Below are positions 1 to 64,000 of a stretch of 64,000 bases of DNA, in pieces. Source of the stretch: Halorussus limi (GTDB lineage: Archaea; Halobacteriota; Halobacteria; Halobacteriales; Haladaptataceae); assembly GCF_023238205.1 (NCBI RefSeq), contig NZ_CP096659.1, positions 1,178,001-1,242,000 of the forward strand, written 5' to 3'. A model generated the notes under the pieces. The model saw nothing but the letters and a program-made list of their open reading frames with translations. It did not search any database and had not been told where the DNA came from. Numbering within the stretch: position 1 is the stretch's first letter; each line of letters begins with the position of its first letter. A program made the translations under genes and the position numbers.

Positions 1-94
1 GTTCGTCAAGAAGTGAATATCGAGAAATGAGTCCCTCCCCATCCGGAGCAAAATTTTGGAGGTACGCTTGAGGAACGATATGCTCGTTGGCCAT
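1..94 (-). CDS. DUF4238-like protein, N-terminus only
   Basis: An ATG on the minus strand at 94 opens a frame that runs off the left edge. The visible 31 residues begin MANEHIVPQAYLQNFAPDG, which matches the N-terminal signature of the DUF4238 family (a start followed by H-x-V-P-Q-x-Y-L-x-N-F). DUF4238 proteins are of unknown biochemical function and are frequent in genomic islands and mobile elements. The C-terminal part, and whether the gene is intact, cannot be judged. An AT-richer stretch upstream (about 95-140) could hold its promoter. The assignment rests on the short but characteristic N-terminus. Confidence 0.65.
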   Translation of the reverse strand, partial: MANEHIVPQAYLQNFAPDGEGLISRYSLLDE

Positions 95-490
95 CTGATT
101 AACCAACCGGAAACCAACAGAATAAGCCTTACTGGCTCAATCAATAGATCTCGTATCGGTCAGTATGCAGGCGGATTTTCACGACCTATTCAGCTGTGGG
201 GTGGTGAAATAAATACTGTGACAAGCCTTCTATGACGCTCTGGCTCTTCACAGTACGAAGATGAATAGAGGGTCTTGATGCACCTCGGCTTTAGCTAGTT
301 GGTGTTGGTCTGGATCACGCACTTATAAAAGAACATCAACAATGGAATTTTGGTAATCGCCAGGTGATACAGGGATAGAATGACGACTTGGTTTTGAAAT
401 ACCCATATAAGTTTGATTACCAAGCTGTATTCCGCACTACGACTGAGTCTTACCAAGTGTATTTACGTATGAGGTTTATTATATCAAGAT
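95..490. other. AT-rich intergenic region of the element
   Basis: No credible gene is seen here on either strand; all ATG-initiated frames are shorter than about 10 codons. It holds an imperfect direct repeat (TTACCAAGCTGTATT at 417-431 and TTACCAAGTGTATTT at 450-464), which could be iteron-like or regulatory for the downstream small gene. Several TATA-like stretches are present, for example around 322-329 and 400-412. Confidence 0.4.
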
Positions 491-661
491 ATGAGTGATG
501 AGTCAGTGACCTCAACGAGCATTACCATAGAGATCGGCCCCCCAAAGTATCAGGCGACTATCGACAAACAAGCACGGAAAGCACTTGGAGTGGAAGGACA
601 ACAGTCAATTCTTCAGGCAGATTTAACTCTAAAGAGAGTCGGTGAGGGGGGTGACAGCTGA
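491..661 (+). CDS. Small AbrB/SpoVT-like protein
   Basis: This 56-residue ORF starts MSDESVTSTSITIEIGPP and continues with a region resembling the swapped-hairpin AbrB/MazE fold: a beta segment, then IDKQARKALGV, then a hydrophobic beta strand (SILQADLTLKRV). Haloarchaeal elements often carry such small AbrB-like proteins as antitoxin or copy-control regulators. It lies 169 bp upstream of the Rep gene on the same strand, so a role in controlling replication is plausible but is inference. No toxin gene is seen next to it. Its acidic composition and codon use match the surrounding element. Confidence 0.55.
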   Translation: MSDESVTSTSITIEIGPPKYQATIDKQARKALGVEGQQSILQADLTLKRVGEGGDS

Positions 662-688
662 ACCTGTTGCTGGATTCGGCGAGGGATC

Positions 689-708
689 GGGGGCGGGCCA
701 ACGCCCCC
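689..708 (+). other. GC-rich hairpin upstream of rep (candidate origin)
   Basis: GGGGGCG and CGCCCCC form a perfect 7-bp stem around the 6-nt loop GGCCAA. It stands out in an otherwise AT-rich intergenic region, 122 bp before the putative Rep start. HUH Rep proteins nick DNA at hairpin-associated double-strand origins, so this is a candidate nick site or a transcription terminator for the preceding small gene. No nick motif was identified. Confidence 0.4.
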
Positions 709-830
709 AGAACGCGGACTCACCTGCACCACAGAGTGGTCCTCGGTTGGTTCTTCGTCAACAGGCGCAATAGGACTTTCGTCCGACGTGACCTGAAGAC
801 CCGTAGTGGTATCTTGGAAGGTGATGAGCG

Positions 831-2420
831 GTGAGTGTCGATAATTTCGATAGTGACGGAACAGGAAGTCAACCATCAATTATCTATGCCTTTGATGGTG
901 GCGACGAAATCCGTGAACTCTCCCGTTCAGGATATGGTGAAGCTGGCCCATCACCAGGAGATGTTCTTGAACGGGAATCCACCCGATCAAACCCCACCGA
1001 ACGTTTACCGGAACTTGAACTACCTGGTAGCCGCGGTCTCAAAGAGGATGATTGTGGAGAAGAGATTCCTGTCTTCGCATGTAATCAATGTGGAAAGCCA
1101 AAATATCTCGGTCGGTGTTGTGCTTCACCAGTTTGTGAACGGGACTGGCCTGCTGCGGTGAAAAAGAAAGCAATCCGCTTATCCGGGAAACTTGATGCAT
1201 TGCGGCGTAAAGTCTACGCTAGTTATGATGGACAGAAGAATGTCGATTTTAACCATGTTGTGGCGTCGCTGCCTGATTTCCTCGTTGACTCTCAAAACCC
1301 AATGGAACGGGCTTACCTAGTACTGAAAACACTCCTCGAAGAGAATTGGCAGATCGAAGGTTTCGGGGCAATCTATCACCCATATCGGATTAAGAAGGAA
1401 TATAGAAAGGACCAGTACGAACACGATGGCGCAGAAGGTAATGGGGATATGACCTGGTCTGATGTCTTATCAAGTGAAGATCCCCTGGAGTATGTGAAGT
1501 ACTCTCCGCATTTTCACCTCTTCTTCCCTGCAGTCCGAAAGTCGTTTGACTATTTGGTTGCTGAAGCTGTTGCTAACCAGTCTGGTTGGGTCTTCCATCG
1601 AATTACCCAAGGGAACGACAGCAATATCTCAGTGGAGAATTTGGAAGATCTTGTTCACCAGGTGACCTATGCCTTCTCACACGCTGGTGTTAACGAGTGG
1701 TCCGCTGATCGTGCTGAGCTCACAAGCGTCATGAAAGGCAAGTTGCATAATATGAGTGTCTCTGACGAAATACACGCTGAGTGTCTGTCTCACTTCTGCG
1801 AGGCTGCACCGAACCTACTTGGGACACAGTTCGCTGATCTTGACGAGGCTACCTGTGATGCAGAAATTGCGGGCGGTCATACCAATAGGAATCAGCGCCC
1901 AGTCAAAAGTGAAGATGAGTCTGACGAAACCAGTTCTGAATCTCCGTCTGCACAGAAGAGTGGGGGTGTCGAAGAATCTGAAAGATCGGTGAAAGACGAT
2001 AAATGTGATGAAGAAAGTGAGATATCATCCACTGATAGTAGTGTTAACTCCTCGGAATCAAGTGAAACAGACCTGACTTCTATACCGGACAGAGACACCC
2101 AGACTTCATCCACAGAGACGTCAGGGTCCACTCCCCAACAGACCCCCACCGAATCTACTCCAGATGGTGGGAAGGGTGCTAGTGACTCCACACCAGAGTC
2201 TCCTTTTGTGGATCGAAGAGTACAGTGTGAGGGTGAATTGGTACCCATACGGGAGGCCGCGGAACTGCTTGACGATAGCGAGTGGTGTGCGAAAGCACCT
2301 CACGTCTCTGGCCTACGTACAGCGGTCAAAGAGTGGAGCCGGCGAACTAATGGAGAGGATCACTTGAGATGGGTTCGTGCTGGACAGAACCGTTCTCCAG
2401 CGGTGATTCAACTCTATTGA
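831..2420 (+). CDS. HUH-type replication initiator-like protein
   Basis: 529 residues starting at GTG 831, behind a strong Shine-Dalgarno (GGAAGGTGAT at 816-825). The frame is closed by a stop directly upstream, so this is the only sensible start. A Cys cluster near residues 84-102 (CNQCG...CC...C) resembles the zinc ribbon of haloarchaeal plasmid and virus Reps. It is followed by HVVASLP (142-148, HUH motif 1), SPHFHLF (225-231, with the HFH metal-binding motif 2), and VTYAFSHAGV (278-287), which resembles the catalytic Tyr motif 3. Residues 350-460 are a Ser/Thr/Glu/Asp-rich linker, then a short folded C-terminal domain (about 466-529). It would nick the element's origin for rolling-circle-type replication. 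The motif order supports the family; Tyr280 as nucleophile is inferred. Confidence 0.7.
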   Translation: MSVDNFDSDGTGSQPSIIYAFDGGDEIRELSRSGYGEAGPSPGDVLERESTRSNPTERLPELELPGSRGLKEDDCGEEIPVFACNQCGKPKYLGRCCASPVCERDWPAAVKKKAIRLSGKLDALRRKVYASYDGQKNVDFNHVVASLPDFLVDSQNPMERAYLVLKTLLEENWQIEGFGAIYHPYRIKKEYRKDQYEHDGAEGNGDMTWSDVLSSEDPLEYVKYSPHFHLFFPAVRKSFDYLVAEAVANQSGWVFHRITQGNDSNISVENLEDLVHQVTYAFSHAGVNEWSADRAELTSVMKGKLHNMSVSDEIHAECLSHFCEAAPNLLGTQFADLDEATCDAEIAGGHTNRNQRPVKSEDESDETSSESPSAQKSGGVEESERSVKDDKCDEESEISSTDSSVNSSESSETDLTSIPDRDTQTSSTETSGSTPQQTPTESTPDGGKGASDSTPESPFVDRRVQCEGELVPIREAAELLDDSEWCAKAPHVSGLRTAVKEWSRRTNGEDHLRWVRAGQNRSPAVIQLY

Positions 2421-2635
2421 TTCTCCCTCGGAGAGAGGCATCACTATCCTGAATAGTATGAACCGGAGAATTGAGGGTTGAAGACCCGTCCTGATGGTGC
2501 GATAACCTAAATGGTATTACGGTCAGTTGTCTTTCGGGAGTTTGGATTGGAGGTTGTCGCAATACTAATTGAATCTATAATTAGTCCATCATGCCTTAGA
2601 TGACTGGGAACCTTTCGGTGTCTGAAATCATCAAA
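2421..2635. other. Convergent intergenic region
   Basis: This lies between the ends of the Rep gene (plus strand) and the integrase gene (minus strand). It is AT-rich with short palindromic stretches such as CTCCCTCGGAGAGAG at 2423-2437, which may help termination. No gene is supported here. Confidence 0.35.
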
Positions 2636-3766
2636 TCAATCTGGGCCATACTGATGGAGGTGATCTAACCCAGATCGCGGATCGTCTTCAACATAAGTAT
2701 TCTCTGTCACTTTCACCGAAGAGTGGCCCATCAACTTCGAAACTTCCCAAAGCCCAGCATCAGTGTCATTGACCATGTAGGTTCCAAATCCGTGTCTGAT
2801 GCTGTGAGCGGTGACCAGCCATCGGTTTGGTTTCTTATTACCCTCACTATCAATTGGTGCATTGGCGTCTGCGTAGATTTGCCGATTAAACCCAGCTTCG
2901 TCAGCCGCTTGGATAGCAATCTTGTTAATTCGGTCCCCTGATAGTGGTGCACCCTTCTCACCAACCAAGAGTCGATCGTGGTCTGTTGTGGCTGATTTCT
3001 CGTCTCTGTAGCCGTTTTCTAACCATTCAACCAGTAAGCCGTCAAGCGATCGTTGGTAAGCTACCACTCGCTTCTTATCGTTCTTAGCGACGGACTCACG
3101 TACTGTGATCTCCCTTTCATCTTGGTCAATGTCACTGATTAATAAACCCGAAGCCTCCCCCCTCCGCATTCCCGTTTGCCAGAGGAGTCTAATGATGAGC
3201 TGATCTCGAATTCGGTGTCTCTTAACATTCTCCTCCATCTGTCTGATCTCATCTTGTGAGAGTGCGTATGTTTCCTCTTCTCCTAATTGACTGGATTGCT
3301 CCGAGCTCTTCGAGAATCCGAATATCTCATCCTTTCTGTCATTCCATCTCTCGAAAGGATTTGATTCCGCAGAATCCATCCTCACCAACCAGTCGTGAAA
3401 TGCGTAGATCCGATCCCATCGATATAGATCTGTTGTGCCATTAAATTTCGCAGCCAGCGCTTGACCAGTTGCGTTGGCTTGTGCGGGTTTCACGTCAACT
3501 GGCGATTCCACTTCGATCTCATCCAGCCAGTGATCGTACCACCTGAGATCTTGTTTGTAACGTCTGGTGCTGCCCTCGTCACGGAGGTCCGGATTATCGT
3601 TGTCTGTCCCCGTAACTAACTGTCCGATGTACTGTTCGATTAGGTCCCGGCAGTCTTCTACGTCCTTATATCTTGGAGGCAACTTAGGCACCCGATTCTT
3701 TATAGTATCGACGGACTGTACTTTTATCTGGATCTTCTTCGTTTGATCCTGCCGATAGTGATTCAT
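2636..3766 (-). CDS. Tyrosine recombinase / integrase
   Basis: A 376-residue site-specific recombinase that would integrate and excise the element. The N-terminal half is a SAM-like core-binding region. The catalytic domain shows TGMRRGE (Arg201), TAHSIRHGFG (His321 and Arg324), LMGHSSVKVTENTY (His347 and the nucleophile Tyr358). The frame is open up to 3940, but the ATG at 3766 (MNHYRQDQ) is preferred because upstream residues look non-coding and lie inside the neighbouring RHH gene; even so it overlaps that gene by 83 bp. The overlap suggests co-transcription with the RHH-like gene. It is intact, so the element may still be mobile. Confidence 0.9.
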   Translation of the reverse strand: MNHYRQDQTKKIQIKVQSVDTIKNRVPKLPPRYKDVEDCRDLIEQYIGQLVTGTDNDNPDLRDEGSTRRYKQDLRWYDHWLDEIEVESPVDVKPAQANATGQALAAKFNGTTDLYRWDRIYAFHDWLVRMDSAESNPFERWNDRKDEIFGFSKSSEQSSQLGEEETYALSQDEIRQMEENVKRHRIRDQLIIRLLWQTGMRRGEASGLLISDIDQDEREITVRESVAKNDKKRVVAYQRSLDGLLVEWLENGYRDEKSATTDHDRLLVGEKGAPLSGDRINKIAIQAADEAGFNRQIYADANAPIDSEGNKKPNRWLVTAHSIRHGFGTYMVNDTDAGLWEVSKLMGHSSVKVTENTYVEDDPRSGLDHLHQYGPD

Positions 3767-4391
3767 CCCCGACAGAGACTCTGGGTGAGGAATCAGATGT
3801 GGAATCTGTATGACTTGATGACCCCCCAATCGACAAATTGTCGTGTCTTGGGATATCTGCCTCTGCCTCTTCGGTTGTATCTTCAACGAATCCCACGTCA
3901 GGATAGTACTCCAACATTCGTGCACAGGCCCGCCTGACATCGGCGAGATCTTCGTCGAAATACTGTGCCCACACCTCCGGTGTTGAAATGGCTTGGGCTA
4001 AGGCTAGATCACTTGGCGTGTCGAATTGACCGACCTCATCAAAATCCGGCAGATCATTTCCTGTGGAATGAACCGGCAGTGAAGAATAGAGGTCACGTGC
4101 TAACCGGTCAATTTTATCGTCATTTGTGACGCTTGAATCAATGGATAGGACGTGCTCTTCAATCCGATCAAGTCGTTCTGCCAGTGGTGTTACTGACGTA
4201 TCCACAGCACGAATAATTTCGTCCTGATTGACTGTTGCCTCTTCATCTCCGCTGGTCATATATCGATACGCTGTAACCCGGAAAAGGCGGCTCAGGCTGT
4301 CGAATTCATTCTCTTCTCGTAGGAACTCCTCAAATTCCTCTCTCTCCTCTGGGGTGAGACGGATACCGACTATCTCGCTTCGTTCTGTCAT
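3684..4391 (-). CDS. Ribbon-helix-helix-like protein, integrase partner
   Basis: 235 residues from the ATG at 4391. The N-terminus (ERSEIVGIRLTPEEREEFEE, residues 3-22) has the pattern of a ribbon-helix-helix DNA-binding motif: a short beta strand, then two helices. A central helical segment around residues 60-85 (TSVTPLAERLDRIEEHV) looks coiled-coil. The tail is rich in Ser, Asp and Glu. The gene runs into the integrase by 83 bp. In haloarchaeal integrative elements a gene of this layout often sits directly before the integrase; a role as recombination directionality or transcription regulator is inferred. The frame is open to 4511, but the first 40 residues have no acidic bias. Confidence 0.55.
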   Translation of the reverse strand: MTERSEIVGIRLTPEEREEFEEFLREENEFDSLSRLFRVTAYRYMTSGDEEATVNQDEIIRAVDTSVTPLAERLDRIEEHVLSIDSSVTNDDKIDRLARDLYSSLPVHSTGNDLPDFDEVGQFDTPSDLALAQAISTPEVWAQYFDEDLADVRRACARMLEYYPDVGFVEDTTEEAEADIPRHDNLSIGGSSSHTDSTSDSSPRVSVGDESLSAGSNEEDPDKSTVRRYYKESGA

Positions 4392-4471
4392 CGTACTCTG
4401 GATTATGAACAGGAGTTTGTTAAACGCTCGTATTACGTCAAAAGGGAGAACCGCGTCATTTAAACTGCGCT

Positions 4472-4490
4472 GTGGACGCGTTCGGTCCAC
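4472..4490. promoter_or_regulatory. Inverted repeat upstream of the RHH-like gene
   Basis: GTGGAC and GTCCAC form a perfect 6-bp inverted repeat around GCGTTCG. It sits about 80 bp before the start of the RHH-integrase pair, at the composition boundary of the element. It could be an operator for the RHH protein or part of the attachment/recombination region. Confidence 0.35.
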
Positions 4491-4583
4491 GACAGCCACC
4501 AAACTGGACATTTTTCTCCGGGTAGCCCGATACCGGACGGTAAAGTACGTCTATTCGGTAGTTTGCTCGATACGTGGTGCGAG

Positions 4584-6047
4584 CTATTCAGTCACCCGCC
4601 GCGTCTTGGTTACGTTCTCGAACTCGAACCGCGCCCCACCAGCGGCGCTCTCCGCCACCGAACACTCCCACCCGTACACGTCCGCCATCTCTTGGACGAA
4701 CGTCAGTCCTAACCCCATCCCTCCCTCATTTTCCGAGGACGTGTATCCCGTCTCGAACACAGTCTTCTGTTCGTCTGGTTCGATACCGCGACCGTCGTCG
4801 GCCACGTAGAAGCCGGTCGGAAGGTCGCCGACCGTGACGGTGACGCTGGCCCCGCCATGTTCGACCGCGTTCTCGAAGAGATTCCGAAACAGATGGCGGA
4901 TGTACGTCTCGTCCACGTCTATCGTCAGGTCGGTCGTCACGTCCAGCGTCGCCTCGGACGTGTCCGACTCGTCCCACGCTTGCCGCGCTGCATCTGCAAG
5001 CCGCACCGGCGAACACTCGGAGACTGCCTCTCGGCCCCGTGCCACGAGTAGCAGGACCTCGATCATGTCTTCGATGCGGTCGAACGCTTCCGTGACGTAC
5101 TCCACCGCCTGTGGATGCTCCTCAGGTGAGAGCTGTTGGCTGTAAATTTGGCCGATGTTGACCGGGTTCCGAAGTTCGTGCGCGAGGAGACTCGCGAAAT
5201 TATCCAGCTGCTCGTTCTGACGTTCGAGTCGGCGTTCACGCTCGTTTCGCTCGGTCACGTCGCGCACGACACCGACCGTGTCGGGCGTGGTGTCCTCCGG
5301 CTCTGGAAGGGGTGCGACAGTCCATTCGACCTCGATTATCTCCCCGGACGCAGTTTGCAGCCTCGTCTCGTACATTTTCGAGCCGAAAGTCTCTCGTTCG
5401 AGGTCGCGCTCCACCTCCTCGCGTAGTGCCGCTGCGTTCTCCTTCTCGGCCATGACGAACGAGGCGGGCGAGCCGATAATTTCCTCGCGGTCGTACCCGA
5501 CGAGTTCGGTGTAGGCGTCGTTCACCAGTATGAAGCGGTTGTCTTCGTTGGTAACGAAGATGCCATCGTTGACGGTTTGGACGATGGTTTCGTAGCGTTC
5601 GAGTTCTTGGCTGTACTCTTCGGCGTCCACGGCTCTGGTCTGGGCCTGTCCATCGTGATACCCCATCCCGAGGCCGGCCACGCTCGCGAGTGCAGGGAGG
5701 ATGAGGAAGTTCGCGAGGGGGTCGTTTAGTTCGGTGATGACCGAGATGAACAGGAGGATACCGACCATGACTTCGATGGCGCGAACGCACCACCCGGCGA
5801 CGACGTGGTAGAGGTCAGGACGGACGTCGCTCTGTGAGAGCCGATAGCCACCGTAGGAGAGCGCGAGACCGCTTGCGCCGACGAGCAACGAAATCATCAA
5901 CACGTCGTTGACTCTTCTGTCGCCGACGGCTGGCGTGACTGGGAACGCGACGGCAATGGCGACGTAGAGTCCCCCGAGGGCGAGGACGACGCGGCGTCCA
6001 CCGACCTGCTCGATACCCCGTGCCAAGTACCCCATTGCTGTCTCCAA
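4584..6047 (-). CDS. PAS-domain sensor histidine kinase
   Basis: 487 residues. About four hydrophobic segments (roughly 20-40, 48-68, 83-105, 112-130) anchor it in the membrane. A PAS domain follows (about 152-270, with a PAC-like end at VGVVRDVTERNERE). The dimerisation domain carries the phospho-acceptor in LLAHELRNP (His290). The ATPase has the N box (NLFENAVEHG), G1 (DDGRGI) and G2 (GGMGLGLTF). Haloarchaeal kinases of this plan often act with stand-alone response regulators; none is adjacent, so partner and stimulus are unknown. Met5 is an alternative start. It is the first gene of normal chromosomal composition to the right of the mobile element and reads toward it. Confidence 0.9.
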   Translation of the reverse strand: METAMGYLARGIEQVGGRRVVLALGGLYVAIAVAFPVTPAVGDRRVNDVLMISLLVGASGLALSYGGYRLSQSDVRPDLYHVVAGWCVRAIEVMVGILLFISVITELNDPLANFLILPALASVAGLGMGYHDGQAQTRAVDAEEYSQELERYETIVQTVNDGIFVTNEDNRFILVNDAYTELVGYDREEIIGSPASFVMAEKENAAALREEVERDLERETFGSKMYETRLQTASGEIIEVEWTVAPLPEPEDTTPDTVGVVRDVTERNERERRLERQNEQLDNFASLLAHELRNPVNIGQIYSQQLSPEEHPQAVEYVTEAFDRIEDMIEVLLLVARGREAVSECSPVRLADAARQAWDESDTSEATLDVTTDLTIDVDETYIRHLFRNLFENAVEHGGASVTVTVGDLPTGFYVADDGRGIEPDEQKTVFETGYTSSENEGGMGLGLTFVQEMADVYGWECSVAESAAGGARFEFENVTKTRRVTE

Positions 6048-6266
6048 GCTACTAAGGGGTCATGATGGTTGTGATTTCCTTCCTGCGACCTCGATTCAGT
6101 TACGTCTCCACGTTACGGGGAGGCCACAGCTAAATTACGCCCGAGTGAGAAGAACCCGCTCCGACTATATTAAAATCGAATTCGATTTTTTACGTCTCTC
6201 CGGTCGAACAGCGGCGGCGCTACGGACACCACCTTTACCGTCGTCCTCCGCGTCACGGGCTAGCCT
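6048..6266. promoter_or_regulatory. Divergent intergenic region with 18-bp palindrome
   Basis: This separates the kinase gene (minus) from a small plus-strand gene. At 6172-6189 lies a perfect 18-bp palindrome, AAAATCGAATTCGATTTT, immediately after a TATA-like CTATATTAA (6165-6173). An operator bound by a dimeric regulator is plausible; whether it serves the plus- or minus-strand gene is unknown. Confidence 0.45.
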
Positions 6267-6527
6267 ATGACGGGTGGACCCGACGATTCGACTCGAACGA
6301 TGAGAGACGCCTTCCGCGTCTGGAACTTCGACGCGACCGAGCGCGAGGTCGTCCTCCGCAGTTCCGACGACCAGTACGTCGCCGTGCCGCTCCCGGACGG
6401 GGACGAGGACTTGTTCGAGCGACTGGCCACGTCGTCGGGGACTGTGGAGGCGACGCTGGTGGAGCGCGGGGGAGACGGCTCCTCGTGGCGGGTGGACGAG
6501 ATTCACGCCGTCGACGAGGGTTCGTAG
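6267..6527 (+). CDS. Small conserved-looking protein, function unknown
   Basis: 86 residues, starting MTGGPDDSTR; a later ATG at 6300 (Met12) would give a shorter form that begins at the folded region. The sequence has alternating hydrophobic/acidic beta-strand patterns (REVVLRSSDDQYVAVPLPDG and SSWRVDEIHAVDEG), suggesting a small all-beta acidic cytoplasmic protein. No Cys, no membrane segment, no recognised motif. It is transcribed away from the histidine kinase and lies 93 bp upstream of the prepilin peptidase gene, which has its own TATA-like box. I do not recognise the family. Confidence 0.6.
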   Translation: MTGGPDDSTRTMRDAFRVWNFDATEREVVLRSSDDQYVAVPLPDGDEDLFERLATSSGTVEATLVERGGDGSSWRVDEIHAVDEGS

Positions 6528-6620
6528 GCGGCCGGTCGCCCCGCGTCGGCCGGACGACACTCCCTCGTACATTTATATAGGAAGGCGAAACAAACCTCGG
6601 TCACGGAGAGATACTACGCC

Positions 6621-7634
6621 GTGGCTTCCCCCATCGACGCCTCGATACCCGACCTCCTGCGACTGCTCGTCGTCCCCGTCTTCGGTTGGGCCGCGCTACG
6701 CGACGTGAAGACCCGCCGCGTACCGAACCGGACGTGGTACCCCCTCGCCGCGCTGGCGGTCGTCCTGTTGGCGGTCGAGGGCTGGCAAGCGTGGACCGGC
6801 ACCGCCTACGAGACCCGAGCGTTCGCGCTCCGGACCGCCATCAGCCTCGGCTTCGTCGCGCCGCTCGTCGTCGCCTTCTGGTGGTTCCGGGCGTTCGGCG
6901 GCGCGGACGCGAAGGCGTTTCTCGTCGTCGCCGCGCTGTTCCCCACGTTCCCGACCTACGAGGCGTTCGGGTGGGTCCTCCCCCACCAGCGGACCGCGGT
7001 CGGCGTGTTCTCGCTGACGATTCTGACCAACACCGTGTTGCTCGGCGCGCTCTATCCGCTGGCCGTCCTCGGCCGGAACGCGGTCGCCGGGCGGTTCTCG
7101 TCGGTGATGGTCGTCGGCAAGCCGGTGTCGTGGCGCGCCGCGGCCGAGGAACACGGCCGCCTGCTGGAGACGCCCGAGGGCGTGACCCGCAACGGCGTGG
7201 ACTTGGACGCGGTGCGGATGTACCTCCGGTGGCGCGGCCTGACGCTGGCGGAGTTGCGCGAGCGCCCCGACCGTTTCCGGGACCCCGCCACCCTGCCGGC
7301 GGAACCGAATCCGCCCGGCGACGGGTCGGTCGGCGTCGAAGACCTCCGGGCCGACGGCGGCGAACTCGAAGCACCGGCGGAGACCGTCGCCGAGGAGGAC
7401 GCGCCCGCCGACGACCCGTGGGGCGCGGCGGCGTTCCTCGACGACATCGACCACGGCGCCTACGGCACGACCCCCGAGGGCCTGCGCGACGGACTCGACG
7501 TGCTGGTCAGCGCCGAGGAGGTCTGGGTCTCGCCGGGCATCCCGTTCGTCGTTCCGCTGTTCGTCGGGACCGTCGTGGCGCTGACCTACGGCGACATGCT
7601 GTTCGGCGCGATGGCGGTCTTCGGTCTGGCGTGA
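6621..7634 (+). CDS. pibD: Type IV prepilin/preflagellin peptidase (A24)
   Basis: 337 residues from GTG 6621, with a TATA-like ATTTATATA at 6571-6579. It belongs to the aspartic A24 membrane peptidases that cleave class III signal peptides of archaeal pilins and archaellins. The two catalytic motifs are visible: RDVKTRRVPN (Asp28) and FGGADAK (Asp96, a GxGD variant). There are about six membrane segments: four in the first ~150 residues, and a C-terminal pair around 290-335. Between them lies a long hydrophilic loop (about 165-290) that is typical of haloarchaeal forms. No pilin genes are adjacent, as expected for an enzyme serving many pilin loci. Confidence 0.85.
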   Translation: MASPIDASIPDLLRLLVVPVFGWAALRDVKTRRVPNRTWYPLAALAVVLLAVEGWQAWTGTAYETRAFALRTAISLGFVAPLVVAFWWFRAFGGADAKAFLVVAALFPTFPTYEAFGWVLPHQRTAVGVFSLTILTNTVLLGALYPLAVLGRNAVAGRFSSVMVVGKPVSWRAAAEEHGRLLETPEGVTRNGVDLDAVRMYLRWRGLTLAELRERPDRFRDPATLPAEPNPPGDGSVGVEDLRADGGELEAPAETVAEEDAPADDPWGAAAFLDDIDHGAYGTTPEGLRDGLDVLVSAEEVWVSPGIPFVVPLFVGTVVALTYGDMLFGAMAVFGLA

Positions 7635-7654
7635 AAGACGCGAAAAACAGAGGT

Positions 7655-8581
7655 CTACTCCTCTTCGCCCTCGGTCCCGGCGACCATCCCGGACACGTTG
7701 CCGACGTTCATCGCCACCGCCAGCACCACCGCGATGACGAGGACGATGAACGACGAGATGGCGTTCATCTTCGGCGCGGTCCCGTACTTTATCATCGAGA
7801 ACATCGACGTGGTCAGCACGTCCATCGTCCCGCGCACGAAGAACGCCCGGATGAAGTCCTCGAACGACCGAATCCACGCGAACAGGAACCCCGCGCCGAT
7901 GGCCGGCGCGACGATGGGAAGCGTCACGTCGCGGAACACCGTCAGCGGGTCGGCCCCGAGGTCGCGGGCGGCCTCCTCCAGCGACTCGTCGAACGTGTAG
8001 AGCCGCGAAGTCACGATGAGTAGCACGAACGGAAGGCCGTACACGCTGTGGGTCAGCACGACCGTCCAGAACCCCGGCACGATGGTGATGCCGAACAGTT
8101 GGGGCAGGAGCGTCCGGAAGTAGATGAGCAGCGCGATGCCCAACACCACGCCCGGAATCACCATCGGCAGGATGCCGAACGTCCGGTAGGCCTCCTTCAG
8201 CGGGAAGGCGAACCTCGCCAGCGCGAAACTGGCGAGGACGCCCAACAGCGTGGCGATGGACGCCGCAATCGTGGCGACCTGCACGCTGTGCCACAACGAC
8301 CGCATCAGCGCCTCGTCGGCGAACGTCGCGCCGTAGTGGGCCAGCGTCACTCCACGGAAGGGGAAGAACGTGCTGGCGTTGACCGTGAACGAGAGGACTA
8401 TCATCACCGCGAGCGGAATCCAGAGGAACACGAGCAGCGCCCCCGCGACGACGTAGAGGCCCCGTCCGAGGAGCCACTCCTTGCGCTCGTGGTCGAGAAT
8501 CCGGGTCCCGGTCCCCCGCTCGGTCGGAGTTCCGCGCTCGGTCTCCGTGCCGGAGTCGGTCTCCGTCGCCATCTCAGACAC
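7655..8581 (-). CDS. potC: ABC importer permease, PotC-like
   Basis: 308 residues with six predicted membrane helices starting after a charged, Thr/Glu-rich N-terminal tail (about residues 1-35). The EAA-type loop that docks onto the ATPase is visible as EEAARDLGADPLTVFRDVTL. It is the inner-membrane permease half of a spermidine/putrescine-type ABC importer (binding-protein-dependent permease family). The start overlaps the end of the preceding permease gene by 8 bp, indicating translational coupling in the potD-potB-potC operon. The substrate may be a polyamine or another small cation; sequence alone does not settle it. Confidence 0.85.
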   Translation of the reverse strand: MSEMATETDSGTETERGTPTERGTGTRILDHERKEWLLGRGLYVVAGALLVFLWIPLAVMIVLSFTVNASTFFPFRGVTLAHYGATFADEALMRSLWHSVQVATIAASIATLLGVLASFALARFAFPLKEAYRTFGILPMVIPGVVLGIALLIYFRTLLPQLFGITIVPGFWTVVLTHSVYGLPFVLLIVTSRLYTFDESLEEAARDLGADPLTVFRDVTLPIVAPAIGAGFLFAWIRSFEDFIRAFFVRGTMDVLTTSMFSMIKYGTAPKMNAISSFIVLVIAVVLAVAMNVGNVSGMVAGTEGEEE

Positions 8582-9509
8582 CTCCCAAGTCCTCGATACT
8601 GACGTACCGGAACGCCAGCGCGAACGCCACCACGATGGAGGCGACGATGAACATCGACGCCGCGCTCCCGTACCCGATGGCGTACAGCGAGTTGATTCGA
8701 CTCTCGATGAGTTGGCCTATCATCAGCACCTTCCCCTGCCCGAGGAACCGCGGCGTGATGAACGCCCCCAGCGCGGGCACGAACACGAACAGACTCCCGC
8801 TGATGATTCCCGGCAGCACGAGCGGGAGAATCACGTCCCGCAGCGTCTCGGCCCTGCTGGCCCCGAGGTCCCGGGCCGCCTCGGTCAGCGAGAAGTCGAG
8901 ACCGTCGAGGCTGGCGTACAGCGACAGCAGCATGTACGGGAAGTACGCGTGGGTCAGCCCCACGATTATCGCCGGCACGCCGTAGTTGAAGATGCCGAGG
9001 GGCCCGTCGGTGATTCCGATTCGCATCAGCGTGCTGTTGAGGACCCCGCTCGGGCCGAACATGAGGTACCACGAGTAGGCCCGCACGAGGTACATCGTGA
9101 AGAACGGCAACAGCACGAGGAAGATGACGACCTTGAACGTGGTGCCGCCCCGGCGCGCGAGCAGGTACGCCAGCGGAAACGCCAGCACCAGACACAGCAC
9201 GGTCGTCACCGCCGCGATGAAGTACGAGAGCGCGAGCGACTGGAAGAACGCGGTCTGCCAGAACGGACCCTCTCCGGCGAACAACTGGTCGTAGTTCGCC
9301 AGCGTCGGTTCCCAGATTATCTGGTACGTGAACGTGTCGACGCTCGTGAAACTGACCGCCACCATGAACGTCAGCGGCGTCAGCAACAGGAGGAACAACC
9401 AGACCAGCGCCGGTCCGGCGGTTATCCCGAGCCTGTTCGCCCGAGAGGCGAACGCGCCGACGAACCGTTCGCGCGCGGACCGGCCGCGCTCGGAGGTTTC
9501 GGTAGCCAC
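8574..9509 (-). CDS. potB: ABC importer permease, PotB-like
   Basis: 311 residues, six membrane helices, with the first at about 28-52. The EAA loop reads TEAARDLGASRAETLRDVIL. It pairs with the PotC-like permease to form the transmembrane channel of the importer. The gene begins 1 bp after the binding-protein gene and overlaps the next permease by 8 bp, so the three genes form one tight operon. The N-terminal cytoplasmic tail is basic (RGRSARERFVGAFASRANR), consistent with an in-facing N-terminus. Confidence 0.85.
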   Translation of the reverse strand: MATETSERGRSARERFVGAFASRANRLGITAGPALVWLFLLLLTPLTFMVAVSFTSVDTFTYQIIWEPTLANYDQLFAGEGPFWQTAFFQSLALSYFIAAVTTVLCLVLAFPLAYLLARRGGTTFKVVIFLVLLPFFTMYLVRAYSWYLMFGPSGVLNSTLMRIGITDGPLGIFNYGVPAIIVGLTHAYFPYMLLSLYASLDGLDFSLTEAARDLGASRAETLRDVILPLVLPGIISGSLFVFVPALGAFITPRFLGQGKVLMIGQLIESRINSLYAIGYGSAASMFIVASIVVAFALAFRYVSIEDLGGV

Positions 9510-9510
9510 G

Positions 9511-10659
9511 TTACGCGACCTTGATTTCCTCCCACGCCTGAATCCACGCGCGCTCGTTCTCGACGGCCTTGAACGGGATGAAGTTCTGCAAGCGCTCGGG
9601 GGCTATCGCCCCGTACAGGTTGTTCTGGCGCTCGGTCAGGTACTGCTGGGTCGCCGGGTTGACGCTCGGCGAGTAGCCCACTTTCGCCAGCGTCGCGCCG
9701 AGTTTCGGCGAGATGTACTCGTTGACGACTTCCCACGCTTTCTGCTTGTTGTTCGACGCCTTCGAGACGACCGCCGACTCGAACCACGCGAGCGACCCCT
9801 CCTTCGGCGTGGCCATCTTCGGCCAGTTGTCGCCGTTGACTTTCATCTCGACGATTTCGTTCCGCCCGGATTGGCCGACGAGGAAGTTGCCCTGCCGGAA
9901 CGACTTGATGTAGGTCGGGTCCGCAGCAATGTAGCCCTGCAACAGCGGCTTCTGGTCTATCATCGTCTGCTTGACCTCGTCTAACTGCTGTTGAGAGAGG
10001 CTGACCTGCTTCCCTTTGAAGGCGTCCTGCATCCCGAGGTAGAGCGCCGCTGCGCTCATCGCCTTGAAGTGGTTGTCGTACATGACGATCTTGTTCTGCA
10101 GGTCGACGCCCTCGAACTGGTCGCTGAACAGAATCTCGTAGGTCGGGTCGTGATCCGGAATCTTCCGGGAGTCGTAGGAGTAGCCGTACCACCCGAACCG
10201 AATCGGGACCCCGTAGGCGTCCCCCTCGCTGGTGAACTGGTTGTCGGCGAAGGTCTGGAACGTGTCGTAGATGCTGCTCTGGTTCGTGACTACGTCCTCG
10301 GGGACCGGAGCCAGCAGGTCCGCGTTCATCATCTTCGGGACGTAGTTGTTGTTCGGGATGGCGATGTCGTACTGGCGGTACTGCCCGGCGTTCCACGACG
10401 AGAACATCTTGGCCGACGACGTGGACTTGGTAATCTGGATGTCCACCCCGACCTGCTCTTGAATCGGACCGAGCAGTTGCTGGTCGCCGTACTCCTCCCA
10501 CGTCAGGACGTTGAGCGTCGGCCGCTGGGCCGTGACGTTTCCGACGTATCCCGGTAGTCCGACCAGTCCGGCCGCCCCGGCCGTCCCGCTCGCTTTCAGG
10601 AACGTCCGCCGAGAGTTATCGCTCGTTTCGGTGCGACTGCCGTCACCGTCTCGTGTCAT
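9511..10659 (-). CDS. potD: ABC solute-binding protein, PotD-like, Tat-exported
   Basis: 382 residues from the ATG at 10659 (an upstream in-frame ATG at 10701 would add 14 residues). The N-terminus has a twin-arginine signal, SRRTFLKASGTAGAAGLVG, ending near a V-T-A-Q cleavage site. The mature part shows the PotD/PotF periplasmic-binding fold pattern: LNVLTWEEYGDQQLLGPIQEQ at the start of domain 1, and repeated substrate-pocket aromatics. No lipobox Cys is seen, so membrane retention must use another route. It is the first gene of the potDBC operon and lies back to back with the ATPase gene. Polyamines are the likely ligand by family; other small organic cations are possible. Confidence 0.85.
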   Translation of the reverse strand: MTRDGDGSRTETSDNSRRTFLKASGTAGAAGLVGLPGYVGNVTAQRPTLNVLTWEEYGDQQLLGPIQEQVGVDIQITKSTSSAKMFSSWNAGQYRQYDIAIPNNNYVPKMMNADLLAPVPEDVVTNQSSIYDTFQTFADNQFTSEGDAYGVPIRFGWYGYSYDSRKIPDHDPTYEILFSDQFEGVDLQNKIVMYDNHFKAMSAAALYLGMQDAFKGKQVSLSQQQLDEVKQTMIDQKPLLQGYIAADPTYIKSFRQGNFLVGQSGRNEIVEMKVNGDNWPKMATPKEGSLAWFESAVVSKASNNKQKAWEVVNEYISPKLGATLAKVGYSPSVNPATQQYLTERQNNLYGAIAPERLQNFIPFKAVENERAWIQAWEEIKVA

Positions 10660-10851
10660 TTGGTATCCCCCACCACGTCGAAGGTCGGGGGAAACAGTCA
10701 TAAAAGTTTATGCTTTTTGTGTGGCTTACCCGATTAATTTCGAGGACTGCGACCGCAGACGCCTACACCTCAAATATTTCAATCGAGGTGAACGTGCGCC
10801 GAGGTGAGCGAGTCGAACGACCCCGAGCGTTTTGTATTGTGACGCGGTACC
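10660..10851. promoter_or_regulatory. Shared divergent promoter region with GAGGTG repeats
   Basis: The potD and potA starts are separated by 192 bp. CACCTC (10766-10771) and GAGGTG (10785-10790) form an inverted repeat around an AT-rich centre that includes AAATATTT. A further GAGGTGA copy follows at 10801-10807, 16 bp after the copy at 10785. The AT-rich stretch AAAAGTTTATGC (10702-10713) can serve as TATA for the minus-strand operon. A regulator acting on both directions is a reasonable inference. Confidence 0.45.
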
Positions 10852-11955
10852 ATGCGTATGGGAGTGGAAGGGGAGCTAATACGTTTGGAAGACGTGCGGA
10901 AGGAGTTCGGCGACGTAACCGCCGTGGACGGCATCGACTTCAGCATCGAGCGCGGCGAGTTCTTCTCGCTGGTCGGGCCGTCGGGGTGCGGGAAGACGAC
11001 CACGCTCCGCATGATTAGCGGGTTCGAGACGCCGACAGACGGGGAGGTCGTCATCGACGGCCGGAACATGCAGGGGGTGCCGCCGGACGCGCGAGACACC
11101 AACCTCGTGTTTCAGCACCTCTCGCTGTTTCCCCACATGAGCGTGGAGGAGAACGTCGCCTACGGTCTGAAGAAGTCCGGCGTCGGGGCGGCCGAACGCG
11201 GAGAGCGAGCCTCCCAGTACCTCGAACTCGTGGACCTCGGCGGCTACGAGGACCGGAATCCGGGCGACCTCTCGGGCGGCCAGCAGCAACGCGTCGCCCT
11301 CGCCCGCGCCCTCGTCAACGAACCCAGCGTCCTCCTGTTGGACGAACCGCTGTCGAGTCTCGACCGAAAGCTCCGCAAGCAGATGCAGGTGGAACTACGC
11401 AGGATTCACGAGAAGACCCAAGGCGCGTTCTTCTACGTGACCCACGACCAAGAGGTCGCGATGACGCTCTCGGACCGCCTCGCGGTGATGAACGAGGGCC
11501 GAATCGAGCAGGTCGGCCCGCCCGAGGAAATCTACCGGAACCCCGCGAGTCCATTCGTCGCCGACTTCATCGGCGACACGAACCTGCTCGACGGGGAGGC
11601 CCGCGCCGTGAATGGCCGGACCGTCGTAGAGGTCGGCGGCGCGGACGGCATCCGGTTCGCGCCCGACGAGTCGGTCGGCGAGGGCGCGGTCAGCGTCTCG
11701 ATTCGACCGGAGGACATCTCGCTGGCCGAGACGGGCGCTCGGGGCGCGAAGTCCGACGGCGGCCGGGCCGAGGGAAGCACCTTCGAGGGCGAAATCGTCG
11801 AGCGGTACTTCCAGGGCGACCAGACCAACTACGTCGTGGACGTCGGCAGCGACCTCGAACTGTCGGTCGTCATGCAGGGCCGGAGTACGCCGGTCGAGCG
11901 CGGCGAGCGCGCGTCCTTCTGGTTCGGCGACGACGCGCCCGTGGTGTTCGACTGA
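10852..11955 (+). CDS. potA: ABC importer ATPase, PotA-like
   Basis: 367 residues; Met3 (10858) is an alternative start. The nucleotide-binding domain (about 7-240) has Walker [10 protein letters not shown], signature LSGGQQQR, Walker [13 protein letters not shown], and the switch His in [14 protein letters not shown]. The C-terminal part (about 245-365) is a TOBE-type regulatory domain ([26 protein letters not shown]). It powers uptake through the PotB/PotC-like channel encoded on the opposite strand. Splitting the ATPase into a divergent transcript allows its level to be set separately, although the two promoters share one control region. Confidence 0.9.
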
Positions 11956-12069
11956 ACCGTCGGCGCTGACGACGGGGTTCCGGAGCGATTCGGATACGGG
12001 TCGCAGGTCTACGTGTATCGACCGCAAAAAACGTCTTCGAACCGGAGGTCCGGTAGTTAGCGCGCGATG
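11956..12069. other. Convergent intergenic region
   Basis: Between potA (plus) and the PGF-CTERM gene (minus). It contains the A-run GCAAAAAACG (12023-12032), which on the minus strand is a T-run that could terminate the surface-protein transcript. No gene is seen. Confidence 0.35.
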
Positions 12070-12930
12070 CTAGTTGCTGCGGCGGATCGCGAGCAGCGCG
12101 GCCGCGACGAGCGCGACGAGAGCCGCAGTGGTTCCGAAACCGGGGGCACCGGTTCCGCTACCGCCGGTGGTCGTCTCGTCGTCGGAGTTCGACGACTGCG
12201 TCGTATCATCACCGGAACCGTCCTTCGTGGCCGTCTCGGTGTCGTTGCTGATCGCTTTCTCCGTCACCGTGTCGTCGGCCGAGTCGCTTCCGTCGTTCGA
12301 ACTCTGGTCGTCGGAAGCGGTCGTCTCGGTCGTGGTCGTCGTGGTGTCGGCGCTGCCGCCGGTGTTGCCGCCACCGGCGCTACCGCCGCCACCACCGCCA
12401 CCACCGCCGCCACCGCCACCACCGCCGCCGCCGGTGTTACCGCCGCCACCGCCGGTCGACGACGTCGTCGTGGCCGTGGTCGCCGTGGTCGTGGTGGTAC
12501 CGGACGGAGTCGACGTGCTGGTGGTAGTCGACGTCGGCGTGGTCGTTGTCGTCGTGGACAGTTCGCCGACTGTGAAGTCGTTCTTCGTGTTTTCGCCGGA
12601 CTCCCACGTCTCTTGGGCGCTCGCGTTGCCGTTCGCGACGCGGATGGTCAACTGCTCGTCCGATTCACCGTCGTCCGGGTCCGCCACGTCGACGCCGTAC
12701 TCCCCGTTGGAATCCGTCGTCGTCTGGTTGATGACTTCGCCGTTGTAGACGACTTCGACCGTGACGCCCTCGACCGGGTCGCCGTTCTGGTCGCTCACGG
12801 TCCCGCGGAAGTGGTGGGGCGGAGCAGGTTGTCCCGCAGCAACGCCTGCGACGCTCGCAACCAGCATCGCCGCGAACACCGCCGCAGCTAGCTGCACGAA
12901 CCGCTTCTTGAGTAGTGCATTTTCTGTCAT
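12070..12930 (-). CDS. PGF-CTERM surface protein with Thr-rich and poly-Gly stalk
   Basis: 286 residues from ATG 12930 (a GTG 15 bp upstream is less likely). Order: Sec signal peptide (about 7-33), a carboxypeptidase-regulatory-like beta-sandwich (about 38-125; FRGTVSDQNGDPVEGVTV), a Thr/Ser-rich stretch suited to O-glycosylation, an uninterrupted run of 17 Gly inside a Gly/Asn-rich segment, a second Thr/Ser/Asp linker, and the tripartite C-terminus GAPGFGTTAALVALVAAALL-AIRRSN. The PGF motif plus hydrophobic helix plus basic tail is the PGF-CTERM signal processed by archaeosortase A and replaced by a lipid. It starts 44 bp after the surface glycoprotein gene, so the two are probably one operon; a role as a wall-spanning anchor is inferred. 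Confidence 0.85.
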   Translation of the reverse strand: MTENALLKKRFVQLAAAVFAAMLVASVAGVAAGQPAPPHHFRGTVSDQNGDPVEGVTVEVVYNGEVINQTTTDSNGEYGVDVADPDDGESDEQLTIRVANGNASAQETWESGENTKNDFTVGELSTTTTTTPTSTTTSTSTPSGTTTTTATTATTTSSTGGGGGNTGGGGGGGGGGGGGGGGGSAGGGNTGGSADTTTTTTETTASDDQSSNDGSDSADDTVTEKAISNDTETATKDGSGDDTTQSSNSDDETTTGGSGTGAPGFGTTAALVALVAAALLAIRRSN

Positions 12931-12974
12931 TGTATGAGTGATCACCTATAAATTGGAAAGTGGATGCTGCGGCT

Positions 12975-15900
12975 TCAGGTCGCGTAGGCGGTCTCGCCGT
13001 AGACGTCGCCGTCGTCTTCGGTCACGAGGACCCAGTACCCTTCGCCGGGTTCGAGGTTCTCGCTACTGGAGACGTCGGAGAAGCTCAGGCGACCGTTCTC
13101 CGTCTGCTGGTAGACGGTGGTGAAGTCGCCGGCTTCGATGGCCGAGAAGGCGACGTCGCGGTTCTGAGAGCCTTCCTGCCAGTGACCGACCAGGTTCCAG
13201 CCCTCGTGGACGTCTTCCGACCCGGGCGTCGCGGACTCCAGGCTTCCGGAGCTACCGGGCTGGTTGTAGACGTTCATGTCGAGGGTGGCGCTGTGGTTCA
13301 TCACGAAGATATACCCTTGGCCGCCTTCCAGCGTTTCCAGCGTGCTCGTGTTGTCACCGGGCGTGTAGTGGCTCCATCCGTCCTCGTCGTACGCCCAGAC
13401 GGTGTCGTTCTCCGTCAGCGCATCGATCTCGGATAGGTCGACCGCACCGCTCGCCGCGGGTAGGGAGACCACGTTGTGGCCCTCTTTCAGGTTCAGTTCG
13501 ATGGTGTGAACCGTGGTGGTGTCCGAGGCGTTGGTGGCATTCGCGGAGTCACCAACGTAGTTATCCTCGACGAAGGCACCGTCGGAGACGTTCAGTGCGG
13601 GCGAGTCGCCCGTCTGGAAGTTGTCGCCGAAGGTGACCTTGACGAAGCCCTTGGTAGCAGCGCTGTCTGCGGTGACGCTACTGGCCTGCACGCGAGCGTC
13701 GCCGACGTTGATGAGCTCCGAACTACCGAGGTCGTCGACGACGGGCTCGTTGAACTCGACGCGGACCGTCGTGCTCGAATCGCCCGCATCGATGATTTGC
13801 GCGTCGGTGACGTGCGGGTCTTCGCCGTCGGTGCTGAACGTGCTGGTCTCGTCGCTATTGAGGAGTTTCTGGTCGTTCTCCCCAACGGCGGAGATCAGCG
13901 TGGCCTTGTAAGCACCGTCGCGGTCGTCGACGGTCGCCGTGTAGGTGACGACGCCGGTCGTGGCGTTGTAGTCACGGCTGAAGTCGTCCAGCGTGAGCGT
14001 CTTCGTCACGGAGCTACCGAAGTAGCTGTCGGTGCTGTTGACGCCGACGGTGAGACTACTCAGGTTCGAGTTGGTCTCGAACGTAACCTGCGCCGTTCCG
14101 GCGTCGCTACCGTTCAGGCCTTCGGCCTCGAACGTGCGCACGTCGAGGTTGTTGACGGTAACGTTGACCGTCTTCGAGACCTTGTTGTTAGCGTCGTCGG
14201 TGACGTTCACGCGGAACGTGAGCGTCCCGTCTTCGAGCTGGGTCGTGTCGAGTTCGTCCGTCTCCGCGTCGAAGACATTCGTACTCGTACTGAGGTCGAT
14301 GGTCGTGAACGAATCGTTGTTCGAACCGTTGTACTCGTAGGTGACTGCGTTCCCGTCAGTGTGCGAGACAGTGAACGCCTCGGAGACGTTCACGTCGCCG
14401 TAGACGAGTTCACCTTCCGAGAGGGTGCTCGAGACCGACGGGTCGTAGTTGTCGAGGAGGACGGTACCGCTGGCGGTGTCGCTGTTGTCGGCGTCGTCAG
14501 TGACGGTGACCTTCAGCTTGATGTTGCCGTCCTCGAACTGCGTCGTGTCGAAGCTCTCCGGCGAGGAGACGGTCTGGTAGTCCTCGGCCGGGAAGCCGCC
14601 GCTCGCGTTCGTGTTGTACTCGTAGGTGACGGTCTGGTTCTCACCGCTGATGTCGAACTGCTCGGTGAGGTCGAGCGTTTCGTTGAGCGTACTCTCACTG
14701 AAGTTCGCCTTCGCGCTCGGGACCTGCGTGTCGTACAGGAACGTCCCGTTGTTCACGCTCGTGTTAATCGACTTTCCAGCCTTGTCCTTGGCGTTGCTGA
14801 CTTCGACTTCCGCAGTAGCGTCGGCCGACTTCGTCGGGAGGGTAATCTTACCCTTCCACGTTGTGTTGGCCGGGCCGAAGCCGTTCGTCCCGAAGGTTCC
14901 ATTATTGTTGACGGTGGCGTCGGTCACACCGTCACCGTTGACGTCGACCGTAACCGACGGATTAACGGTCTGGTCCATCGGTTCGCTGAACTTGACCGTA
15001 ACGTTGCGCTCGACGCCAACGTTGCTGGCGTTCACCGGCGTGTCGTCGACGGTCACGCTCGTGACCCGCGGCTGCATCGAGTCGACGGTGTAGGTGAACG
15101 CCGACGAGTTGAGGTTGTCCACGGAGTCCGCGGAGGTCACGACGTACGTAACGTCGCCCTGCGGAAGCGCCGGAACGCCCTTCTGCGACGAGTCGACGGT
15201 CAGCGTGCGGCCGTCGAACTCGACGCCCGTGGTGCTGTCGGTCGCGCTGTCGAGCAGGACGTTGCCGTCAGCGTCCTTGACGGTGACTTCGACGGTGTTC
15301 GGGTTGACCGCCGAGTACGTGTCCGTGATGTCGAAGGTCAGCGTCGGCTCGTCGGTGGTGAGGTACGAGTTGTTAGCCGTACCGGGACTCACCTTCGGGC
15401 CAGACGCGTCGACCTTGAACGTCCGACTCGTCTGGCTGTAGTTACCGTTCGAGTCGGACGCGAACACCTTCACGGTGACCTCTCCGTCCGGAAGCGCGGA
15501 CACACCGTCGCTACCGGGGTAGACGGACAGCGTCTGGCCGTTGAAGTACACGCCGGCGTCGTTGGGCGTGTTGGCCGAGACCAGACCGCCGCTTGCGTTG
15601 TAGATTCCGACCTCGATGCTGTCCGGGTTGATGCCCTGCGAGTCGTCGATGTCGACTGCGATCTTGTGTTCGTCGTCCGCGATCTTCTCGCCGGAAGCCA
15701 AGTTCCAGTTGCTGTATGCCGGACTGCTGCCGACACTGACCGAGTCGGACTTGGGGCCAGCCCAACTGTTCCCGAAGGTATCAGTGGCGCTGGTCACCGT
15801 GGCCGTGTGAGTCCCTTCGAAGGCCTTCTGCGTGTACGTGTAGACGTACGAACCGCCGTTCGAAGCACTCTGGGCGAAGTCCGAACGAGTCAGACTCTGG

Positions 15901-16841
15901 TTCTTGGCCGTCTCGTTGTTGTACTCCACGGCGATGGCACCGTCAGAGGAACCTAGCTGCTCCGAGGCGTTGATGGTAATCTTGGCCATTCCGTCCTCGT
16001 GAGTGACGGTGAACTTGTTAATGGACGGTGCCGTCGCGTCCTTCGTGACCGTGGTGTTGGCGGTGAGACCGTCGGCGTTCCCGTTCCCGGCGGCATCGGT
16101 CATCTTCGCCGAGATTTCCACCGTGCCATCGTCGAAGCTCGAGGCGGCAATACCGGACACCGACACCTCTTGCTCTTGAGAGTCATCGTCCGACAGGCCC
16201 GAGATATCCTTCGACGCCGTTTCGGTCGTCGAACCGTTCTTTAGCTGAACGGTCAGGGTGCCGTCCTCGGGGTCGTCGGTCAGGTTGACCGTGACCGAGT
16301 AACCGGTCTCGTTACTCGACACGATAGGCCCACCAACAATCGAGACGGGGTCGTCGGGAGCGGTGTAGTCGGCCGTGACGGTGGCGCTATCTTCTGCGCC
16401 CATACCGTCGAGGTCGACGGTCACGCTCGCCGAGTTGCCGTCAGCGACGCTGAGCTTGTCCTTGGTATCGTCACTGGAGCCACTCACGAGAGTGAACGAA
16501 CCCCAGTAGTTGCCGTCGCCCGCTCCACCGGTGGACGAGCCATCAGCGCCACTTCCGTCGTCAGCGAGAGTAACGGTGATGGAACCACCGTTACCATTCG
16601 AGACGGTAACTTTCTGAGTGCCACCAGTCGTTGCACCGTCTGTGGCTTTGATGTAGACTGTTTCGCCGTCCTGTGCTACCGAAATCTGGTTCCCACCCAC
16701 GCTGTCGTGGATGGTAACCGTGTCTGTGTTGGCCGCGACGGCACTCCCGGTGAACGCGATGGACCCTCCGAAGACGGAGAGGACCATCAGCGCAGCGAGG
16801 AATACCGCGCGCGCCTTGTCGCGTGCTTCGTTCCGATTCAT
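12975..16841 (-). CDS. Surface (S-layer-type) glycoprotein, Ig-like repeats
   Basis: 1288 residues from ATG 16841. The N-terminus (ARDKARAVFLAALMVLSVFG, ending near GSAVAA) is the characteristic halobacterial surface-glycoprotein signal peptide. The mature protein is very acidic, rich in Asp, Thr, Ser and Asn, with many N-glycosylation sequons. It consists of tandem Ig/cadherin-like beta-sandwich modules with recurring phrases (ALPDGEVTVKVFASDSNGN, LEDGTLTFRVNVTDDANN). Two related C-terminal modules (about 1110-1195 and 1205-1288) each contain a hydrophobic start (EGHNVVSLP, EGWNLVGHW) and a G-x-G-Y end. There is no C-terminal membrane helix and no PGF-CTERM, unlike classical S-layer glycoproteins. 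The frame is open upstream to 17162, but that part has no signal peptide. Probably the major or an accessory S-layer protein. Confidence 0.85.
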   Translation of the reverse strand: MNRNEARDKARAVFLAALMVLSVFGGSIAFTGSAVAANTDTVTIHDSVGGNQISVAQDGETVYIKATDGATTGGTQKVTVSNGNGGSITVTLADDGSGADGSSTGGAGDGNYWGSFTLVSGSSDDTKDKLSVADGNSASVTVDLDGMGAEDSATVTADYTAPDDPVSIVGGPIVSSNETGYSVTVNLTDDPEDGTLTVQLKNGSTTETASKDISGLSDDDSQEQEVSVSGIAASSFDDGTVEISAKMTDAAGNGNADGLTANTTVTKDATAPSINKFTVTHEDGMAKITINASEQLGSSDGAIAVEYNNETAKNQSLTRSDFAQSASNGGSYVYTYTQKAFEGTHTATVTSATDTFGNSWAGPKSDSVSVGSSPAYSNWNLASGEKIADDEHKIAVDIDDSQGINPDSIEVGIYNASGGLVSANTPNDAGVYFNGQTLSVYPGSDGVSALPDGEVTVKVFASDSNGNYSQTSRTFKVDASGPKVSPGTANNSYLTTDEPTLTFDITDTYSAVNPNTVEVTVKDADGNVLLDSATDSTTGVEFDGRTLTVDSSQKGVPALPQGDVTYVVTSADSVDNLNSSAFTYTVDSMQPRVTSVTVDDTPVNASNVGVERNVTVKFSEPMDQTVNPSVTVDVNGDGVTDATVNNNGTFGTNGFGPANTTWKGKITLPTKSADATAEVEVSNAKDKAGKSINTSVNNGTFLYDTQVPSAKANFSESTLNETLDLTEQFDISGENQTVTYEYNTNASGGFPAEDYQTVSSPESFDTTQFEDGNIKLKVTVTDDADNSDTASGTVLLDNYDPSVSSTLSEGELVYGDVNVSEAFTVSHTDGNAVTYEYNGSNNDSFTTIDLSTSTNVFDAETDELDTTQLEDGTLTFRVNVTDDANNKVSKTVNVTVNNLDVRTFEAEGLNGSDAGTAQVTFETNSNLSSLTVGVNSTDSYFGSSVTKTLTLDDFSRDYNATTGVVTYTATVDDRDGAYKATLISAVGENDQKLLNSDETSTFSTDGEDPHVTDAQIIDAGDSSTTVRVEFNEPVVDDLGSSELINVGDARVQASSVTADSAATKGFVKVTFGDNFQTGDSPALNVSDGAFVEDNYVGDSANATNASDTTTVHTIELNLKEGHNVVSLPAASGAVDLSEIDALTENDTVWAYDEDGWSHYTPGDNTSTLETLEGGQGYIFVMNHSATLDMNVYNQPGSSGSLESATPGSEDVHEGWNLVGHWQEGSQNRDVAFSAIEAGDFTTVYQQTENGRLSFSDVSSSENLEPGEGYWVLVTEDDGDVYGETAYAT

Positions 16842-16860
16842 GGTTGATTTGATTCTTCCA

Positions 16861-16927
16861 ATGCGGGGGTAGCCACCCACCCGACCATCGGCCGCGTTAA
16901 GGTCGGCGTGGTACCTACCTCCCGCAT
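16861..16927 (-). ncRNA. Long hairpin in the 5' UTR of the surface glycoprotein mRNA
   Basis: ATGCGGGGGTAG (16861-16872) pairs with CTACCTCCCGCAT (16915-16927) with one bulged base. Inside it CCAC (16873-16876) pairs with GTGG (16908-16911), and CCGACC (16881-16886) with GGTCGG (16901-16906). The hairpin lies 19 bp before the start codon and its 5' end coincides with the expected transcription start. A stabilising or translation-controlling leader is likely; it is a cis-element, not an independent RNA. Confidence 0.6.
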
Positions 16928-16950
16928 CTACTGTCGGTATATATCGTGGA

Positions 16951-16960
16951 CATATAAAAT
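16951..16960 (-). promoter_or_regulatory. TATA box of the surface glycoprotein gene
   Basis: On the minus strand the sequence reads ATTTTATATG, a strong archaeal TATA-box match. Counting about 25 bp downstream puts the start of transcription near 16927, exactly where the leader hairpin begins. A second AT-rich motif, GATATATACC (16938-16947 region), is an alternative. Confidence 0.6.
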
Positions 16961-17278
16961 GTTTATGCAAACAGAAATTCCTTGACATGGACCAGTTAAG
17001 ATACAGGTAATCGCCGGAAGGAGTGGTATAATCGGGGCATATCACCCGCGGTTCGTGTCTATCGGCCGACGCTCCGAGAGGCGATACTGCCTCGCACCGC
17101 GTGTCGTGAACGTGCCCGCGCGAGTCCACTACTACGCGAGTTTTTAGACCGCTGAGGACCACCGAGAAGTTTCTGATAGCGGTTCAGAAATGGTCATAAG
17201 CCGCTTCTAGAGACGGTATAACAATATTTAGATGTCTAACAGTCACCTGCGAGTCACTAACGACCGCATCGAGGAGAC

Positions 17279-17569
17279 TCACTCGGTCCGAATGCTCCGC
17301 TCGACGACCGCGTCGAAGTCCACGTCCGAATCACCGTACGAATCCCGGTGGTCGAGCACCGCACGCCCGCGGTCGGTAATCTCGTAAAGGCCGCTGTTCT
17401 CGGCCGGGCCGACGCGTTTGACGAGTTCGAGTTCGGCTAGATGAGGCAGACGAGTGTTCACGTAACTTCGGTCCTTGTCCAACAGGAGTGAAATGTTCTG
17501 GGCCGTGTTCCGGCCGTGCTCTTCGAGCGCTTCGAGTATCTCGAAGTCCGTCGGTTCGGCGAGTTTCAT
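17279..17569 (-). CDS. PhiH1-repressor-like winged-helix regulator (copy 1)
   Basis: 96 residues. The MarR/PadR-like winged helix has the haloarchaeal phage-phiH1-repressor pattern: TDFEILEALEEHGRNTAQNI, then a recognition helix around DRSYVNTRLPHLAELELV, then a wing GPAENSGLYEITDRGRAVL. Small DNA-binding dimer expected. It is paralogous to the gene at 17701-18003 (same length and motif spacing, VNTRLP and GLY-ITxxGRAVL shared). Both lie upstream of the surface glycoprotein operon and on the same strand, so control of surface proteins is an attractive guess. The promoter has repeated AACAGTA elements flanking the TATA box. Confidence 0.8.
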   Translation of the reverse strand: MKLAEPTDFEILEALEEHGRNTAQNISLLLDKDRSYVNTRLPHLAELELVKRVGPAENSGLYEITDRGRAVLDHRDSYGDSDVDFDAVVERSIRTE

Positions 17570-17595
17570 CAGCTCGGACCCTCCAGACTGAGTTG

Positions 17596-17615
17596 TACTG
17601 TTAACATATACTGTT
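17596..17615 (-). promoter_or_regulatory. Direct repeat around the TATA box of the copy-1 regulator
   Basis: TACTGTT occurs at 17596-17602 and again at 17609-17615 (AACAGTA on the minus strand), start-to-start distance 13 bp, with a TATA-like AGTATATG between and overlapping. The position directly upstream of the winged-helix gene suggests autoregulation. Confidence 0.4.
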
Positions 17616-17700
17616 CCTACTTACCGACGGTATTTGTAGTTTGGACACAAAAGTATTTTGAAGCGACGAGAACGGGGAGAAACAACGGAGTACGGACGGG

Positions 17701-18003
17701 TTACTCGGCGTCGGACCGCGACTCGAGCGTTTCTTCGACGGCGGCGTCGAAATCCACGTCCTCCTCTCGGTACTTCGAGCGGTTTTCGAGAACGGCCCTG
17801 CCCTTCTCGGTGATGGCGTAGAGACCGCTGTTCGGGGCGGGGCCCACACGTTCGACGAGCCCGTAGTCCGCCAGAATCGGCAGTCGCGTGTTCACGTACG
17901 CACGGTTCTTGTCGAGTTCGTGAGCGAGGTTGACCGCGTTGTTCCGTTTTCCGTCAGAGAGGGCCTTCAGAATATCGAAGTCCGTCGGGGTAGTGAGCTT
18001 CAT
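17701..18003 (-). CDS. PhiH1-repressor-like winged-helix regulator (copy 2)
   Basis: 100 residues with the same winged-helix architecture as its neighbour: TDFDILKALSDGKRNNAVNL, recognition segment NRAYVNTRLPILADYGLVER, wing APNSGLYAITEKGRAVL. The C-terminal acidic tail is slightly longer. It has its own TATA-like GTTTATAAACC (minus strand, about 18027-18037), so the two paralogs need not be co-transcribed. The pair looks like a local duplication. Targets are unknown. Confidence 0.8.
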   Translation of the reverse strand: MKLTTPTDFDILKALSDGKRNNAVNLAHELDKNRAYVNTRLPILADYGLVERVGPAPNSGLYAITEKGRAVLENRSKYREEDVDFDAAVEETLESRSDAE

Positions 18004-18177
18004 TGTCTCGTCTTACCTCGGAGTGGTTTATAAACATACGTGAAAAGGACGGGTAATACCCTGGTAGTATTTACTATTAGTATGTGTGGAACGTCCATAT
18101 TGATGCAGAAATTTTAGGCCACGGAGGGCGGACTCTACCGGAGCGAGAGTCGGCCGCGTCGGTGCTGAGTCAAGAGA

Positions 18178-18453
18178 CTACTCGCCGTTCTGCCATTCGG
18201 CGACCGCTTCGCTGGCCAGTTCGAGTTCCTCGATAATCGTCTCGTGTTCGTCGATGGCGCGTCGAATCGACTCCTGAACCGAATCGAGGTTCGCCGAACC
18301 GTCGCCTCGGTGGGTCAACAGGAGGTAGTTTTCGAGCGCTTGCGTCGAGTGTGCGTTGGCGTCCAAGAGCGTTTTCGCCAGTACCCATTGAAGTTCCTCC
18401 GCGTCTTCGAAATCCTCCCCTGTGGACGAATCCGTTATATCCTTTGTGGCCAT
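18178..18453 (-). CDS. Small helical acidic protein, function unknown
   Basis: 91 residues, mostly helical and acidic: EELQWVLAKTLLDANAHSTQ, then SVQESIRRAIDEHETIIEE. No Cys, membrane segment or recognised motif. A promoter-like GTTAATAAAAATAT lies upstream on the minus strand (about 18526-18539). It precedes no obvious operon partner. The amphipathic helix pattern suggests a dimeric or protein-binding role, but I do not recognise the family. Confidence 0.6.
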   Translation of the reverse strand: MATKDITDSSTGEDFEDAEELQWVLAKTLLDANAHSTQALENYLLLTHRGDGSANLDSVQESIRRAIDEHETIIEELELASEAVAEWQNGE

Positions 18454-18633
18454 CTCTCAACTGTTCCATCATACCACACCAACTTAAAATGTTTCCCCTA
18501 TGAAAAGTATGTGCTACAGATACGATATTTTTATTAACACTATCTGTTACGAAAAGCAAGAAAGCCGGCACGACGCCTCGGAACGACTCATTCGAACCGA
18601 AATCCTGTTGTCGGTATACCGGTAGTCGAACGT

Positions 18634-20766
18634 ATGGAAACGGTTCGTGCGACCGATTATCACGACATCGTACAGGTCGAGGAGCCGCGCGTCTCGCCCG
18701 ACGGCGAGCGAGTCGCCTTCGTCCGGAAAGTGCCCGCGGACGACGACGAGTACGAGGCGACGGTACACGTGGTCCCGGTCGGCGGCGACCAGCCGCGTCA
18801 GTTCACCGTCTCGGAGGGCGTAGACAGCCAGCCGCGGTGGAGTCCGAGCGGCGACCGCATCGCGTTCGTCAGCACGCGGGGCGCGGACGACGACCGGCCG
18901 CAACTCTGGATTGTGCCCACCGACGGGGGCGAGGCCCGGCAAGTGACCGACGTGGTCGGCGGCGTCGCCGAAATCGCGTGGTCGCCCGACGAACGCAGAA
19001 TCGCGTTCACCCAGCAGGTCACGGCGGACGACCGCGAGGAGGACCGCGACACCGGTCTCGACGGCGAGGACTTCGAACCGGAAGACCCAGACCCGCGGGT
19101 CATCGACCGGAAGGTCTACCGGGCGGACCAGCGCTACTTCGACGGGAAACGCTCGCACGTCTACGTCGTGGACCTCGATGGCGAGGCGCAACGCGCCTCG
19201 GGAGGTCGAGCGGGGGACTCGCGAGGCGAAGTGAGGCGACTCACAGACGGCGACCACGACCACCTGAACCCCGAGTGGGCCGACGCGACGACGCTGCTCT
19301 ACGGCGCGCGCCGGACCGGGGACCCCGACGACAACATCGTCATCGACGTGGTGGAGTACGACCTCGACGCGGGCGAGGAGACGGAGACCGTCATGCAGAC
19401 GACGGGGTGGACGCCGATGCTCGCGGCCGCGAGCGACGGCCGACTCGCCTACGCCCACACGCCGGAGGAGAACGCGACGCTGAGACAGACCGAAATCGAG
19501 GTGCTGGATCGAGAGACCGGTGAGGTGACGACGCCGACCGAGGGCCTCGACCGGACGCTTTCGACGGCGATGGCGCCCCAGTGGGGACCCGACGAGGAGA
19601 ATCTCTACTTCCTGACGCCCGACGAGGGCGACTACGCCGTCTGGCGCGCGCCGGGCGACGCCGAGGCCGACCCTCGGCGCGTCGTCGGCGACGGCGAAAT
19701 CGAGGACGCCACGGTCGGGCCGGACAAGGTGGCCTTCGTCCGGTCGGAGTGGGACCACCCCGGCGACGTGTTCGTCTCGACGCTCGGCGGTGCCGAGTCC
19801 CGACGGCTCACCCGGGTCAACAGCGACTACCTCGACGACCGGGCGGTCTCCCAACCCGAGGAAATCCGGTTCGAGAACGGCTCCGGCGACGAGATTCAGG
19901 GCTGGGTGCTCACGCCACCGGACTTCGACCCCGACGAAACCTACCCCCTCGCGGTCGAAATCCACGGCGGCCCCCACGCGATGTGGTCCACCAGCGGGAC
20001 GATGTGGCACGAGTTCCAACTACTCGCGGCGCGGGGGTACGTCGTCTTCTGGTCGAACCCCCGCGGTTCGACGGGGTACGGCGAGGAGTTCATGGCCGCG
20101 CTCGGAGGCGGCCAGTGGGGACCGCCCGCCTACGAGGACGTGATGGCCGGGGTGGACGAAGTGGCGAGTCGCGACTACGTGGACGAGGACGACGTGTACG
20201 TCACCGGCGGGAGCTACGGCGGTTACATGACGACGTGGATAGTCGGCCACACCGACCGGTTCTCGGGCGCGGTCAGCCAACGCGGCGTCTACGAACTCAA
20301 CAGTTTCTACGGGTCGACCGACGCCTTCAAACTCATCGAGTGGGACTTCGACGCGACGCCGTGGGACGACCACGAGTTCCTCTGGGAGCGGTCGCCCACG
20401 GCCTACGCCGACGAGGTGGACACCCCGACGCTGCTGATTCACAGCGACGACGACTACCGGGTCCCGGTGAACAACGCCGAGATGCTCTATCTCACGTACA
20501 AGAAGAACGGCGTGGAGACCCGACTGGTCCGCTACCCGCGCGAGGGCCACGAACTCTCCCGGAGCGGCGAACCGGCCCACGTCGTGGACCGACTCGAGCG
20601 CATCGTGCGCTGGTTCGACGGCTACTCGGACCACCACGACGCGCCGAAGGCGCTGGAGCGCGGCGACGAGGGTCTCTCCGCGGGCGAAGAGGACGAAGGC
20701 GGTGACGAAGACGATGACGAGGAGACAGGCGACCGACAAGCCGACGGAGAGACGGGCGGAGAGTAG
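18634..20766 (+). CDS. S9 family prolyl-oligopeptidase-type serine peptidase
   Basis: 710 residues. The N-terminal part (about 1-410) is a TolB/WD40-like beta-propeller with repeated QPRWSPSGDRIAF-type blades. The C-terminal part (about 430-660) is an alpha/beta-hydrolase: GGSYGGYM with nucleophile Ser527, HSDDDYRVPV with Asp607, and EGHELSR with His639. It resembles acylaminoacyl-peptidase/dipeptidyl-peptidase relatives and should degrade peptides in the cytoplasm; no signal peptide is seen. The C-terminal ~45 residues are an acidic Gly/Glu/Asp tail. At 19181-19230 an in-frame insertion (EAQRASGGRAGDSRGE) carries a perfect DNA hairpin and interrupts a propeller blade. Confidence 0.9.
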   Translation: METVRATDYHDIVQVEEPRVSPDGERVAFVRKVPADDDEYEATVHVVPVGGDQPRQFTVSEGVDSQPRWSPSGDRIAFVSTRGADDDRPQLWIVPTDGGEARQVTDVVGGVAEIAWSPDERRIAFTQQVTADDREEDRDTGLDGEDFEPEDPDPRVIDRKVYRADQRYFDGKRSHVYVVDLDGEAQRASGGRAGDSRGEVRRLTDGDHDHLNPEWADATTLLYGARRTGDPDDNIVIDVVEYDLDAGEETETVMQTTGWTPMLAAASDGRLAYAHTPEENATLRQTEIEVLDRETGEVTTPTEGLDRTLSTAMAPQWGPDEENLYFLTPDEGDYAVWRAPGDAEADPRRVVGDGEIEDATVGPDKVAFVRSEWDHPGDVFVSTLGGAESRRLTRVNSDYLDDRAVSQPEEIRFENGSGDEIQGWVLTPPDFDPDETYPLAVEIHGGPHAMWSTSGTMWHEFQLLAARGYVVFWSNPRGSTGYGEEFMAALGGGQWGPPAYEDVMAGVDEVASRDYVDEDDVYVTGGSYGGYMTTWIVGHTDRFSGAVSQRGVYELNSFYGSTDAFKLIEWDFDATPWDDHEFLWERSPTAYADEVDTPTLLIHSDDDYRVPVNNAEMLYLTYKKNGVETRLVRYPREGHELSRSGEPAHVVDRLERIVRWFDGYSDHHDAPKALERGDEGLSAGEEDEGGDEDDDEETGDRQADGETGGE
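19182..19200 (+). repeat. Palindromic insertion inside the S9 gene
   Basis: CGAGGCGC-AAC-GCGCCTCG is a perfect 8-bp inverted repeat within the coding sequence. It sits in a ~48-bp segment that looks inserted between VVDLDG and EVRRLTDGD, where propeller proteins normally have only a short turn. A related 21-mer (18 of 21 bases) occurs in-frame at 34645-34665. Confidence 0.5.
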
Positions 20767-20785
20767 ATAGGCGGAGCAGTGCCGG

Positions 20786-21592
20786 TCAGAGGGCCGGCTG
20801 TAGGGTGTACCAGAGCAGCACGACTCCCACGAGACCTGTCACGGCGGCCCGTCCGGCGCGCTCGCCGGTCGCACCCTCGCGTCCGCTGTCGGAGAGGAGC
20901 AGCGACTCTCCGGTCTCGTCGCTCACCGCGCACGACCCTCTGTCGGAACGCGTCGCGGTTCCGGCGACGAACAGCGAGTCGCCGGTCTCGATTGTCCCGA
21001 CGTAGTACCGCCGGTCGCCCTGCGTCGGGCCGGACTCGCTGCTCGGCGGGGCGGGGTCAGCGGGCGTTCGCTCGGGAACGTCGTGGGCGGTCTCGAACTG
21101 CTGAATCTCCGGCGGGAGGTCGGCCTCGACTGGAACCGACTTCCGCGGCGAGTCGAGGTCCGCGAGGTCGAACTCCGTCCCGAGGACTTCCCGCTCGCCG
21201 ACGACCTCGACGGTGATTTCGCCGCTCGCGTCGGTGAGTTCGAACGGGGTCGTGACGTACCCGCTTGCCTGCTCGGTCCAGCCGCTGTGTTCGCCGAGTT
21301 CGTGCCCGATGAACTCCTCGACGCGCCACGCCGCGAACACGCACTCCCCGCCGCCGAGCGGTGCCGTGACCGTCTCGGCGCCGCCCGACTCGTTCGCTTT
21401 GGCTTGGACGGTGCCGTCGAGAGCCACGGCGTCGCCGTCGGTGACGTCGCCGATTCGCTCGGCGTCCGGGTCGGTCATCGCGCGCCGTTGACGTGCTACG
21501 GAGGCGGCGTGCCAGAGGAATCCGACTCCGAACAGTCCCGCGACAAGGTGAACGACGACGCCGACCGGTCCAGAGTACATTATCGACTCCAT
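20786..21592 (-). CDS. GIDE-like domain membrane protein
   Basis: 268 residues (Met5 at 21580 is an alternative start). A first membrane helix lies at about 8-32 and a second at the extreme C-terminus (about 245-265). Between them the segment VALDGTVQAKAN...TAPLGGGECVFAAWRVEE matches the pattern of the GIDE domain found in MULAN-type membrane E3 ligases and in many prokaryotic membrane proteins without a RING finger. No RING Cys cluster is present. In prokaryotes the role is unknown; membrane stress or modification functions have been suggested only by analogy. It is convergent with the S9 peptidase gene. Confidence 0.6.
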   Translation of the reverse strand: MESIMYSGPVGVVVHLVAGLFGVGFLWHAASVARQRRAMTDPDAERIGDVTDGDAVALDGTVQAKANESGGAETVTAPLGGGECVFAAWRVEEFIGHELGEHSGWTEQASGYVTTPFELTDASGEITVEVVGEREVLGTEFDLADLDSPRKSVPVEADLPPEIQQFETAHDVPERTPADPAPPSSESGPTQGDRRYYVGTIETGDSLFVAGTATRSDRGSCAVSDETGESLLLSDSGREGATGERAGRAAVTGLVGVVLLWYTLQPAL

Positions 21593-21947
21593 TCCGAGGT
21601 CTGATAAAAAAGCGTTCGGCTGGACGGCAGAAACTGTCCGCTACGTCCGGTGTAGAGTCGGCTTTTGGACCTACTCAGAAGAGGAGAGGACTGACAACAC
21701 AGAGGGCATTCATTGGTCACTTTTCGCACACGGGGGGTCGGCTTCGGTAGCGACGATTAGGGCAGACAACCCAGAGCCCTCTTGCGTTCTTGTACCCGAA
21801 ACGAGGGGGTTGCGGTCGAGGAGACACACGTCGACGTGGACGACTTCGAAGGAGTACCGTCCGCGGTAGAGGGTGGCTTTCGTCAGCAAATCCTGCCAGA
21901 TAATCGCCTACAGGCTCGGGGTTCTCCAGTCGATACGGAGGGGTTCG
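21593..21947. pseudogene. Intergenic region with a coding-like remnant
   Basis: A 355-bp gap. From 21791 to 21961 the plus strand is open for about 56 codons, with haloarchaeal coding character (VEETHVDVDDFEGVPSAVEG, then GFRQQILPDNRLQ) but no start codon and with frame breaks upstream. It overlaps the last codons of the zinc-finger gene on the opposite strand. This looks like the decayed end of a gene I cannot identify. The remainder holds the promoter of the GIDE-like gene. Confidence 0.35.
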
Positions 21948-22166
21948 TCAGTCCACGATGATGTCGGTGTCGCCATCCTCGATGACCGGACGCTCGTCGG
22001 GTTGCATCTCGGACTCGTAGCGGTCTATCCAGTCGGCGAAGCACTCGGGACAGAGTCGCTGGCTGTCGATTTGCGAGCGGTCCACGGTGAGTCGGACGGT
22101 GCGCGCCAGCGCGTCCGAGACGGGGTCCCGGCAGTCGTCGCAAGGGTCGGCCTCGTCGTCTGTCAT
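21948..22166 (-). CDS. Small zinc-finger protein
   Basis: 72 residues from ATG 22166. Two Cys pairs (DPCDDCRDPV near residues 7-12, and RLCPECFADW near 37-44) form a likely zinc-binding treble-clef or ribbon. The rest is acidic, ending in GDTDIIVD. Small CxxC proteins of this kind are common and usually uncharacterised in haloarchaea; they may bind nucleic acid or protein. It is divergent from the UspA gene. The frame is open much further upstream, but that part lies antisense to the UspA gene and is not protein-like. Confidence 0.7.
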   Translation of the reverse strand: MTDDEADPCDDCRDPVSDALARTVRLTVDRSQIDSQRLCPECFADWIDRYESEMQPDERPVIEDGDTDIIVD

Positions 22167-22259
22167 GCCTCGTGGTGTGTCGGGACGGCTTATGAATTTT
22201 GGTGAGTAGCGACCGGTCGGACGCGAACACTTTTGCACGCAGACGGCGTGCGTTCGCCG

Positions 22260-23111
22260 ATGAGCGACGACGACTACTGCATCGCCGTCGCGGTGGGCAA
22301 CCCCGACAACGCCGAGCAGTTGGTCCGGACCGCGAGGGACGTTGCCCGCGAACGCGACGGCGAAGTGTTCGTGGTCGGCGTCGTCGTCACGCCCCAAGAG
22401 TCGCCGTTCGCGCTGTTCACCGACGAGGTTATCGCCCGCGAATTCGGCGGCGAGCGACGGGGCGTCCTCGACCGGGCGGTGTCGGTCGCCTCCGGGACCG
22501 GTGTGCCGGTCAGCGGCAAACTGTTCGTCGCCTCGTCGGTGGCCCGCGGGGTCCTCCACGGCATCCGAGAGCGCGACTGCGACGCGCTACTGCTCGGTTG
22601 GCAGGAGCGGACCCGACAGAACGCGGTCCTCGGGACCAACGTCGACCGCATCGTGCGCCGGGCGGACTGCGACGTGCTGGTCGAGAAAATCGGCGCGCTC
22701 GCCGGAACGGTCGAAGCGGTTCTCCTGCCGGTGGCCGAGAGCCGACACGCCGACCTCGCGGTGTCGGTGGCGCGGGCCATCGCGGCCAACAACGGCGCCC
22801 ACGTGACGCTGCTCCGAGTCGTCGAGTCGCCGAGCGAGGAGTCCGAGGCCCGCGAGTTGCTCGCGGCGAAGGCCGACTCGCTGTCGGGCGTCGAAGTCGA
22901 GACCGCGGTCCGGGAGGGCGACGTCTCGGCGGTCATCGTCGCGGAGTCCGAGCGCCACGACGTGACGGTCCTCGGCGCGACCCGGAGGGGCGCGATTCGG
23001 CGGCGAGTCGTGGGTTCGACGCCCCGAGCGGTCGGACGGCGCGCGAAGGGGACGATTATTCTCGCCAAGCGCGGCAGCGAGTCGCTGGCGTCGCGGGTGT
23101 TCCGGTTGTAG
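22260..23111 (+). CDS. Universal stress protein, two UspA domains
   Basis: 283 residues from ATG 22260. Domain 1 (about 4-145) and domain 2 (about 148-283) are both UspA-like. Typical elements are CIAVAVGNPDNAEQLVRTA at the start, LLGWQERTRQNAVLGTNVDRI, and VLGATRRGAIRRRVVGSTPR followed by KGTIILAKR. The second domain keeps the G-x(2)-R-x-G-x(8-9)-G-S nucleotide-binding pattern in part. Tandem Usp proteins are common in haloarchaea, often beside transporters; here the neighbours are a zinc-finger gene and upp, so no partner is evident. Confidence 0.85.
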   Translation: MSDDDYCIAVAVGNPDNAEQLVRTARDVARERDGEVFVVGVVVTPQESPFALFTDEVIAREFGGERRGVLDRAVSVASGTGVPVSGKLFVASSVARGVLHGIRERDCDALLLGWQERTRQNAVLGTNVDRIVRRADCDVLVEKIGALAGTVEAVLLPVAESRHADLAVSVARAIAANNGAHVTLLRVVESPSEESEARELLAAKADSLSGVEVETAVREGDVSAVIVAESERHDVTVLGATRRGAIRRRVVGSTPRAVGRRAKGTIILAKRGSESLASRVFRL

Positions 23112-23161
23112 GTCGGGAGAACGGAAGTCGAGACGGAGCGAGCGAGACGGAACCGGACCGA

Positions 23162-23839
23162 CTACTTCGTCCGGAACGCTCGGTCCCCGGCGTCGCCCAG
23201 TCCGGGCACGATGAATCCCTCGTCGTTGAGTTCGTCGTCGATGGCGACCGTCAGCAGGTCGGCCTCGTCGAACTCGTCGCCCACGCGGAGCAGGCCCTCG
23301 GGCGCGCTGACCGCCGAGAGGACGAACAGGTCTTCGGGGTTCGGTTGCTCGTTCAGTACCTCGTCCAGCACCGCGCACATCGTCGACCCGGTGGCGAGCA
23401 TCGGGTCGGCGACGATGACGGTGTCTTTCTCCTGAATCTCGGGGAGTTTCACGTAGTCGATGGTGATGGGGAAGGTGCCGTCCTCGTCGCGGCCCGCCTC
23501 TTCGTTGCGGCCCGCGCTGATGACGCCCTGTTTGGCGCGCGGGAACGCCTTCAGCAGGCCCTCCACGAAGGGCGTCGCGGCCCGGAGGACGTTGATGATG
23601 ACCACGTCGTCGAGTCCCTTGACGCGCTGGCCGGTCGTCTCGGTCAGGGGCGTCTCGATGGAGACGTACTCGGTCTCCATCGCGCCGTCGATGATTTCGT
23701 AGCCGCAGATGCGGCCGAGTTTGACGAGGCCCTTCCGGAAGCCGACCTGCTCGGTCTCTACGTCCCGGAGCTTCGAGAGCGTGTCCTGTGCCAAGGCGTG
23801 GGTGACTAGCTTGGCGTCCCCGCGGTCTTCGATGGTCAT
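23162..23839 (-). CDS. upp: Uracil phosphoribosyltransferase
   Basis: 225 residues. Catalyses uracil + PRPP to UMP in pyrimidine salvage. The PRPP-binding loop [14 protein letters not shown] and the C-terminal uracil-binding segment [20 protein letters not shown] are both clear, as is the N-terminal [19 protein letters not shown]. Length is normal for archaeal Upp. It is convergent with uspA and is followed upstream, on the same strand, by the zinc-ribbon membrane gene; no uracil permease is adjacent. Confidence 0.95.
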
Positions 23840-23869
23840 GTCTTGTCCGTATGCGGGAGACGCGGGGCT

Positions 23870-24412
23870 TTAGCTCTTAATATGGGCGGCGAGTCCGCGT
23901 GTGAGTCCCACGGGCCAGCGTGCCAGTTTGACACCGAGGACGCCCCCGAACAGGAGCCAGTGAGGTGCGTCCGCGAGGACGTGTCCGAGGAAGTCCTCGG
24001 TCGGGTCCACCTTGTCCCAGTGGACCGCGTAGTGGTCGGCGAACTCCTTGACGTGTATGCCCTTCCCGTCGGGGAGCGGTCGTCGGTAGTCGGCGCGCTG
24101 ACCGCGGGGGTCGCCGGTGTGGAGGACAAATCCGGCGCTGGCGGGAGACGGGAGCGCGTCCTTGGCGACGTGCAAATCGATATGGTGGCGCTCTCGGAGG
24201 ACGCGCGCGACCACGGCGTCCCACGGCGAGAGGGCCGCGCCGCAGTCTCGACACCGCGACCGAGTCGCGTCGGTCTCGGTTTCGCAGGTCGGGCAGGGTT
24301 CGGTCCAGTCCCACGAAACGCGGCGTTCGCAGGCGTCGCATCCGCGTCGGAGGTGGTCGAGCGGGGCGTCGCAGTGCGGGCAGTTCGCAGTGCTGTCCGG
24401 CGATTTCGCCAT
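23870..24412 (-). CDS. Double zinc-ribbon protein with C-terminal hydrophobic segment
   Basis: 180 residues. Four CxxC knuckles in the first ~65 residues (CPHCD, CDACE, CPTCE, CRDCG) give two zinc ribbons. A mixed region follows (about 75-135) including VLRERHHIDLHVAKDALPSP and AGFVLHTGDPRG. A hydrophobic segment near residues 148-170 may insert in the membrane. Haloarchaeal proteins of this plan are uncharacterised. It lies 30 bp upstream of upp on the same strand and could be co-transcribed. No enzymatic motif is seen. Confidence 0.7.
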   Translation of the reverse strand: MAKSPDSTANCPHCDAPLDHLRRGCDACERRVSWDWTEPCPTCETETDATRSRCRDCGAALSPWDAVVARVLRERHHIDLHVAKDALPSPASAGFVLHTGDPRGQRADYRRPLPDGKGIHVKEFADHYAVHWDKVDPTEDFLGHVLADAPHWLLFGGVLGVKLARWPVGLTRGLAAHIKS

Positions 24413-24478
24413 CGATTGGCCCTTTCGAGCAGGCGTTATAAACTTTCGGCAGACGCGCGGCCGACGAAATCGGCGGCG

Positions 24479-24658
24479 CTACTGGACGACCAGATAGGTC
24501 AGGACCATCAGAACGCCCGCGGCGAAGGCGACGGTCTGCCACGCGAACGCCAGCAGGCCGACCCGCGACAGGCCCCAGACCACGAGAGTCGCGAACGCGG
24601 CCGACAGCACGAGGTTCATGAGGAACAGCACGCGGGGGTCGCCCTTCGAGTTGGCCAT
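24479..24658 (-). CDS. Small two-helix membrane protein
   Basis: 59 residues from ATG 24658. After a short polar start (MANSKGDPRV) it consists almost entirely of two membrane helices (about 10-30 and 35-58), ending in VVQ. The reading frame is open further upstream, but those codons overlap the divergent gene and lack membrane-protein character. Function unknown; it is divergent from another small membrane protein gene at 24790. Confidence 0.65.
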   Translation of the reverse strand: MANSKGDPRVLFLMNLVLSAAFATLVVWGLSRVGLLAFAWQTVAFAAGVLMVLTYLVVQ

Positions 24659-24789
24659 CGGTTGCGGTTCCACCCTCCGCCGACTTATCTCTTTCCCGAC
24701 ACCGGGCGGTGGGTCGGCCGCCGGTCGGGAGTCGGCGGGAGCGAACAGAGGCCAGCAGACAGAAAACCGCGCGGTGCGTAGCAAACGCC

Positions 24790-25104
24790 ATGCGACCGGA
24801 GAACGGAGTCGGAACCCCGGTGGACCCGGTGCCGTTTCTGGTCGTCGCAGCGTTCGGGTTCCTGTTCTGCTACAGTTTCGGTCCCGCCTACTTGATGGCG
24901 TTCGGCGCGGAGTTGGCGGGCGGACTGGGCTACTCCACGATGGTCTTTCTCGGTCTCACCGGGTTCGCCTACCACCGGTTCGTCTGGAGCGCCCGGCCCG
25001 GCCTCCGGGGCGAGGTCCCCGCGCACCTCCGCCTGCGCAAACTCGTGCTGGCCGGGGCGGCGGTCGCGGCCGTCCTCGCGCTCCTCTCGCTCCCGCTGCT
25101 GTAG
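24790..25104 (+). CDS. Small three-helix membrane protein
   Basis: 104 residues from ATG 24790. Three hydrophobic stretches (about 15-38, 42-60, 82-104) separated by a basic loop (WSARPGLRGEVPAHLRLRKL) that should be cytoplasmic. No catalytic or binding motif is recognised. It lies 55 bp before the SRPBCC-like gene on the same strand and may share its transcript. Confidence 0.65.
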   Translation: MRPENGVGTPVDPVPFLVVAAFGFLFCYSFGPAYLMAFGAELAGGLGYSTMVFLGLTGFAYHRFVWSARPGLRGEVPAHLRLRKLVLAGAAVAAVLALLSLPLL

Positions 25105-25159
25105 CCTTCGGCGCGAGCGCGACCGTAACCCTTTCTTTCCGACCTGCGTAGGGCCGACG

Positions 25160-25567
25160 ATGCGCGAAGTCGAAGTCTCGGCGTTCGTGCCCGCGCCGCC
25201 CGCGGCGGTCGAGCGCGCGCTCACGCCCGAGGCCGTGGTCGAGTACGAGGGGAGTTTCGAGGTACGGAACGTCGAGCAGACCGACGACGGGTGGACCGTG
25301 ACCGCCGGCGCGAGCGGTCTGTCGCTCCGACTCGACTTCGAGGAGCGCCCGGACGGTCTCGCCTACCGCCAGCGCGGCGAGGCCGGACCCTTCGAGTCGA
25401 TGGAGACCGAGATTTCGGTCGCGAACGAGAACGAGGGGAGCAGAGTCACGATGCGGTCGTCGGTCGGACTCGGGCTACCGCTGGCGAGCGTTTCGGACCG
25501 CGTGGCGGCGTGGAAGCGGAAGGGCGAACTCCGGCGGGCGCTCGACCGACTGGCCGCGGACGTGTGA
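25160..25567 (+). CDS. SRPBCC (START-like) family protein
   Basis: 135 residues. The N-terminal phrase VEVSAFVPAPPAAVERALTP is the usual start of the SRPBCC/polyketide-cyclase-like fold (beta strand followed by the V-ArALT helix). A grip of antiparallel strands follows (WTVTAGASGLSLRLDFEE, GLAYRQRGE), ending in a long C-terminal helix (VAAWKRKGELRRALDRLAAD). Such proteins bind hydrophobic ligands; the ligand here is unknown. Confidence 0.75.
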   Translation: MREVEVSAFVPAPPAAVERALTPEAVVEYEGSFEVRNVEQTDDGWTVTAGASGLSLRLDFEERPDGLAYRQRGEAGPFESMETEISVANENEGSRVTMRSSVGLGLPLASVSDRVAAWKRKGELRRALDRLAADV

Positions 25568-25701
25568 CTCTCCGAGAGGGTCGCCGGAGGGCGAAGCGGG
25601 CGGTTCAGAATTTTTCCTGAGGCCAGTATCTGACGGAGAATGGTCGTTCGGAGTGCGTTCGTCGGCAACCTTTTATCGGCGGAGCGACTGCGTGATAAAC
25701 G

Positions 25702-25998
25702 ATGACACTTGCCGACCGGATAGAGGTGTACCGCGAACGAATCGAGGAGTGGCTTCACGGTCTCTATCACGGGATGATAGAGCATCCGGCCTTCGAACTC
25801 ATCGAGAAGGAGGCCGAAGACACCGAAGACACCTTCATGTTCGCGTGCTTCGCCGACGCGTTCGGCATCCCGAGTCCGGTCTCGTACTACACCGCGGAAC
25901 TGTTGCCGTATCTCGGCGAGGAGTTCCAGCAGTGGGAGCGACGGATGTGGGACCGCGAATCGCTCATCGAGCGCAAGGGCCAGCAGTACCACTTCTGA
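25702..25998 (+). CDS. Conserved-looking small protein upstream of arsA/get3
   Basis: 98 residues: IEVYRERIEEWLHGLYHGMI, then a Glu/Asp-rich helix, an aromatic section (FMFACFADAFGIPSPVSYYT), and a C-terminal helix ending GQQYHF. Probably soluble and helical with a hydrophobic face. It ends 23 bp before the ArsA/Get3-like ATPase on the same strand, so co-expression is likely. A functional link to membrane-protein targeting is inference only. I do not recognise a named family. Confidence 0.65.
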   Translation: MTLADRIEVYRERIEEWLHGLYHGMIEHPAFELIEKEAEDTEDTFMFACFADAFGIPSPVSYYTAELLPYLGEEFQQWERRMWDRESLIERKGQQYHF

Positions 25999-26021
25999 AC
26001 GATTACACGACTCTCTCAATC

Positions 26022-26990
26022 ATGAACAAGTTCGTCTTCTTCGGCGGCAAGGGCGGCGTCGGCAAGACCACGGTTTCGTGCGCGTACGGCCTCAAGTGCG
26101 TCCGCGAGGGCCTGAAGACGCTGGTGGTCTCGACCGACCCCGCGCACAGCACCTCCGACGTGTTCGACCAGCAGTTCGGCGACGAACCGAAACCCGTCGA
26201 GGGGTACGACGACCTCTGGGCGATGGAACTCGACCCGGACGAGGAGGTCCAGCGCCACATGCGAGAGATAAAGCGGACGATGAGCGACCAAGTGAGTCCC
26301 TCCATCGTCAACGAAATCGACCGCCAAATCGAGTTGGCCCACCGGACCCCCGGCGCGTACGAGGCCGCGCTGTTCGACCGGTTCATCGACGTGATGCGCG
26401 ACTCCGAGGCGTACGACCGGGTGGTCTTCGACACTTCGCCGACCGGCGGAACGCTCCGCCTGCTCGCGCTCCCCGACTTCCTCGAAGGGTGGATAGACCG
26501 CCTCGTGAGCAAGCGCGAGAAGAGCATCGACCTCTACGAGAAGGCCGCCATCGGCGACCGGGAGGCCCGGCGAAAGACGGCGACCGACCCCATCATCGCT
26601 CGCCTGACCGAGCGCAAGGAGATGTTCGAGTTCGCCGGACGGACGCTGCGCGAGGACGCCGCCTTCTTCCTCGTGTTGAACCCCGACGAACTCTCCATCC
26701 ACGAGACCCGCCGGGCCGTCGAAGACCTATCGGAGTACGACCTCGGCGTCGAGGGTCTCGTAATCAACAAAATCGCACCCGAACCCGACGAGGGCGAGGA
26801 GGGGACCGGCGCGACGTACCTCCGCGAGCGATACCGGACCGAGCGCGAGCGCATCGAGCGCATCGAGACCGAGTTCGCACAACCGGTCGTCGCCCGCATC
26901 GGTCAGCGCGTCGAGGAGGTGAAAGGCGACCTACTGGCAGACGTGGCGGACGAACTCGACATCGAAGTCGCGCCCGAGGTGAGCGTCTGA
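26022..26990 (+). CDS. ArsA/Get3-family ATPase
   Basis: 322 residues from ATG 26022. The deviant Walker A motif GGKGGVGKTT (residues 8-17) starts the protein; the switch regions follow as STDPAHSTSDVF and VFDTSPTGGTLRLL. LVLNPDELSIHETRR and LVINKIAPE are typical late P-loop motifs. Single-ATPase-domain ArsA homologues in archaea act as Get3-like tail-anchor chaperones or in metalloid resistance. No arsenic genes (arsB, arsR) are near and no Cys-rich metalloid site is apparent, so the Get3-like role is preferred. It is downstream of a 98-residue partner ORF. Confidence 0.85.
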   Translation: MNKFVFFGGKGGVGKTTVSCAYGLKCVREGLKTLVVSTDPAHSTSDVFDQQFGDEPKPVEGYDDLWAMELDPDEEVQRHMREIKRTMSDQVSPSIVNEIDRQIELAHRTPGAYEAALFDRFIDVMRDSEAYDRVVFDTSPTGGTLRLLALPDFLEGWIDRLVSKREKSIDLYEKAAIGDREARRKTATDPIIARLTERKEMFEFAGRTLREDAAFFLVLNPDELSIHETRRAVEDLSEYDLGVEGLVINKIAPEPDEGEEGTGATYLRERYRTERERIERIETEFAQPVVARIGQRVEEVKGDLLADVADELDIEVAPEVSV

Positions 26991-27168
26991 GGGGCCGGAA
27001 AGTATTCAAGCGAGATGAATGCTCGCATTTATTACTAGTTCTCGGCGCGACGCTCGCCTCGGCCCCGGAGAAGCGCCATCGCGTCCGTTGCGGTCGGTAA
27101 CTCTAGGAAAAAATTTGAACAATCTTTAAGTCGCTGTTCTCCGTTCCCTTGGGACGAGGCGACACACC

Positions 27169-28992
27169 ATGGTACAGGTAATTTGGTTGGTAGTTTCGGT
27201 GCTCGTACTGTTCAGCGCGGGGTATCTGGGATACTCCCGGTATCTCGCGAACTTCGTCGAACTCGACGAAGACCGAACGACGCCGGCACACAAGTACGAA
27301 GACGGGCAGGAGTACGTCCCGGCGAAGAAACCGGTCTTACTGGGGCATCACTATTCGAGTATCGCTGGCGGTGCGCCCATCGTCGGCCCCATCACGGCGG
27401 GAGTGGTGTGGGGTTGGGTGCCCGCGCTGCTGTGGATCGCCATCGGCAACCCCCTGATGGGGTCGGTCCACGACTTCGTGTCGCTGTCGAGCAGTCTGCG
27501 ACACGAGGGCAAGTCCATCGGCTACATCATCGGCGAGTACGTCGGCGAGCGGGGCAAGAACATGCTGCTGTGGTTCGCGTTCCTGACCATCATCCTCGTC
27601 GTGGCGGTGTTCGCGCTGGTGGTCGCCATCGTGTTCAACGCCTTCCCGCAGGCGGCGACCGCGAGCCTCGTGTACATCGCGCTCGCGTTCGTGTTCGGCG
27701 TCTACCTCTATCAACTCAACCTCCCGTTCCTGCTCGGAACGGTCGTGTTCGTCACCGGCGTGTTCGGCGGCGTCTTCGCGGGCATCGAGTACCCGCTCGC
27801 GCTGTTCCCGGCCGCCGCCGACGCCTCGTACCCGGCGGGGACCATCGTCCTCTTCTCGGGCGGCGGCGGATGGATTCCCGGCGCGTCGAGCCTCGGGGTC
27901 AACACCGCGGCGTGGGTGCCCATCATCATCCTCTACGGCGGTCTGGCGAGCGCGCTCCCGGTGTGGATGCTGCTCCAACCGCGGGACTACCTCTCGTCGT
28001 TCCTGCTCTACAGCGGAGTCGGCGGCGCGCTGCTGGCCATCATCGTGGGCACCATCTTCGGCACGGCGTCCCAGCCCCTCGAAATCCAACTCGCCGCGTA
28101 CAAGGGCTTCATGGGCGCGAGCGGGACGCCGTTGTTCCCGCTGCTGTTCATCACCATCGCGTGCGGGACCATCAGCGGGTTCCACTCGCTGGTCTCGTCG
28201 GGGACGACCGCCAAGCAGTTGAACAAGGAGACCGACGCCCGGACCATCGGCTACGGCGGCATGCTCGGCGAGGGCCTGCTGGCGACGGTCGCGCTCGCGA
28301 CGGTCGCGCTCGTCGCCCCCGACGTGGGCGGCGGCATCGGTCTCGCGCTCCCGACGTTCGCCAGCGGCGGCGGCATCATCCTCACGTCGTTCGGCATCCC
28401 GACCTCGTTCGGCGGTCCGTTCATGGCGCTGGTGCTGGTTAGCTTCCTGCTGACCTCCACCGACACCGCGGTCCGCCTCGGACGGTACATGGTCGAGGAA
28501 ATCGTCGGCACCGACGCGTCCGGCGTGGGCGAAGTCGCCAAGAACCGCTACGCCAACGCCGCGATACAGGGCGTCCCGGCGTACATCCTCATCACCAGCG
28601 GGTCGTGGCTCACCCTCTGGCAGTTGTTCGGCGGCGCGAACCAGTTGCTCGCGGCGCTCGCGCTCCTGACCGCGACGGTCTGGCTGGCTAACTGGGACGA
28701 CTCGAAGCAACTCGTCTCGACAGGCGTGCCGATGGCGGTGATGGGCACCATCACCGTCCTCGGACTGGGTTGGCTCGCGTTCCACGACAACCTCTACGTC
28801 AAGTTCATCCAAGGAAGCGTGAACGACATGACGATGGTTCAGACGCTGTCGGCTATCACGCAGATGGTACTCGCGCTGGTACTCATCTACCTCGCGGTGT
28901 CGCTCATCAGAATCGGCTACGGCAATATCAAGGAGGCCCGCAGCGGCGCGGGTGTGGCCGCCACGGACGGCGGGAAACCGAGCGACGACTGA
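27169..28992 (+). CDS. cstA: CstA-family carbon starvation/peptide transporter
   Basis: 607 residues with about 16 hydrophobic segments. The N-terminus (YSRYLANFVELDEDRTTPAH) and the CstA hallmark HHYSSIAGGAPIVGPI are clear, as are GNPLMGSVHDF and CGTISGFHSLVSSGTTAKQL. CstA proteins import peptides or pyruvate during starvation. Length is shorter than E. coli CstA (about 700), as usual for archaeal members. An AT-rich promoter (about 27107-27131, AAAAAATTTGAAC and TCTTTAAG) lies upstream. No neighbour obviously works with it. Confidence 0.9.
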   Translation: MVQVIWLVVSVLVLFSAGYLGYSRYLANFVELDEDRTTPAHKYEDGQEYVPAKKPVLLGHHYSSIAGGAPIVGPITAGVVWGWVPALLWIAIGNPLMGSVHDFVSLSSSLRHEGKSIGYIIGEYVGERGKNMLLWFAFLTIILVVAVFALVVAIVFNAFPQAATASLVYIALAFVFGVYLYQLNLPFLLGTVVFVTGVFGGVFAGIEYPLALFPAAADASYPAGTIVLFSGGGGWIPGASSLGVNTAAWVPIIILYGGLASALPVWMLLQPRDYLSSFLLYSGVGGALLAIIVGTIFGTASQPLEIQLAAYKGFMGASGTPLFPLLFITIACGTISGFHSLVSSGTTAKQLNKETDARTIGYGGMLGEGLLATVALATVALVAPDVGGGIGLALPTFASGGGIILTSFGIPTSFGGPFMALVLVSFLLTSTDTAVRLGRYMVEEIVGTDASGVGEVAKNRYANAAIQGVPAYILITSGSWLTLWQLFGGANQLLAALALLTATVWLANWDDSKQLVSTGVPMAVMGTITVLGLGWLAFHDNLYVKFIQGSVNDMTMVQTLSAITQMVLALVLIYLAVSLIRIGYGNIKEARSGAGVAATDGGKPSDD

Positions 28993-29068
28993 CCGGTCCG
29001 GAGACCGGACCGCGGGCGAACTTTTCTTTCGCGCTCCGAGAACTCCGCGAGCGACCGGACTGGGAAAT

Positions 29069-29731
29069 CTACCGACCCAAGAGACGAGCGAGGCGGCCGA
29101 GCAGTCCCGGAGGTCGCTCGGGGTCGGGCACGGAGTCCCACGTCCGGAACGCCGCGGTCACGTCGGCGCTCTCGCCGCCGACCGCCGCTTCGCGCTCTGG
29201 CGCGACGACCGCGAGCGTGACCTCGTAGTCGCCGTAGTAGCCCCACTTCAGGAGCGTGCGGTCCTTGAATCCCGAGACGAACTCGCGCACGTCGTCGGGC
29301 ACCTCGGGCGCGACGACGACGAAGGTGAACTGGGTCCCGAAGTGTTCCTCGTCGGCGTCTATCCACTCGTCGGCGAGGTCGTGACCGAGGTCCACGAGGG
29401 CTTCGAGGTCCGGCACCGACACCGCGTCGGCCCGCCGGACGAAGAGGTGTTCGCGCTGTTCGTGATTGGCGTAGTTGAGCGCGGGGTGGAAAAACTCCTT
29501 CTGGGACTCGATTTTCAACTCCCCGTAGAGCGTGAACTCGCGGTCCCGGACTGCTCGGTCCTTTTCGAGGTCGTAGTTGAACATCAGGCGGTCGCTGACC
29601 CTATCGACGTACTCGTCGTCCCACTCGGGCACGTCGTCTGGAATCGCCTCCTCGGGGACCGTCTCGCCAGCGACGGTCACTTCGTCGTCCGAGTCGTCCG
29701 ATGGAGACGACTCCGTCGTGGTGTCGGTCAT
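29069..29731 (-). CDS. Uncharacterised acidic protein, cupin partner
   Basis: 220 residues from ATG 29731. A disordered acidic N-terminus (about 1-45) is followed by an alpha/beta domain: DRLMFNYDLEKDRAVRDREF, ESQKEFFHPALNYANHEQRE, VVVAPEVPDDVREFVSGFKD, LLKWGYYGDYEVTLAVV. It ends in a basic amphipathic tail (PPGLLGRLARLLGR) that could touch the membrane. Its ATG overlaps the cupin stop by 4 bp (ATGA), so the two are translationally coupled. The frame is open far upstream, but only antisense to the cupin gene. Family not recognised. Confidence 0.7.
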   Translation of the reverse strand: MTDTTTESSPSDDSDDEVTVAGETVPEEAIPDDVPEWDDEYVDRVSDRLMFNYDLEKDRAVRDREFTLYGELKIESQKEFFHPALNYANHEQREHLFVRRADAVSVPDLEALVDLGHDLADEWIDADEEHFGTQFTFVVVAPEVPDDVREFVSGFKDRTLLKWGYYGDYEVTLAVVAPEREAAVGGESADVTAAFRTWDSVPDPERPPGLLGRLARLLGR

Positions 29732-30102
29732 TCGTCCGGTTCGTAGGCGTGGACGTCGTCGGTCGGCGGTGCGCCGAGGACGAGCGTCCGGACCGATTCG
29801 TCGGCGTCCTCGGGGACGAACGCGCGCTGGGGGCTGTCGGGTTCCACGACGAGAATCGACCCCTCGGGGACGACCCGCTGGCCCTCGGGCGTCTCGACGC
29901 GGAGGTCCCCGGCCTCGACGTAGAAGACCTCCTCTTGGTCGTCGTGGTAGTGGTACGCCAGCGGAATCTGCTCGCCGGGTTCGACCTCGTAGAAGTTGAG
30001 CGCGACGTTCTCCAGTCCGGCGGCGTCGCCGACCGCGCGCTGGACGCACGGCCGGTCCGGCGTCGGTTCGACCGTCTCTGGGTCGATGACGTGGTATCCC
30101 AT
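29728..30102 (-). CDS. Cupin-domain protein
   Basis: 124 residues from ATG 30102; upstream in-frame residues lack coding character. The cupin motif 1 is visible as PLAYHYHDDQEEVFYVEAGDLRV (His and Glu metal ligands) and motif 2 as PEGSILVVEPDSPQRAFVPE. Motif 2 has no obvious His, so metal binding may be incomplete. A small single-domain cupin of unknown substrate. It is the first gene of a two-gene operon with a 4-bp overlap. Confidence 0.8.
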   Translation of the reverse strand: MGYHVIDPETVEPTPDRPCVQRAVGDAAGLENVALNFYEVEPGEQIPLAYHYHDDQEEVFYVEAGDLRVETPEGQRVVPEGSILVVEPDSPQRAFVPEDADESVRTLVLGAPPTDDVHAYEPDE

Positions 30103-30223
30103 GTGGGACCACAGACCACAGCGGGTTATAATACTCTCGGACGGGCGAGCGTCGCAGTTCACGGGGTCCCGACCGCCGAATCCTTAATAATCCGGACGCC
30201 CAACCGCCGTGCGAGAGACCAGC

Positions 30224-30451
30224 ATGGAGGACAAGCGAACCGAAGCGTGCGGCCGGTGTTCGATGACCACCGTCGTCTCGATGTCCGAGGACGGCGAGTC
30301 GGGCGACCGACCGGGCCGCGACCCATTCGACGGCGAGCGCATCGAAGTCGCCGAGTCCGAGATGCAGACCGCCAATCGCCACGTGGTCTGGCTCGGACGA
30401 CTCAAGCGCAGACTGGACGAGGCGGCGACTCGACTGACGTACGGCCGCTGA
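30224..30451 (+). CDS. Small protein with a CxxC motif, function unknown
   Basis: 75 residues from ATG 30224. CGRCSMTTVVSMS near the N-terminus carries the only Cys pair, and a basic helix (LGRLKRRLDEAATRLTYGR) ends the protein. It is too small for a complete zinc ribbon, so the pair could bind metal in a dimer or be redox active. Divergent from the cupin operon. Family not recognised. Confidence 0.55.
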   Translation: MEDKRTEACGRCSMTTVVSMSEDGESGDRPGRDPFDGERIEVAESEMQTANRHVVWLGRLKRRLDEAATRLTYGR

Positions 30452-30532
30452 CGATGCGGGGAGTGTCAGCGTCAGACGCACGTCAGCGTCGCCCGACAAG
30501 CGTATAACAGAGCCACCCTAGGGAGTCTATCA

Positions 30533-31219
30533 ATGGAAGAGAGCGTTTCGGGCTTCAAGCTCCGCGGGACGTGGGGCGACATCGTCGAACACGGCGAGCG
30601 AATCACCGAAGCCCTCCGCGAAGCGGGCGTCTCCGGCGACGCCTACGACGAATGGGAAGAGTGGCGACCCAAACACCACGAGCGCCTCGGCGAGGACGTC
30701 TCCGAGAAGACCGCCGAGCAGGCGTCGGTCGGCGAGGGCGAGGGCGAGAAGAAGGGCAAGACGCCCGACGACGACCTCAAGACCGCGGGCGAGAAGATAA
30801 GCGAATCCTACGAGAAGTTAGAAGACGAGGACACCGACGAGGCCGTGAGCAAGTGGCAGGACTCGGTCAGCTACGTCGCACGCGCCGCCGACTCCGCGAG
30901 TCGGAAGGCGCTCCGGAAGGTCGAGGACACCGTCTACCAGAAGGTGATGACTCGGCTCGCACCCTACTACTTCGACAACGACCTCATCAGCGCCAACGTC
31001 CAGCAGGTCGGCCGCGGCGACGGCGAGGAGACGTTCGTCTTCGAGGTCAACATCAACGACGACGGTCTCAAGGAGGAGGTCAGCGACCGACTGGCCGACT
31101 ACGAGGACGAGGTCAACCGCTGGCACGTCGCCACCGAGAAGCGCACCGACACCGCGGAGGCCGCCGAGGGCGTCGAAGCCCCCGAGGAACCCGAGGAACC
31201 CCACTCGAAAACGACCTGA
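30533..31219 (+). CDS. Haloarchaeal DUF5828-like protein
   Basis: 228 residues. It starts MEESVSGFKLRGTWGDIVEH and continues with a helical segment, a Lys/Glu/Asp-rich linker (about 65-100), and a C-terminal alpha/beta domain (YQKVMTRLAPYYFDNDLISA, ETFVFEVNINDDG). The tail is acidic with EEPEEPHSKTT. I recall this layout from the haloarchaeal DUF5828 family, whose function is not known; the family name is from memory. It is soluble and probably cytoplasmic. No operon partner is evident. Confidence 0.65.
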   Translation: MEESVSGFKLRGTWGDIVEHGERITEALREAGVSGDAYDEWEEWRPKHHERLGEDVSEKTAEQASVGEGEGEKKGKTPDDDLKTAGEKISESYEKLEDEDTDEAVSKWQDSVSYVARAADSASRKALRKVEDTVYQKVMTRLAPYYFDNDLISANVQQVGRGDGEETFVFEVNINDDGLKEEVSDRLADYEDEVNRWHVATEKRTDTAEAAEGVEAPEEPEEPHSKTT

Positions 31220-31354
31220 CCGCAGGACCGCGCGTCCCGAGTCGGACTCGAAGTCGAACCGAGCGCGAGCGGCCGGAAACCGGGCGACGCCGGTACCGGA
31301 CGGCTCGAAACCGAAAGCCGGTACACTATTTTGTCGTGGGCGATAGTTCCGCGT

Positions 31355-32545
31355 ATGGTCGGAACCGGCGTCGTGACGTTGGTAATCGCAGCTATCGCCA
31401 GTCTGTTCATGGCGTGGGCCATCGGCGCGGGGTCGTCTGGCTCGACTCCCTTCGCCCCCGCAGTGGGTGCGAACGCCATCTCCGTGATGCGGGCCGGGTT
31501 CTTCGTGGGTCTGCTCGGGTTCCTCGGCGCCGTGATGCAGGGCGCGAACGTCTCGGAAGCGGTCGGCACGGAACTCATCGGGGGCGTCCAGTTGACGGCC
31601 ATCGCGGCGACGACCGGTCTGCTCGTCGCGGCCGTGCTGGTCGCCATCGGCGTGTTCACGGGCTACCCCATCGCCACCGCCTTCACCGTGACCGGGGCCA
31701 TCGTCGGCGTCGGACTCGCGATGGGCGGCGACCCGGCGTGGGCGAAGTACCGCCAGATTTCGGCGCTCTGGATTCTCACCCCGTTCGTCGGTAGCTCCAT
31801 CGCGTACGCCACCGCGAAGCTACTGCGCTCGGAGCGCACCTCCGAGGCGGTCGTCATCCCGCTGCTCGCCGCGCTGGTCGGTCTCATCATCGCCAACGTC
31901 AAGTTCGTCATTCTCGGCCCGCCCGACGTGAGCCAATCGGTGGCCGAGACCGCGGGCGAGGCGCTGTCGCTTCCCCCCATCGTGGGGGACGAGACCGGAC
32001 GAATCGTCGTCTCGCTCGCCGTGGCGGGAGTCCTCGCCGGACTGCTCGCGTGGGACGTGCATCGGAATCTGGAGGCCGGACAGCGCCACTTCCTGCTGGC
32101 GCTCGGGAGCCTCGTCGCCTTCTCCGCCGGCGGGTCGCAGGTCGGTCTCGCCATCGGCCCGCTGGTGCCGCTGCTCGACCCCTTCGACATTCCGCTCCTG
32201 CCGGTGCTGGTCGGCGGCGGCATCGGTCTGCTCGCGGGGTCGTGGACCGGCGCGCCGCGCATGATAAAGGCGCTCGCGCAGGACTACTCGGCGCTCGGGC
32301 CCCGGCGCTCCATCGCGGCGCTCATCCCCTCGTTCGCCATCGCCCAAATCGCGGTCTTCTTCGGCATCCCGGTCTCGTTCAACGAAATCATCGTCAGCGC
32401 CATCGTCGGAAGCGGTTACGCCGCGGGAGGAAGCGGCGTGAGTCGAGAGAAGATGGGTTACACGGTGCTGGCGTGGCTGGCGTCGCTCGTGCTTGCGACG
32501 GGCGTCGGCTACGGCGCGTTCGCACTCATCGAGATGCTCGGGTAG
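31355..32545 (+). CDS. Inorganic phosphate (Pit-type) permease
   Basis: 396 residues from ATG 31355. A TATA-like TACACTATTTT lies about 27 bp upstream (31322-31332), so the mRNA is probably leaderless and the upstream in-frame start is excluded. About ten membrane helices. The PiT-family signatures are seen as AVGANAISVMRAGFF with GFLGAVMQGANVSEAV, and again in the C-terminal repeat (GIPVSFNEIIVSAIVGSGYA). It would import phosphate by ion symport. The usual PhoU-like partner gene is not adjacent. Confidence 0.85.
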   Translation: MVGTGVVTLVIAAIASLFMAWAIGAGSSGSTPFAPAVGANAISVMRAGFFVGLLGFLGAVMQGANVSEAVGTELIGGVQLTAIAATTGLLVAAVLVAIGVFTGYPIATAFTVTGAIVGVGLAMGGDPAWAKYRQISALWILTPFVGSSIAYATAKLLRSERTSEAVVIPLLAALVGLIIANVKFVILGPPDVSQSVAETAGEALSLPPIVGDETGRIVVSLAVAGVLAGLLAWDVHRNLEAGQRHFLLALGSLVAFSAGGSQVGLAIGPLVPLLDPFDIPLLPVLVGGGIGLLAGSWTGAPRMIKALAQDYSALGPRRSIAALIPSFAIAQIAVFFGIPVSFNEIIVSAIVGSGYAAGGSGVSREKMGYTVLAWLASLVLATGVGYGAFALIEMLG

Positions 32546-32581
32546 TCGAACGGGCGCCGCGGAGAAGAGAATCGAACGACG

Positions 32582-33988
32582 TCAACCCTCGGTTTCGACG
32601 CCGTCCTCGAACTCGGTCTCCTCTTCCGGTTCGGTCTCGGCGCGCTCGGAGACGTCGAGTTTCGTCACGCGCGCCTTCATGATGCGGGTGTTCTCGACCT
32701 GTTCGACGTGGAGGCGCACGCCGTCGTAGGTGATGTCCTCGCCCTCCTCGACCAGTCGGCCCGCGCGGTTGAAGATGAACCCGGCGATGGTCTCGAACTC
32801 CTCGCCCTCTGGGAGGTCTATCTCCAGCGCCTCGTTGACCTCGTCGATGTTGAGTTCGCCCTGCACGATGATGGTCTCGTCGTCCACGAACTCGATGGGT
32901 TCCTCCTCCTCGCCTTCGAGGATGTCGCCGACGATTTCCTCGACCATGTCCTCCATGGTGACGAGTCCCTCGGTGGTCCCGAACTCGTCGATGACGATGA
33001 CCATCTGCATGCGGTTCTCGCGCATCTCGGTCAGGAGTTCGTCCACGTTCTTGCTCTCGGGGACGTGGAGGGTCGGCTGAATCACGTCTTCGAGTTCGAG
33101 TTCCTCGTGTTCGCCGTAGGTCTGCTCCCGGACCAAATCCCGGATGTGGATGACGCCGATGACGTTGTCGAGGCTCCCCTCGTAGACGGGAACTCGCTCG
33201 TGGCCGCTCTGGACCAGCGTCTCGATGGCCTCCTCGACGCTCGCGGTCTTCGGGACGGCGGTCATGTCGAGGCGCGGTGTCATCACTTCCTTGGCGATGG
33301 TGTTGTTGAACCGGAAGATGCGCTGGAGCATCTCGCGCTCGTCTTCCTCGATGACGCCCTCGCGCTCGCCGGTCTCTATCATGTCCTGAATCTCGTCGCG
33401 GGTCACGTAGGAGGTCTCGATGGCCGAGCGGCCGCCCGTGACCTTGTTGACGAGGCGGGTGAGGTAGTCGAAGGTGACGACCAGCGGGAGGAGGACGTAC
33501 TCCGAGAGTTTCAGCGGGCGGGCGATGCGGAGCGCCCACGACTCGGTGTTCTCGACCGCGTAGGACTTCGGCGCAGACTCGCCGAACAGCAGAACGAGAG
33601 AGGTAATTCCGAAAGTGGAGATGAGGACTGCCATCCCCGCGCTCTCGACGTGGATGCCGACGAGCGCCGTCGCAATCGACGACATCGCGATGTTGACGAG
33701 GTTGTTGCCGACGAGAATCGTCACCAGCAGGCGGTGAGGGTCGGACTTGAGTTCTGCGACCGCGTCCGCTCCGGGAACGCCGTCCTCCATGAGCGCGTCG
33801 ACGCGGTGCTTGGCCAGCGAGAACATCGCGATTTCCGAGGAGGAGAAGAAACCGGAAAGCGCGATGAGGACGGCGATGGCCACGGCTCCGGCTCCGGTGA
33901 CCTGCCAGTCCGAGAGGGTGACACCGAACACCTCTGCCATGGGAACGACACCGACAGACGCGGCCGTGAGTATCGGAAGTGACACCAT
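32582..33988 (-). CDS. CNNM/CorC-type membrane protein with CBS pair
   Basis: 468 residues. An N-terminal DUF21 (CNNM) membrane domain with about four helices (15-195) is followed by two CBS domains (about 215-335; VMTPRLDMTAVPKTASVEEA, VIVIDEFGTTEGLVTMEDMVE) and a C-terminal CorC_HlyC domain (about 345-435; GELNIDEVNEAL, TIAGFIFNRAGRLVEEGE). Proteins of this type are linked to Mg2+ or Co2+ efflux and homeostasis; the older name is hemolysin-like. The CBS pair likely senses Mg-ATP. Convergent with the Pit-type permease. Confidence 0.9.
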   Translation of the reverse strand: MVSLPILTAASVGVVPMAEVFGVTLSDWQVTGAGAVAIAVLIALSGFFSSSEIAMFSLAKHRVDALMEDGVPGADAVAELKSDPHRLLVTILVGNNLVNIAMSSIATALVGIHVESAGMAVLISTFGITSLVLLFGESAPKSYAVENTESWALRIARPLKLSEYVLLPLVVTFDYLTRLVNKVTGGRSAIETSYVTRDEIQDMIETGEREGVIEEDEREMLQRIFRFNNTIAKEVMTPRLDMTAVPKTASVEEAIETLVQSGHERVPVYEGSLDNVIGVIHIRDLVREQTYGEHEELELEDVIQPTLHVPESKNVDELLTEMRENRMQMVIVIDEFGTTEGLVTMEDMVEEIVGDILEGEEEEPIEFVDDETIIVQGELNIDEVNEALEIDLPEGEEFETIAGFIFNRAGRLVEEGEDITYDGVRLHVEQVENTRIMKARVTKLDVSERAETEPEEETEFEDGVETEG

Positions 33989-34101
33989 TTAACAACTCAT
34001 CTTCAGAGTCGGAACGATTAACTCTTTATTCTTTTCCCCGGAGACGACGCGGGACTGCCGCGAGCGAAGACCTTACCACCGATTCGGCCCTACGAACGGA
34101 C

Positions 34102-34422
34102 ATGAGTCAGTCAGCGACCGGTGGTTCGGCGATTACGCTGTACCGCTTGCAGGCCTGCCCGTTCTGCGAGCGCGTGGTCCGGAAACTACACGAGTACGAC
34201 CTCGACTACCAATCGCGCTTCGTGGAACCGATGCACAGCGACCGCAACGTCGTCAAGCGCATCTCGGGCAAGCGGACCGTCCCGGCCATCGTGGACGAGA
34301 ACACGGGCGTCACGATGAGCGAGAGCGCCAACATCGTGGAGTACCTCGAAAACACCTACGGGGACGAGGCCCGAGCGGACGGCGGCGAGGCGCGCGCAGA
34401 CGCCGACGGAGGTGACGCCTGA
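34102..34422 (+). CDS. Glutaredoxin-like protein (CPFC)
   Basis: 106 residues from ATG 34102. A glutaredoxin/GST-N-terminal-like thioredoxin fold with LYRLQACPFCERVVRKLHEY (redox CPFC near residues 19-22), the cis-Pro segment KRTVPAIVDENTG, and ESANIVEYLENTYG. The C-terminal ~20 residues are a low-complexity Ala/Asp/Gly tail. The stop overlaps the next gene's start (TGATG), so it is translationally coupled to the cysteine-less peroxiredoxin-like gene. Probable thiol-disulfide oxidoreductase; electron donor unknown. Confidence 0.85.
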   Translation: MSQSATGGSAITLYRLQACPFCERVVRKLHEYDLDYQSRFVEPMHSDRNVVKRISGKRTVPAIVDENTGVTMSESANIVEYLENTYGDEARADGGEARADADGGDA

Positions 34423-34985
34423 TGCCGGACTTCGAAGTCGTCTCGCTCCCCGACACCGACCACGTCGCGGAGGGCGACACCGCGCCGGACTTCACCCGAC
34501 CGCTCGTCAACGACGAGTACTGGGAGGACGCCGCGCTCTCGGACTTGACCGACGAGGGGCCGGTCCTGCTGGTGTTCTTCACGATGGACGGCGCGTTCCC
34601 CGCGACGTACATGTGGAACGAGATTCGGGACCGGAACTGGGGTAGCGAGGCACAGCGCACCTCGGACGAAGCGAGCGGTGAAAGCGCGAACGACGACGGC
34701 CGAGAGTTGACCATCGTCGGCCTCTCCATCTCGGACCCCTACGCCCACAAGCAACTCGTCGAGGAACGCGGGATAGACTACCGACTCTTCTCGGACCCGC
34801 AGAACGGCGTCGCCGAGGAGTACGGCATCGTCAACGACCTCGACGGGATGGCGGGCGTGAGCGAACCCAGGCCCGCGGTCTTCCTGCTGGACGAGGACCG
34901 GACCGTCGAGTACGCGTGGGTCGCCGAGGAGTGGCCAGACTTCCCGGACTACGACGAGGTCGAAGACGCCATCGGCGAACTGTAG
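34422..34985 (+). CDS. Peroxiredoxin-fold protein lacking all Cys
   Basis: 187 residues. The AhpC/TSA fold is recognisable from GDTAPDFTRPLVNDEYW, LLVFFTMDGAFPATYMW, TIVGLSISDPYAHKQLVEER, YRLFSDPQNGVAEEYGI and PAVFLLDEDRTVEYAWV. Where peroxiredoxins carry the peroxidatic Cys (after the P-x-x-x-T/S-x-x-C segment) this protein has MDGAFPAT, and there is no Cys anywhere in the sequence. Classical peroxidase activity is therefore excluded; a binding or regulatory role is possible. An in-frame palindromic insertion (34645-34665) adds about 20 acidic residues. Confidence 0.8.
   Translation: MPDFEVVSLPDTDHVAEGDTAPDFTRPLVNDEYWEDAALSDLTDEGPVLLVFFTMDGAFPATYMWNEIRDRNWGSEAQRTSDEASGESANDDGRELTIVGLSISDPYAHKQLVEERGIDYRLFSDPQNGVAEEYGIVNDLDGMAGVSEPRPAVFLLDEDRTVEYAWVAEEWPDFPDYDEVEDAIGEL
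34645..34665 (+). repeat. Palindrome-like insertion inside the peroxiredoxin-like gene
   Basis: The 21-mer here matches 18 of 21 bases of the segment at 19181-19201 in the S9 peptidase gene, and in both cases it is read in the same frame (S/G-E-A-Q-R-T/A-S). It sits in a ~65-bp hydrophilic insertion between two conserved strands of the fold. Confidence 0.45.
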
Positions 34986-35109
34986 GCAGCGACGCCGATT
35001 TCGGGTTTACTGGTCCCGCCGACGCCGAAAGTCGGGCGGTCGGCGCGAACGCCGCCCCCGAGCGGTGACAGACGCTACGCTTTTTTCCACGGCCTCCCGA
35101 GACAGACGC

Positions 35110-35706
35110 ATGAGCGAGGCAATCGAGGAGGCGGCAGACGCGATTCGCGCGGGCGAACTCGTCGTCTACCCGACCGAGACGGTGTACGGTCTCGGCGCGG
35201 ACGCGCTGGACGAAACGGCGGTCGAGCGCGTCTTCGCGGCGAAAGACCGGTCGCACGAGAAACCGATTTCGCTCGCCGTTCCCGACGCGACGTCCGCGCT
35301 GGAGTACGTCCGCCCGACCGACCGCGAGGAGCGGTTCATGCGCGAGTTCCTGCCCGGCCCGGTGACGGTCCTCTGCGAGAAGCGCGAGTCGGTCCCGGAC
35401 GTTCTGACCGGCGGCCGCGAGCGCGTGGGGGTGCGCGTGCCCGACCACGAGGTCGCGCTCGACCTCCTGAACGAAGTCGCGCCCGTCACGGCCACGAGCG
35501 CGAACGTGAGCGGGCGACCGAGCGCGACCCGAGTCGCCGACATCGACGACGAGATTCGGGACGCCGCCGCGGCGGTCCTCGACGGGGGCGAGACCGGCGG
35601 GACCGGAAGCACCGTCGTGAACGTCGAGACCGGCGACATCGTGCGCGAGGGGCCGAACGCCGACGACGTGGCGGCGTGGCTCGACGCGAACGCAGACGGC
35701 TCATAG
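35110..35706 (+). CDS. tsaC: Threonylcarbamoyl-AMP synthase (Sua5/YrdC)
   Basis: 198 residues from ATG 35110. It makes threonylcarbamoyl-AMP from Thr, bicarbonate and ATP, the first step of t6A37 formation in ANN-decoding tRNAs. Signature segments are VVYPTETVYGLGADA, KDRSHEKPISLAV, FLPGPVTVL, VGVRVPDHEVAL and TATSANVSGRPSATRV. It lacks the C-terminal Sua5 extension, so it is the short YrdC/TsaC form. The last 6 bp overlap the convergent Cas4-like gene. Confidence 0.92.
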   Translation: MSEAIEEAADAIRAGELVVYPTETVYGLGADALDETAVERVFAAKDRSHEKPISLAVPDATSALEYVRPTDREERFMREFLPGPVTVLCEKRESVPDVLTGGRERVGVRVPDHEVALDLLNEVAPVTATSANVSGRPSATRVADIDDEIRDAAAAVLDGGETGGTGSTVVNVETGDIVREGPNADDVAAWLDANADGS

Positions 35707-36369
35707 TCCCAGTAACGACTTCAGCGAACGCGTTTTGACGCCGCACTCGGTCCGATAGTCGCAGGCTTGGCACTTCGCGTCGTTCGTCAGGCGCGGCGGC
35801 GGGCCGTCGAGCGACCGGGCGGCCTCTACCGCCGTCCGATACGCGGCTTTCCGCCGGGTGCCGAGACGCACCTCCCGAATCACCCCGTGGGTCGGGTACT
35901 CCACGAACGCGCGCTCGACCGACCGCTCGGCCTCCCACGAGAGCGCCTTCGCGGCGGCGACGGTCCGGACCGACTGGGGTTCCCAGACGCCCTGTTCGGG
36001 CGGGTCGCCGGTGAAGACCATCGCGGGCGTGGGCGCGTCGAGCGAGAGGACCTTGTGGACGACGCCCCGGCAGTCCTTCCCCTCGGCCACGCGCTCTCGG
36101 TCGCTCGGGTCCCGAATCTCGGACCACTCGGCGTCGAATCGCCGGCGAGCGTACTCCAGATTCGACCGGAACTCGTCGGGCGCGACCGACAGCGGCAGGT
36201 CCGCGAGGGCGTCGCGGTCGGCCGCCAACAGGTCGCCGTACCGGTAAGCGAGTTCCCGCCGCTCGGCCACATCGTCGGGAACCTCGAAGTCGTCCTCGCG
36301 CCGCCGATAGTACAACTTCCGCGGGCAGTACGCCGCGGTTTCGAGTTCACTGAACGGAACCTTCGACAC
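35701..36369 (-). CDS. Solo Cas4-like Fe-S nuclease
   Basis: 222 residues. The PD-(D/E)XK fold of Cas4/RecB-like exonucleases is suggested by FSELETAAYCPRKLYYRRRE at the start (Cys15) and the C-terminal Cys cluster CQACDYRTEC (Cys200, 203, 209); together these four Cys fit the 4Fe-4S site of Cas4. The central active-site strand region includes HKVLSLDAPTPAMVFTGD and VERAFVEYPTHG. No other cas gene and no CRISPR array occurs in the window, so this is a free-standing DNA-repair or mobile-element-type Cas4 homologue. It is convergent with tsaC. Confidence 0.7.
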   Translation of the reverse strand: MSKVPFSELETAAYCPRKLYYRRREDDFEVPDDVAERRELAYRYGDLLAADRDALADLPLSVAPDEFRSNLEYARRRFDAEWSEIRDPSDRERVAEGKDCRGVVHKVLSLDAPTPAMVFTGDPPEQGVWEPQSVRTVAAAKALSWEAERSVERAFVEYPTHGVIREVRLGTRRKAAYRTAVEAARSLDGPPPRLTNDAKCQACDYRTECGVKTRSLKSLLGL

Positions 36370-36738
36370 GCGAGTTGTTCGTCGCGTCTTCAGGGATAAG
36401 GATTAGCCAACTCTAGTCACGGTAAAGAAATGGAAATGTTTCTTTGGCGATGGACGGCCAGCGAGCGACTGAGCGAACGCTCGGCCGAACCGCCGACAGT
36501 AGACGCCCAGTCAGACTACCGACAGGGAACGCTCGACTGAGCAACCGATACGGAATCAGCGTCCGCGCGAGTGCAGCGAGCGCGGTTCACCGCGAGCGAG
36601 GAACGGAGTGACGAGCGAGCGGACCAAGGGAGGACGAGAGCGAACGAAGTGAGCGGCGGGACGACCGCCGTGTTTTTCATGAAAGTTTTGCCAGGGAGAA
36701 ATCGCGGCTTCGCCGCGGTTTCGACCGCAGCAAAAGTT
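36370..36738. other. Repeat-rich intergenic region
   Basis: A 369-bp gap with G-A-G-C-G-rich low-complexity sequence at about 36565-36660 (runs of GAGCGAAC/GAGCGAGC type). A hairpin CGCGGC-TTC-GCCGCG lies at 36703-36717, just after the end of the minus-strand gene at 36739, and could act as its terminator. A plus-strand 36-codon frame at 36430 starts MEMFLWRWTASERLS, but nothing else supports it. A TATA-like motif is not obvious. Confidence 0.4.
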
Positions 36739-37341
36739 TCAGAAGGAAACGTTCGTCTCCATCCCCTCGGTCGCGTCGTCCAGACCGTCCTCCTCGACGC
36801 CTTCGGTCATGCGGTCGGAGAGTTCGCGGTCCTGCAGGACGTTCTCGAACTCGTTCCGGAATCGGTCGTTGACGGTGCGCCGTTCCTGCTGGGTCTCGAC
36901 GACGCGGCGGTAGCGTCGGACGGTCGATTCGCTCACGTCGAGTTCGTCGGCGCACTCGCCGGTGGACGCGTCGGCGTCGAGCAACTCCCGGAGGTCGTCC
37001 AAGTCGAACGGGGCGTCCTCGTCGGCGTCCCGGACGAGGTGGAGGTCGATGCGGGCGCGAGCGACCGTCTCCCCGAGCGAGGCGTCGCCGAGTTCGCGAG
37101 CGATTTCGGCGTCGGAGTCGCCCGCGTAGAAGCGCCGAATCACGGTCACGAGGTCCTCGTCGGAGAGCGTCGTCCCGAAGTCGTAGCGGTCGCGCATGCG
37201 CCCGACTACGTCCGCGAGGCGGTCGTCGATGGCCGTCTCCGAACTCAGCGACCCGTGGGTCTCCTCTTGGCGTTCGGTGACGGTGGATTCGTCGGTGACA
37301 TCCATGAAGATGTCCCGGAGTTCCGCTGTCTTCTCGTCCAT
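36739..37341 (-). CDS. HTH protein, conditioned-medium-induced protein 4-like
   Basis: 200 residues from ATG 37341. It starts MDEKTAELRDIFMDVTDEST, then a helical region with two HTH-like parts: LVTVIRRFYAGDSDAEIARE (HTH 1) and CADELDVSESTVRRYRRVVE (HTH 2). A C-terminal segment NDRFRNEFENVLQDRELSDR follows. From memory this matches the haloarchaeal protein named conditioned medium-induced protein 4, found in studies of culture-density responses; the name is not certain. It would be a cytoplasmic DNA-binding regulator. Divergent from the biotin-uptake operon. Confidence 0.7.
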   Translation of the reverse strand: MDEKTAELRDIFMDVTDESTVTERQEETHGSLSSETAIDDRLADVVGRMRDRYDFGTTLSDEDLVTVIRRFYAGDSDAEIARELGDASLGETVARARIDLHLVRDADEDAPFDLDDLRELLDADASTGECADELDVSESTVRRYRRVVETQQERRTVNDRFRNEFENVLQDRELSDRMTEGVEEDGLDDATEGMETNVSF

Positions 37342-37411
37342 TCTCTTATGATGTGGGTCCCTCGTGTCGGCTATATAAAAATCTGTCGGCGATGGCGCGG
37401 TCGAGCGAGCG

Positions 37412-37443
37412 CCGTCAACCGAAGACCTCTTTTCGGTTGACGG
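37412..37443. promoter_or_regulatory. BirA-type biotin operator before bioY
   Basis: Perfect 12-bp inverted repeat: CCGTCAACCGAA (37412-37423), an 8-bp centre, and TTCGGTTGACGG (37432-37443). The core GTCAACC-N14-GGTTGAC agrees with the general layout of biotin-repressor (BirA) operators (…AACC-N14/15-GGTT…). It lies 13 bp before the bioY start codon and would cover the transcription start. The link to BirA is inferred from motif shape and the downstream operon. Confidence 0.65.
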
Positions 37444-37456
37444 GCCACTGGCGAGT

Positions 37457-38041
37457 ATGAGTACGGACACGGCCTCGGTCGAGTTAGTCGGCGAAGAAAC
37501 CGCCGAGAACGTCGCTCGCGCGGCCCTGTTGGCCGCGCTAACGGGGGCGTTCGCCTACGTCTCGTTCCCGAACCCCCTCTCGCCGGCGCCGGTGAGCCTC
37601 CAAGTCCTCGGCGTCTTCCTCGCCGGACTCCTGCTCGGCCCGCTCTGGGGCGGCGTCTCGATGGCGCTGTACCTCGCCGCCGGGGCGGTCGGTGCGCCGG
37701 TGTTCGCGGGCGGGTCTGCCGGGTTGGCGGTGCTGTGGATACAACCGACCAGCGGGTACCTCTGGTCGTACCCCGTCGCGGCGTTCGTCGTCGGCGCGAT
37801 AGCCCACGGCGGTCTCCGACTGCGCGAGTCGGTTCCGCGATCGGTCCCGCGACTCGTCGGCGCGATGGTCGTCGGAACCGCGATAATCTACGCCGTCGGC
37901 GTGGTCGTCATGGCGTTCGTCCTCGACATGACGCTCCGAGCGGCGTTCCTCGCAGGAGCGGCCGCGTTCATCCCCGCCGAAGCGTTCAAAATCGCGGCGG
38001 CGGTCGGCGTCGTCCGGAGCGACCAGATAGTCGCCGAGTAG
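37457..38041 (+). CDS. bioY: Biotin ECF transporter substrate-binding protein BioY
   Basis: 194 residues with about six membrane helices. BioY hallmarks are seen: FPNPLSPAPVSLQVLGVFLA, LYLAAGAVGAPVFAGGSAG and GYLWSYPVAAFVVGAIAH. It is the S component that captures biotin. It is the first gene of a three-gene operon (bioY, ATPase, EcfT-type protein), which together form a dedicated BioYMN-like transporter. The upstream operator suggests repression when biotin is plentiful. Confidence 0.92.
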   Translation: MSTDTASVELVGEETAENVARAALLAALTGAFAYVSFPNPLSPAPVSLQVLGVFLAGLLLGPLWGGVSMALYLAAGAVGAPVFAGGSAGLAVLWIQPTSGYLWSYPVAAFVVGAIAHGGLRLRESVPRSVPRLVGAMVVGTAIIYAVGVVVMAFVLDMTLRAAFLAGAAAFIPAEAFKIAAAVGVVRSDQIVAE

Positions 38042-38069
38042 CGAGACGCGGACACTGCCAACTCACCAG

Positions 38070-38888
38070 ATGATAGAGACACGAAACGTGGTCCACCGGT
38101 ACGGCGACGACGGACCTCCGGCGGTAGACGGCGTCTCGCTCTCCGTCGCCGACGGCGAGTTCGTCCTGCTGGCGGGGGCGAACGGGTCGGGCAAGTCGAC
38201 GCTCGTCCGGCACTTCAACGGCCTGCTCGACCCCGACGAGGGCGAGGTGCTGGTGGACGGCACTCCGGTCTCCGAGGACCTCGTGGCGGCCCGGACCCGG
38301 GTCGGCATGGTGTTCCAACAGCCCCGCGACGGGTTCGTCGCGGCGACGGTCGGCGCGGACGTGGCGTTCGGCCCCGAGAATCTGGGCCTCTCGCACGACG
38401 AAATCGACCGCCGGGTCGGAGATGCGCTCGCAGCGGTGAACATGGCGGGCCGCCGCGACGAGCGCATCGACGAACTCTCGGGCGGCGAGCGCGAGCGGGT
38501 CGCAATCGCGGGGGCCGTGGCGATGGACCCGGACCACCTCGTGCTGGACGAACCGTTCACCGGTCTCGACGCGCCAGCGCGCGAGTCGGTGGTCGAGCAG
38601 TTGCGGAGCCTCAAGGAATCGGGCACGGGCGTCGTCCTCGTGACCCACGACCTCCGGGACGCCTTCGACCTCGCGGACCGAATCGTCGCGCTCGCGGACG
38701 GGAAAGTGGCCGCGGACGCCTCGCCCGCGGACGCCCGCGAGCGGCTCCCCGAACTCGGGATTCGCGTGCCGCCGCGAACGGCGACCGGCGGGAGAGAACT
38801 CGGCGGAGCGGCGACCGACGGGGAAGTGGCCGACTCCGAGGCGGCCGACTCGGAAACGGCCGACCCGGAGGCGACCGAGCGACCGTGA
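38070..38888 (+). CDS. bioM: ECF transporter ATPase (BioM/EcfA-like)
   Basis: 272 residues. Walker A AGANGSGKSTL, Q-loop MVFQQPRDGFVA, signature LSGGERERVAIAG, Walker B HLVLDEPFTGLD and switch His VTHDLRDAFDL are all present. The C-terminal ~60 residues are an acidic low-complexity tail (ADSEAADSETADPEATER). It begins 28 bp after bioY and ends with a 4-bp overlap with the next gene. It hydrolyses ATP for biotin uptake with BioY and BioN. Confidence 0.9.
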   Translation: MIETRNVVHRYGDDGPPAVDGVSLSVADGEFVLLAGANGSGKSTLVRHFNGLLDPDEGEVLVDGTPVSEDLVAARTRVGMVFQQPRDGFVAATVGADVAFGPENLGLSHDEIDRRVGDALAAVNMAGRRDERIDELSGGERERVAIAGAVAMDPDHLVLDEPFTGLDAPARESVVEQLRSLKESGTGVVLVTHDLRDAFDLADRIVALADGKVAADASPADARERLPELGIRVPPRTATGGRELGGAATDGEVADSEAADSETADPEATERP

Positions 38889-39592
38889 CGCTCAGTTACC
38901 GGCCGGGCGACTCGCTGGCCCACCGACTCGACCCCCGGAGCAAACTCGGCTTTCAGGTCGCGTTCGCGCTCGCGGCGTTCGCGCACACGACTCCTCGGGG
39001 ACTGCTCGCGCTGACCGCGGTGGTCGGCGGCGTCCTCGGCGCGTCAGGGCTATCGGCCCGCGAGGCGCTCGCCGAGTACCGATTCGTCTTCCCGTTCCTG
39101 CTCGCGAGTCCCCTCTTCTCGGCGGCGACGCTCGGCCCGCCGTGGGTTCGCTGGTCGGCCGGGTTCGATACCCTGCTCGCCAGCTATCGCGTCGTCCTCG
39201 TCCTGCTGGTGAGCGCGGCCTACCTCCGGACGACGCCGGTCAGGGACTCGCGCGCCGCGATTCAGCGCCTCGTCCCCGGACGGGTCGGGCGACTGCTCGG
39301 CACGGGCGTGGGCTTCGTCTTCCGGTTTCTGCCGGTCCTGCAGGCCGACCTCCGCCGGATTCGGGACGCCTCGGCCGCGCGGTTGGGCGACCAGCGGGGG
39401 TTAGTCGCCCGGATGCGCCTCGTCGGCGTCTCGGGGCTGGCGCGGGCGCTCTCGCGGGCCGACCGGTTCGCGCTCGCGCTCCGCGCCCGGTGTTTCGCGT
39501 GGAACCCGACGCTGCCGCCGCTCTCCTTCTCGCGGGCCGACCTGCCGGTGGTGGCCGCGAGCGTCGCGTTGCTGGCGTGGGCAGCGGTCTGA
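38885..39592 (+). CDS. bioN: ECF transporter T component (BioN/EcfT-like)
   Basis: 235 residues from GTG 38885, overlapping bioM by 4 bp (GTGA). Several membrane helices, with the EcfT-type start SYRPGDSLAHRLDPRSKLGF and the coupling helices around DLRRIRDASAARLGDQRG and LALRARCFAW (the Ala-Arg-Gly-like motifs that touch the ATPase). It completes the BioYMN-type biotin importer. The last helix ends VALLAWAAV. Confidence 0.88.
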   Translation: MTLSYRPGDSLAHRLDPRSKLGFQVAFALAAFAHTTPRGLLALTAVVGGVLGASGLSAREALAEYRFVFPFLLASPLFSAATLGPPWVRWSAGFDTLLASYRVVLVLLVSAAYLRTTPVRDSRAAIQRLVPGRVGRLLGTGVGFVFRFLPVLQADLRRIRDASAARLGDQRGLVARMRLVGVSGLARALSRADRFALALRARCFAWNPTLPPLSFSRADLPVVAASVALLAWAAV

Positions 39593-39742
39593 ATCGTCGC
39601 CGACAGAGAACGAACACTCCCGCTGTCGGGTCGTAGTTTCGAAGCCGAACCGAACGATGTGAACAGTTTGGAAAATTAACTAAATTCGGGGCGAGCGAGA
39701 CCATCAGTACGAGTTATTTCGTGTTGTGTGCTACCATCCTTC

Positions 39743-40207
39743 ATGGGGTTGCTACGGGGGACCAAACTGGCACTCGCCGGAATAGTCGGCGCGGCCCTCG
39801 CGTGGTGGGCCGGAATCGGCACGCAACTGCGACAGTACGAGGTAGTCCGGGCCGCGCTCGAACTGCCGGTAATCGAGTCAATCGTCGGCCGGTACGCCGT
39901 CGTCCTCGACTGGAGCGTGGGCGTCTTCGTCGGCGTCGTCGTCGCCGACCTCTTCGGCTATCTGGGGGCGCGGAACTCGAACCGGAACGTCGAACTGAGT
40001 TCGACCTTGGGCGTCGGCAAAGGGACGAGCGCGGTCGTCGCGGGCGTCGTCGCGCTGTCGTTCGCCGACCCGATTTTCGCCGAGTTCGCGCGCCGGACGC
40101 CGGAACTCGCGGCGTTCGTTCGGACGTATCTCGGCGGGAAGGCCGGGTTCTCGTTCGCGCTCGGAATTTGGGTCGGCGCGGTCGTCGCCGAAGTAGTCCG
40201 GCTGTGA
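39743..40207 (+). CDS. Membrane protein, function unknown
   Basis: 154 residues from ATG 39743 (GTG 15 bp upstream is an alternative). Hydrophobic segments at about 7-25, 58-75, 95-115 and 128-150, with a polar loop ARNSNRNVELSSTLGVGKGT in between. No catalytic motif. It lies between the biotin operon and the HdrD-like gene, with its own spacing of about 150 bp upstream, so it is probably independent. Confidence 0.6.
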   Translation: MGLLRGTKLALAGIVGAALAWWAGIGTQLRQYEVVRAALELPVIESIVGRYAVVLDWSVGVFVGVVVADLFGYLGARNSNRNVELSSTLGVGKGTSAVVAGVVALSFADPIFAEFARRTPELAAFVRTYLGGKAGFSFALGIWVGAVVAEVVRL

Positions 40208-40294
40208 GAAAACGATAAACTCCGAATCCGTTTTCGGTAGAGGAAGTGGCCTGAGTCGGTAAAACTTAAGCGAATCGTCTCCCCCGTGTACAAC

Positions 40295-42481
40295 ATGGCA
40301 AGATTTGTACTGGCGCAGGCGGGGAGCGAGGCCACCCGCCCGACCTTCTGGAAGATCGGTCATCTGGGCGAGGCCGTCTTCTACTACCTCGCGGCGGTGG
40401 CGATAGCCATCTTCGCGTTCGGGGTCTACGAGCGGTTCGCGACCTACGCGCGGGGAACCGAGTCGTGGTTCGACCGCCTCGACGACCTGACGGGCCGCAT
40501 CGCCTCGGCGACCAAAATCGTCTTCTCGAACCAGAAGCAGTTCGACCGCGACCTCTACGCGGGGTTGATGCACGCGTTCATCTTCTGGGGCTTCCTGACC
40601 CTGCTCATCGGGACGACGATTCTGATGATAGACATGGACATCTGGACGAAGGCGCTCGGACAGGAGTCGTTCTTCGTCGACGCGTTCTACCTCTCGTACT
40701 CGCTGGTGATGGACGCGATGGGCCTGCTGTTCGTGGTCGGGGTCGGCATGGCCATCTACCGGCGCTACTGGGTCCAGAACCATCGGCTGTGGGGCCGCCA
40801 CACCTCCGCCGAGGACGACCTGTTCGTCTGGACGCTGTTCCTGTTGGGCGTCGGCGGCTACGTCACGGAGGGCGTCCGCATCCTCGGGACGAGCGCGACC
40901 CGCGACGTCTCCTTCGAGACGGTCAGCTTCGTCGGCTGGTTCGTCTACGACGTGTTGCAGGTCGCGGGCGTCACGCCGGAGACGGCGACGGCGGCCTACC
41001 CCGTAATCTGGTGGTCCCACGCCCTGCTCGCGTTGGCGTTCGTCGCGTCGGTTCCGTACGCCAAGCCGTTCCACATGATTTCCAGTTTCGCGAACGTCGT
41101 CACCCGCGACGAGAAGGCGGGCAAGCGCCTGCCGGGCGTGCCCGACGACGCGAGTCCGGAGGAAATCGGGCACGGGTCCATCGAGGACTTCTCGTGGAAG
41201 GAACTGCTCGACCACGACGCCTGCACCAAGTGCGGCCGGTGTTCGTCGGTCTGCCCCGCGAAGGCGTCGGGCCGACCGCTCGACCCCCGCGACGTGATTC
41301 TCGACCTGAAGCGGTACCGCGAGGACCGCGACGCCGACCGGGTCGAGGACATCCCCATCATCACCGACACCACCGTCGAGGAGACCTACTCGCCGGAGGG
41401 CGCGACCGAGGCGGTGACCGACGGCGGTGCCGCGACCGCAGACTCGGTCGTCGCGAGCGAGACGATGGAGGCCTGCATGTCCTGCATGGCCTGCATGGAC
41501 GCCTGTCCGGTCGAAATCGAACACGTCGAGCAGTTCACCCAGATGAACCGCCGCCTGACCGAGTCGGGCCAGATGGACCCGAACGTGCAGGACACGATGA
41601 TGAACGTGTTCCAGAACGGCAACACGTTCGGCGAACCCCAGCGCAAGCGCCCCGACTGGGCCGACGAGTTGGACTTCGAGATTCCCGACGCCCGCGAACA
41701 GTCGGTCGAGTACCTCTGGTACGTCGGTGACTACCCGAGTTTCGACGAGCGCAACCGGAAGGTCGCCCGGTCGCTGGCCACCATCCTCGAAGAGTCCGGC
41801 GTCGAGTACGGCATCCTCTACGACGACGAGCAGGCCGACGGCAACGACGTGCGCCGGGTCGGCGAGGAGGGCCTCTACGAGATGCTGGTCGAGGACAACG
41901 CCGAGGCGATTCAGAACTGCGACTACGACAAAATCGTCTGCACGGACCCCCACAGTTACAACACGTTCAAGAACGAGTATCCGGAGTTCGACGCCTGCGA
42001 GTGGACCGAAGACGACGTGTTCCACTACACGCAGGTGGTCGAGGACCTGTTCACCGAACTCGGTCTCTCGGGCACCGAACTCGACTACACCGTCACCTAC
42101 CACGACCCCTGTCACCTCGGGCGGTACAACGACGAGTACGAGGCCCCCCGCGAAATCGTGAAAGCGACCGGATGCGAACTCGACGAGATGCCCCGTAACC
42201 GCGACAACTCCTTCTGTTGTGGCGGGGGCGGCGGCGGCCTCTGGATGGACTTCGACGAGGACCCCAAGCCGAGCGAGGAACGTCTGCGCGAGGCGCTGAA
42301 CGACACCGACGCCGGCCAGCGCGTCGAGAAGTTCGTCGTCGCCTGCCCGATGTGCATGACGATGTACGAGGACGGCCGCAAGACCGGCGGCTACGAGGAC
42401 GACATCGAAATCGTGGACGTGTCGGAACTGCTCGTGGAGGCCATCGGTCAGAAAGAGCGCGTGGAAGTCGCCGCGGACTGA
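40295..42481 (+). CDS. HdrD/DsrM-like membrane Fe-S oxidoreductase fusion
   Basis: 728 residues from ATG 40295. An N-terminal membrane domain with about five helices (25-260; possible haem ligands HAFIFWGF and SHALLALAFV) resembles the NarI/DsrM gamma subunit. It is followed by two 4Fe-4S clusters (CTKCGRCSSVCP about 310; CMSCMACMDACP about 395). Two CCG-type domains then follow: the second is complete (DPCHLGRY, CCGGGGGG, CPMCMTM), the first is degenerate. Such fusions pass electrons from soluble donors such as ETF to quinone. No ETF gene is adjacent. A TATA-like AAAACTTAAG lies at 40260-40269. Confidence 0.82.
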   Translation: MARFVLAQAGSEATRPTFWKIGHLGEAVFYYLAAVAIAIFAFGVYERFATYARGTESWFDRLDDLTGRIASATKIVFSNQKQFDRDLYAGLMHAFIFWGFLTLLIGTTILMIDMDIWTKALGQESFFVDAFYLSYSLVMDAMGLLFVVGVGMAIYRRYWVQNHRLWGRHTSAEDDLFVWTLFLLGVGGYVTEGVRILGTSATRDVSFETVSFVGWFVYDVLQVAGVTPETATAAYPVIWWSHALLALAFVASVPYAKPFHMISSFANVVTRDEKAGKRLPGVPDDASPEEIGHGSIEDFSWKELLDHDACTKCGRCSSVCPAKASGRPLDPRDVILDLKRYREDRDADRVEDIPIITDTTVEETYSPEGATEAVTDGGAATADSVVASETMEACMSCMACMDACPVEIEHVEQFTQMNRRLTESGQMDPNVQDTMMNVFQNGNTFGEPQRKRPDWADELDFEIPDAREQSVEYLWYVGDYPSFDERNRKVARSLATILEESGVEYGILYDDEQADGNDVRRVGEEGLYEMLVEDNAEAIQNCDYDKIVCTDPHSYNTFKNEYPEFDACEWTEDDVFHYTQVVEDLFTELGLSGTELDYTVTYHDPCHLGRYNDEYEAPREIVKATGCELDEMPRNRDNSFCCGGGGGGLWMDFDEDPKPSEERLREALNDTDAGQRVEKFVVACPMCMTMYEDGRKTGGYEDDIEIVDVSELLVEAIGQKERVEVAAD

Positions 42482-42867
42482 GCGCTCGGTACGTCTTCGG
42501 ATTCTCACTTCGTCTCGAACCGAGGCGAAGCCGTCCCGTCCGCAGGGAACCATTACATTTTTTACAGACCGCGTGCCCGTTTCGGACGACTCGTCCTATG
42601 ACCCGCCGGTCTGCGGTGCGTCCGGTGTTCGACCCCCTCTCGCCCCCCGCCGCGCGACGGGCCCGATAGCTGCAGCACTCGGGTTCGTTTCGCTACCTCG
42701 TCGGTAGCTGCACTCTCCCCTCGAACACACACGCACATGCCGACACACGCTGAGCCACCGGTCTACCGCCGGGGCTCGTACGACCGCAGACTGACGTCCG
42801 AACAGGAATCGAACTGCTCGCCCGAACCGCTCGGAACCGCGCCGAGGCCCCGCGGAGGCGGTCCTCG
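42482..42867. other. Intergenic region with two short ORFs before the MFS gene
   Basis: A 386-bp gap. A promoter-like ATTACATTTTTTAC (42552-42565) precedes an ATG at 42598 that opens a 23-codon ORF (MTRRSAVRPVFDPLSPPAAR...). A second ORF of 44 codons (42737-42871, starts MPTHAEPPVYRRG) ends in the ATGA that contains the MFS start. Both are Arg/Pro-rich rather than acidic, so they may be leader peptides rather than stable proteins, or chance frames. Confidence 0.35.
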
Positions 42868-44163
42868 ATGACCGTCGCCGAGCGCTCGCTGTGGCGGAAC
42901 CGGGACTTCCGGCGCTTCTTCGCCGGCCAGTTCGTCACGAACGCCGGGGACAGCCTCTACACGGTCGCCGTTCTCTGGCTCGCCTTCGAACTGAGCGGCT
43001 CGACTCTCGTCACCGGCGCTCTGAACGCGATACTGCTGCTCCCGTGGCTGCTACAGGTGTTCGCCGGGCCGCTCGTCGACCGCCTCCCGCTCAGGACCGT
43101 CCTCGTCGGGTCACAAGTCGTCCAGGGCGTGGTCGTGCTCGTCCTGCCGCTCGCGGCGGTAACCGGGCATCTAAGCATCGGCGTGCTGTTCGCCGCCGCG
43201 ACGGTTCTGATGCTCGCGACGCTGGTGATGTCACCGATGGAGAGCGCACTCCTGCCTCGAATCGTCGACGAAGAGCGGCTCTCCGGCGCGAACTCCGCGC
43301 TGGCAACCGTAACGCTCGGACTGGACATGGTGTTCGACGCGGTCGGAGGTGGCTTCATCGCCGTCTTCGGGGCGACGACGCTGTTCCTCGCCGACTCGCT
43401 CACCTTCGGGGTCGCGACGCTGTTGTTCGCCGGCGTCACGGTGGGGACTGCCGTGAATCCAGCGGAGACCGGAGAGACTGACGAGTCCGAACCGCACGGC
43501 GAATCCGTACTCCGGTCGTACGTTTCGGACCTGCGGACGGGTGTCGACATCCTCCGCGGGACCACCTTCGTCGAACTGATGATGACGACTGCGGTCGCGA
43601 ACTTCGCGACCGGGGTCACGCTGGCGATTCTGCCGGCGTTCGGTGACGGCCTCGGCGGACCCGCAGTCTACGGCCTGCTGCTCGGAGCCCTCGGCGTCGG
43701 CCGACTCGTCGGTTCGCTCGTCGGCCCGTACGTCGAGGGCGTTCCCTACGGGATGGTACTCGTCTCGCAGGGAATCGGCGCGAGTTGTTGGGTCGCCGCG
43801 GTGGTCGCGCCGTCGCCGGCGCTCACGGTCGCGCTGTTCGGTCTCGCGTGGGTTCCCGCCGGTGCCTCGGACGTGCTCACGGCGACCCTGAACCAGCGCG
43901 TGTTCCCGGCCGACCTGCTCGGCCGGGTCTCCGCGACGAAGGGCACCATCTCGGGGATGACGCTCCCGCTGGGGTCGCTCGTCGGCGGTGTCGTCGCCGA
44001 ATGGCTGGGAACGACGACGACGATGGCGTTGGCCGCCAGCGGGTTCGGCTTCACGGCCGTCTACGTCCTGCTGCGCCCGCGACTCCGACGGCTTCCCGCC
44101 GTCACCGCGGCCGAACCGGACGACTTCGACGTGGAGGTGGAGACCGACCGGCCGGCGGAGTAG
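42868..44163 (+). CDS. MFS transporter
   Basis: 431 residues with about twelve membrane helices. It starts RSLWRNRDFRRFFAGQFVTN, the usual beginning of DHA3-type MFS proteins, followed by the motif-A loop between helices 2 and 3 (AGPLVDRLPLRTVLVGSQ) and its repeat in the second half (SLVGPYVEGVPYGMVLVS). Related proteins export macrolides or other drugs, or siderophores; the substrate here is unknown. Its ATG overlaps the stop of a short upstream ORF. The C-terminal tail is acidic. Confidence 0.85.
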   Translation: MTVAERSLWRNRDFRRFFAGQFVTNAGDSLYTVAVLWLAFELSGSTLVTGALNAILLLPWLLQVFAGPLVDRLPLRTVLVGSQVVQGVVVLVLPLAAVTGHLSIGVLFAAATVLMLATLVMSPMESALLPRIVDEERLSGANSALATVTLGLDMVFDAVGGGFIAVFGATTLFLADSLTFGVATLLFAGVTVGTAVNPAETGETDESEPHGESVLRSYVSDLRTGVDILRGTTFVELMMTTAVANFATGVTLAILPAFGDGLGGPAVYGLLLGALGVGRLVGSLVGPYVEGVPYGMVLVSQGIGASCWVAAVVAPSPALTVALFGLAWVPAGASDVLTATLNQRVFPADLLGRVSATKGTISGMTLPLGSLVGGVVAEWLGTTTTMALAASGFGFTAVYVLLRPRLRRLPAVTAAEPDDFDVEVETDRPAE

Positions 44164-44536
44164 CGGGGCGACTCCGGTCTCGGCCCTTCTCTGGGGTGTT
44201 TGCACTTCGACGCCGAAACCGAGCGACGCAGTTCGGACTCAGCGTCGAACAGGGGACTCCGCTTACCGACTGCCGGTACGAAAAACGACGCCTGCCGCAC
44301 CCATCGCGGCAGAGGTGCGCTCGCGTGGAGTTCATGGCATGGCACGCGATGAAGTCGGCACGCGAGCGCAACCCGACCTACGAACTGGGGCTTGTTAGGT
44401 CTGACGCCTATCGTTTTCTAGCAAAACGCGAGCGAGTAGCGAGTCGAGTTTGTCGGTGCCCGCGAGGACGGAACCGGTTCGAGCGGACCCGGAGTGGAAC
44501 CCTACCTGTCGATGCGAGTACGGCGGCAACGAACCG
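44164..44536. other. Intergenic region, no gene seen
   Basis: A 373-bp stretch between the MFS gene (plus) and the DedA gene (minus), both reading toward it. Open frames are short and not acidic; one plus-strand frame near 44334 (MAWHAMKSARERNPTYELGL) keeps reading for about 60 codons, but it lacks a promoter, and I found no recognisable motif in it. The sequence CTGCCG...CGGCAG near 44268-44312 is a weak inverted repeat that could aid termination. Confidence 0.35.
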
Positions 44537-45247
44537 CTATAGGAGTTCTAACGCGGCCCGGAAGATGCGGGGACCGACCAGCGCGAGCGCCGTCTCGAAG
44601 ACGAGCGTGCCGAGGGCCGACAGCACGACGAACTTGCGGTCGTCCATCTCGGCGAACCCGGCGGGGACCGTCAGCATGCCGCGGGTGAACAGCAGCGCGT
44701 TGCTCACGGGGACGGCGACGGGTCCCCAACGGTCGAACCACCCGTCGAAGCGGTCGAGTTGGCTCTCGTCGATGCGGAACCACCGCTTTTCGAGCAGGTA
44801 CTCCCTGCCGCCGCGCTTCGCCAGCAGGAACAGGGCGTACTGCCCGATAGTAGCGCCGACGACCGAAACCGCCACGATGACCGCGATGGTCGCGTAATCG
44901 CTCGGAGAGTCGGCCAACGCGGCGACCGCTACCGGCACGACGGTCTCACTCGGCGCGAAGTACAGCAGCATCGCGCCCTCCAGAATCATGATGAAGAACA
45001 GCGCGAGCAGGCCGTACTGGTTGAGCCACGCCTCCGCGAGTTCTTGGTTCCCGATGAAGAACAGGCCGACGCCGACCACCGCCGCGAGGACGATGCCGAC
45101 CGTCAGCAACAACAGGCCGTTGTCGGCGAAGAACTTCCGAACCGTGCCGGGTTCGGTCGCGTTCGACAGCAACACGCCAGCGAAGACGACCGCGACGCCG
45201 AGCGCTACTGGCGCGTCGGCGGCGACGAGAGCGAGCGGGGACAGCAT
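44537..45247 (-). CDS. DedA/VTT-family membrane protein
   Basis: 236 residues, with six or so hydrophobic segments. The VTT (SNARE-associated/DedA) core runs from about 70 to 225: GLLALFFIMILEGAMLLYFA, PSETVVPVAVAAL, GATIGQYALFLLAKRGGREYL, then WGPVAVPVSNALLFTRGMLTVPAGFAEM (the conserved G-x-x-x-V/R-P-A-G). DedA proteins are implicated in lipid scrambling and membrane homeostasis. The N-terminal ~60 residues form two extra helices. Divergent from hemB. Confidence 0.85.
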   Translation of the reverse strand: MLSPLALVAADAPVALGVAVVFAGVLLSNATEPGTVRKFFADNGLLLLTVGIVLAAVVGVGLFFIGNQELAEAWLNQYGLLALFFIMILEGAMLLYFAPSETVVPVAVAALADSPSDYATIAVIVAVSVVGATIGQYALFLLAKRGGREYLLEKRWFRIDESQLDRFDGWFDRWGPVAVPVSNALLFTRGMLTVPAGFAEMDDRKFVVLSALGTLVFETALALVGPRIFRAALELL

Positions 45248-45393
45248 TCGTGACTGTCGTATCGACAGGCGGTACTAAATGCGTTGTGACCCCGACCGGG
45301 TCGAAGTCGCGCCGGAGGGCCGAACGGTCCGACCCGGCGAGCGCGGGTCGCCGCGAGCGACGCGGTTTTGGGACCCGCGCAGCAAGTAGCGAC

Positions 45394-46377
45394 ATGGACC
45401 TCACAGACCGGCCCCGTCGCCTCCGGCGGGACGGAATCCGCGGGATGGTCAGCGAGACCGACGTGGACGCGAGCGACCTCATCGCGCCCGTCTTCGTGGA
45501 CGCGACGACCGACGAGCGAGTACCCATCGAGACGATGCCGGGCCACGAGCGCGTCCCGGTCGAAGACGCCGTCACGCGCGTTGAGGAAGTACTCGAAACC
45601 GGCGTCGAGGCCGTGATGCTGTTCGGGATTCCCGAGTCGAAGGACGAACGGGGCACCCGCGCGTGGGCCGAAGACGGCGTGGTGCAGGAGGCGACCCGGC
45701 GCGTGACAGCGGAGACCGACGCCTACGTGATTACCGACGTGTGTCTCTGTGAGTACACGAGTCACGGCCACTGCGGAGTACTGGAAGACGGCGCGGCCGA
45801 GGGCGACGAGCGCCTGACCGTGCGGAACGACGAGACGCTCGACCTGCTCGGGAAGATAGCCACCTCTCACGCCGAGGCCGGGGCCGACATGGTCGCGCCC
45901 TCCGGAATGATGGACGGGATGGTCGGAGCCATCCGGGAGTCGCTCGACGACGAGGGCTTTTCGGACGTGCCGATTATGAGTTACGCCGCTAAGTACGAGT
46001 CGGCGTTCTACGGTCCCTTCCGAGACGCCGCCGACGGCGCGCCAGCGTTCGGCGACCGGCGACACTACCAGATGGACCCCGCCAACCGACGGGAGGCCCT
46101 GCGCGAGGTCCGCCTCGACGTGGAACAGGGCGCGGACGTGCTGATGGTCAAGCCCGCGCTGCCCTACCTCGACATCGTGCGTGACCTCCGCGAGGAGTTC
46201 GACCACCCCGTCGCGGCGTACAACGTCTCGGGCGAGTACGCGATGCTCCACGCCGCCAGCGAGAAGGGGTGGCTGAGTCTGGAGGAGGTGGCGATGGAGT
46301 CGCTCGTGTCGATGAAGCGCGCCGGGGCGGACCTGATTCTGACGTACTTCGCCGAGGACGTGGCCGAGAGCCTCTGA
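45394..46377 (+). CDS. hemB: Delta-aminolevulinic acid dehydratase (porphobilinogen synthase)
   Basis: 327 residues from ATG 45394. It condenses two 5-aminolevulinates to porphobilinogen. The Zn-site Cys cluster DVCLCEYTSHGHCG, the Schiff-base Lys segments SYAAKYESAFYGPFRDAA and MVKPALPYLDIV, and PSGMMDGMV are intact. The zinc-type cluster indicates a Zn2+ enzyme rather than the Mg2+ form. It is transcribed alone here, while hemL, hemC and hemD occur 8-11 kb downstream in the same orientation. Confidence 0.97.
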   Translation: MDLTDRPRRLRRDGIRGMVSETDVDASDLIAPVFVDATTDERVPIETMPGHERVPVEDAVTRVEEVLETGVEAVMLFGIPESKDERGTRAWAEDGVVQEATRRVTAETDAYVITDVCLCEYTSHGHCGVLEDGAAEGDERLTVRNDETLDLLGKIATSHAEAGADMVAPSGMMDGMVGAIRESLDDEGFSDVPIMSYAAKYESAFYGPFRDAADGAPAFGDRRHYQMDPANRREALREVRLDVEQGADVLMVKPALPYLDIVRDLREEFDHPVAAYNVSGEYAMLHAASEKGWLSLEEVAMESLVSMKRAGADLILTYFAEDVAESL

Positions 46378-46391
46378 GAGGGCTCAGTTCC

Positions 46392-46874
46392 CTATCGGTC
46401 GAATCGACCAGCGTTGCCCGTCGAGCTAATACCATACGAAAACTCACCGGACGCATATACGACTCCCATGAGGACGTTGTCGTACTCTCTGCCGGAGGGT
46501 GACGGATTGAAGGGGATTCGCCCACCGGTCTCGGGAACCGTACCGTCAACCGTGAATTCGACCAAGTAGTACACCGGTTCGGTGAAGATGTTCTTAAACG
46601 TCTGAGTTTCCCCGGGTGCGACTGACGACGAGGCCGTCAGTTCTCGTTGCTGAGGTGGGGCTGATACGTCACCAGCGACGCCGTATCTATCCGGCTCTGA
46701 CCGTGGTTCGGCACCGACGTCTACGACCGAAACCCCGATTACGTGCGGCAGGTCGTCCCGGTTCTCGAACTGGAGACTCCCGGCGGGGATATCGTCGTTC
46801 AGGATATCGGAACATCCAGTAAGACCTGTCACACCGACTGTGCTGAGCGACGTAAGGAGGGCACGGCGATCCAT
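46392..46874 (-). CDS. Small lipoprotein, function unknown
   Basis: 160 residues from ATG 46874. Short signal MDRRALLTSLSTVGVTGLTG followed by Cys21 in a lipobox (L-T-G-C); two Arg precede the hydrophobic core, so Tat export is likely. The mature part is a small beta-rich domain (GSLQFENRDDLPHVIGVSVV, VYYLVEFTVDGTVPETGG, LMGVVYASGEFSYGIS). It is lower in GC than its neighbours. No family recognised. Confidence 0.75.
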   Translation of the reverse strand: MDRRALLTSLSTVGVTGLTGCSDILNDDIPAGSLQFENRDDLPHVIGVSVVDVGAEPRSEPDRYGVAGDVSAPPQQRELTASSSVAPGETQTFKNIFTEPVYYLVEFTVDGTVPETGGRIPFNPSPSGREYDNVLMGVVYASGEFSYGISSTGNAGRFDR

Positions 46875-46982
46875 ACGCAGGAGTTGCAGAAATGCAACAA
46901 GTGTTTTGTGAATTTCTCGGTGAGAGGAATGATGACGGAGGTTCCCGGAATAACTACACCGCAAACTGCGCATCTCAAGGGG

Positions 46983-47780
46983 CTATTCACTGGATTCGGA
47001 GGTGAGGGCGTCGAGTCGCCAAGTGAAGATGGCCCGCAGCACCACGACGAGACTGTTGTTCTCACCCGTCCCCCAGATGCCGGTCTCGTGGATGCCGTCC
47101 GGCGCGTCTTCGTCGACGAGAACACTCACGAGAGCGGTTCGCTTGTCGGTGACGAGCAGGCTTCCGGCACCTTCCTCGGACCACGCCCACAGCGTCTCGA
47201 AGAGTTCAGCCGAGGGAACTTGCTCCTGAATCTGGGCCCGAACGGGGTCGGAAAGGCCCGCGACATAGATGTCGACGCCGCGCTCCTCGGCCGCCTTCAG
47301 GTGGTCGAGGTGGTCGTCGGTGAGGAGTTCGTCGACGGTCATGTAGATGAGTTCGTCTTCGGCGTCGTCGATGAATTCGAGGAGTCGACTGGTGACCGCC
47401 TCGTGATTCGTGACCGTCCACACCCCGAACTCCTCGGGCTGCTGGGTAGCGGGTTCGAGGTCCTCTAACAACTCGCTCAACTCCGTGATGGTGTTCTCGC
47501 GTTGGAGGTCGAGCTTTCGGAGGGCGCTCTCTCGTGACACCGGCGTGAATTTCTTGGGCGACGTGTGTTGGATATCGACCAGTCCGGCCTCGTGGAGGGC
47601 GTCGACCGCGTCGTAGACGCGGGTGCGGGGCACGTCGCCGACCTCTGCGACGTCCTTTGCGGTGCCGGTCCCGAGTCGAAGGAGATAGACGAACGTGTAG
47701 GCCTCGTACTCACTGAAGCCGAACTCTTTGAGCAAATTGGCACACTCGTATTCGAGCTGTTCGGTCGACTTCCCCGCCAT
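46983..47780 (-). CDS. TrmB-family transcriptional regulator
   Basis: 265 residues from ATG 47780. The N-terminal TrmB winged helix is clear (LKEFGFSEYEAYTFVYLLRL, GTAKDVAEVGDVPRTRVYDA, VDALHEAGLVDIQH), followed by a short coiled coil (TITELSELLEDLEPA) and a PLD-like C-terminal sensing domain (about 125-265; DDAEDELIYMTVDELLTDDH, IYVAGLS). TrmB proteins control sugar and amino-acid metabolism in archaea. The effector is unknown. It lies next to a lipoprotein gene on the same strand. Confidence 0.85.
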   Translation of the reverse strand: MAGKSTEQLEYECANLLKEFGFSEYEAYTFVYLLRLGTGTAKDVAEVGDVPRTRVYDAVDALHEAGLVDIQHTSPKKFTPVSRESALRKLDLQRENTITELSELLEDLEPATQQPEEFGVWTVTNHEAVTSRLLEFIDDAEDELIYMTVDELLTDDHLDHLKAAEERGVDIYVAGLSDPVRAQIQEQVPSAELFETLWAWSEEGAGSLLVTDKRTALVSVLVDEDAPDGIHETGIWGTGENNSLVVVLRAIFTWRLDALTSESSE

Positions 47781-47956
47781 TCTACCACATAGGCGGCAGT
47801 CCCGGAAAAGGAAAGTGGCAGTCCACTTCCGGTGGTTTCGGGGGCTCTGTGCCGTAACGGGTATCTCACGCTGAACGATACACACCACGCGGTACCGACT
47901 CTATCGTCCCGTTTTCGGAGCGGAACTGAACGAAGAAGCCGTGCTTCGAACTACTG

Positions 47957-48451
47957 TTACTCCGGGCCTGCGACCATTCGTCTGACCTCGGCCCCGCAGT
48001 CCGCGCAGTAGAGGACGTACGTGTCACCGCCGTCCCGTTGTTCGTAGTCGCGGTCGGTCTCGTCGCCGCACTCCGGACATCGCTCCTCGATGACCGCGCC
48101 GTCGTCGGCCTTCGGTGCGCCGACCGCGATTACCCGTGCGGTCCCTTCGCCAGTCGCAACTGTGCGCTGTCTGGCCTCGGGCGGCACGAAGAACGCCTCG
48201 CCCGTCCCCACGTCGTAGTCGCCGTCGGGCGTCTCGACGCGAATCGTCCCCTCGACGACGTACAGCAGTTCCTCGTGGTTCGGATGACGGTGTTCGCCCC
48301 ACGGTAACTGCTGGCCGGGGTCGGCGACGTAGACGTTGAAACCGAACTCGGTAGCGCCGACGGCCTCGTCGACTTCCTTCTTGTGCCGAGTCGGATTAGG
48401 AGCGTCTGGGAGGTCCTCGACCGCGACTTTTCGGAACTCGGTGTCGGTCAT
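47957..48451 (-). CDS. Cupin protein with C-terminal zinc ribbon
   Basis: 164 residues from ATG 48451. The cupin barrel has motif 1 (PWGEHRHPNHEELLYVVEGT, with two His and a Glu) and motif 2 (GEAFFVPPEARQRTVATGEG). After a linker the C-terminus carries CPECGDETDRDYE and LYCADCGAEVRR, a four-Cys zinc ribbon. This cupin plus ribbon architecture is unusual and suggests binding of nucleic acid or protein along with a small ligand. The longer upstream frame is not credible. Function unknown. Confidence 0.78.
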   Translation of the reverse strand: MTDTEFRKVAVEDLPDAPNPTRHKKEVDEAVGATEFGFNVYVADPGQQLPWGEHRHPNHEELLYVVEGTIRVETPDGDYDVGTGEAFFVPPEARQRTVATGEGTARVIAVGAPKADDGAVIEERCPECGDETDRDYEQRDGGDTYVLYCADCGAEVRRMVAGPE

Positions 48452-48889
48452 GCGTCGAGATACGACGCCGACTCCGAAAAGGCCGCGCCTCGGTCTCGTC
48501 GACGAGGTGACACGGCGGACGCACCTCTCAGAGCGGTGGCGTAGCCGTTCTCGGGCGCCCGACGCGCTTCTAACCCGGTTTCCCTCGCGCGCACTGCCGA
48601 CTCGCGGGACGAGGTCGCACGCTTCGACCCCTCCCACGAACGTCCGGGAATCGACCGCGCGAACGTCCGCTTTCTGGACGGAATACAACCTTATATCCGT
48701 ATTATCCGATTTTAAACCGGACGAGCGTCTACCACAGAGGAGATATTCTGTAAATGTTCAACGCTTACGCTTATGTACTGCTTTGCCGTCACAGTATATC
48801 GTGAGCCAACACACGAACCAAAAGGAATTCGAGATTTTCCTGAACAGTCGTCCAGACGATTTGGTGGAAGTTCCGACGGAGGGCGAGGA
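48452..48889. promoter_or_regulatory. Promoter and leader region of amt
   Basis: A 438-bp gap between the divergent cupin gene and amt. TATA-like sequences occur at about 48690-48698 (CCTTATATCC) and 48769-48777 (CTTATGTAC). The latter lies about 27 bp before GTG 48801, which opens a 31-codon ORF overlapping the amt start. No nitrogen-regulator operator could be assigned. Confidence 0.45.
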
Positions 48890-48896
48890 ATGTTAG
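48801..48896 (+). CDS. Possible leader peptide overlapping amt
   Basis: A 31-residue ORF from GTG 48801: acidic, starting [20 protein letters not shown], with its stop TAG at 48894-48896, seven bases into the amt coding sequence (ATG 48890). The GTG lies about 27 bp after a TATA-like CTTATGTAC, so it could be the leaderless first ORF of the transcript. Its acidic, protein-like composition argues against pure chance. It could couple translation of amt to nitrogen status, but no direct evidence exists. Confidence 0.4.
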
Positions 48897-50569
48897 AGGC
48901 TCCCCTGCAGGTGGACCCCAGTTCGATAGCCAGCGGGGTCAACAACGTCTGGGTGCTGACCGTGACCTTCCTCATCTTCTTCATGCACGCGGGCTTCGCC
49001 ATGCTGGAGGCGGGGCAGGTCCGGTCGAAGAACGTCGCCAACCAGTTGACCAAGAACATGCTGACGTGGAGCGTCGGCGTGCTGGTCTACTTCCTCGTCG
49101 GCGCGGGCCTCTCGTCCGTCGTCGGCGGGGCGGCCGACCCCTTCGCCTACGTCGACGGCGGTTCGGACTCGTGGATAGGGTGGCTGTTCGGCGCGGTGTT
49201 CGCCATGACCGCCGCGACCATCGTCTCCGGCGCGGTCGCAGGTCGGGCGAAGCTCCGGGCGTACGTGACCTACACCGTCCTGCTGTCGGCGGTCATCTAC
49301 CCCGTCGTCGTGGGTTTCACGTGGGCGGGCGGCTTCCTCACCGACATCGGTCCGGGCTTTCAGGACTTCGCGGGCGGGATGGTCGTCCACGGGATGGGCG
49401 GCATCGCGGGCCTGACCGCGGCGTGGATTCTCGGTCCGCGGATGGACCGGTACAACGACGACGGCTCGGTCAACGTCATCCCCGGACACTCGGTGACGTT
49501 CGCGGTGCTGGGGACGCTCATCCTCTGTTTCGGCTGGTACGGCTTCAACGTCGGCACGGCCGCGAGCGTCTTCGTCGTCGAGAACGGCACGCTCGCGCTC
49601 GGCGCGTTCGCCGACACGGTGGGCCGGGTCGCGCTGACCACCACGCTCGGCATGGCCGCGGGAGCCATCGGAGCCAGCACCGTCTCGCTGGTCAAGACCG
49701 AGAAGGTGGACACGCTCTACGTCGCCAACGGGATGCTCGCCGGACTGGTGGGCATCACCAGCAACACCAACGGCATCACGTGGGTCGGCGCGCTGGTCGT
49801 CGGACTCCTCGCCGGCGGTCAGCTTCCGGTCGTCTTCGAGTTCGTGGAGCGGAAGCTCAAAATCGACGACGTCTGTGCGGTCTTCCCGGTTCACGGCTCG
49901 GCGGGCATCCTCGGGGCGCTCCTGTTCCCCTTCTTCGCCGTCCCGGGCTACGAGGTCAGCTTCGTCGCGCAGGCCGTCGGCGTCGGCGTCATCGCGCTGT
50001 GGACCGTCAGCGCGACCGGCCTCGTCTTCGGGGTCCTGAAACTGCTCGGGCAGGCCCGGGTCAGCGCGGAACACGAGCGCGAGGGCCTCGACATCGCGGA
50101 ACACGGCGTGGACACCTACCCTGAGTTCGGTCGCCCGGACGTGACGGAAGGTGGCAGCAGCGCCGTCCGGACCGACGGAGCGGGTTGGCTCCGCGCCGAC
50201 GGCGGCGAGAGCCTCCCCAACGCCGGCCAGATAAAGATGGTCACGGCCGTCGTTCGGCCCGACCGTCTCAGTAACGTGAAGACCGCCTTGGCGCAGGTCG
50301 GCGCGCCGAGCCTCACGGTCACGAACGTCTCTGGTCGCGGGAGCCAACCCGCGAAGACCGGCCAGTGGCGCGGCGAGGAGTACACCGTGGACCTCCACCA
50401 GAAGGTGAAAGTCGAGTGCGTGGTCGCGGACGTGCCCGCCGACGAGGTGGTCGAGGCTGTCCGCGAGGCCGCGGACACCGGCGAACCCGGCGACGGCAAA
50501 ATCTTCGTCATCCCGGTCGAGGACGCCTGTCAGGTCCGGACCGGCGTTCGCGGCACCGAAGCGGTGTAG
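48890..50569 (+). CDS. amt: Ammonium transporter fused to a PII signalling domain
   Basis: 559 residues from ATG 48890. The Amt/Rh membrane domain (about 10-405, eleven helices) has the pore His pair in [10 protein letters not shown] and [12 protein letters not shown], with [20 protein letters not shown] at the start. After an acidic linker, residues about 445-559 form a GlnB/PII domain: [32 protein letters not shown], a T-loop-like stretch [17 protein letters not shown], and [19 protein letters not shown]. Normally GlnK is a separate protein that blocks Amt; here the regulator is built in. No separate glnK is adjacent. Confidence 0.93.
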
Positions 50570-50677
50570 CGCGCTCGCCCCGCTGATTCGACATTCGGTC
50601 CCTTCCTTCGTTCTTCCCGTTCGATGCACGCGCTGGCGACGGCCAACGTATATCCTCTCGGAGTGTCAAGACTCGGT

Positions 50678-51094
50678 ATGGTCGAACGAGAGACCACCGC
50701 CCGAACCACAGACCGCCCTCCCGTCGCCGACGAGCGCCCGCCCGACGACGACCCGAACACCCTCACGAACGCGGTCGTCGGAGCGGTCGTCAGCGTCGTC
50801 GGCGCTCCGCTCCTCCCGTTCGCCGCCATCGGCGGCGGCGGAGTCGCGGGCTACTTGCAGGGGACCGACCTCCGAGAAGGTGCGAAGGTCGGAGCCGTCT
50901 CGGGCGCGATAGCGACGGTTCCGGCGTTCGTCCTCGCGTGGGCCGTCGCCGGGTTTCTGTTCATCGGGATGGACCCGTTCCTCGCGCTGACGAGCCTCTT
51001 CGCGGCCTTCCTCTTCGTGCTGGTCGCGGGCTACCTCGTCGGTGCCGGGGCGCTCGGCGGCGCGCTCGGGGCGTACCTCCGCAACGAACTGTGA
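50678..51094 (+). CDS. DUF5518-like small membrane protein
   Basis: 138 residues from ATG 50678; TATA-like ACGTATATCC lies about 27 bp upstream (50647-50656), pointing to a leaderless mRNA and excluding the upstream in-frame start. A polar N-terminus (1-30) is followed by four hydrophobic helices with many Gly (NAVVGAVVSVVGAPLLPFAA, GGVAGYLQGTDLREGAKVGA, AGYLVGAGALGGALGAYL). The Gly-rich helix pattern matches haloarchaeal DUF5518 proteins as I recall them; function unknown. Confidence 0.7.
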   Translation: MVERETTARTTDRPPVADERPPDDDPNTLTNAVVGAVVSVVGAPLLPFAAIGGGGVAGYLQGTDLREGAKVGAVSGAIATVPAFVLAWAVAGFLFIGMDPFLALTSLFAAFLFVLVAGYLVGAGALGGALGAYLRNEL

Positions 51095-51140
51095 CCTCTC
51101 GCAAGACGTCCGGACCTGTCAGTGCGGACGCTTCGACCGC

Positions 51141-52160
51141 TCACCACGGGAACAGCGGCGGGAGGGCGTGTGACACCTCCGAAGCGGTGAGTTCCTCGCC
51201 GTCCTCGGCGTGGGTCATGGCCGGGTACGGGCCGAACGAGGTGGCGTGGTCGACGAACTGCTCGTACCCCGACTTCGTGTGCGGGGAGAACGGCGACCGA
51301 AGGTCCTGCTCTTCGAGGGCCCACTGGCCGAACCGCTCGTTCGCGTTCTCGTTCGGCCGCCACTCGCCGCCCGAGAGCCGACTTCCCTCCTCGAACTCGG
51401 TCTCGTCGCGCTTGCGCTCGTCGGCGTAGAGGTAGTGTTTCGGGTATCGGCTGGCGTCCCAGACCCGGGCGAGCGTCGTCCCGTCGGCCATCGCCGCGAG
51501 TTCGAGGAACGTGTACATGTTCGGCGGTTGGACGACGAACGCGGGCACCGTCTCCACGTCCATGCCGGTGGTTTCGAGGAACTCGACCGGGCCGAGTTCG
51601 TAGAACTTCTCGCGCATGATTTCGATGTACGTGTCGCTCCCGCCGAGCAGGACCGAGGCGCGCACGCCCTCGACGCCGTCGACCTCCTCGCGGACCGCGC
51701 CGCTCTCGAAGCGCTTGCCCTCGACGTCCGCCCGAAGCTTTGACTTCCCGCCGAACCAGTCGAGGTCGTCGCGCTCGATTATCTCCCGGACGAGGTTCTG
51801 CTCGCCGCGCTGGCCTTCGACGGCGACGTACGGCGGCTTCTCGTTCGCGTTCGTCCCGAGGGTCACGCTCGAATCCACGACGGTCCGGCCGTCCTCGCTC
51901 GAAAAGGAGAGTTCGATTCGGTTCTTCAGCCGGTACTGTCGCAGTCCCTCGTCGTACTCCGGGAGGTGCTTGCGCATCTCCTCGACCTCCCGCAAGTCGT
52001 CGGGGAGGTCGGTCACTTGGTCGGCGACGAACCACGCGTCGAGGCACTTGCCGCCGTAGTCGGGCATCGCGCTGTCGAGGGCGTCGCCGCCGTTCGCGCT
52101 GTCCTCGCTGTGGCCCGGAAGCAGGGTGACGGTCGTCGCCGAAGCGGCGCGTTCGACCAT
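51141..52160 (-). CDS. Uncharacterised protein, partner of a Tat-exported protein
   Basis: 339 residues from ATG 52160. Acidic, soluble, with alternating beta/alpha segments: GKCLDAWFVADQVTDLPDDL, LKNRIELSFSSEDGRTVVDS, RADVEGKRFESGAVREEVDG, FLELAAMADGTTLARVWDAS, and ends LPPLFPW. No signal peptide and no known motif. Its start overlaps the stop of the upstream Tat-exported protein gene (TGATG), so the two are coupled. The start is preferred because the upstream open frame is antisense to that gene and Arg-rich. Family not recognised. Confidence 0.65.
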   Translation of the reverse strand: MVERAASATTVTLLPGHSEDSANGGDALDSAMPDYGGKCLDAWFVADQVTDLPDDLREVEEMRKHLPEYDEGLRQYRLKNRIELSFSSEDGRTVVDSSVTLGTNANEKPPYVAVEGQRGEQNLVREIIERDDLDWFGGKSKLRADVEGKRFESGAVREEVDGVEGVRASVLLGGSDTYIEIMREKFYELGPVEFLETTGMDVETVPAFVVQPPNMYTFLELAAMADGTTLARVWDASRYPKHYLYADERKRDETEFEEGSRLSGGEWRPNENANERFGQWALEEQDLRSPFSPHTKSGYEQFVDHATSFGPYPAMTHAEDGEELTASEVSHALPPLFPW

Positions 52161-53044
52161 CAGGACCACCCGCCTCCGAGTTTCACTTCGGTCCCGGCGA
52201 ACGCGAGTCGGAACCGGTCGTCGCCCGACTTTTCGAACCGGTAGGACTCGGTCGCGCCGTCGGCGAAGACGAACTCGCCCTCCTCTCCGGTGTCGGACGA
52301 AGCGCTCACTTCGGTCCGCTCGTAGACGCCGTGGTCGAACTGGAGGTCCCGGAACGTCGCGGCGAGGCGCGCGCGCCCGACGGCGTTCGCCGAGTCGGTC
52401 GCCCGAATCGCGTCGAGGACGACCCCGCCGCGGTACGCGAAGTCGTCCCCGGAATCGGGGTCGCGGTCGGCCGGATACCACTCCAGTTCCAACCGCGAGA
52501 CCGAGTCGAGGAGACTCCAATCCACGTCGCTGGCGTCCCAGAAGACCCGACCCGACGTCGCCTGCCGGACCGCGACCGGGTCGGACTCGGCGACCGGTTC
52601 GAGGTCCCCGTCGAGCGAGTCTGCCGGACGGTAGAGGCGGAATCGGAACGCGACGCGAGCGTCCGTCCCATCGACTCGGCCGGGCGCGACGTCCGCGACG
52701 AAGTACGGGGAGGCGACGAGGTCGAAGGCCCCGACCGGCCGGGAAATCGCCGGGACCGACTCGCCGTCTACCGACGCTTCGAGGCCGTACTCGCCTTCGG
52801 TGACGGCCACCGGGCGGTCGGTCCGGGCGGTCCGCGACAGTCGAACCTCACCGTCGGTCTCCCACTCGTCCAGACCCGACTCGAACGTGCCGAGCGAGAG
52901 GGCGTCAGTCAATCCGGAGTCGGTCGATTCGGCGTCGGCGGAGGTCGACGCGACCGACGCGAGCAGGGGCGAGACGCCGACGGCCGCGAGCGACGAGAGG
53001 ACTCGCCGCCTCGACGCACGGCCGCTCGAAAGCTCTGATGTCAT
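52160..53044 (-). CDS. Tat-exported protein of unknown function
   Basis: 294 residues from ATG 53044. The N-terminus SGRASRRRVLSSLAAVGVSP is a twin-arginine signal with cleavage likely near STSADA. No lipobox Cys. The mature part is a jelly-roll-like beta domain: LGTFESGLDEWETDGEVRLS, a carbohydrate-binding-module-like start, and VARFRLYRPAD-type strands (VAFRFRLYRPADSLDG), plus WDASDVDWSLLDSVSRLELE. It is the first gene of a two-gene operon with the protein at 51141-52160. Could bind a polymer at the cell surface; this is inference. Confidence 0.7.
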   Translation of the reverse strand: MTSELSSGRASRRRVLSSLAAVGVSPLLASVASTSADAESTDSGLTDALSLGTFESGLDEWETDGEVRLSRTARTDRPVAVTEGEYGLEASVDGESVPAISRPVGAFDLVASPYFVADVAPGRVDGTDARVAFRFRLYRPADSLDGDLEPVAESDPVAVRQATSGRVFWDASDVDWSLLDSVSRLELEWYPADRDPDSGDDFAYRGGVVLDAIRATDSANAVGRARLAATFRDLQFDHGVYERTEVSASSDTGEEGEFVFADGATESYRFEKSGDDRFRLAFAGTEVKLGGGWS

Positions 53045-53166
53045 TTCGATTTTCCGTGCGCAGGGGTGTCGAATTAATCTTCTCACCGTTTCAGTCGGAA
53101 CGGTGACCGTTTCACGCGGTCGGCCAGACAGAAATGGACTTCACGCAGGAGTCCGAATCCCCGCGT

Positions 53167-54507
53167 ATGAACCACGAACGCTCCCGCGACCTGTACGACC
53201 GGGCGCTCTCGGTCCTGCCCGGCGGCGTCAACTCGCCGGTTCGGGCGACCCGACCGTACCCGTTCTTCGTGGAGAAGGGCGACGGCGCGCACGTCGTTGA
53301 CGCGGACGGCAACAAGTACGTCGACTACGTGATGGGGTACGGTCCCCTGCTTCTGGGCCACGACCTGCCGCAGGAGGTCGAGTCCCAGATTCAGTCACAA
53401 CTCTCGGACGGGCCGATGTACGGCGCGCCCGCGGAAGTCGAGGTCCAACTCGCGGAGTTCATCGCGCGTCACGTCCAGAGCGTCGAGATGCTCCGGTTCG
53501 TCAACTCCGGCACCGAGGCGACCACCTCCGCGGTCAGGTTGGCCCGCGGCTACACCGGACGGGACAAGATAGTCGTCATGCAGGGCGGCTACCACGGCGC
53601 ACAGGAGTCGACGCTCGTAGAGGGGAAGTCCGGCGGCGTCGGGTCGCCCAGTTCCGACGGCATCCCCGAGGCGTTCGCCGCGGAGACCATCACCGTGCCG
53701 TTCAACGACGAGCGAGCGGTCCGCGAGGTGTTCGAGGAGCGAGGCGACGAAATCGCGGCGGTCCTCGCCGAACCGGTTCTGGGCAACTGCGCCTCCGTGG
53801 GACCGGTCGAGGGCTACCTCGACGCCCTGCGCGAAGTGACGAAGGACCACGGCGCGCTCCTGATTTTCGACGAGGTGATGACCGGGTTCCGCGTCGGCGG
53901 CCTCCAGTGCGCGCAGGGCAAGTTCGGCGTCACGCCCGACCTGACGACGTTCGCGAAGGTCATCGGCGGCGGCTTCCCGGTCGGTGCGGTCGGCGGTCCA
54001 GCCGAAATCATGGAGTCGTTCACGCCGACCGGCGACGTGTTCCAAGCGGGGACCTACTCGGGCCACCCACTCTCGCTCACCGCGGGACTGGAGATGCTCC
54101 GATACGCCGCGGACAACGACGTGTACGACCGCCTCAGCGACCTCGGCGACCGGTTGCGCTCGGGCCTCACCGACATCCTCGAAGACCGAGCGCCCGAGTA
54201 CACCGTCACGGGCTACGACAGCATGTTCAAGGTCGTCTTCACGCGCGACGGCCCGCGCGACCCGTCGGGCCAGTGCGAGGCGGGGTGCCGACAGGACCCC
54301 GAGTGCCCCCGGTACGAGTACTGCCCCAAGAACAAGGCCGACGTGGACGCCGCGGAGACCGAGCGGTGGGAGCGACTCTTCTGGCCCGCGATGCGCGACG
54401 AGGGCGTCTTCCTGACCGCGAACCAGTACGAGTCGCAGTTCCTCAGCTACGCCCACACCGAGGAGGACATCGAGCGGACGCTGGAAGCCTACAAGTCGGC
54501 GCTGTAG
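53167..54507 (+). CDS. hemL: Glutamate-1-semialdehyde 2,1-aminomutase
   Basis: 446 residues from ATG 53167. PLP-dependent conversion of glutamate-1-semialdehyde to 5-aminolevulinate. [13 protein letters not shown] at the start, [30 protein letters not shown], and the PLP lysine in [15 protein letters not shown] (Lys264) are conserved. An insertion at about 365-392 ([20 protein letters not shown]) carries four Cys (370, 374, 380, 386) and is absent from bacterial enzymes; it could bind metal. Fourteen bp of in-frame coding upstream are open but the ATG at 53167 gives the normal length. It works with hemB, hemC and hemD in the same region. Confidence 0.96.
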
Positions 54508-54528
54508 CGCGGCCGGACGTTTCCCGAC

Positions 54529-54726
54529 CTACGGTCCGGAGTAGTCGACCTTCCCCTCCTCCTCGCTCGTCTCTATCGAGTAGAGTCGCGAGTACGGGAG
54601 GTGGAGGTAGCCGTCGTCGTCCAGTCGAATCCGGATGCCGTGAACCCGCCCGGAGTCGGATATCTTCTCGGCGTCCACCTCGACCGTTTCGACTCCCTCG
54701 GGGTCGTCGTAGGTGATTCTCGCCAT
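54529..54726 (-). CDS. Small acidic protein, function unknown
   Basis: 65 residues from ATG 54726: MARITYDDPEGVETVEVDAE, then a beta-rich middle (GRVHGIRIRLDDDGYLHLPY), and acidic end EEEGKVDYSGP. No Cys or membrane segment. The compact beta pattern suggests a small folded domain, possibly nucleic-acid- or protein-binding. It is convergent with hemL and about 98 bp from the divergent membrane-protein gene at 54825. Family not recognised. Confidence 0.6.
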   Translation of the reverse strand: MARITYDDPEGVETVEVDAEKISDSGRVHGIRIRLDDDGYLHLPYSRLYSIETSEEEGKVDYSGP

Positions 54727-54824
54727 ACGTTCCACGTGGACGCTCGAGTTCAATAGCTCCGGTGGCGAAACCCCGGACGACCGGAGACGACACGCGTTTA
54801 GTGGCCGCGCCCCCAACTCCGACC

Positions 54825-55295
54825 ATGAGCAGCGAACGAGCGAGTCGCGGCCGGGTGAAACGCCGCCAGTCGCACCACTGGTACTGGGTGGCCGCCATCC
54901 CGGCGGCGTTCCTCCTCTGGTTGGCGACTCTCGCCTGGCTGGCGCTCGCGTCCTCGTGGGAGGCGTTCGGGTTCGGGACGAACGTGGTCGAACTCTCGTT
55001 AATCGCGCTCGGAATCCCGTTCGCCTTCCTGACGGCGTACTTCCCGCTGGCGGTGTACCGGGACGCCGACTACGTGAATCGCACCAGCGGCAAGTGGGCG
55101 CCGAACCCGATGCGGCAGGCGCTCGCGGCCGCGCCCGGACTGGTCGTCCTCGTCCTCGTCGGGGTTCCGTCGCTGTTCTTCGGGATTCCGCCGACGGTGC
55201 CCATCGTCGCCGGGTTCGTGATCGACGTGCCGTTCGCGACCTACTACCTCTACCGGCGGCGCGAGCGCGTCGGGACGCCGGACGTGCCGTGGTAG
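54825..55295 (+). CDS. Membrane protein, function unknown
   Basis: 156 residues from ATG 54825. Basic N-terminus (RASRGRVKRRQSHH), then hydrophobic segments at about 18-42, 50-72, 100-140. The polar loop FPLAVYRDADYVNRTSGKWA is a conserved-looking feature. No enzymatic motif. It precedes hemC by 130 bp on the same strand, so a shared transcript is possible. Confidence 0.6.
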   Translation: MSSERASRGRVKRRQSHHWYWVAAIPAAFLLWLATLAWLALASSWEAFGFGTNVVELSLIALGIPFAFLTAYFPLAVYRDADYVNRTSGKWAPNPMRQALAAAPGLVVLVLVGVPSLFFGIPPTVPIVAGFVIDVPFATYYLYRRRERVGTPDVPW

Positions 55296-55425
55296 CTACC
55301 GCGGCGGCGACAGACTCCTCGTCGGGGTGGCGTCTCCCCGCCGCGAGCGTATATCGTGACGGGGTTGTCCGGCGTCTAACCGGGATTGCGAAGGTGGTTT
55401 CAACCTCGGACGCCGACGCTCACAC

Positions 55426-56580
55426 ATGAGCAAACACGGGACCGAGATACGCCTCGCGACGCGGGGGTCGGACCTCGCGCTCCGGCAGGCGGGCGAAGTG
55501 AAGGCCGCGCTGGAGGACCGACGGTTTTCGGTCGAGTTGGTCGAAGTCGAGACCACCGGCGACGAGATTCAGGACGAACTCATCCACCGACTCGGCAAGA
55601 CCGGTGCCTTCGTCCGGAGTCTGGACGAGAAGGTGCTGTCGGGAGAACTCGACGGCGCGATTCACTCGATGAAGGACATGCCGACCGAGAGCCCCGACGA
55701 GTTGGTCGTCGCGGCCATTCCCGAGCGCGCCAGCGCCAACGACGCGCTGGTGACGCCCGACGGGAAGGAACTGGAGGACCTCCCGGAGGGCGCGACGGTG
55801 GGGACCTCCAGCCTCCGGCGGCAGGCCCAGTTGCTCCACCACCGGCCCGACCTGAACGTCGAACCGCTCCGGGGGAACGTGGACACCCGCGCCGAGAAGT
55901 TGCTCGCGCCCGCGCTCCAGCGCGAACACGAGCGACGGACCGAGGCCGAGAAGGAGAAGCAATCGGACAAGGCGATGGCCCAGAAGGGCCACAAGAAGGA
56001 GTACGAGGGTGAGTTCGACCGAACCGTCGAGGAGTGGTTCAACGACCTCGCGGAGGTCGAGCGCCGGGCGCTGGAGCGGGAGGTCGAGACCGAATTCGAC
56101 GCCATCGTCCTCGCGCAGGCCGGACTGGAGCGGAGCGGACTCGCCCACCACCTCGAATACGTCGAACTGCCCAAGAGCGAGTTCGTGCCCGCGCCGGGGC
56201 AGGGCGCGCTCGCGGTGACGGCGCTCGACGGCGACCTCGCGGGCGACCTGAACACGGTGCTGGACCATCCCAGAACGCGGGTCGAGACCACCGTCGAGCG
56301 CACCGTCCTCGCGGAGTTGGGCGGCGGATGCGTCGCGCCCATCGGCGTCCACGGCCTGATTCAGGGCGAGAGCGTCCACGTGGACGTGCAGGTGTTCTCG
56401 CAGGACGGGACAGAAATCGTGGAGGCGAGTCGCGACGTGCCGGTCGAGAACCACGTCTCGGCCGCCAAGGAACTGGCCGCCGACCTCGCCGCGCGCGGGG
56501 CCGACGACCTCATCGCGGCCGCCAAGGCCGACGAACCGCGGGAAGCCAAGCGCGAAGGCGAGGAGATACACGAAGAATGA
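55426..56580 (+). CDS. hemC: Hydroxymethylbilane synthase (porphobilinogen deaminase)
   Basis: 384 residues. It polymerises four porphobilinogens into hydroxymethylbilane. RLATRGSDLALRQAG, HSMKDMPTE, GTSSLRRQAQL, EPLRGNVDTR and PAPGQGALAV are intact; the dipyrromethane cofactor would attach to Cys302 in GGGCVAPIGVHG. The protein is about 70 residues longer than bacterial HemC because of a charged helical insertion (about 163-225) between RGNVDTR and DAIVLAQAGL. The stop overlaps the hemD start by 4 bp (ATGA), so the two are coupled. Confidence 0.95.
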   Translation: MSKHGTEIRLATRGSDLALRQAGEVKAALEDRRFSVELVEVETTGDEIQDELIHRLGKTGAFVRSLDEKVLSGELDGAIHSMKDMPTESPDELVVAAIPERASANDALVTPDGKELEDLPEGATVGTSSLRRQAQLLHHRPDLNVEPLRGNVDTRAEKLLAPALQREHERRTEAEKEKQSDKAMAQKGHKKEYEGEFDRTVEEWFNDLAEVERRALEREVETEFDAIVLAQAGLERSGLAHHLEYVELPKSEFVPAPGQGALAVTALDGDLAGDLNTVLDHPRTRVETTVERTVLAELGGGCVAPIGVHGLIQGESVHVDVQVFSQDGTEIVEASRDVPVENHVSAAKELAADLAARGADDLIAAAKADEPREAKREGEEIHEE

Positions 56581-57365
56581 CCCGAGAGACCGCGAGTCGG
56601 GACGCCGGCGCGACCGGGAGCGCAAACCGCGACGTGCGCGTCGCGGTCTTCCGACCGGACGACGAGCGCCTCGCCGGCGCGGTCGAACTGCTGGACTCGC
56701 TCGGTGCCGACGCCGTCGCGGACCCGATGCTCGAAGTCCGGCCGACCGGCGACGCGCCCGCCGACGGCGAGTACGTGATTCTGACGAGCAAGACCGGCGT
56801 CGAGTTGGCGGCCGAGGCCGGGTGGGAGCCCGGGGACGCCACCGTCTGTGCAATCGGCGAGAGCACGGCCGACGCGCTCCGCGAGGCGGGATACGAGGTA
56901 GACATCGTGCCCGAGGAGTACTCGTCGTCGGGGCTGGTCGAAACCCTCGAAGGCGAAGTCGAGGGCGCACGCGTCGAAGTCGCCCGGAGCGACCACGGGA
57001 GCGAGGTCCTGACCGACGGACTCCGCGACGCCGGTGCAGGCGTAAACGAAACTACGCTATATGAATTGGTCCGGCCGGCGGGCTCCGGCGAGTCCGCCGC
57101 CCTCGCCGCGGACGGCGACTTAGACGCCGCCGTCTTCACCTCGTCGCTGACGGTGGCCCACTTTCTGGACGCCGCGGCGGAGCGCGGAGTCCGCGACGCG
57201 GCGGTCGAGGGCCTGAACGATGCGGTCGTCGGTGCTATCGGCGACCCGACCCGCGAGGCGGCAGAGAGCGAGGGCATCGCGGTAGACGTTGTGCCGGAGG
57301 TCGCCGACTTCGAGAAGTTGGCCTGCGAGGTCGTCGAGGAAGTCGCGCCGACGTATCACGAGTAG
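56577..57365 (+). CDS. hemD: Uroporphyrinogen-III synthase
   Basis: 262 residues from ATG 56577, overlapping hemC by 4 bp. It cyclises hydroxymethylbilane to uroporphyrinogen III, the branch point to haem, sirohaem and cobamides. HemD families are poorly conserved; here RVAVFRPDDERLAGAVELLD, VILTSKTGVELAAEA, VCAIGESTADALREAGYEVD and AAVFTSSLTVAHFLDAAAER are the expected elements of the two-lobed fold. The N-terminal ~18 residues look disordered. The position after hemC supports the call strongly. Confidence 0.92.
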   Translation: MTRETASRDAGATGSANRDVRVAVFRPDDERLAGAVELLDSLGADAVADPMLEVRPTGDAPADGEYVILTSKTGVELAAEAGWEPGDATVCAIGESTADALREAGYEVDIVPEEYSSSGLVETLEGEVEGARVEVARSDHGSEVLTDGLRDAGAGVNETTLYELVRPAGSGESAALAADGDLDAAVFTSSLTVAHFLDAAAERGVRDAAVEGLNDAVVGAIGDPTREAAESEGIAVDVVPEVADFEKLACEVVEEVAPTYHE

Positions 57366-57467
57366 CGATTCGGCGTAAAGACCGTCGTTCGTCCGATTTT
57401 TCGCGAAATCGAGGGAAAAGTCGGGTCGCCGAGAGAGATTTCAGCGACGACCCCGAACCGACGGACA

Positions 57468-58139
57468 GTGACCGACTCCATCTACCGCTGTCCCGACCAC
57501 GGGTTCGTGACCGGGCCCGAAGGCGAGACCCCGGCGTGCCCCGAGTGCGACCGGAGCGTCGAGCGCATCCTCTCGGGCGAGCGCAGGCGACGCCTCTCGA
57601 AGTTCGTCAGTGGTGCGCTCCGACACTTTCCCGACGACGCCGGCCTCGATCTCGACGAGCAGGGGTGGACCGACTACGACGACCTCGCGGACGCGGTGGT
57701 CCGGAAGTACGACTGGGCCGACCCCGACCACCTCGCGGCGGTGGCGGCGACCGACCCGAAAGGTCGGTTCGAGGAAGAGAACGGTCGAGTCAGGGCGTCC
57801 TACGGCCACTCGGTGGACGTGACGCTGGGCGCAACCGCGGAGGGGGAAGGCGGCGAAGTGCCGGACCGACTCTACCACGGCACCGACCCCGCGAATCTGG
57901 ACTCGATTCTCGCCGAGGGACTTCGGCCGATGGGCCGCCAAGAGGTACATCTCTCGGGGAGTCGCGCGGCGGCCCGCGAGGTCGGGCGGCGTCACGCCTC
58001 GACGCCGGTCGTCCTCGAAATCGACGCCGCCGAGATGGTCGCGGACGGCCTGCGGGTCGACCGGCGCGGCGAGGAGACGTACACCGCGGACGCGGTGCCG
58101 CCGGAGTATCTGGCCGCTTCGGACGACCGCAGTCAGTAG
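57468..58139 (+). CDS. kptA: RNA 2'-phosphotransferase (Tpt1/KptA) with zinc ribbon
   Basis: 223 residues from GTG 57468. It removes a 2'-phosphate from RNA using NAD+. An N-terminal zinc-binding segment (YRCPDHGFV...PACPECDRS) precedes the KptA domain. The latter shows RRLSKFVSGALRHFPDDAGL, WTDYDDLADAV, VRASYGHSVDV, LYHGTDPANLDSILAEGLRP, EVHLSGSRAAA and HASTPVVLEIDAAEM. The catalytic Arg/His residues of these motifs (SGALRH, GHS, YHGT) are kept. Archaea use it for RNA repair or 2'-phosphate removal after splicing or ligation. Confidence 0.9.
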   Translation: MTDSIYRCPDHGFVTGPEGETPACPECDRSVERILSGERRRRLSKFVSGALRHFPDDAGLDLDEQGWTDYDDLADAVVRKYDWADPDHLAAVAATDPKGRFEEENGRVRASYGHSVDVTLGATAEGEGGEVPDRLYHGTDPANLDSILAEGLRPMGRQEVHLSGSRAAAREVGRRHASTPVVLEIDAAEMVADGLRVDRRGEETYTADAVPPEYLAASDDRSQ

Positions 58140-58262
58140 CGCAATTTCTTCGCGTAGGACTGGCCGTGCAACCGGCGCTAAATAGACGACGTTGGTTGAG
58201 CGCTGTAAAAATGATTCCCGGTCACCACAAGAACCTTAACCTCGAACGGGAGGGAGGAACGT

Positions 58263-58382
58263 ATGTTCGAGAACCTCGTCAGATTGGACTCCTCCTCGGT
58301 GAAAACCCATCTCGTTTGGAAAATTATCGGAGTCGTTGTCCTCCTTTTCCTCCTCGTCTTTTGGATTGCGGTCCTCCTCTAA
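58263..58382 (+). CDS. Small single-helix membrane protein
   Basis: 39 residues from ATG 58263, preceded by a strong Shine-Dalgarno (GGGAGGGAGGAA at 58248-58259). A short amphipathic start (MFENLVRLDSSSVKTH) leads into one membrane helix (VWKIIGVVVLLFLLVFWIAV) ending at the C-terminus. A clear single-pass micropeptide with no known family. It sits between kptA and the RecJ-like gene with its own ribosome-binding site. Confidence 0.65.
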   Translation: MFENLVRLDSSSVKTHLVWKIIGVVVLLFLLVFWIAVLL

Positions 58383-58467
58383 CCGGAGGACGAGGGAGAA
58401 TCTGCATTGAGAGGTAGAGAACGGAGACGCGGAGGTTTATAAGCGATAGCGACTTACCTCCTCTCGA

Positions 58468-59931
58468 ATGGCTTCCGCTGGTCCCGTTCCCGCCCTCGCA
58501 GACCGCGCCGCCGCGTGCGCCGACCGACTGCGGGACGCCGACGAGGTGCTCCTCGCGTCCCACATCGACGCCGACGGCCTGACGAGCGCCGCAGTCGCGT
58601 CGGCGGCGCTCGAACGCGCGGGCATCCCGTTCGAGGCCGTCTTCAGCAAGCAGTTGGACGCCGAGGAGGTCGCGGCCATCGCGGCGACCGACTACGAGAC
58701 GGTGCTGTTCACCGACTTCGGGAGCGGCCAGTTAGACATCATCGCCGACCACGAGGCGGCGGGCGATTTCACGCCGGTCATCGCCGACCACCACCAACCC
58801 GCCGACCCGGACACCGAGTTCCACCTGAATCCGTTGCTGTTCGACCTCGACGGGTCGTCGGAACTCTCCGGCGCAGGCGCTGCCTACGTCCTCGCACGCG
58901 CGTTGGAGTCCGCCGGGACCGACAACCGCGACTTGGCCGGACTCGCGGTCGTCGGCGCGGTCGGCGACATGCAGACCACCGACGGCGAGTTGGTCGGCGC
59001 GAACCGGTCCATCGTGGAGGAGGGGAAAGCCGCGGGCGTCGTGGAAGCCCGGACCGACCTGTCGATGTACGGCAAGCAGACCCGACCGCTCCCCAAGATG
59101 CTGGAGTACGCCAGCGACACGCGCATCCCCGGCATCACGAACAACGAGAACGGCGTCCTCCGATTCCTCGACGGACTCGACATCGAACTCAAGGACGACG
59201 ACGGCGAGTGGCGCTGTTGGGTCGACCTGACCGAGGACGAGCGGAGTACGGTCTCGAACGCGCTCATCCAGCGCGCGCTCTCGAAGGGCGTCAGCCCCGA
59301 CCGCATCGACCGACTGGTCGGCACGGCCTACACCTTGACCGAAGAACCCGAAGGGACCGAACTCCGCGACGTGAGCGAGTTCTCCACGCTCCTGAACGCG
59401 ACGGCGCGTTACGAGCGGGCCGACGTGGGACTGGCGGTCTGTCTGGGCAACGTAACGTCGCTGGACGGCCGCGACGACGCGCTCGACTGCGCGAGGGAAC
59501 TGCTCCGCAACCACCGCCGGAACCTCTCGGAGGGCCTCCAACTCGTCAAGCGCGAGGGCGTCACGAAGGAGGAGAACGTCCAGTGGTTCCACGCCGAGGA
59601 CCGCATCCGCGAGACCATCGTCGGCATCGTCGCCGGGATGGCAGTCGGGTCCGAGGGCATCGACCGCGGGACGCCAATCGTCGCCTTCGCCGAGAAGACT
59701 GAAGACGGCGAGGAAGGCGACGAGGTGACAGAGGTGAAAGTCTCGGCGCGCGGGACGCCCGCACTCACCCGACGCGGACTGGACCTCTCGGTCGTGATGC
59801 GCGAGGCGTCGCAGGCGGTCGGCGGCGACGGCGGCGGCCACAACGTCGCCGCGGGCGCGACGGTTCCGAAGGGAACCGAAGACGAGTTCGTCGCGCTCGC
59901 CGACGAGTTGGTCGGCGAACAGCTCGGGTGA
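58468..59931 (+). CDS. DHH-family phosphoesterase, RecJ/GAN-like
   Basis: 487 residues. The DHH domain has motif I SHIDADGLTSAAV (metal ligands His32, Asp34, Asp36), motif II TDFGSGQLDI, and motif III IADHHQPADPD. The DHHA1-like C-terminal domain ends GGDGGGHNVAAGATVP. It resembles archaeal RecJ and GINS-associated nuclease (GAN), which degrade single-stranded DNA or RNA during replication and repair. Haloarchaea carry several RecJ paralogs, so the exact subtype is uncertain. It lies 85 bp downstream of the 39-residue membrane-protein ORF. Confidence 0.85.
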   Translation: MASAGPVPALADRAAACADRLRDADEVLLASHIDADGLTSAAVASAALERAGIPFEAVFSKQLDAEEVAAIAATDYETVLFTDFGSGQLDIIADHEAAGDFTPVIADHHQPADPDTEFHLNPLLFDLDGSSELSGAGAAYVLARALESAGTDNRDLAGLAVVGAVGDMQTTDGELVGANRSIVEEGKAAGVVEARTDLSMYGKQTRPLPKMLEYASDTRIPGITNNENGVLRFLDGLDIELKDDDGEWRCWVDLTEDERSTVSNALIQRALSKGVSPDRIDRLVGTAYTLTEEPEGTELRDVSEFSTLLNATARYERADVGLAVCLGNVTSLDGRDDALDCARELLRNHRRNLSEGLQLVKREGVTKEENVQWFHAEDRIRETIVGIVAGMAVGSEGIDRGTPIVAFAEKTEDGEEGDEVTEVKVSARGTPALTRRGLDLSVVMREASQAVGGDGGGHNVAAGATVPKGTEDEFVALADELVGEQLG

Positions 59932-60303
59932 GTACGTTTCCGCGACTAGCGTTCTTCGGACGGGCATTGATTCTTCGTGCGGGAGCATCGTTCGATAGCG
60001 GACCGCTTTTTCTGGGTGAACCTCGCTCGCTAGTAATCGAGACGGCGATTTTCACGGGATTTGCAAGCGACGGCTAAATCCACGACGAGAGGGATTTTGT
60101 ATATCTGAATTTGGTTTAATCTGAATCCTCGGCCGCCCGTCGGCCGAAGCGTCATCGAGTCGCGAGGGCCGCGGATTCGGGGCGAACGGTTCGGACGAAC
60201 GGGCGGAGAGACCGCCCGTATCGGGGTCCTCCGGCCGTCCTGTAGTCGGAGAGAATAAATACGTGTGGAAGAGACGAGTCAAATACTGTAGCAACCCCGA
60301 GCC
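59932..60303. promoter_or_regulatory. Intergenic region before aspS
   Basis: A 372-bp gap without a gene. A GC-rich perfect 8-bp stem-loop, ACGGGCGG-AGAGA-CCGCCCGT, lies at 60199-60219. TATA-like GAATAAATACG (60252-60262) lies about 42-52 bp before the aspS start. The left part holds T-run CCGCTTTTTCTG (60003-60014), likely the terminator of the RecJ-like gene. The AT-rich stretch 60095-60127 looks promoter-like. Confidence 0.45.
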
Positions 60304-61614
60304 ATGATAGACAGAACGTACTCCGACGAGATTACTGCCGAACAGGACGGCGAGACTGTCTCCATCGCCGGACACGTCCACGAGATTCGAGACTTGGGCG
60401 GACTGACCTTTGTCATCGTCCGCGACCGCGAGGGGAAGACGCAGGTCGTGTTCAAGGAAGAGAACGACGAGGACCTCTTCGAGGCCGCCCAAGACCTCCA
60501 CAAGGAGGACGTGGTCCAAATTTCCGGGCGCGTGAAGGCCAGCGACCAGGCCCCCGGCGGCGTCGAACTCGCCCCGACCGGGATGGAAGTCATCAGCGAG
60601 TCCGACACGCCCCTGCCGATGGAAGTCGCCAAGGACATCGAGTCGGACCTCTCGACGCGACTCGACAACCGGGCCATCGACCTCCGGAAGCCCGAGACCT
60701 ACGCCGTCTTCTCGCTGCGCTCGAAGCTGATGTCCGCGATGGAGGAGTGGTTCGACGACGAAGGCTACGTCGACGTGGACACGCCGCTCATCTCCCAAGA
60801 GGGTGCCGAGGGCGGCGCCGAACTGTTCCCCGTCGTCTACTACGGTGACGAGGTCTTCCTCTCCCAGAGCCCCCAGTTGTACAAGCAGATGCTGATGGCC
60901 GCCGGCTTCGACAAAATCTACGAGACCGGCACCGCGTTCCGCGCCGAAGCGTTCGCCACCTCCCGGCACGTCTCCGAAATCGCGATGTTCGACGTGGAAC
61001 TGGCCTACATCGAGGACCACCACGACGTGATGGACGTCCAAGAGGAGTCCCTGCGCTACGCGCTGGAGCAGGTCGCCGAGAACGCCCGAGACGAGTTGGA
61101 GGTTCTCGACGTGGACCTCGACGTTCCGACCGAGCCGTTCCCGCGTATCACCTTCGATGAGGCCCGCGACATCCTCGCCACCGAGTACGACCACGTTCCG
61201 GACGACAGCGACGACCTCGACACGAAGGGCGAGAAGTTGCTCGGCGAGCACTTCGAGGAGCAGGGTCACCCCGCGTTCTTCGTCGTCGGCTACCCCAACG
61301 AGAAGTTCTACTACCGGCAGAACGTGCCCGGCGACGACATCGCCTCCCGGAAGTTCGACCTCGTCTACAAGGGCCAGGAACTCTCCTCGGGCGGCCAGCG
61401 CGAACACGACATCGAGACGATGGAGCAGTTGATGGACGAGCAGGGCGCCGACCCCGAGAACTTCCACTTTTACCTCGAAGCGTTCCGGTTCGGCATCCCG
61501 CCTCACGGCGGCTACGGACTCGGTATCGACCGCCTCGTCCAGAAGGTCGCCGACCTCGAAAACATCAAGGAAGCCATCCTGTTCCCGCGCGACCCCGACC
61601 GCGTGACGCCGTAG
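60304..61614 (+). CDS. aspS: Aspartyl-tRNA synthetase (archaeal type)
   Basis: 436 residues, the archaeal short form. N-terminal OB-fold anticodon-binding domain (about 15-105; [20 protein letters not shown]). The class II catalytic core has motif 1 around [20 protein letters not shown], motif 2 [18 protein letters not shown], and motif 3 [34 protein letters not shown] is also typical. Many archaeal AspRS charge both tRNA-Asp and tRNA-Asn; which applies here depends on whether an AsnRS exists in the genome. Confidence 0.96.
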
Positions 61615-61728
61615 CGAGCGATATTCGGCTCGCTCGGCAGTTCGAGGCCTACATCGACGGTCTGCGTTTTCACGGCGCGTATCGACCAATCGGCTCACTT
61701 TTGTTTCCCCTGACCGTTACGTCCGGGC

Positions 61729-62061
61729 ATGGCCGACTTCGACCCCGAGAAGTTCGAGGACAAGTACGCGAACTACTTCAACGAGTTGCAGAAGGCGTAC
61801 AAGAACGCGTTCAACCGACTCAACGAGCGGTACGACTCGGAACTCATCCACGCCATCGACCAGCAGATTCTGAACGAGAGCGAACCCTTCTACGAGGGCG
61901 ACGGCGAGTTCCGGGTCGAGTTGCCCGAAAATCCGGTCGAGCGCGTGCAGGGCATCGTCGTCAAGGACGAGAAGGTAGAGGAGATGCTAGAGATTTACGT
62001 CGAGGAGATAGAGACGGAACTGCGGCGCGTGTTCGGCTTCGAATCTGAGAGCGAATCCTGA
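61729..62061 (+). CDS. DUF5783-like haloarchaeal protein
   Basis: 110 residues: FDPEKFEDKYANYFNELQKA, then YKNAFNRLNERYDSELIHAI, and a C-terminal helix EEMLEIYVEEIETELRRVFG. Acidic, helical, soluble. The family name is from memory of haloarchaeal annotations and its function is unknown. It follows aspS by about 115 bp on the same strand and may share its transcript or have its own promoter. Confidence 0.65.
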   Translation: MADFDPEKFEDKYANYFNELQKAYKNAFNRLNERYDSELIHAIDQQILNESEPFYEGDGEFRVELPENPVERVQGIVVKDEKVEEMLEIYVEEIETELRRVFGFESESES

Positions 62062-62270
62062 CGTCCGCCCCGACTCGAGCGAGTTCGGCAGTTTTCCGGC
62101 GACTTCGACGCTTCGTCCAGCGGTTGCTCTGAGAGCGGTGCAAACCGTCGTTTGTTGTCCATAAATCAGTTATCGCTATACCGAATCTCCGAATGTGTCC
62201 TACGAAGCGAGACGGAACGTGACTCGTCGCGGATAGCGGTTTAGGTAGACCAGAATATCTAAGGCAGAGT

Positions 62271-62284
62271 TTAGGCTACCCTAA
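62271..62284. promoter_or_regulatory. DtxR/IdeR-like iron box before the binding lipoprotein
   Basis: TTAGGCTACCCTAA is an inverted repeat (TTAGG/CCTAA) very close to the iron-dependent DtxR/IdeR/SirR consensus. It lies 3 bp before the ATG at 62288, after a TATA-like GAATATCTAAG (62253-62263). A second partly matching TTAGGTAG lies at 62241-62248. Repressor binding here would block a leaderless transcript when iron is plentiful. Confidence 0.7.
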
Positions 62285-62287
62285 GAC

Positions 62288-63532
62288 ATGCGAGAAACAC
62301 CGGCTACGAAACTGACGCGGCGAAGTTTGCTGAAGGGCGCGGGCGCGGCCAGCACTGGCGCGCTCCTCGCCGGCTGTACGGGAGACGGAGCGGGCGACGG
62401 AACCCAGACGAGCGGGACGGGAGAGTCGGAGACGACTGGAACGACCGCGGCCGAGTCCACCACGACGGAGAGCAGCGACGGGCACTCGGTGACGATGTCG
62501 CCGGTGGGAACCGTCGAGTTCGACGCCGTCCCCCGGAACGTCTTCACGGTGTTTCCCCAGTACGCGGACATGGCGGTGGCGCTCGGACACGGCGACGCGG
62601 TGAACTCGGTGTACGTGCCGAAGATGACCGGCACGACGCTGAACCACTACGGCCACCGCCTCGACGGCGTCTCGTTCGAGTGGGACGGGCTACGGGACCC
62701 GTTGAGTAACGGCTTCTCCAAGGAACTGCTGTACGAACTCGATAGTGACGTTCACCTGACCGACCCCGCGTGGGCGTCGACTCAGAGCAACTGGGACAAG
62801 TCGGACGTGGAGGAGATCAAGTCGAACGTCGCGCCGTGGTTCGGGAACTTCTACAGCGGCACCCACGCTCAGCCTCCGGACGGGTACGGCAACTACGAGT
62901 ACTACGACCTGTGGAAGTTGTTCGGGAAGGTCGCGGACGTGTTCCGCGAGCGCGAGCGGTACGAGGCGCTCGCGGAGGTACACGCGAACCTCGTCTCCTC
63001 GATTCGGGAGAAGCTTCCGCCGAAGGAGGAGCGACCGAGCGCCGTCCGGGTCACGCTCGCACAGGACGGCCAGTCGTTCTACACGTACCACCTCAACAAA
63101 CCGGGCTACTGGTTGGCTGACACCCGACCGCTCGGGGCGAACGACGCGTTCGCCGACGAGGACTGGCAGAGCCTCTGGGGCACCGTCGATTACGAGACGA
63201 TGCTCGAAGCCGACCCGGACGTCATCCTCCACCTGTGGGGAATCACGCCGAGTTACAGCATGGCCGACACGCGCTCGAAACTCGAGAACCACACCAGCGG
63301 AAGTCAACTGACCGCGGTCGAGAACGACCGCGTGTACGCCGCGGGGATGCGGTATCAGGGACCGATAATGAACCTGTTCCAGATAGAGATGGGAGCCAAA
63401 CAGCTCTACCCCGACCTGTTCGGCGAGTGGCCCCGCTACGAGGACGGCGACCCCTACCCGGAAATTCCCGAGGACGAGTGGCTGTTCGACCGCAACCGCG
63501 TGGCCGACATCATCACCGGCGACGGCCAGTAG
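62288..63532 (+). CDS. ABC substrate-binding lipoprotein, iron/siderophore type
   Basis: 414 residues. Tat-type lipoprotein signal: TRRSLLKGAGAASTGALLAG followed by Cys in the lipobox. A Thr/Ser/Gly linker (about 32-65) precedes a class III binding-protein fold with one long linking helix (FRERERYEALAEVHANLVSS). Segments NVFTVFPQYADMAVALGHGD, LLYELDSDVHLTDPAWASTQ and LEADPDVILHLWGITPSYSM resemble Fe3+-siderophore/B12 binding proteins. The DtxR-like box upstream favours iron. The permease and ATPase are not in the window (the next gene is NifU-like). Confidence 0.82.
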   Translation: MRETPATKLTRRSLLKGAGAASTGALLAGCTGDGAGDGTQTSGTGESETTGTTAAESTTTESSDGHSVTMSPVGTVEFDAVPRNVFTVFPQYADMAVALGHGDAVNSVYVPKMTGTTLNHYGHRLDGVSFEWDGLRDPLSNGFSKELLYELDSDVHLTDPAWASTQSNWDKSDVEEIKSNVAPWFGNFYSGTHAQPPDGYGNYEYYDLWKLFGKVADVFRERERYEALAEVHANLVSSIREKLPPKEERPSAVRVTLAQDGQSFYTYHLNKPGYWLADTRPLGANDAFADEDWQSLWGTVDYETMLEADPDVILHLWGITPSYSMADTRSKLENHTSGSQLTAVENDRVYAAGMRYQGPIMNLFQIEMGAKQLYPDLFGEWPRYEDGDPYPEIPEDEWLFDRNRVADIITGDGQ

Positions 63533-63648
63533 CGCCGCATCCACGGCCGTCGGAGCGGCGAAGTATCGGCGGACAGCCGTCGGTATCCCGACGCGGTGAA
63601 CGAGAGTGAACCAAAGGCCTAAGACCGCACGCTCCCTATCGCTTCAGT

Positions 63649-64000
63649 ATGAGCACCGAGACTCAGGACGACGGGGACGACCTCGAGGAGCGCGTCAGCA
63701 ACTTCCTGCGACGCAACTTCCCCCAGATTCAGATGCACGGCGGAAGCGCGGCCATCCAGAACATCGACCGCGAGACCGGGTCGGTCCACATCCAGTTGGG
63801 CGGCGCGTGCAGTGGCTGTGGCATCTCGCCGATGACGATTCAGGCCATCAAGAGCCGAATGGTCAAGGAGATTCCCGAAATCGAGAAGGTCAACGCCGAG
63901 ACCGGCATGGGCGGCGACGGCGGACACGGCGGTGGCATGAGTCCCTCGTTCCCTGGCGAGACGAGTGACGACGGCGACGACGACGAGGGACCGCAGGCCC
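63649..64000 (+). CDS. NifU C-terminal-like Fe-S scaffold protein (partial)
   Basis: The ATG at 63649 opens a frame to the window's right edge (117 codons visible). Residues 10-75 form the NifU-C/NfuA domain with the CSGCG motif (Cys54 and Cys57) in LGGACSGCGISPMTIQAIKS, which binds a bridging 4Fe-4S cluster between two monomers. The tail is Gly/Asp-rich (GGDGGHGGGMSPSFPGETSD). The C-terminus is missing. It probably delivers Fe-S clusters to apoproteins. Confidence 0.85.
   Translation, partial: MSTETQDDGDDLEERVSNFLRRNFPQIQMHGGSAAIQNIDRETGSVHIQLGGACSGCGISPMTIQAIKSRMVKEIPEIEKVNAETGMGGDGGHGGGMSPSFPGETSDDGDDDEGPQA

Follow-up and report, generated by a model that had tools for sequence, protein, structure and literature searches.

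A conserved gene pair in Halobacteriota suggests that large surface proteins may be fastened to the cell by a separate, lipid-anchored partner

In the 64,000-nucleotide stretch of the Halorussus limi genome analysed here (the window), a large secreted surface protein that has no anchor of its own and a small protein that carries one are encoded by neighbouring genes. We consider it probable that these two genes form a modular dock-and-anchor cassette, in which a C-terminal domain of the large protein would bind the small one. The recurrence of the two-gene unit in salt-loving archaea and in methanogens points to a general mechanism of surface attachment that has apparently gone undescribed. 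The initial annotation of this DNA had proposed a two-component S-layer, consisting of an array protein and a separate lipid-anchored post. The part of this proposal that concerns an unanchored large protein with a separate post is borne out by the conserved adjacency of the genes, the complementary topology of their products and a natural fusion, whereas the S-layer part fares poorly in view of two anchored S-layer genes in the same genome, the limited occurrence of the pair within Halorussus, and the subtilase and beta-helix cargo found in relatives.

The large protein (1288 aa; 12975..16841, minus strand) starts, as initially annotated, with an S-layer-type signal peptide (16728..16841, minus strand; residues 9-38), which matches the halo_sig_pep model TIGR04207 with 47.3 bits against a cut-off of 24.6 and is one of only three such matches in the genome. 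The cargo ectodomain that follows (13512..16727, minus strand) is an array of Ig-like repeats recognizable by weak matches to PKD, fn3 and Y_Y_Y, and the protein contains 36 N-glycosylation sequons, compared with 22 expected from its composition. The lack of a C-terminal helix and of PGF-CTERM was also confirmed: profile models run on the 1288-aa chain detected no PGF-CTERM, and the highest Kyte-Doolittle mean in the last 80 residues, with a 19-residue window, is 0.09, so that the C-terminus is not hydrophobic. A frameshift hiding a PGF-CTERM in this gene, an objection that the initial annotation had raised against its own reading, can be dismissed, inasmuch as the other frames across the junction contain no such signal and relatives terminate at the equivalent position.

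The C-terminal ~177 residues of the large protein make up what we call the twin domain, the proposed docking domain (12981..13511, minus strand), delineated by profile conservation and by an AlphaFold2 model. It consists of two pseudo-repeats, 'GHNVVSLPA…GGQGYIF' and 'GWNLVGHWQEG…GEGYW', and the two-repeat signature 'GWNLVG…GEAYW' is conserved across its relatives. The domain matched nothing in Pfam and NCBIfam and has no family name there. The AlphaFold2 model (pLDDT 76.7, pTM 0.77) is mostly beta, with one short helix; a PDB fold search with it returned no match at E < 0.001, the best being vicilin/cupin-like barrels at Z 3.6, which does not lend itself to interpretation, and no hit emerged when PDB sequences were searched with a profile.

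Behind a gap of exactly 44 nt from stop codon to ATG (12931..12974), as stated in the initial annotation, lies the gene of the small partner (286 aa; 12070..12930, minus strand). All features of this protein are on the minus strand as well: a signal peptide with a hydrophobic leader (12832..12930); a conserved prealbumin/CarboxypepD_reg-like domain, the proposed socket (12568..12828; PAPPHHFRGTVSDQNG...), assigned by profile matches and by the fold match of a relative's domain; a stalk rich in Thr, Ser and Gly that includes poly-Thr runs and 17 consecutive Gly (12160..12567); and a PGF-CTERM archaeosortase signal (12079..12159; residues 258-284), which scores 30.1 bits with TIGR04126 at a cut-off of 24.5. 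The tail has the PGF motif, the hydrophobic stretch and the basic end of an archaeosortase A substrate, and archaeosortase A itself is encoded in the genome (TIGR04125, C1:2302689-2303537, E 4.6e-98). A search of PDB sequences with the small protein yielded linker and low-complexity matches only. The signal peptide type, the Thr-rich stalk and the PGF-CTERM are shared with the ArtA-dependent S-layer glycoprotein (NF041335/TIGR04216); there, however, they belong to one chain, whereas here the signal peptide with the array and the stalk with the anchor are distributed over two proteins. The large protein did not match these two models, and the small one matched them with its C-terminal tail only, at 31.6 and 33.7 bits versus cut-offs of 1100 and 400.

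How general is this arrangement? A profile of the twin domain was run against 392 Halobacteriales genomes and found the domain at 46 places in 39 genomes from 20 of 95 genera, including Halorussus marinus, Natrinema, Haloarcula salina, Halobellus, Halorubrum, Halospeciosus and Halobacterium. The DNA around all these places was translated. In 43 of the 46, a partner gene lies directly downstream on the same strand and encodes the conserved N-terminal domain with the signature 'PPHxxxGTVTDQNG…' or a diverged form of it; the other three places run off the contig, two of them (in Halorussus marinus) inside the leader of the partner and one before the partner. Such a frequency rules out adjacency by chance, and the absence of co-conservation, which the initial annotation had allowed for as a counter-indication, is contradicted by very strong co-conservation. 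The 43 cases include three degenerate ones, namely the second locus of L158, where a shortened partner follows 790 nt on, the frame-disrupted L185, and L085, in which the large gene is truncated. The distance between the two genes is -11 to 137 nt in 36 of the 37 pairs with an assignable ATG, L158 being the exception. The topology is strictly complementary: a C-terminal hydrophobic segment is present in none of the large proteins and in every intact haloarchaeal small one. In many of the small proteins, this C-terminal anchor is a PGF-CTERM. Conversely, among the strong hits to the small domain (E < 1e-15), only the orphan L193 and a fusion in Halospeciosus lack an adjoining twin domain. The pair stays together across unrelated neighbourhoods, in five haloarchaeal families and also on a Halobellus plasmid.

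Within the genus Halorussus, the pair is present in 5 of 18 genomes, at unrelated loci, where its neighbours are an S9-type peptidase, a glutamate-synthase-like gene or an apparent tRNA end. One of the degenerate loci (L085, G010:C1:3174000-3190000, ~7600-9141) has a large gene that is 5'-truncated and frame-broken just downstream of an apparent tRNA 3' end, with dock and partner intact, and has the appearance of a copy that decayed or recombined. Halorussus marinus possesses two paralogous large genes (L086 and L087, contigs C10 and C6) whose docks are nearly the same and whose Ig arrays differ; both contigs end within the partner gene, a pattern that suggests duplicated, recombining cassettes. 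In seven strong haloarchaeal loci (L175-L180 and the second gene of L158), the twin domain is internal rather than C-terminal, with ~250-920 further residues behind it.

A wider twin-domain profile, built from 25 sequences, detected the domain in many other Halobacteriota. A partner is found downstream at most of the methanogen-side loci that were read (L222-L226, L228, L229, L232, L233, L237, L238), in some cases with a PGF-pre-PGF domain, and plasmid neighbours of such loci are annotated as 'surface glycoprotein' and 'PGF-pre-PGF domain-containing protein'. Two methanogen partners (L229:4145-5209 and L232:3575-4771) end in dockerin-like repeats (DLNNNGKLADAGDVLLIL) and show no obvious membrane helix. 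In one methanogen genus, none of the five sampled twin-domain genes (L227, L230, L231, L234, L239) has a partner next door. Hence, the pairing rule is near-absolute in Halobacteriales and common but not universal elsewhere. Plasmid pMETEV01 of Methanohalobium evestigatum (L277) carries several large surface genes, some with a PGF-pre-PGF partner gene behind them; another of the large genes on this plasmid lacks a partner in the position immediately after it.

The twin domain is combined with very different ectodomains: Ig arrays, as in the window, Peptidase_S8 (L182, L188) and NosD/right-handed beta-helices (L184, L186, L161, L183). Over 28 pairs, identity averages 42% in the dock and likewise 42% in the partner domain, as against 21% in the N-terminal 400 residues of the cargo. 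The cargo is exchangeable. In a mirror-tree comparison, the trees of dock and partner correlate with r = 0.62, and with the cargo region the values are 0.59 and 0.64; because the dock-partner value does not exceed the other two, the correlation shows co-inheritance only. A stronger hint comes from Halospeciosus flavus, which has an ordinary pair (L172) and, in addition, a second gene for a 978-aa protein (L194:2649-5582). In its first part, this protein resembles the Ig array of the large protein from the ordinary pair (33% identity), and its residues 785-978 align with the small protein of that pair (42% identity), from the conserved domain through the stalk to the helix; neither the twin domain nor an inner signal peptide is present in between. 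Since the ectodomain is here covalently tied to the anchor and the twin domain has been dropped, the fusion provides the strongest hint that the job of the twin domain is attachment to the partner; this single case could, however, also be a deletion accident.

These observations bear on the notion that the two genes are simply co-transcribed and that their products, for example an adhesin and a small lipid-anchored glycoprotein, act separately and do not bind each other. Co-inheritance alone would suffice to explain the tree correlation, and the partnerless methanogen loci fit such an arrangement; yet near-complete adjacency across cargo of three unrelated kinds, anchors that are strictly complementary, and a fusion that removes the twin domain are all hard to account for unless the proteins are in contact, so that we deem separate action improbable. 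Still less credence can be given to the possibility that the small protein helps to assemble or process the large one, as a chaperone or a maturation or secretion factor, rather than being its permanent anchor. Genes adjoining those of exported proteins often encode maturation factors, and the partners do vary in length, some of them with extra PKD or PGF-pre-PGF domains; but domain searches found no catalytic domain in the partner proteins, a stalk and a lipid anchor are the parts that a post requires, and in the fusion the partner domain stays permanently on the ectodomain. A dock on the large protein and an anchored post next door remains the reading that we prefer.

As to the S-layer, the same genome contains, directly beside archaeosortase A, two tandem anchored S-layer glycoprotein genes (frames of 714 and 691 aa; G000:C1:2297824-2303537, loci L091 and L275). 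Both encoded proteins have a signal peptide, halo_surf_dom above the cut-off and PGF-CTERM, and they match NF041335 over most of the chain with 231 and 208 bits, i.e. below its cut-off. The initial annotation had listed a second full-length anchored S-layer gene elsewhere as counting against its reading, and two are there. With ordinary S-layer genes elsewhere in the genome, and with the pair in only the five Halorussus genomes mentioned, in different places, the pair appears to be accessory. The S-layer reading is further weakened by the subtilases and beta-helices that the twin domain carries elsewhere; to our knowledge, neither of these builds lattices.

The comparison with the SlaA/SlaB system of Sulfolobales is nevertheless instructive, as it represents the strongest form of the S-layer reading, with the large protein as the main lattice of the cell and the small one as its post. 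In both systems, a large beta-rich secreted protein that lacks an anchor is accompanied by a smaller, membrane-bound one; the sizes of the pair resemble those of SlaA (1424 aa) and SlaB (475 aa) (PMC10903991), and the large protein combines an S-layer-type signal peptide with an Ig array. The partner has one prealbumin-like domain where SlaB has N-terminal beta-sandwich domains, and in a fold search with the partner domain of a relative, SlaB of Sulfolobus (8qox_B, residues 128-219) came first, with Z 10.3 and an rmsd of 2.2 over 84 residues. Carboxypeptidase D, teneurin and other prealbumin-like domains tied with it, however, so that the match reflects the same common fold rather than the same family. 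Moreover, SlaB has a long trimeric coiled coil at its end (PMC10903991), together with a transmembrane helix, whereas the small protein has a Thr/Gly stalk and an archaeosortase signal; the pair also differs in its docking domain, in the exchangeability of the cargo, enzymes and beta-helices included, and in being housed by a cell with another S-layer. Taken together with the two ordinary S-layer genes and the restricted distribution of the pair, these differences make it unlikely that the window encodes a two-component lattice of this kind.

Other known systems offer partial parallels to the dock-and-anchor cassette. Cohesin-dockerin and other non-covalent docking modules resemble it, by analogy only, in that a conserved dock on many cargoes meets a separate anchored receptor; no sequence relation to them was found, and here the genes of cargo and receptor adjoin one-to-one. 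The PGF-pre-PGF domain (TIGR04213) precedes the anchor in many partners from other genomes, whereas the small protein of the window lacks it (no match at E 1); a link of the PGF-pre-PGF family to a neighbour gene was not found in the open-access literature searched, where the domain turns up as a table entry. The VARTIG modules of Thermococcales, as summarized in PMC8416519, likewise comprise a large Ig-domain protein with characteristic downstream genes, but their variable part is the C-terminal Ig domain and the downstream genes vary; the same summary reports no counterparts outside Thermococcales. By the features compared, the pair would work like a two-component anchor of the SlaA/SlaB or dockerin type and belong to neither. 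A description of the pair itself was not found in the portion of the open-access literature that was searched, and priority is uncertain.

Upstream of the large gene, the window contains two small winged-HTH genes in tandem (17704..18003 and 17285..17569, both on the minus strand, identified by sequence comparison), and the 4.6-Mb genome has no further copy of this HTH. Eighteen other loci likewise have relatives of these genes close to the large gene, as a rule on its upstream side, and many genomes also carry them away from the pair. The two genes probably regulate the pair.

The course of events that we envisage is the following. Both proteins would be exported, and archaeosortase A would exchange the PGF-CTERM of the small one for a lipid; the twin domain of the large protein would then bind the prealbumin-like domain of the small one non-covalently, and a separate post would thereby keep the ectodomain at a distance from the membrane. 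An AlphaFold2 model of a read-through chain of Halobellus inordinatus that includes the dock and the partner domain has a pTM of 0.62, shows no defined contact between the two and thus speaks neither for nor against their binding. Since the displayed ectodomain in the window is an Ig array, the large protein probably has an accessory role as a surface or adhesion protein, which would reach through the ordinary S-layer or lie on it, while in other genomes the same dock would display beta-helix proteins or subtilases. Whether this amounts to a plug-and-socket display system general to the phylum Halobacteriota, with the twin domain as a cargo-independent plug, the adjacent lipid-anchored protein as the socket, Ig adhesins, beta-helices and proteases being swapped, and some loci under the control of the winged-HTH pair, is in our judgement evenly balanced.

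As far as we know, the established modes of surface retention in haloarchaea place the anchor, be it a lipobox, a transmembrane helix or PGF-CTERM, in the same chain. A widespread two-gene anchor with a recognizable dock would explain how large, seemingly 'unanchored' surface glycoproteins are retained by the cell. It would also assign a role to two conserved domains that lack a name, and the dock would serve as a tag for displaying proteins on the cell surface at high salt.

Follow-up and report, generated by a model that had tools for sequence, protein, structure and literature searches.

In this study, the leader of a surface protein gene in the window (the 64,000-nt stretch of Halorussus limi DNA analysed here) was found to be nearly one long hairpin, with the start codon of a 29-codon upstream ORF in its foot and the stop codon of that ORF on the start of the surface gene. 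From this architecture, which is read from the sequence, we infer a transcript that starts at the hairpin foot and is translated from there. Ribosomes that leave the leaderless upstream ORF would then probably, though far from certainly, pass to the surface gene through termination-reinitiation, with the fold gating their entry. The features are as follows.

12975..16841, minus strand: surface protein gene, 1288 aa, ATG at 16841; TIGR04207 signal peptide, no PGF-CTERM match
16838..16841, minus strand: ATGA stop/start overlap of upstream ORF and surface gene, from the sequence
16838..16927, minus strand: 29-codon upstream ORF MREVGTTPTLTRPMVGWVATPALEESNQP, TGA stop included; arrangement shared by five of the six leaders of its class
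16860..16928, minus strand: predicted 5'-terminal leader hairpin; MFE -43.0, z -4.21, 0/300 shuffles; terminal arm duplex p 0.002
16860..16872, minus strand: 3' arm of the terminal helix, from fold and duplex test
16915..16928, minus strand: 5' arm of the terminal helix, including the upstream-ORF ATG, from fold and duplex test
16936..16943, minus strand: further conserved promoter element, TATATACC, spanning roughly -16 to -9
16951..16958, minus strand: TATA-like box TTTATATG, whose first T precedes the upstream-ORF ATG (A16927) by 31 nt

Leader hairpin and upstream ORF

Because the surface gene lies on the minus strand with its ATG at 16841, its RNA corresponds to the reverse complement of the sequence first quoted. 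Folded together with the ATG, the leader from 16928 to 16842 on that strand reached -43.0 kcal/mol (z -4.21), and none of 300 dinucleotide shuffles was equally stable. With more flank the values were -43.9 and z -3.12 (1 of 200 shuffles as stable), and the plus strand gave -40.6 and z -2.62 (4 of 200). The nest consists of a helix of 8 bp (16928-16921), a helix of 5 bp (16919-16915) and a bulged stem of 6+6 bp closed by a 14-nt loop, and its 3' arm ends at 16860. The first-pass annotation had described the leader as nearly one long hairpin of three nested helices over 16861-16927; the description was confirmed on the minus strand, and its limits were correct within one base (16928-16860).

The hairpin sequence is single copy in the 4.6-Mb genome. 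Covariance models of Rfam 15 gave no match to a known RNA family or riboswitch around the window leader, and a single irrelevant weak match in 8 related loci. A reading as an intrinsic terminator or attenuator was rejected, since no minus-strand terminator-like site was found in 12700-17300.

The ATG of the upstream ORF (hereafter minigene) begins at 16927, base 2 of the hairpin, where the transcript is predicted to start. The ORF fills the leader of about 87 nt and overlaps the main start in the ATGA at 16841-16838, a short same-strand stop/start overlap of the kind that termination-reinitiation uses. Judged by this arrangement, the window leader is probably translated. The minigene peptides of the six leaders described below appeared unrelated by eye, and this is not the picture of an attenuator leader peptide.

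Promoter and predicted transcript start

A TTTA was present at -29 to -32 from the upstream start codon in all 6 promoters of the window's class. Fixed between the TATA box and the start, TATATACC is the best-conserved promoter element of the class; its TATACC lies at -14 from the upstream start codon in 5 promoters and at -12 in the sixth. It is likely to be the melting region and less likely an alternative TATA box, in which case the transcript would start approximately 12 nt inside the hairpin. That the TATA position places the start at the first base of the hairpin stands as a prediction, the spacing being alike (29-32 nt) in the five related promoters. Transcription would thus start at the hairpin foot, on ATG 16927 or about one base away from it, and a start at 16927 would make the minigene transcript leaderless by the 0-5 nt definition applied to Hfx. 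volcanii (PMC4983044). This leaderless status is predicted from TATA spacing, which is similar in all 6 class members.

Related leaders of the same promoter class

Outside its own genome, the leader DNA was found in none of the 17 genomes of the genus searched, and 58 relatives gave one short 30-nt match; related leaders were therefore sought via the protein and its signal peptide. The survey of TIGR04207 gave matches in 26 of 28 genomes of the family and in 134 of 145 of the order, and promoter-pattern searches covered 293 to 392 genomes. Among the TIGR04207 matches listed, 157 upstream regions were read (57 loci and 100 extracted regions); listed places left out include G097:C28, G158:C52:51185, G140:C7, G064:C60 and G090:C2. 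L149, L158 and L176 had no usable ATG, and L099 was a duplicate of L093.

Six leaders formed the class of the window: the window leader itself, L034 and L022 (both G009, same genus), L093 (G144), L166 (G063) and L189 (G103). The last three come from another family, so that the class spans five genomes and two families. No seventh member was recognised with looser promoter patterns in 392 genomes of the order; these patterns matched 14 and 13 genomes, and the rest were judged by eye, from the printed letters, to be chance. Among the 26 genomes of the family to which G144 belongs, the promoter pattern gave 2 matches and missed the known G103 member because of its gap limit.

The class leaders could hardly be aligned, and each had a different hairpin in the same place. 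In the order window leader, L034, L022, L093, L166 and L189, overall fold z was -4.21, -3.15, -0.98, -4.47, -4.28 and -4.58, the fold of L022 being weak. Pairing of the first 14 nt with the downstream leader exceeded that in shuffled leaders with p values of 0.002, 0.019, 0.037, 0.013, 0.010 and 0.002 in the same order (Fisher combined 7e-8). The terminal helix lay above the best fold by 2.0 kcal/mol in L034 and 1.0 kcal/mol in L022. The two arms change together (GATGCGGG/CCCGCATT, ATGTGCC/GGCACAT, GTGGCCC/GGGTCAC, GCGAATG/CATTCGC, TATGTGGACGCC/GGCGTCTGCAT and ATATGC.CTCGG/CCGAG.GCATAT), and the minigene start codon falls wholly or partly within the terminal helix in each leader. Compensatory change in homologous leaders, which the first-pass annotation had named as a check, was therefore borne out in all six. 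By eye, no conserved loop or sequence motif was seen inside the six hairpins.

Every class leader had an RTG, placed 1-3 nt away from the predicted start of the transcript (5 ATG and, in L022, 1 GTG). The stop of the frame so opened overlaps the surface ATG as ATGA in five leaders (29, 22, 27, 29 and 32 codons); L034 has 25 codons and an 8-nt overlap, its stop lying 5 nt inside the surface gene. The first stops of the other two frames fell within -25 to +5 in 0 and 1 of the 6 leaders; both this interval and the 14-nt arm used above were picked after inspecting the sequences. Since the six leaders differ in length (67 to 98 nt), the frame match with the surface start is not due to a fixed length. 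The ATGA by itself is no evidence, as it is near-universal at surface-gene starts (152/156) whether an upstream ORF is present or not, and shuffled leaders of the five ATGA members, with length and frame kept, reached the overlap in 28-50% of trials.

Main class of S-layer leaders

A CCCCTACCC-like block was matched in 113 of the 157 upstream regions; one match (L187) was spurious, a product of chance, leaving 112 main-class leaders. The window leader has no such block at its transcript start and does not belong to this class. The common haloarchaeal S-layer leader begins GTACCCCTACCC (L061 and L094 in the genome of the window, and 112 upstream regions) and carries a covarying stem. The loci tested gave no relevant match in Rfam, and this leader appears to be an RNA element not yet described.

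An ATG just after the block was present in 75 of the 112 leaders. In 60 of these its frame stopped between -25 and +2 relative to the S-layer start, against 6 and 18 for the other frames; weighted by genus, the counts were 15.5 of 22 against 2.0 and 5.6, a weighting that lessens, without removing, the inflation of raw counts by common descent. As the other 37 leaders lack that ATG, the minigene is not essential in the main class; in these leaders GTG was not in excess as a substitute start (5, 6 and 2 among the 21 with a GTG; 16 had neither). Substitutions in the main-class minigenes numbered 268, 346 and 322 at codon positions 1, 2 and 3 (90 pairs), giving no sign of coding selection on the peptides; without a third-position excess, it is the extent of the frame that is kept, not the peptide.

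The main-class ATG lies at the foot of the stem GGTGGCAG/CTGTCGCC, in which base pairs have been replaced on both sides. Pairing holds in 81% of the cells of this stem and in 30-58% when one side is shifted by 1-4 columns, a comparison that favours the stem because the structure was predicted on the same alignment. When the test applied to the window leader was used on 110 of the 112 leaders (two longer than 140 nt were left out), evidence for a strong long hairpin was weak: duplex p was below 0.05 in 17 of 74 and 7 of 36 leaders, against 8 of 110 for the control stretch, and the overall fold had a mean z of -1.1.

GGAGG or GAGGT within 22 nt before the start was found in none of the 118 leaders that make up the two classes and in 8 of the 38 other leaders (Fisher p 7e-6). 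The surface-protein genes outside both classes that carry a Shine-Dalgarno-like GGAGG are L131, L137, L140, L143, L167, L186, L078 and L090.

Surface gene and its protein

In the NCBIfam scan, the window protein matched only the haloarchaeal surface-glycoprotein signal peptide (TIGR04207); neither BGTF nor PGF-CTERM gave a match, and the protein was not assigned to the HVO_2072 type of S-layer glycoprotein. Two further surface-glycoprotein genes of the same genome (L061 and L094b) both have the leader common to most haloarchaeal S-layer genes. The paralogue scanned (L094:2919-4979) contains the BGTF and PGF-CTERM domains and is matched by HVO_2072 S-layer models at scores below their cut-offs; it resembles the HVO_2072 S-layer family. 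The suggestion that the message of the window gene is very abundant consequently found no support, given two other surface-glycoprotein genes with the common leader, one of them resembling that family.

As read from the extracted stretches, the surface proteins behind the six class leaders are large (1288-2079 aa). A C-terminal region is common to five of them; the sixth (G144), over the part extracted, is similar to the others only at the N-terminus and in short internal stretches.

On the minus strand at 17279-17569 and 17701-18003, immediately upstream of the surface gene, a tandem pair of genes encodes small winged-helix proteins that are alike in size and sequence start; they are possible regulators. 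An 826-codon open frame runs antisense within the surface gene (13476-15956, plus strand) and is probably an artefact of GC composition.

Proposed mechanism and alternatives

We propose that the leader acts as a hairpin-gated ribosome loader. Transcription would begin at the hairpin foot, near ATG 16927, where ribosomes would initiate as on leaderless haloarchaeal mRNA. They would translate the 29-codon minigene, whose peptide would be irrelevant, opening the hairpin en route, terminate at the TGA (16840-16838) and immediately reinitiate on the overlapping ATG of the surface gene. As the closed hairpin pairs the minigene ATG, the fold could limit ribosome entry. It buries the start of the minigene and not that of the surface gene; it could thus gate loading, and a ribosome on the minigene would have to open it. 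Of the two roles suggested earlier for the hairpin, protection of the message from decay and gating of translation, gating is the better option, though in a form that the first-pass annotation did not foresee: the leader is probably not just an untranslated one, as an upstream ORF runs from the predicted 5' end to the surface start. The hairpin may also protect the message from decay.

A plain untranslated hairpin that shields the mRNA 5' end from decay, with de novo initiation on the surface gene and an incidental upstream ORF, is an unlikely explanation, yet the strongest rival. It would account for the compensatory change that conserves the hairpin in six leaders and is in keeping with the lack of a coding pattern in main-class peptides; moreover, 37 of the 112 main-class leaders have neither the ATG nor a Shine-Dalgarno-like motif, and on such leaders de novo initiation presumably occurs. 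What it leaves unexplained is why the frame opened by a 5' RTG ends on the surface start in all six leaders when no two of them are equally long (67-98 nt), and the main-class count of 60 of 75 frames, compared with 6 and 18.

Less likely still is a haloarchaeal 5' stem-loop translational regulator, acting through a 5'-/3'-UTR interaction or a trans factor, with the minigene playing a minor part. Stem loops in haloarchaeal 5'-UTRs are reported to be needed, together with 3'-UTRs, for translational regulation (PMC2636863); the six hairpins, however, share no loop or motif recognisable by eye, and Rfam gave no relevant match. It is very improbable that the inverted repeat acts in the DNA, as a regulator, recombination or inversion site, leaving the RNA fold a by-product: the winged-helix genes at 17279-17569 and 17701-18003 would suit a regulator site, but the sequence is single copy in the genome and different in every relative. 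Pairing that is kept with bulges and G-U pairs despite sequence change suits RNA better than a site for a protein or recombinase.

We suggest only tentatively, and with more doubt than confidence, that the loading proposed for the window leader is a general device of haloarchaeal S-layer and related surface genes, one that has persisted while its sequence was completely replaced. In such a device a 5'-terminal hairpin would lock the start codon of a leaderless minigene, and ribosomes reaching the minigene stop would be passed to the main start. If so, surface proteins would be supplied with ribosomes at a tunable rate by way of leaderless initiation, possibly accessible only to ribosomes that load during RNA synthesis, and many S-layer "5'-UTRs" would be translated. 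The arrangement bears on how haloarchaea initiate translation on leadered mRNAs without a Shine-Dalgarno sequence: a single leader in surface-protein genes seems to combine leaderless initiation with coupling, and simple outcomes are predicted for mutants. Coupling and leaderless starts are already known. In the open-access literature searched, older subscription papers on S-layers being outside this scope, no description was found of a leaderless minigene that is locked by a hairpin and feeds a surface gene. A leader of about 111 nt has reportedly been described for an S-layer gene of either H. halobium or Hfx. volcanii.

Comparison with known systems

Leaderless transcripts make up 72% of the protein-coding transcripts of Hfx. 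volcanii (PMC4983044), and passages of a review treat leaderless initiation and coupling as separate routes (PMC7531240). Among overlapping gene pairs of Hfx. volcanii (nine) and E. coli (five), 13 of 14 were strictly coupled (PMC6728339), and the ATGA of the window therefore fits termination-reinitiation. Reinitiation in Hfx. volcanii falls to about 40-60% with gaps of 13-14 nt and is abolished with gaps of 22-23 nt (PMC10666635). The termination-reinitiation (TeRe) pairs of Haloferax volcanii (PMC6728339, PMC10666635) resemble the window in having an ATGA overlap on one transcript and a second gene that needs no de novo initiation. Unlike in these pairs, the upstream partner in the window's class is a minigene of 22-32 codons without a conserved peptide, and in the window it starts at the predicted mRNA 5' end inside a hairpin.

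Small ORFs in haloarchaeal leaders are also known from Hfx. volcanii, in which 16 uORFs of 15-31 aa were counted among 97 transcripts with UTRs of 150-250 nt (PMC4983044). The window leader differs from these in being shorter (about 87 nt), in being filled by its ORF and in the overlap of that ORF with the main start. Like the window leader, the main-class S-layer leader (GTACCCCTACCCATGGTGGCAG...) has an ATG close to its 5' end, where a covarying stem has its foot, and an ORF that ends at the S-layer start; it differs in its conserved sequence block, a predicted transcript start approximately 12 nt before the ATG, a weaker overall fold and a stop that often precedes the S-layer ATG by 4-25 nt. 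In upstream-translation-dependent initiation (UTNI, PMC6728339) a hairpin is opened by upstream translation, and our proposal is similar in that such translation would melt a structure. In the window, unlike in UTNI, 18 nt separate the end of the 3' arm from the surface start, and it is the start of the minigene, rather than the downstream start, that would be buried in the fold.
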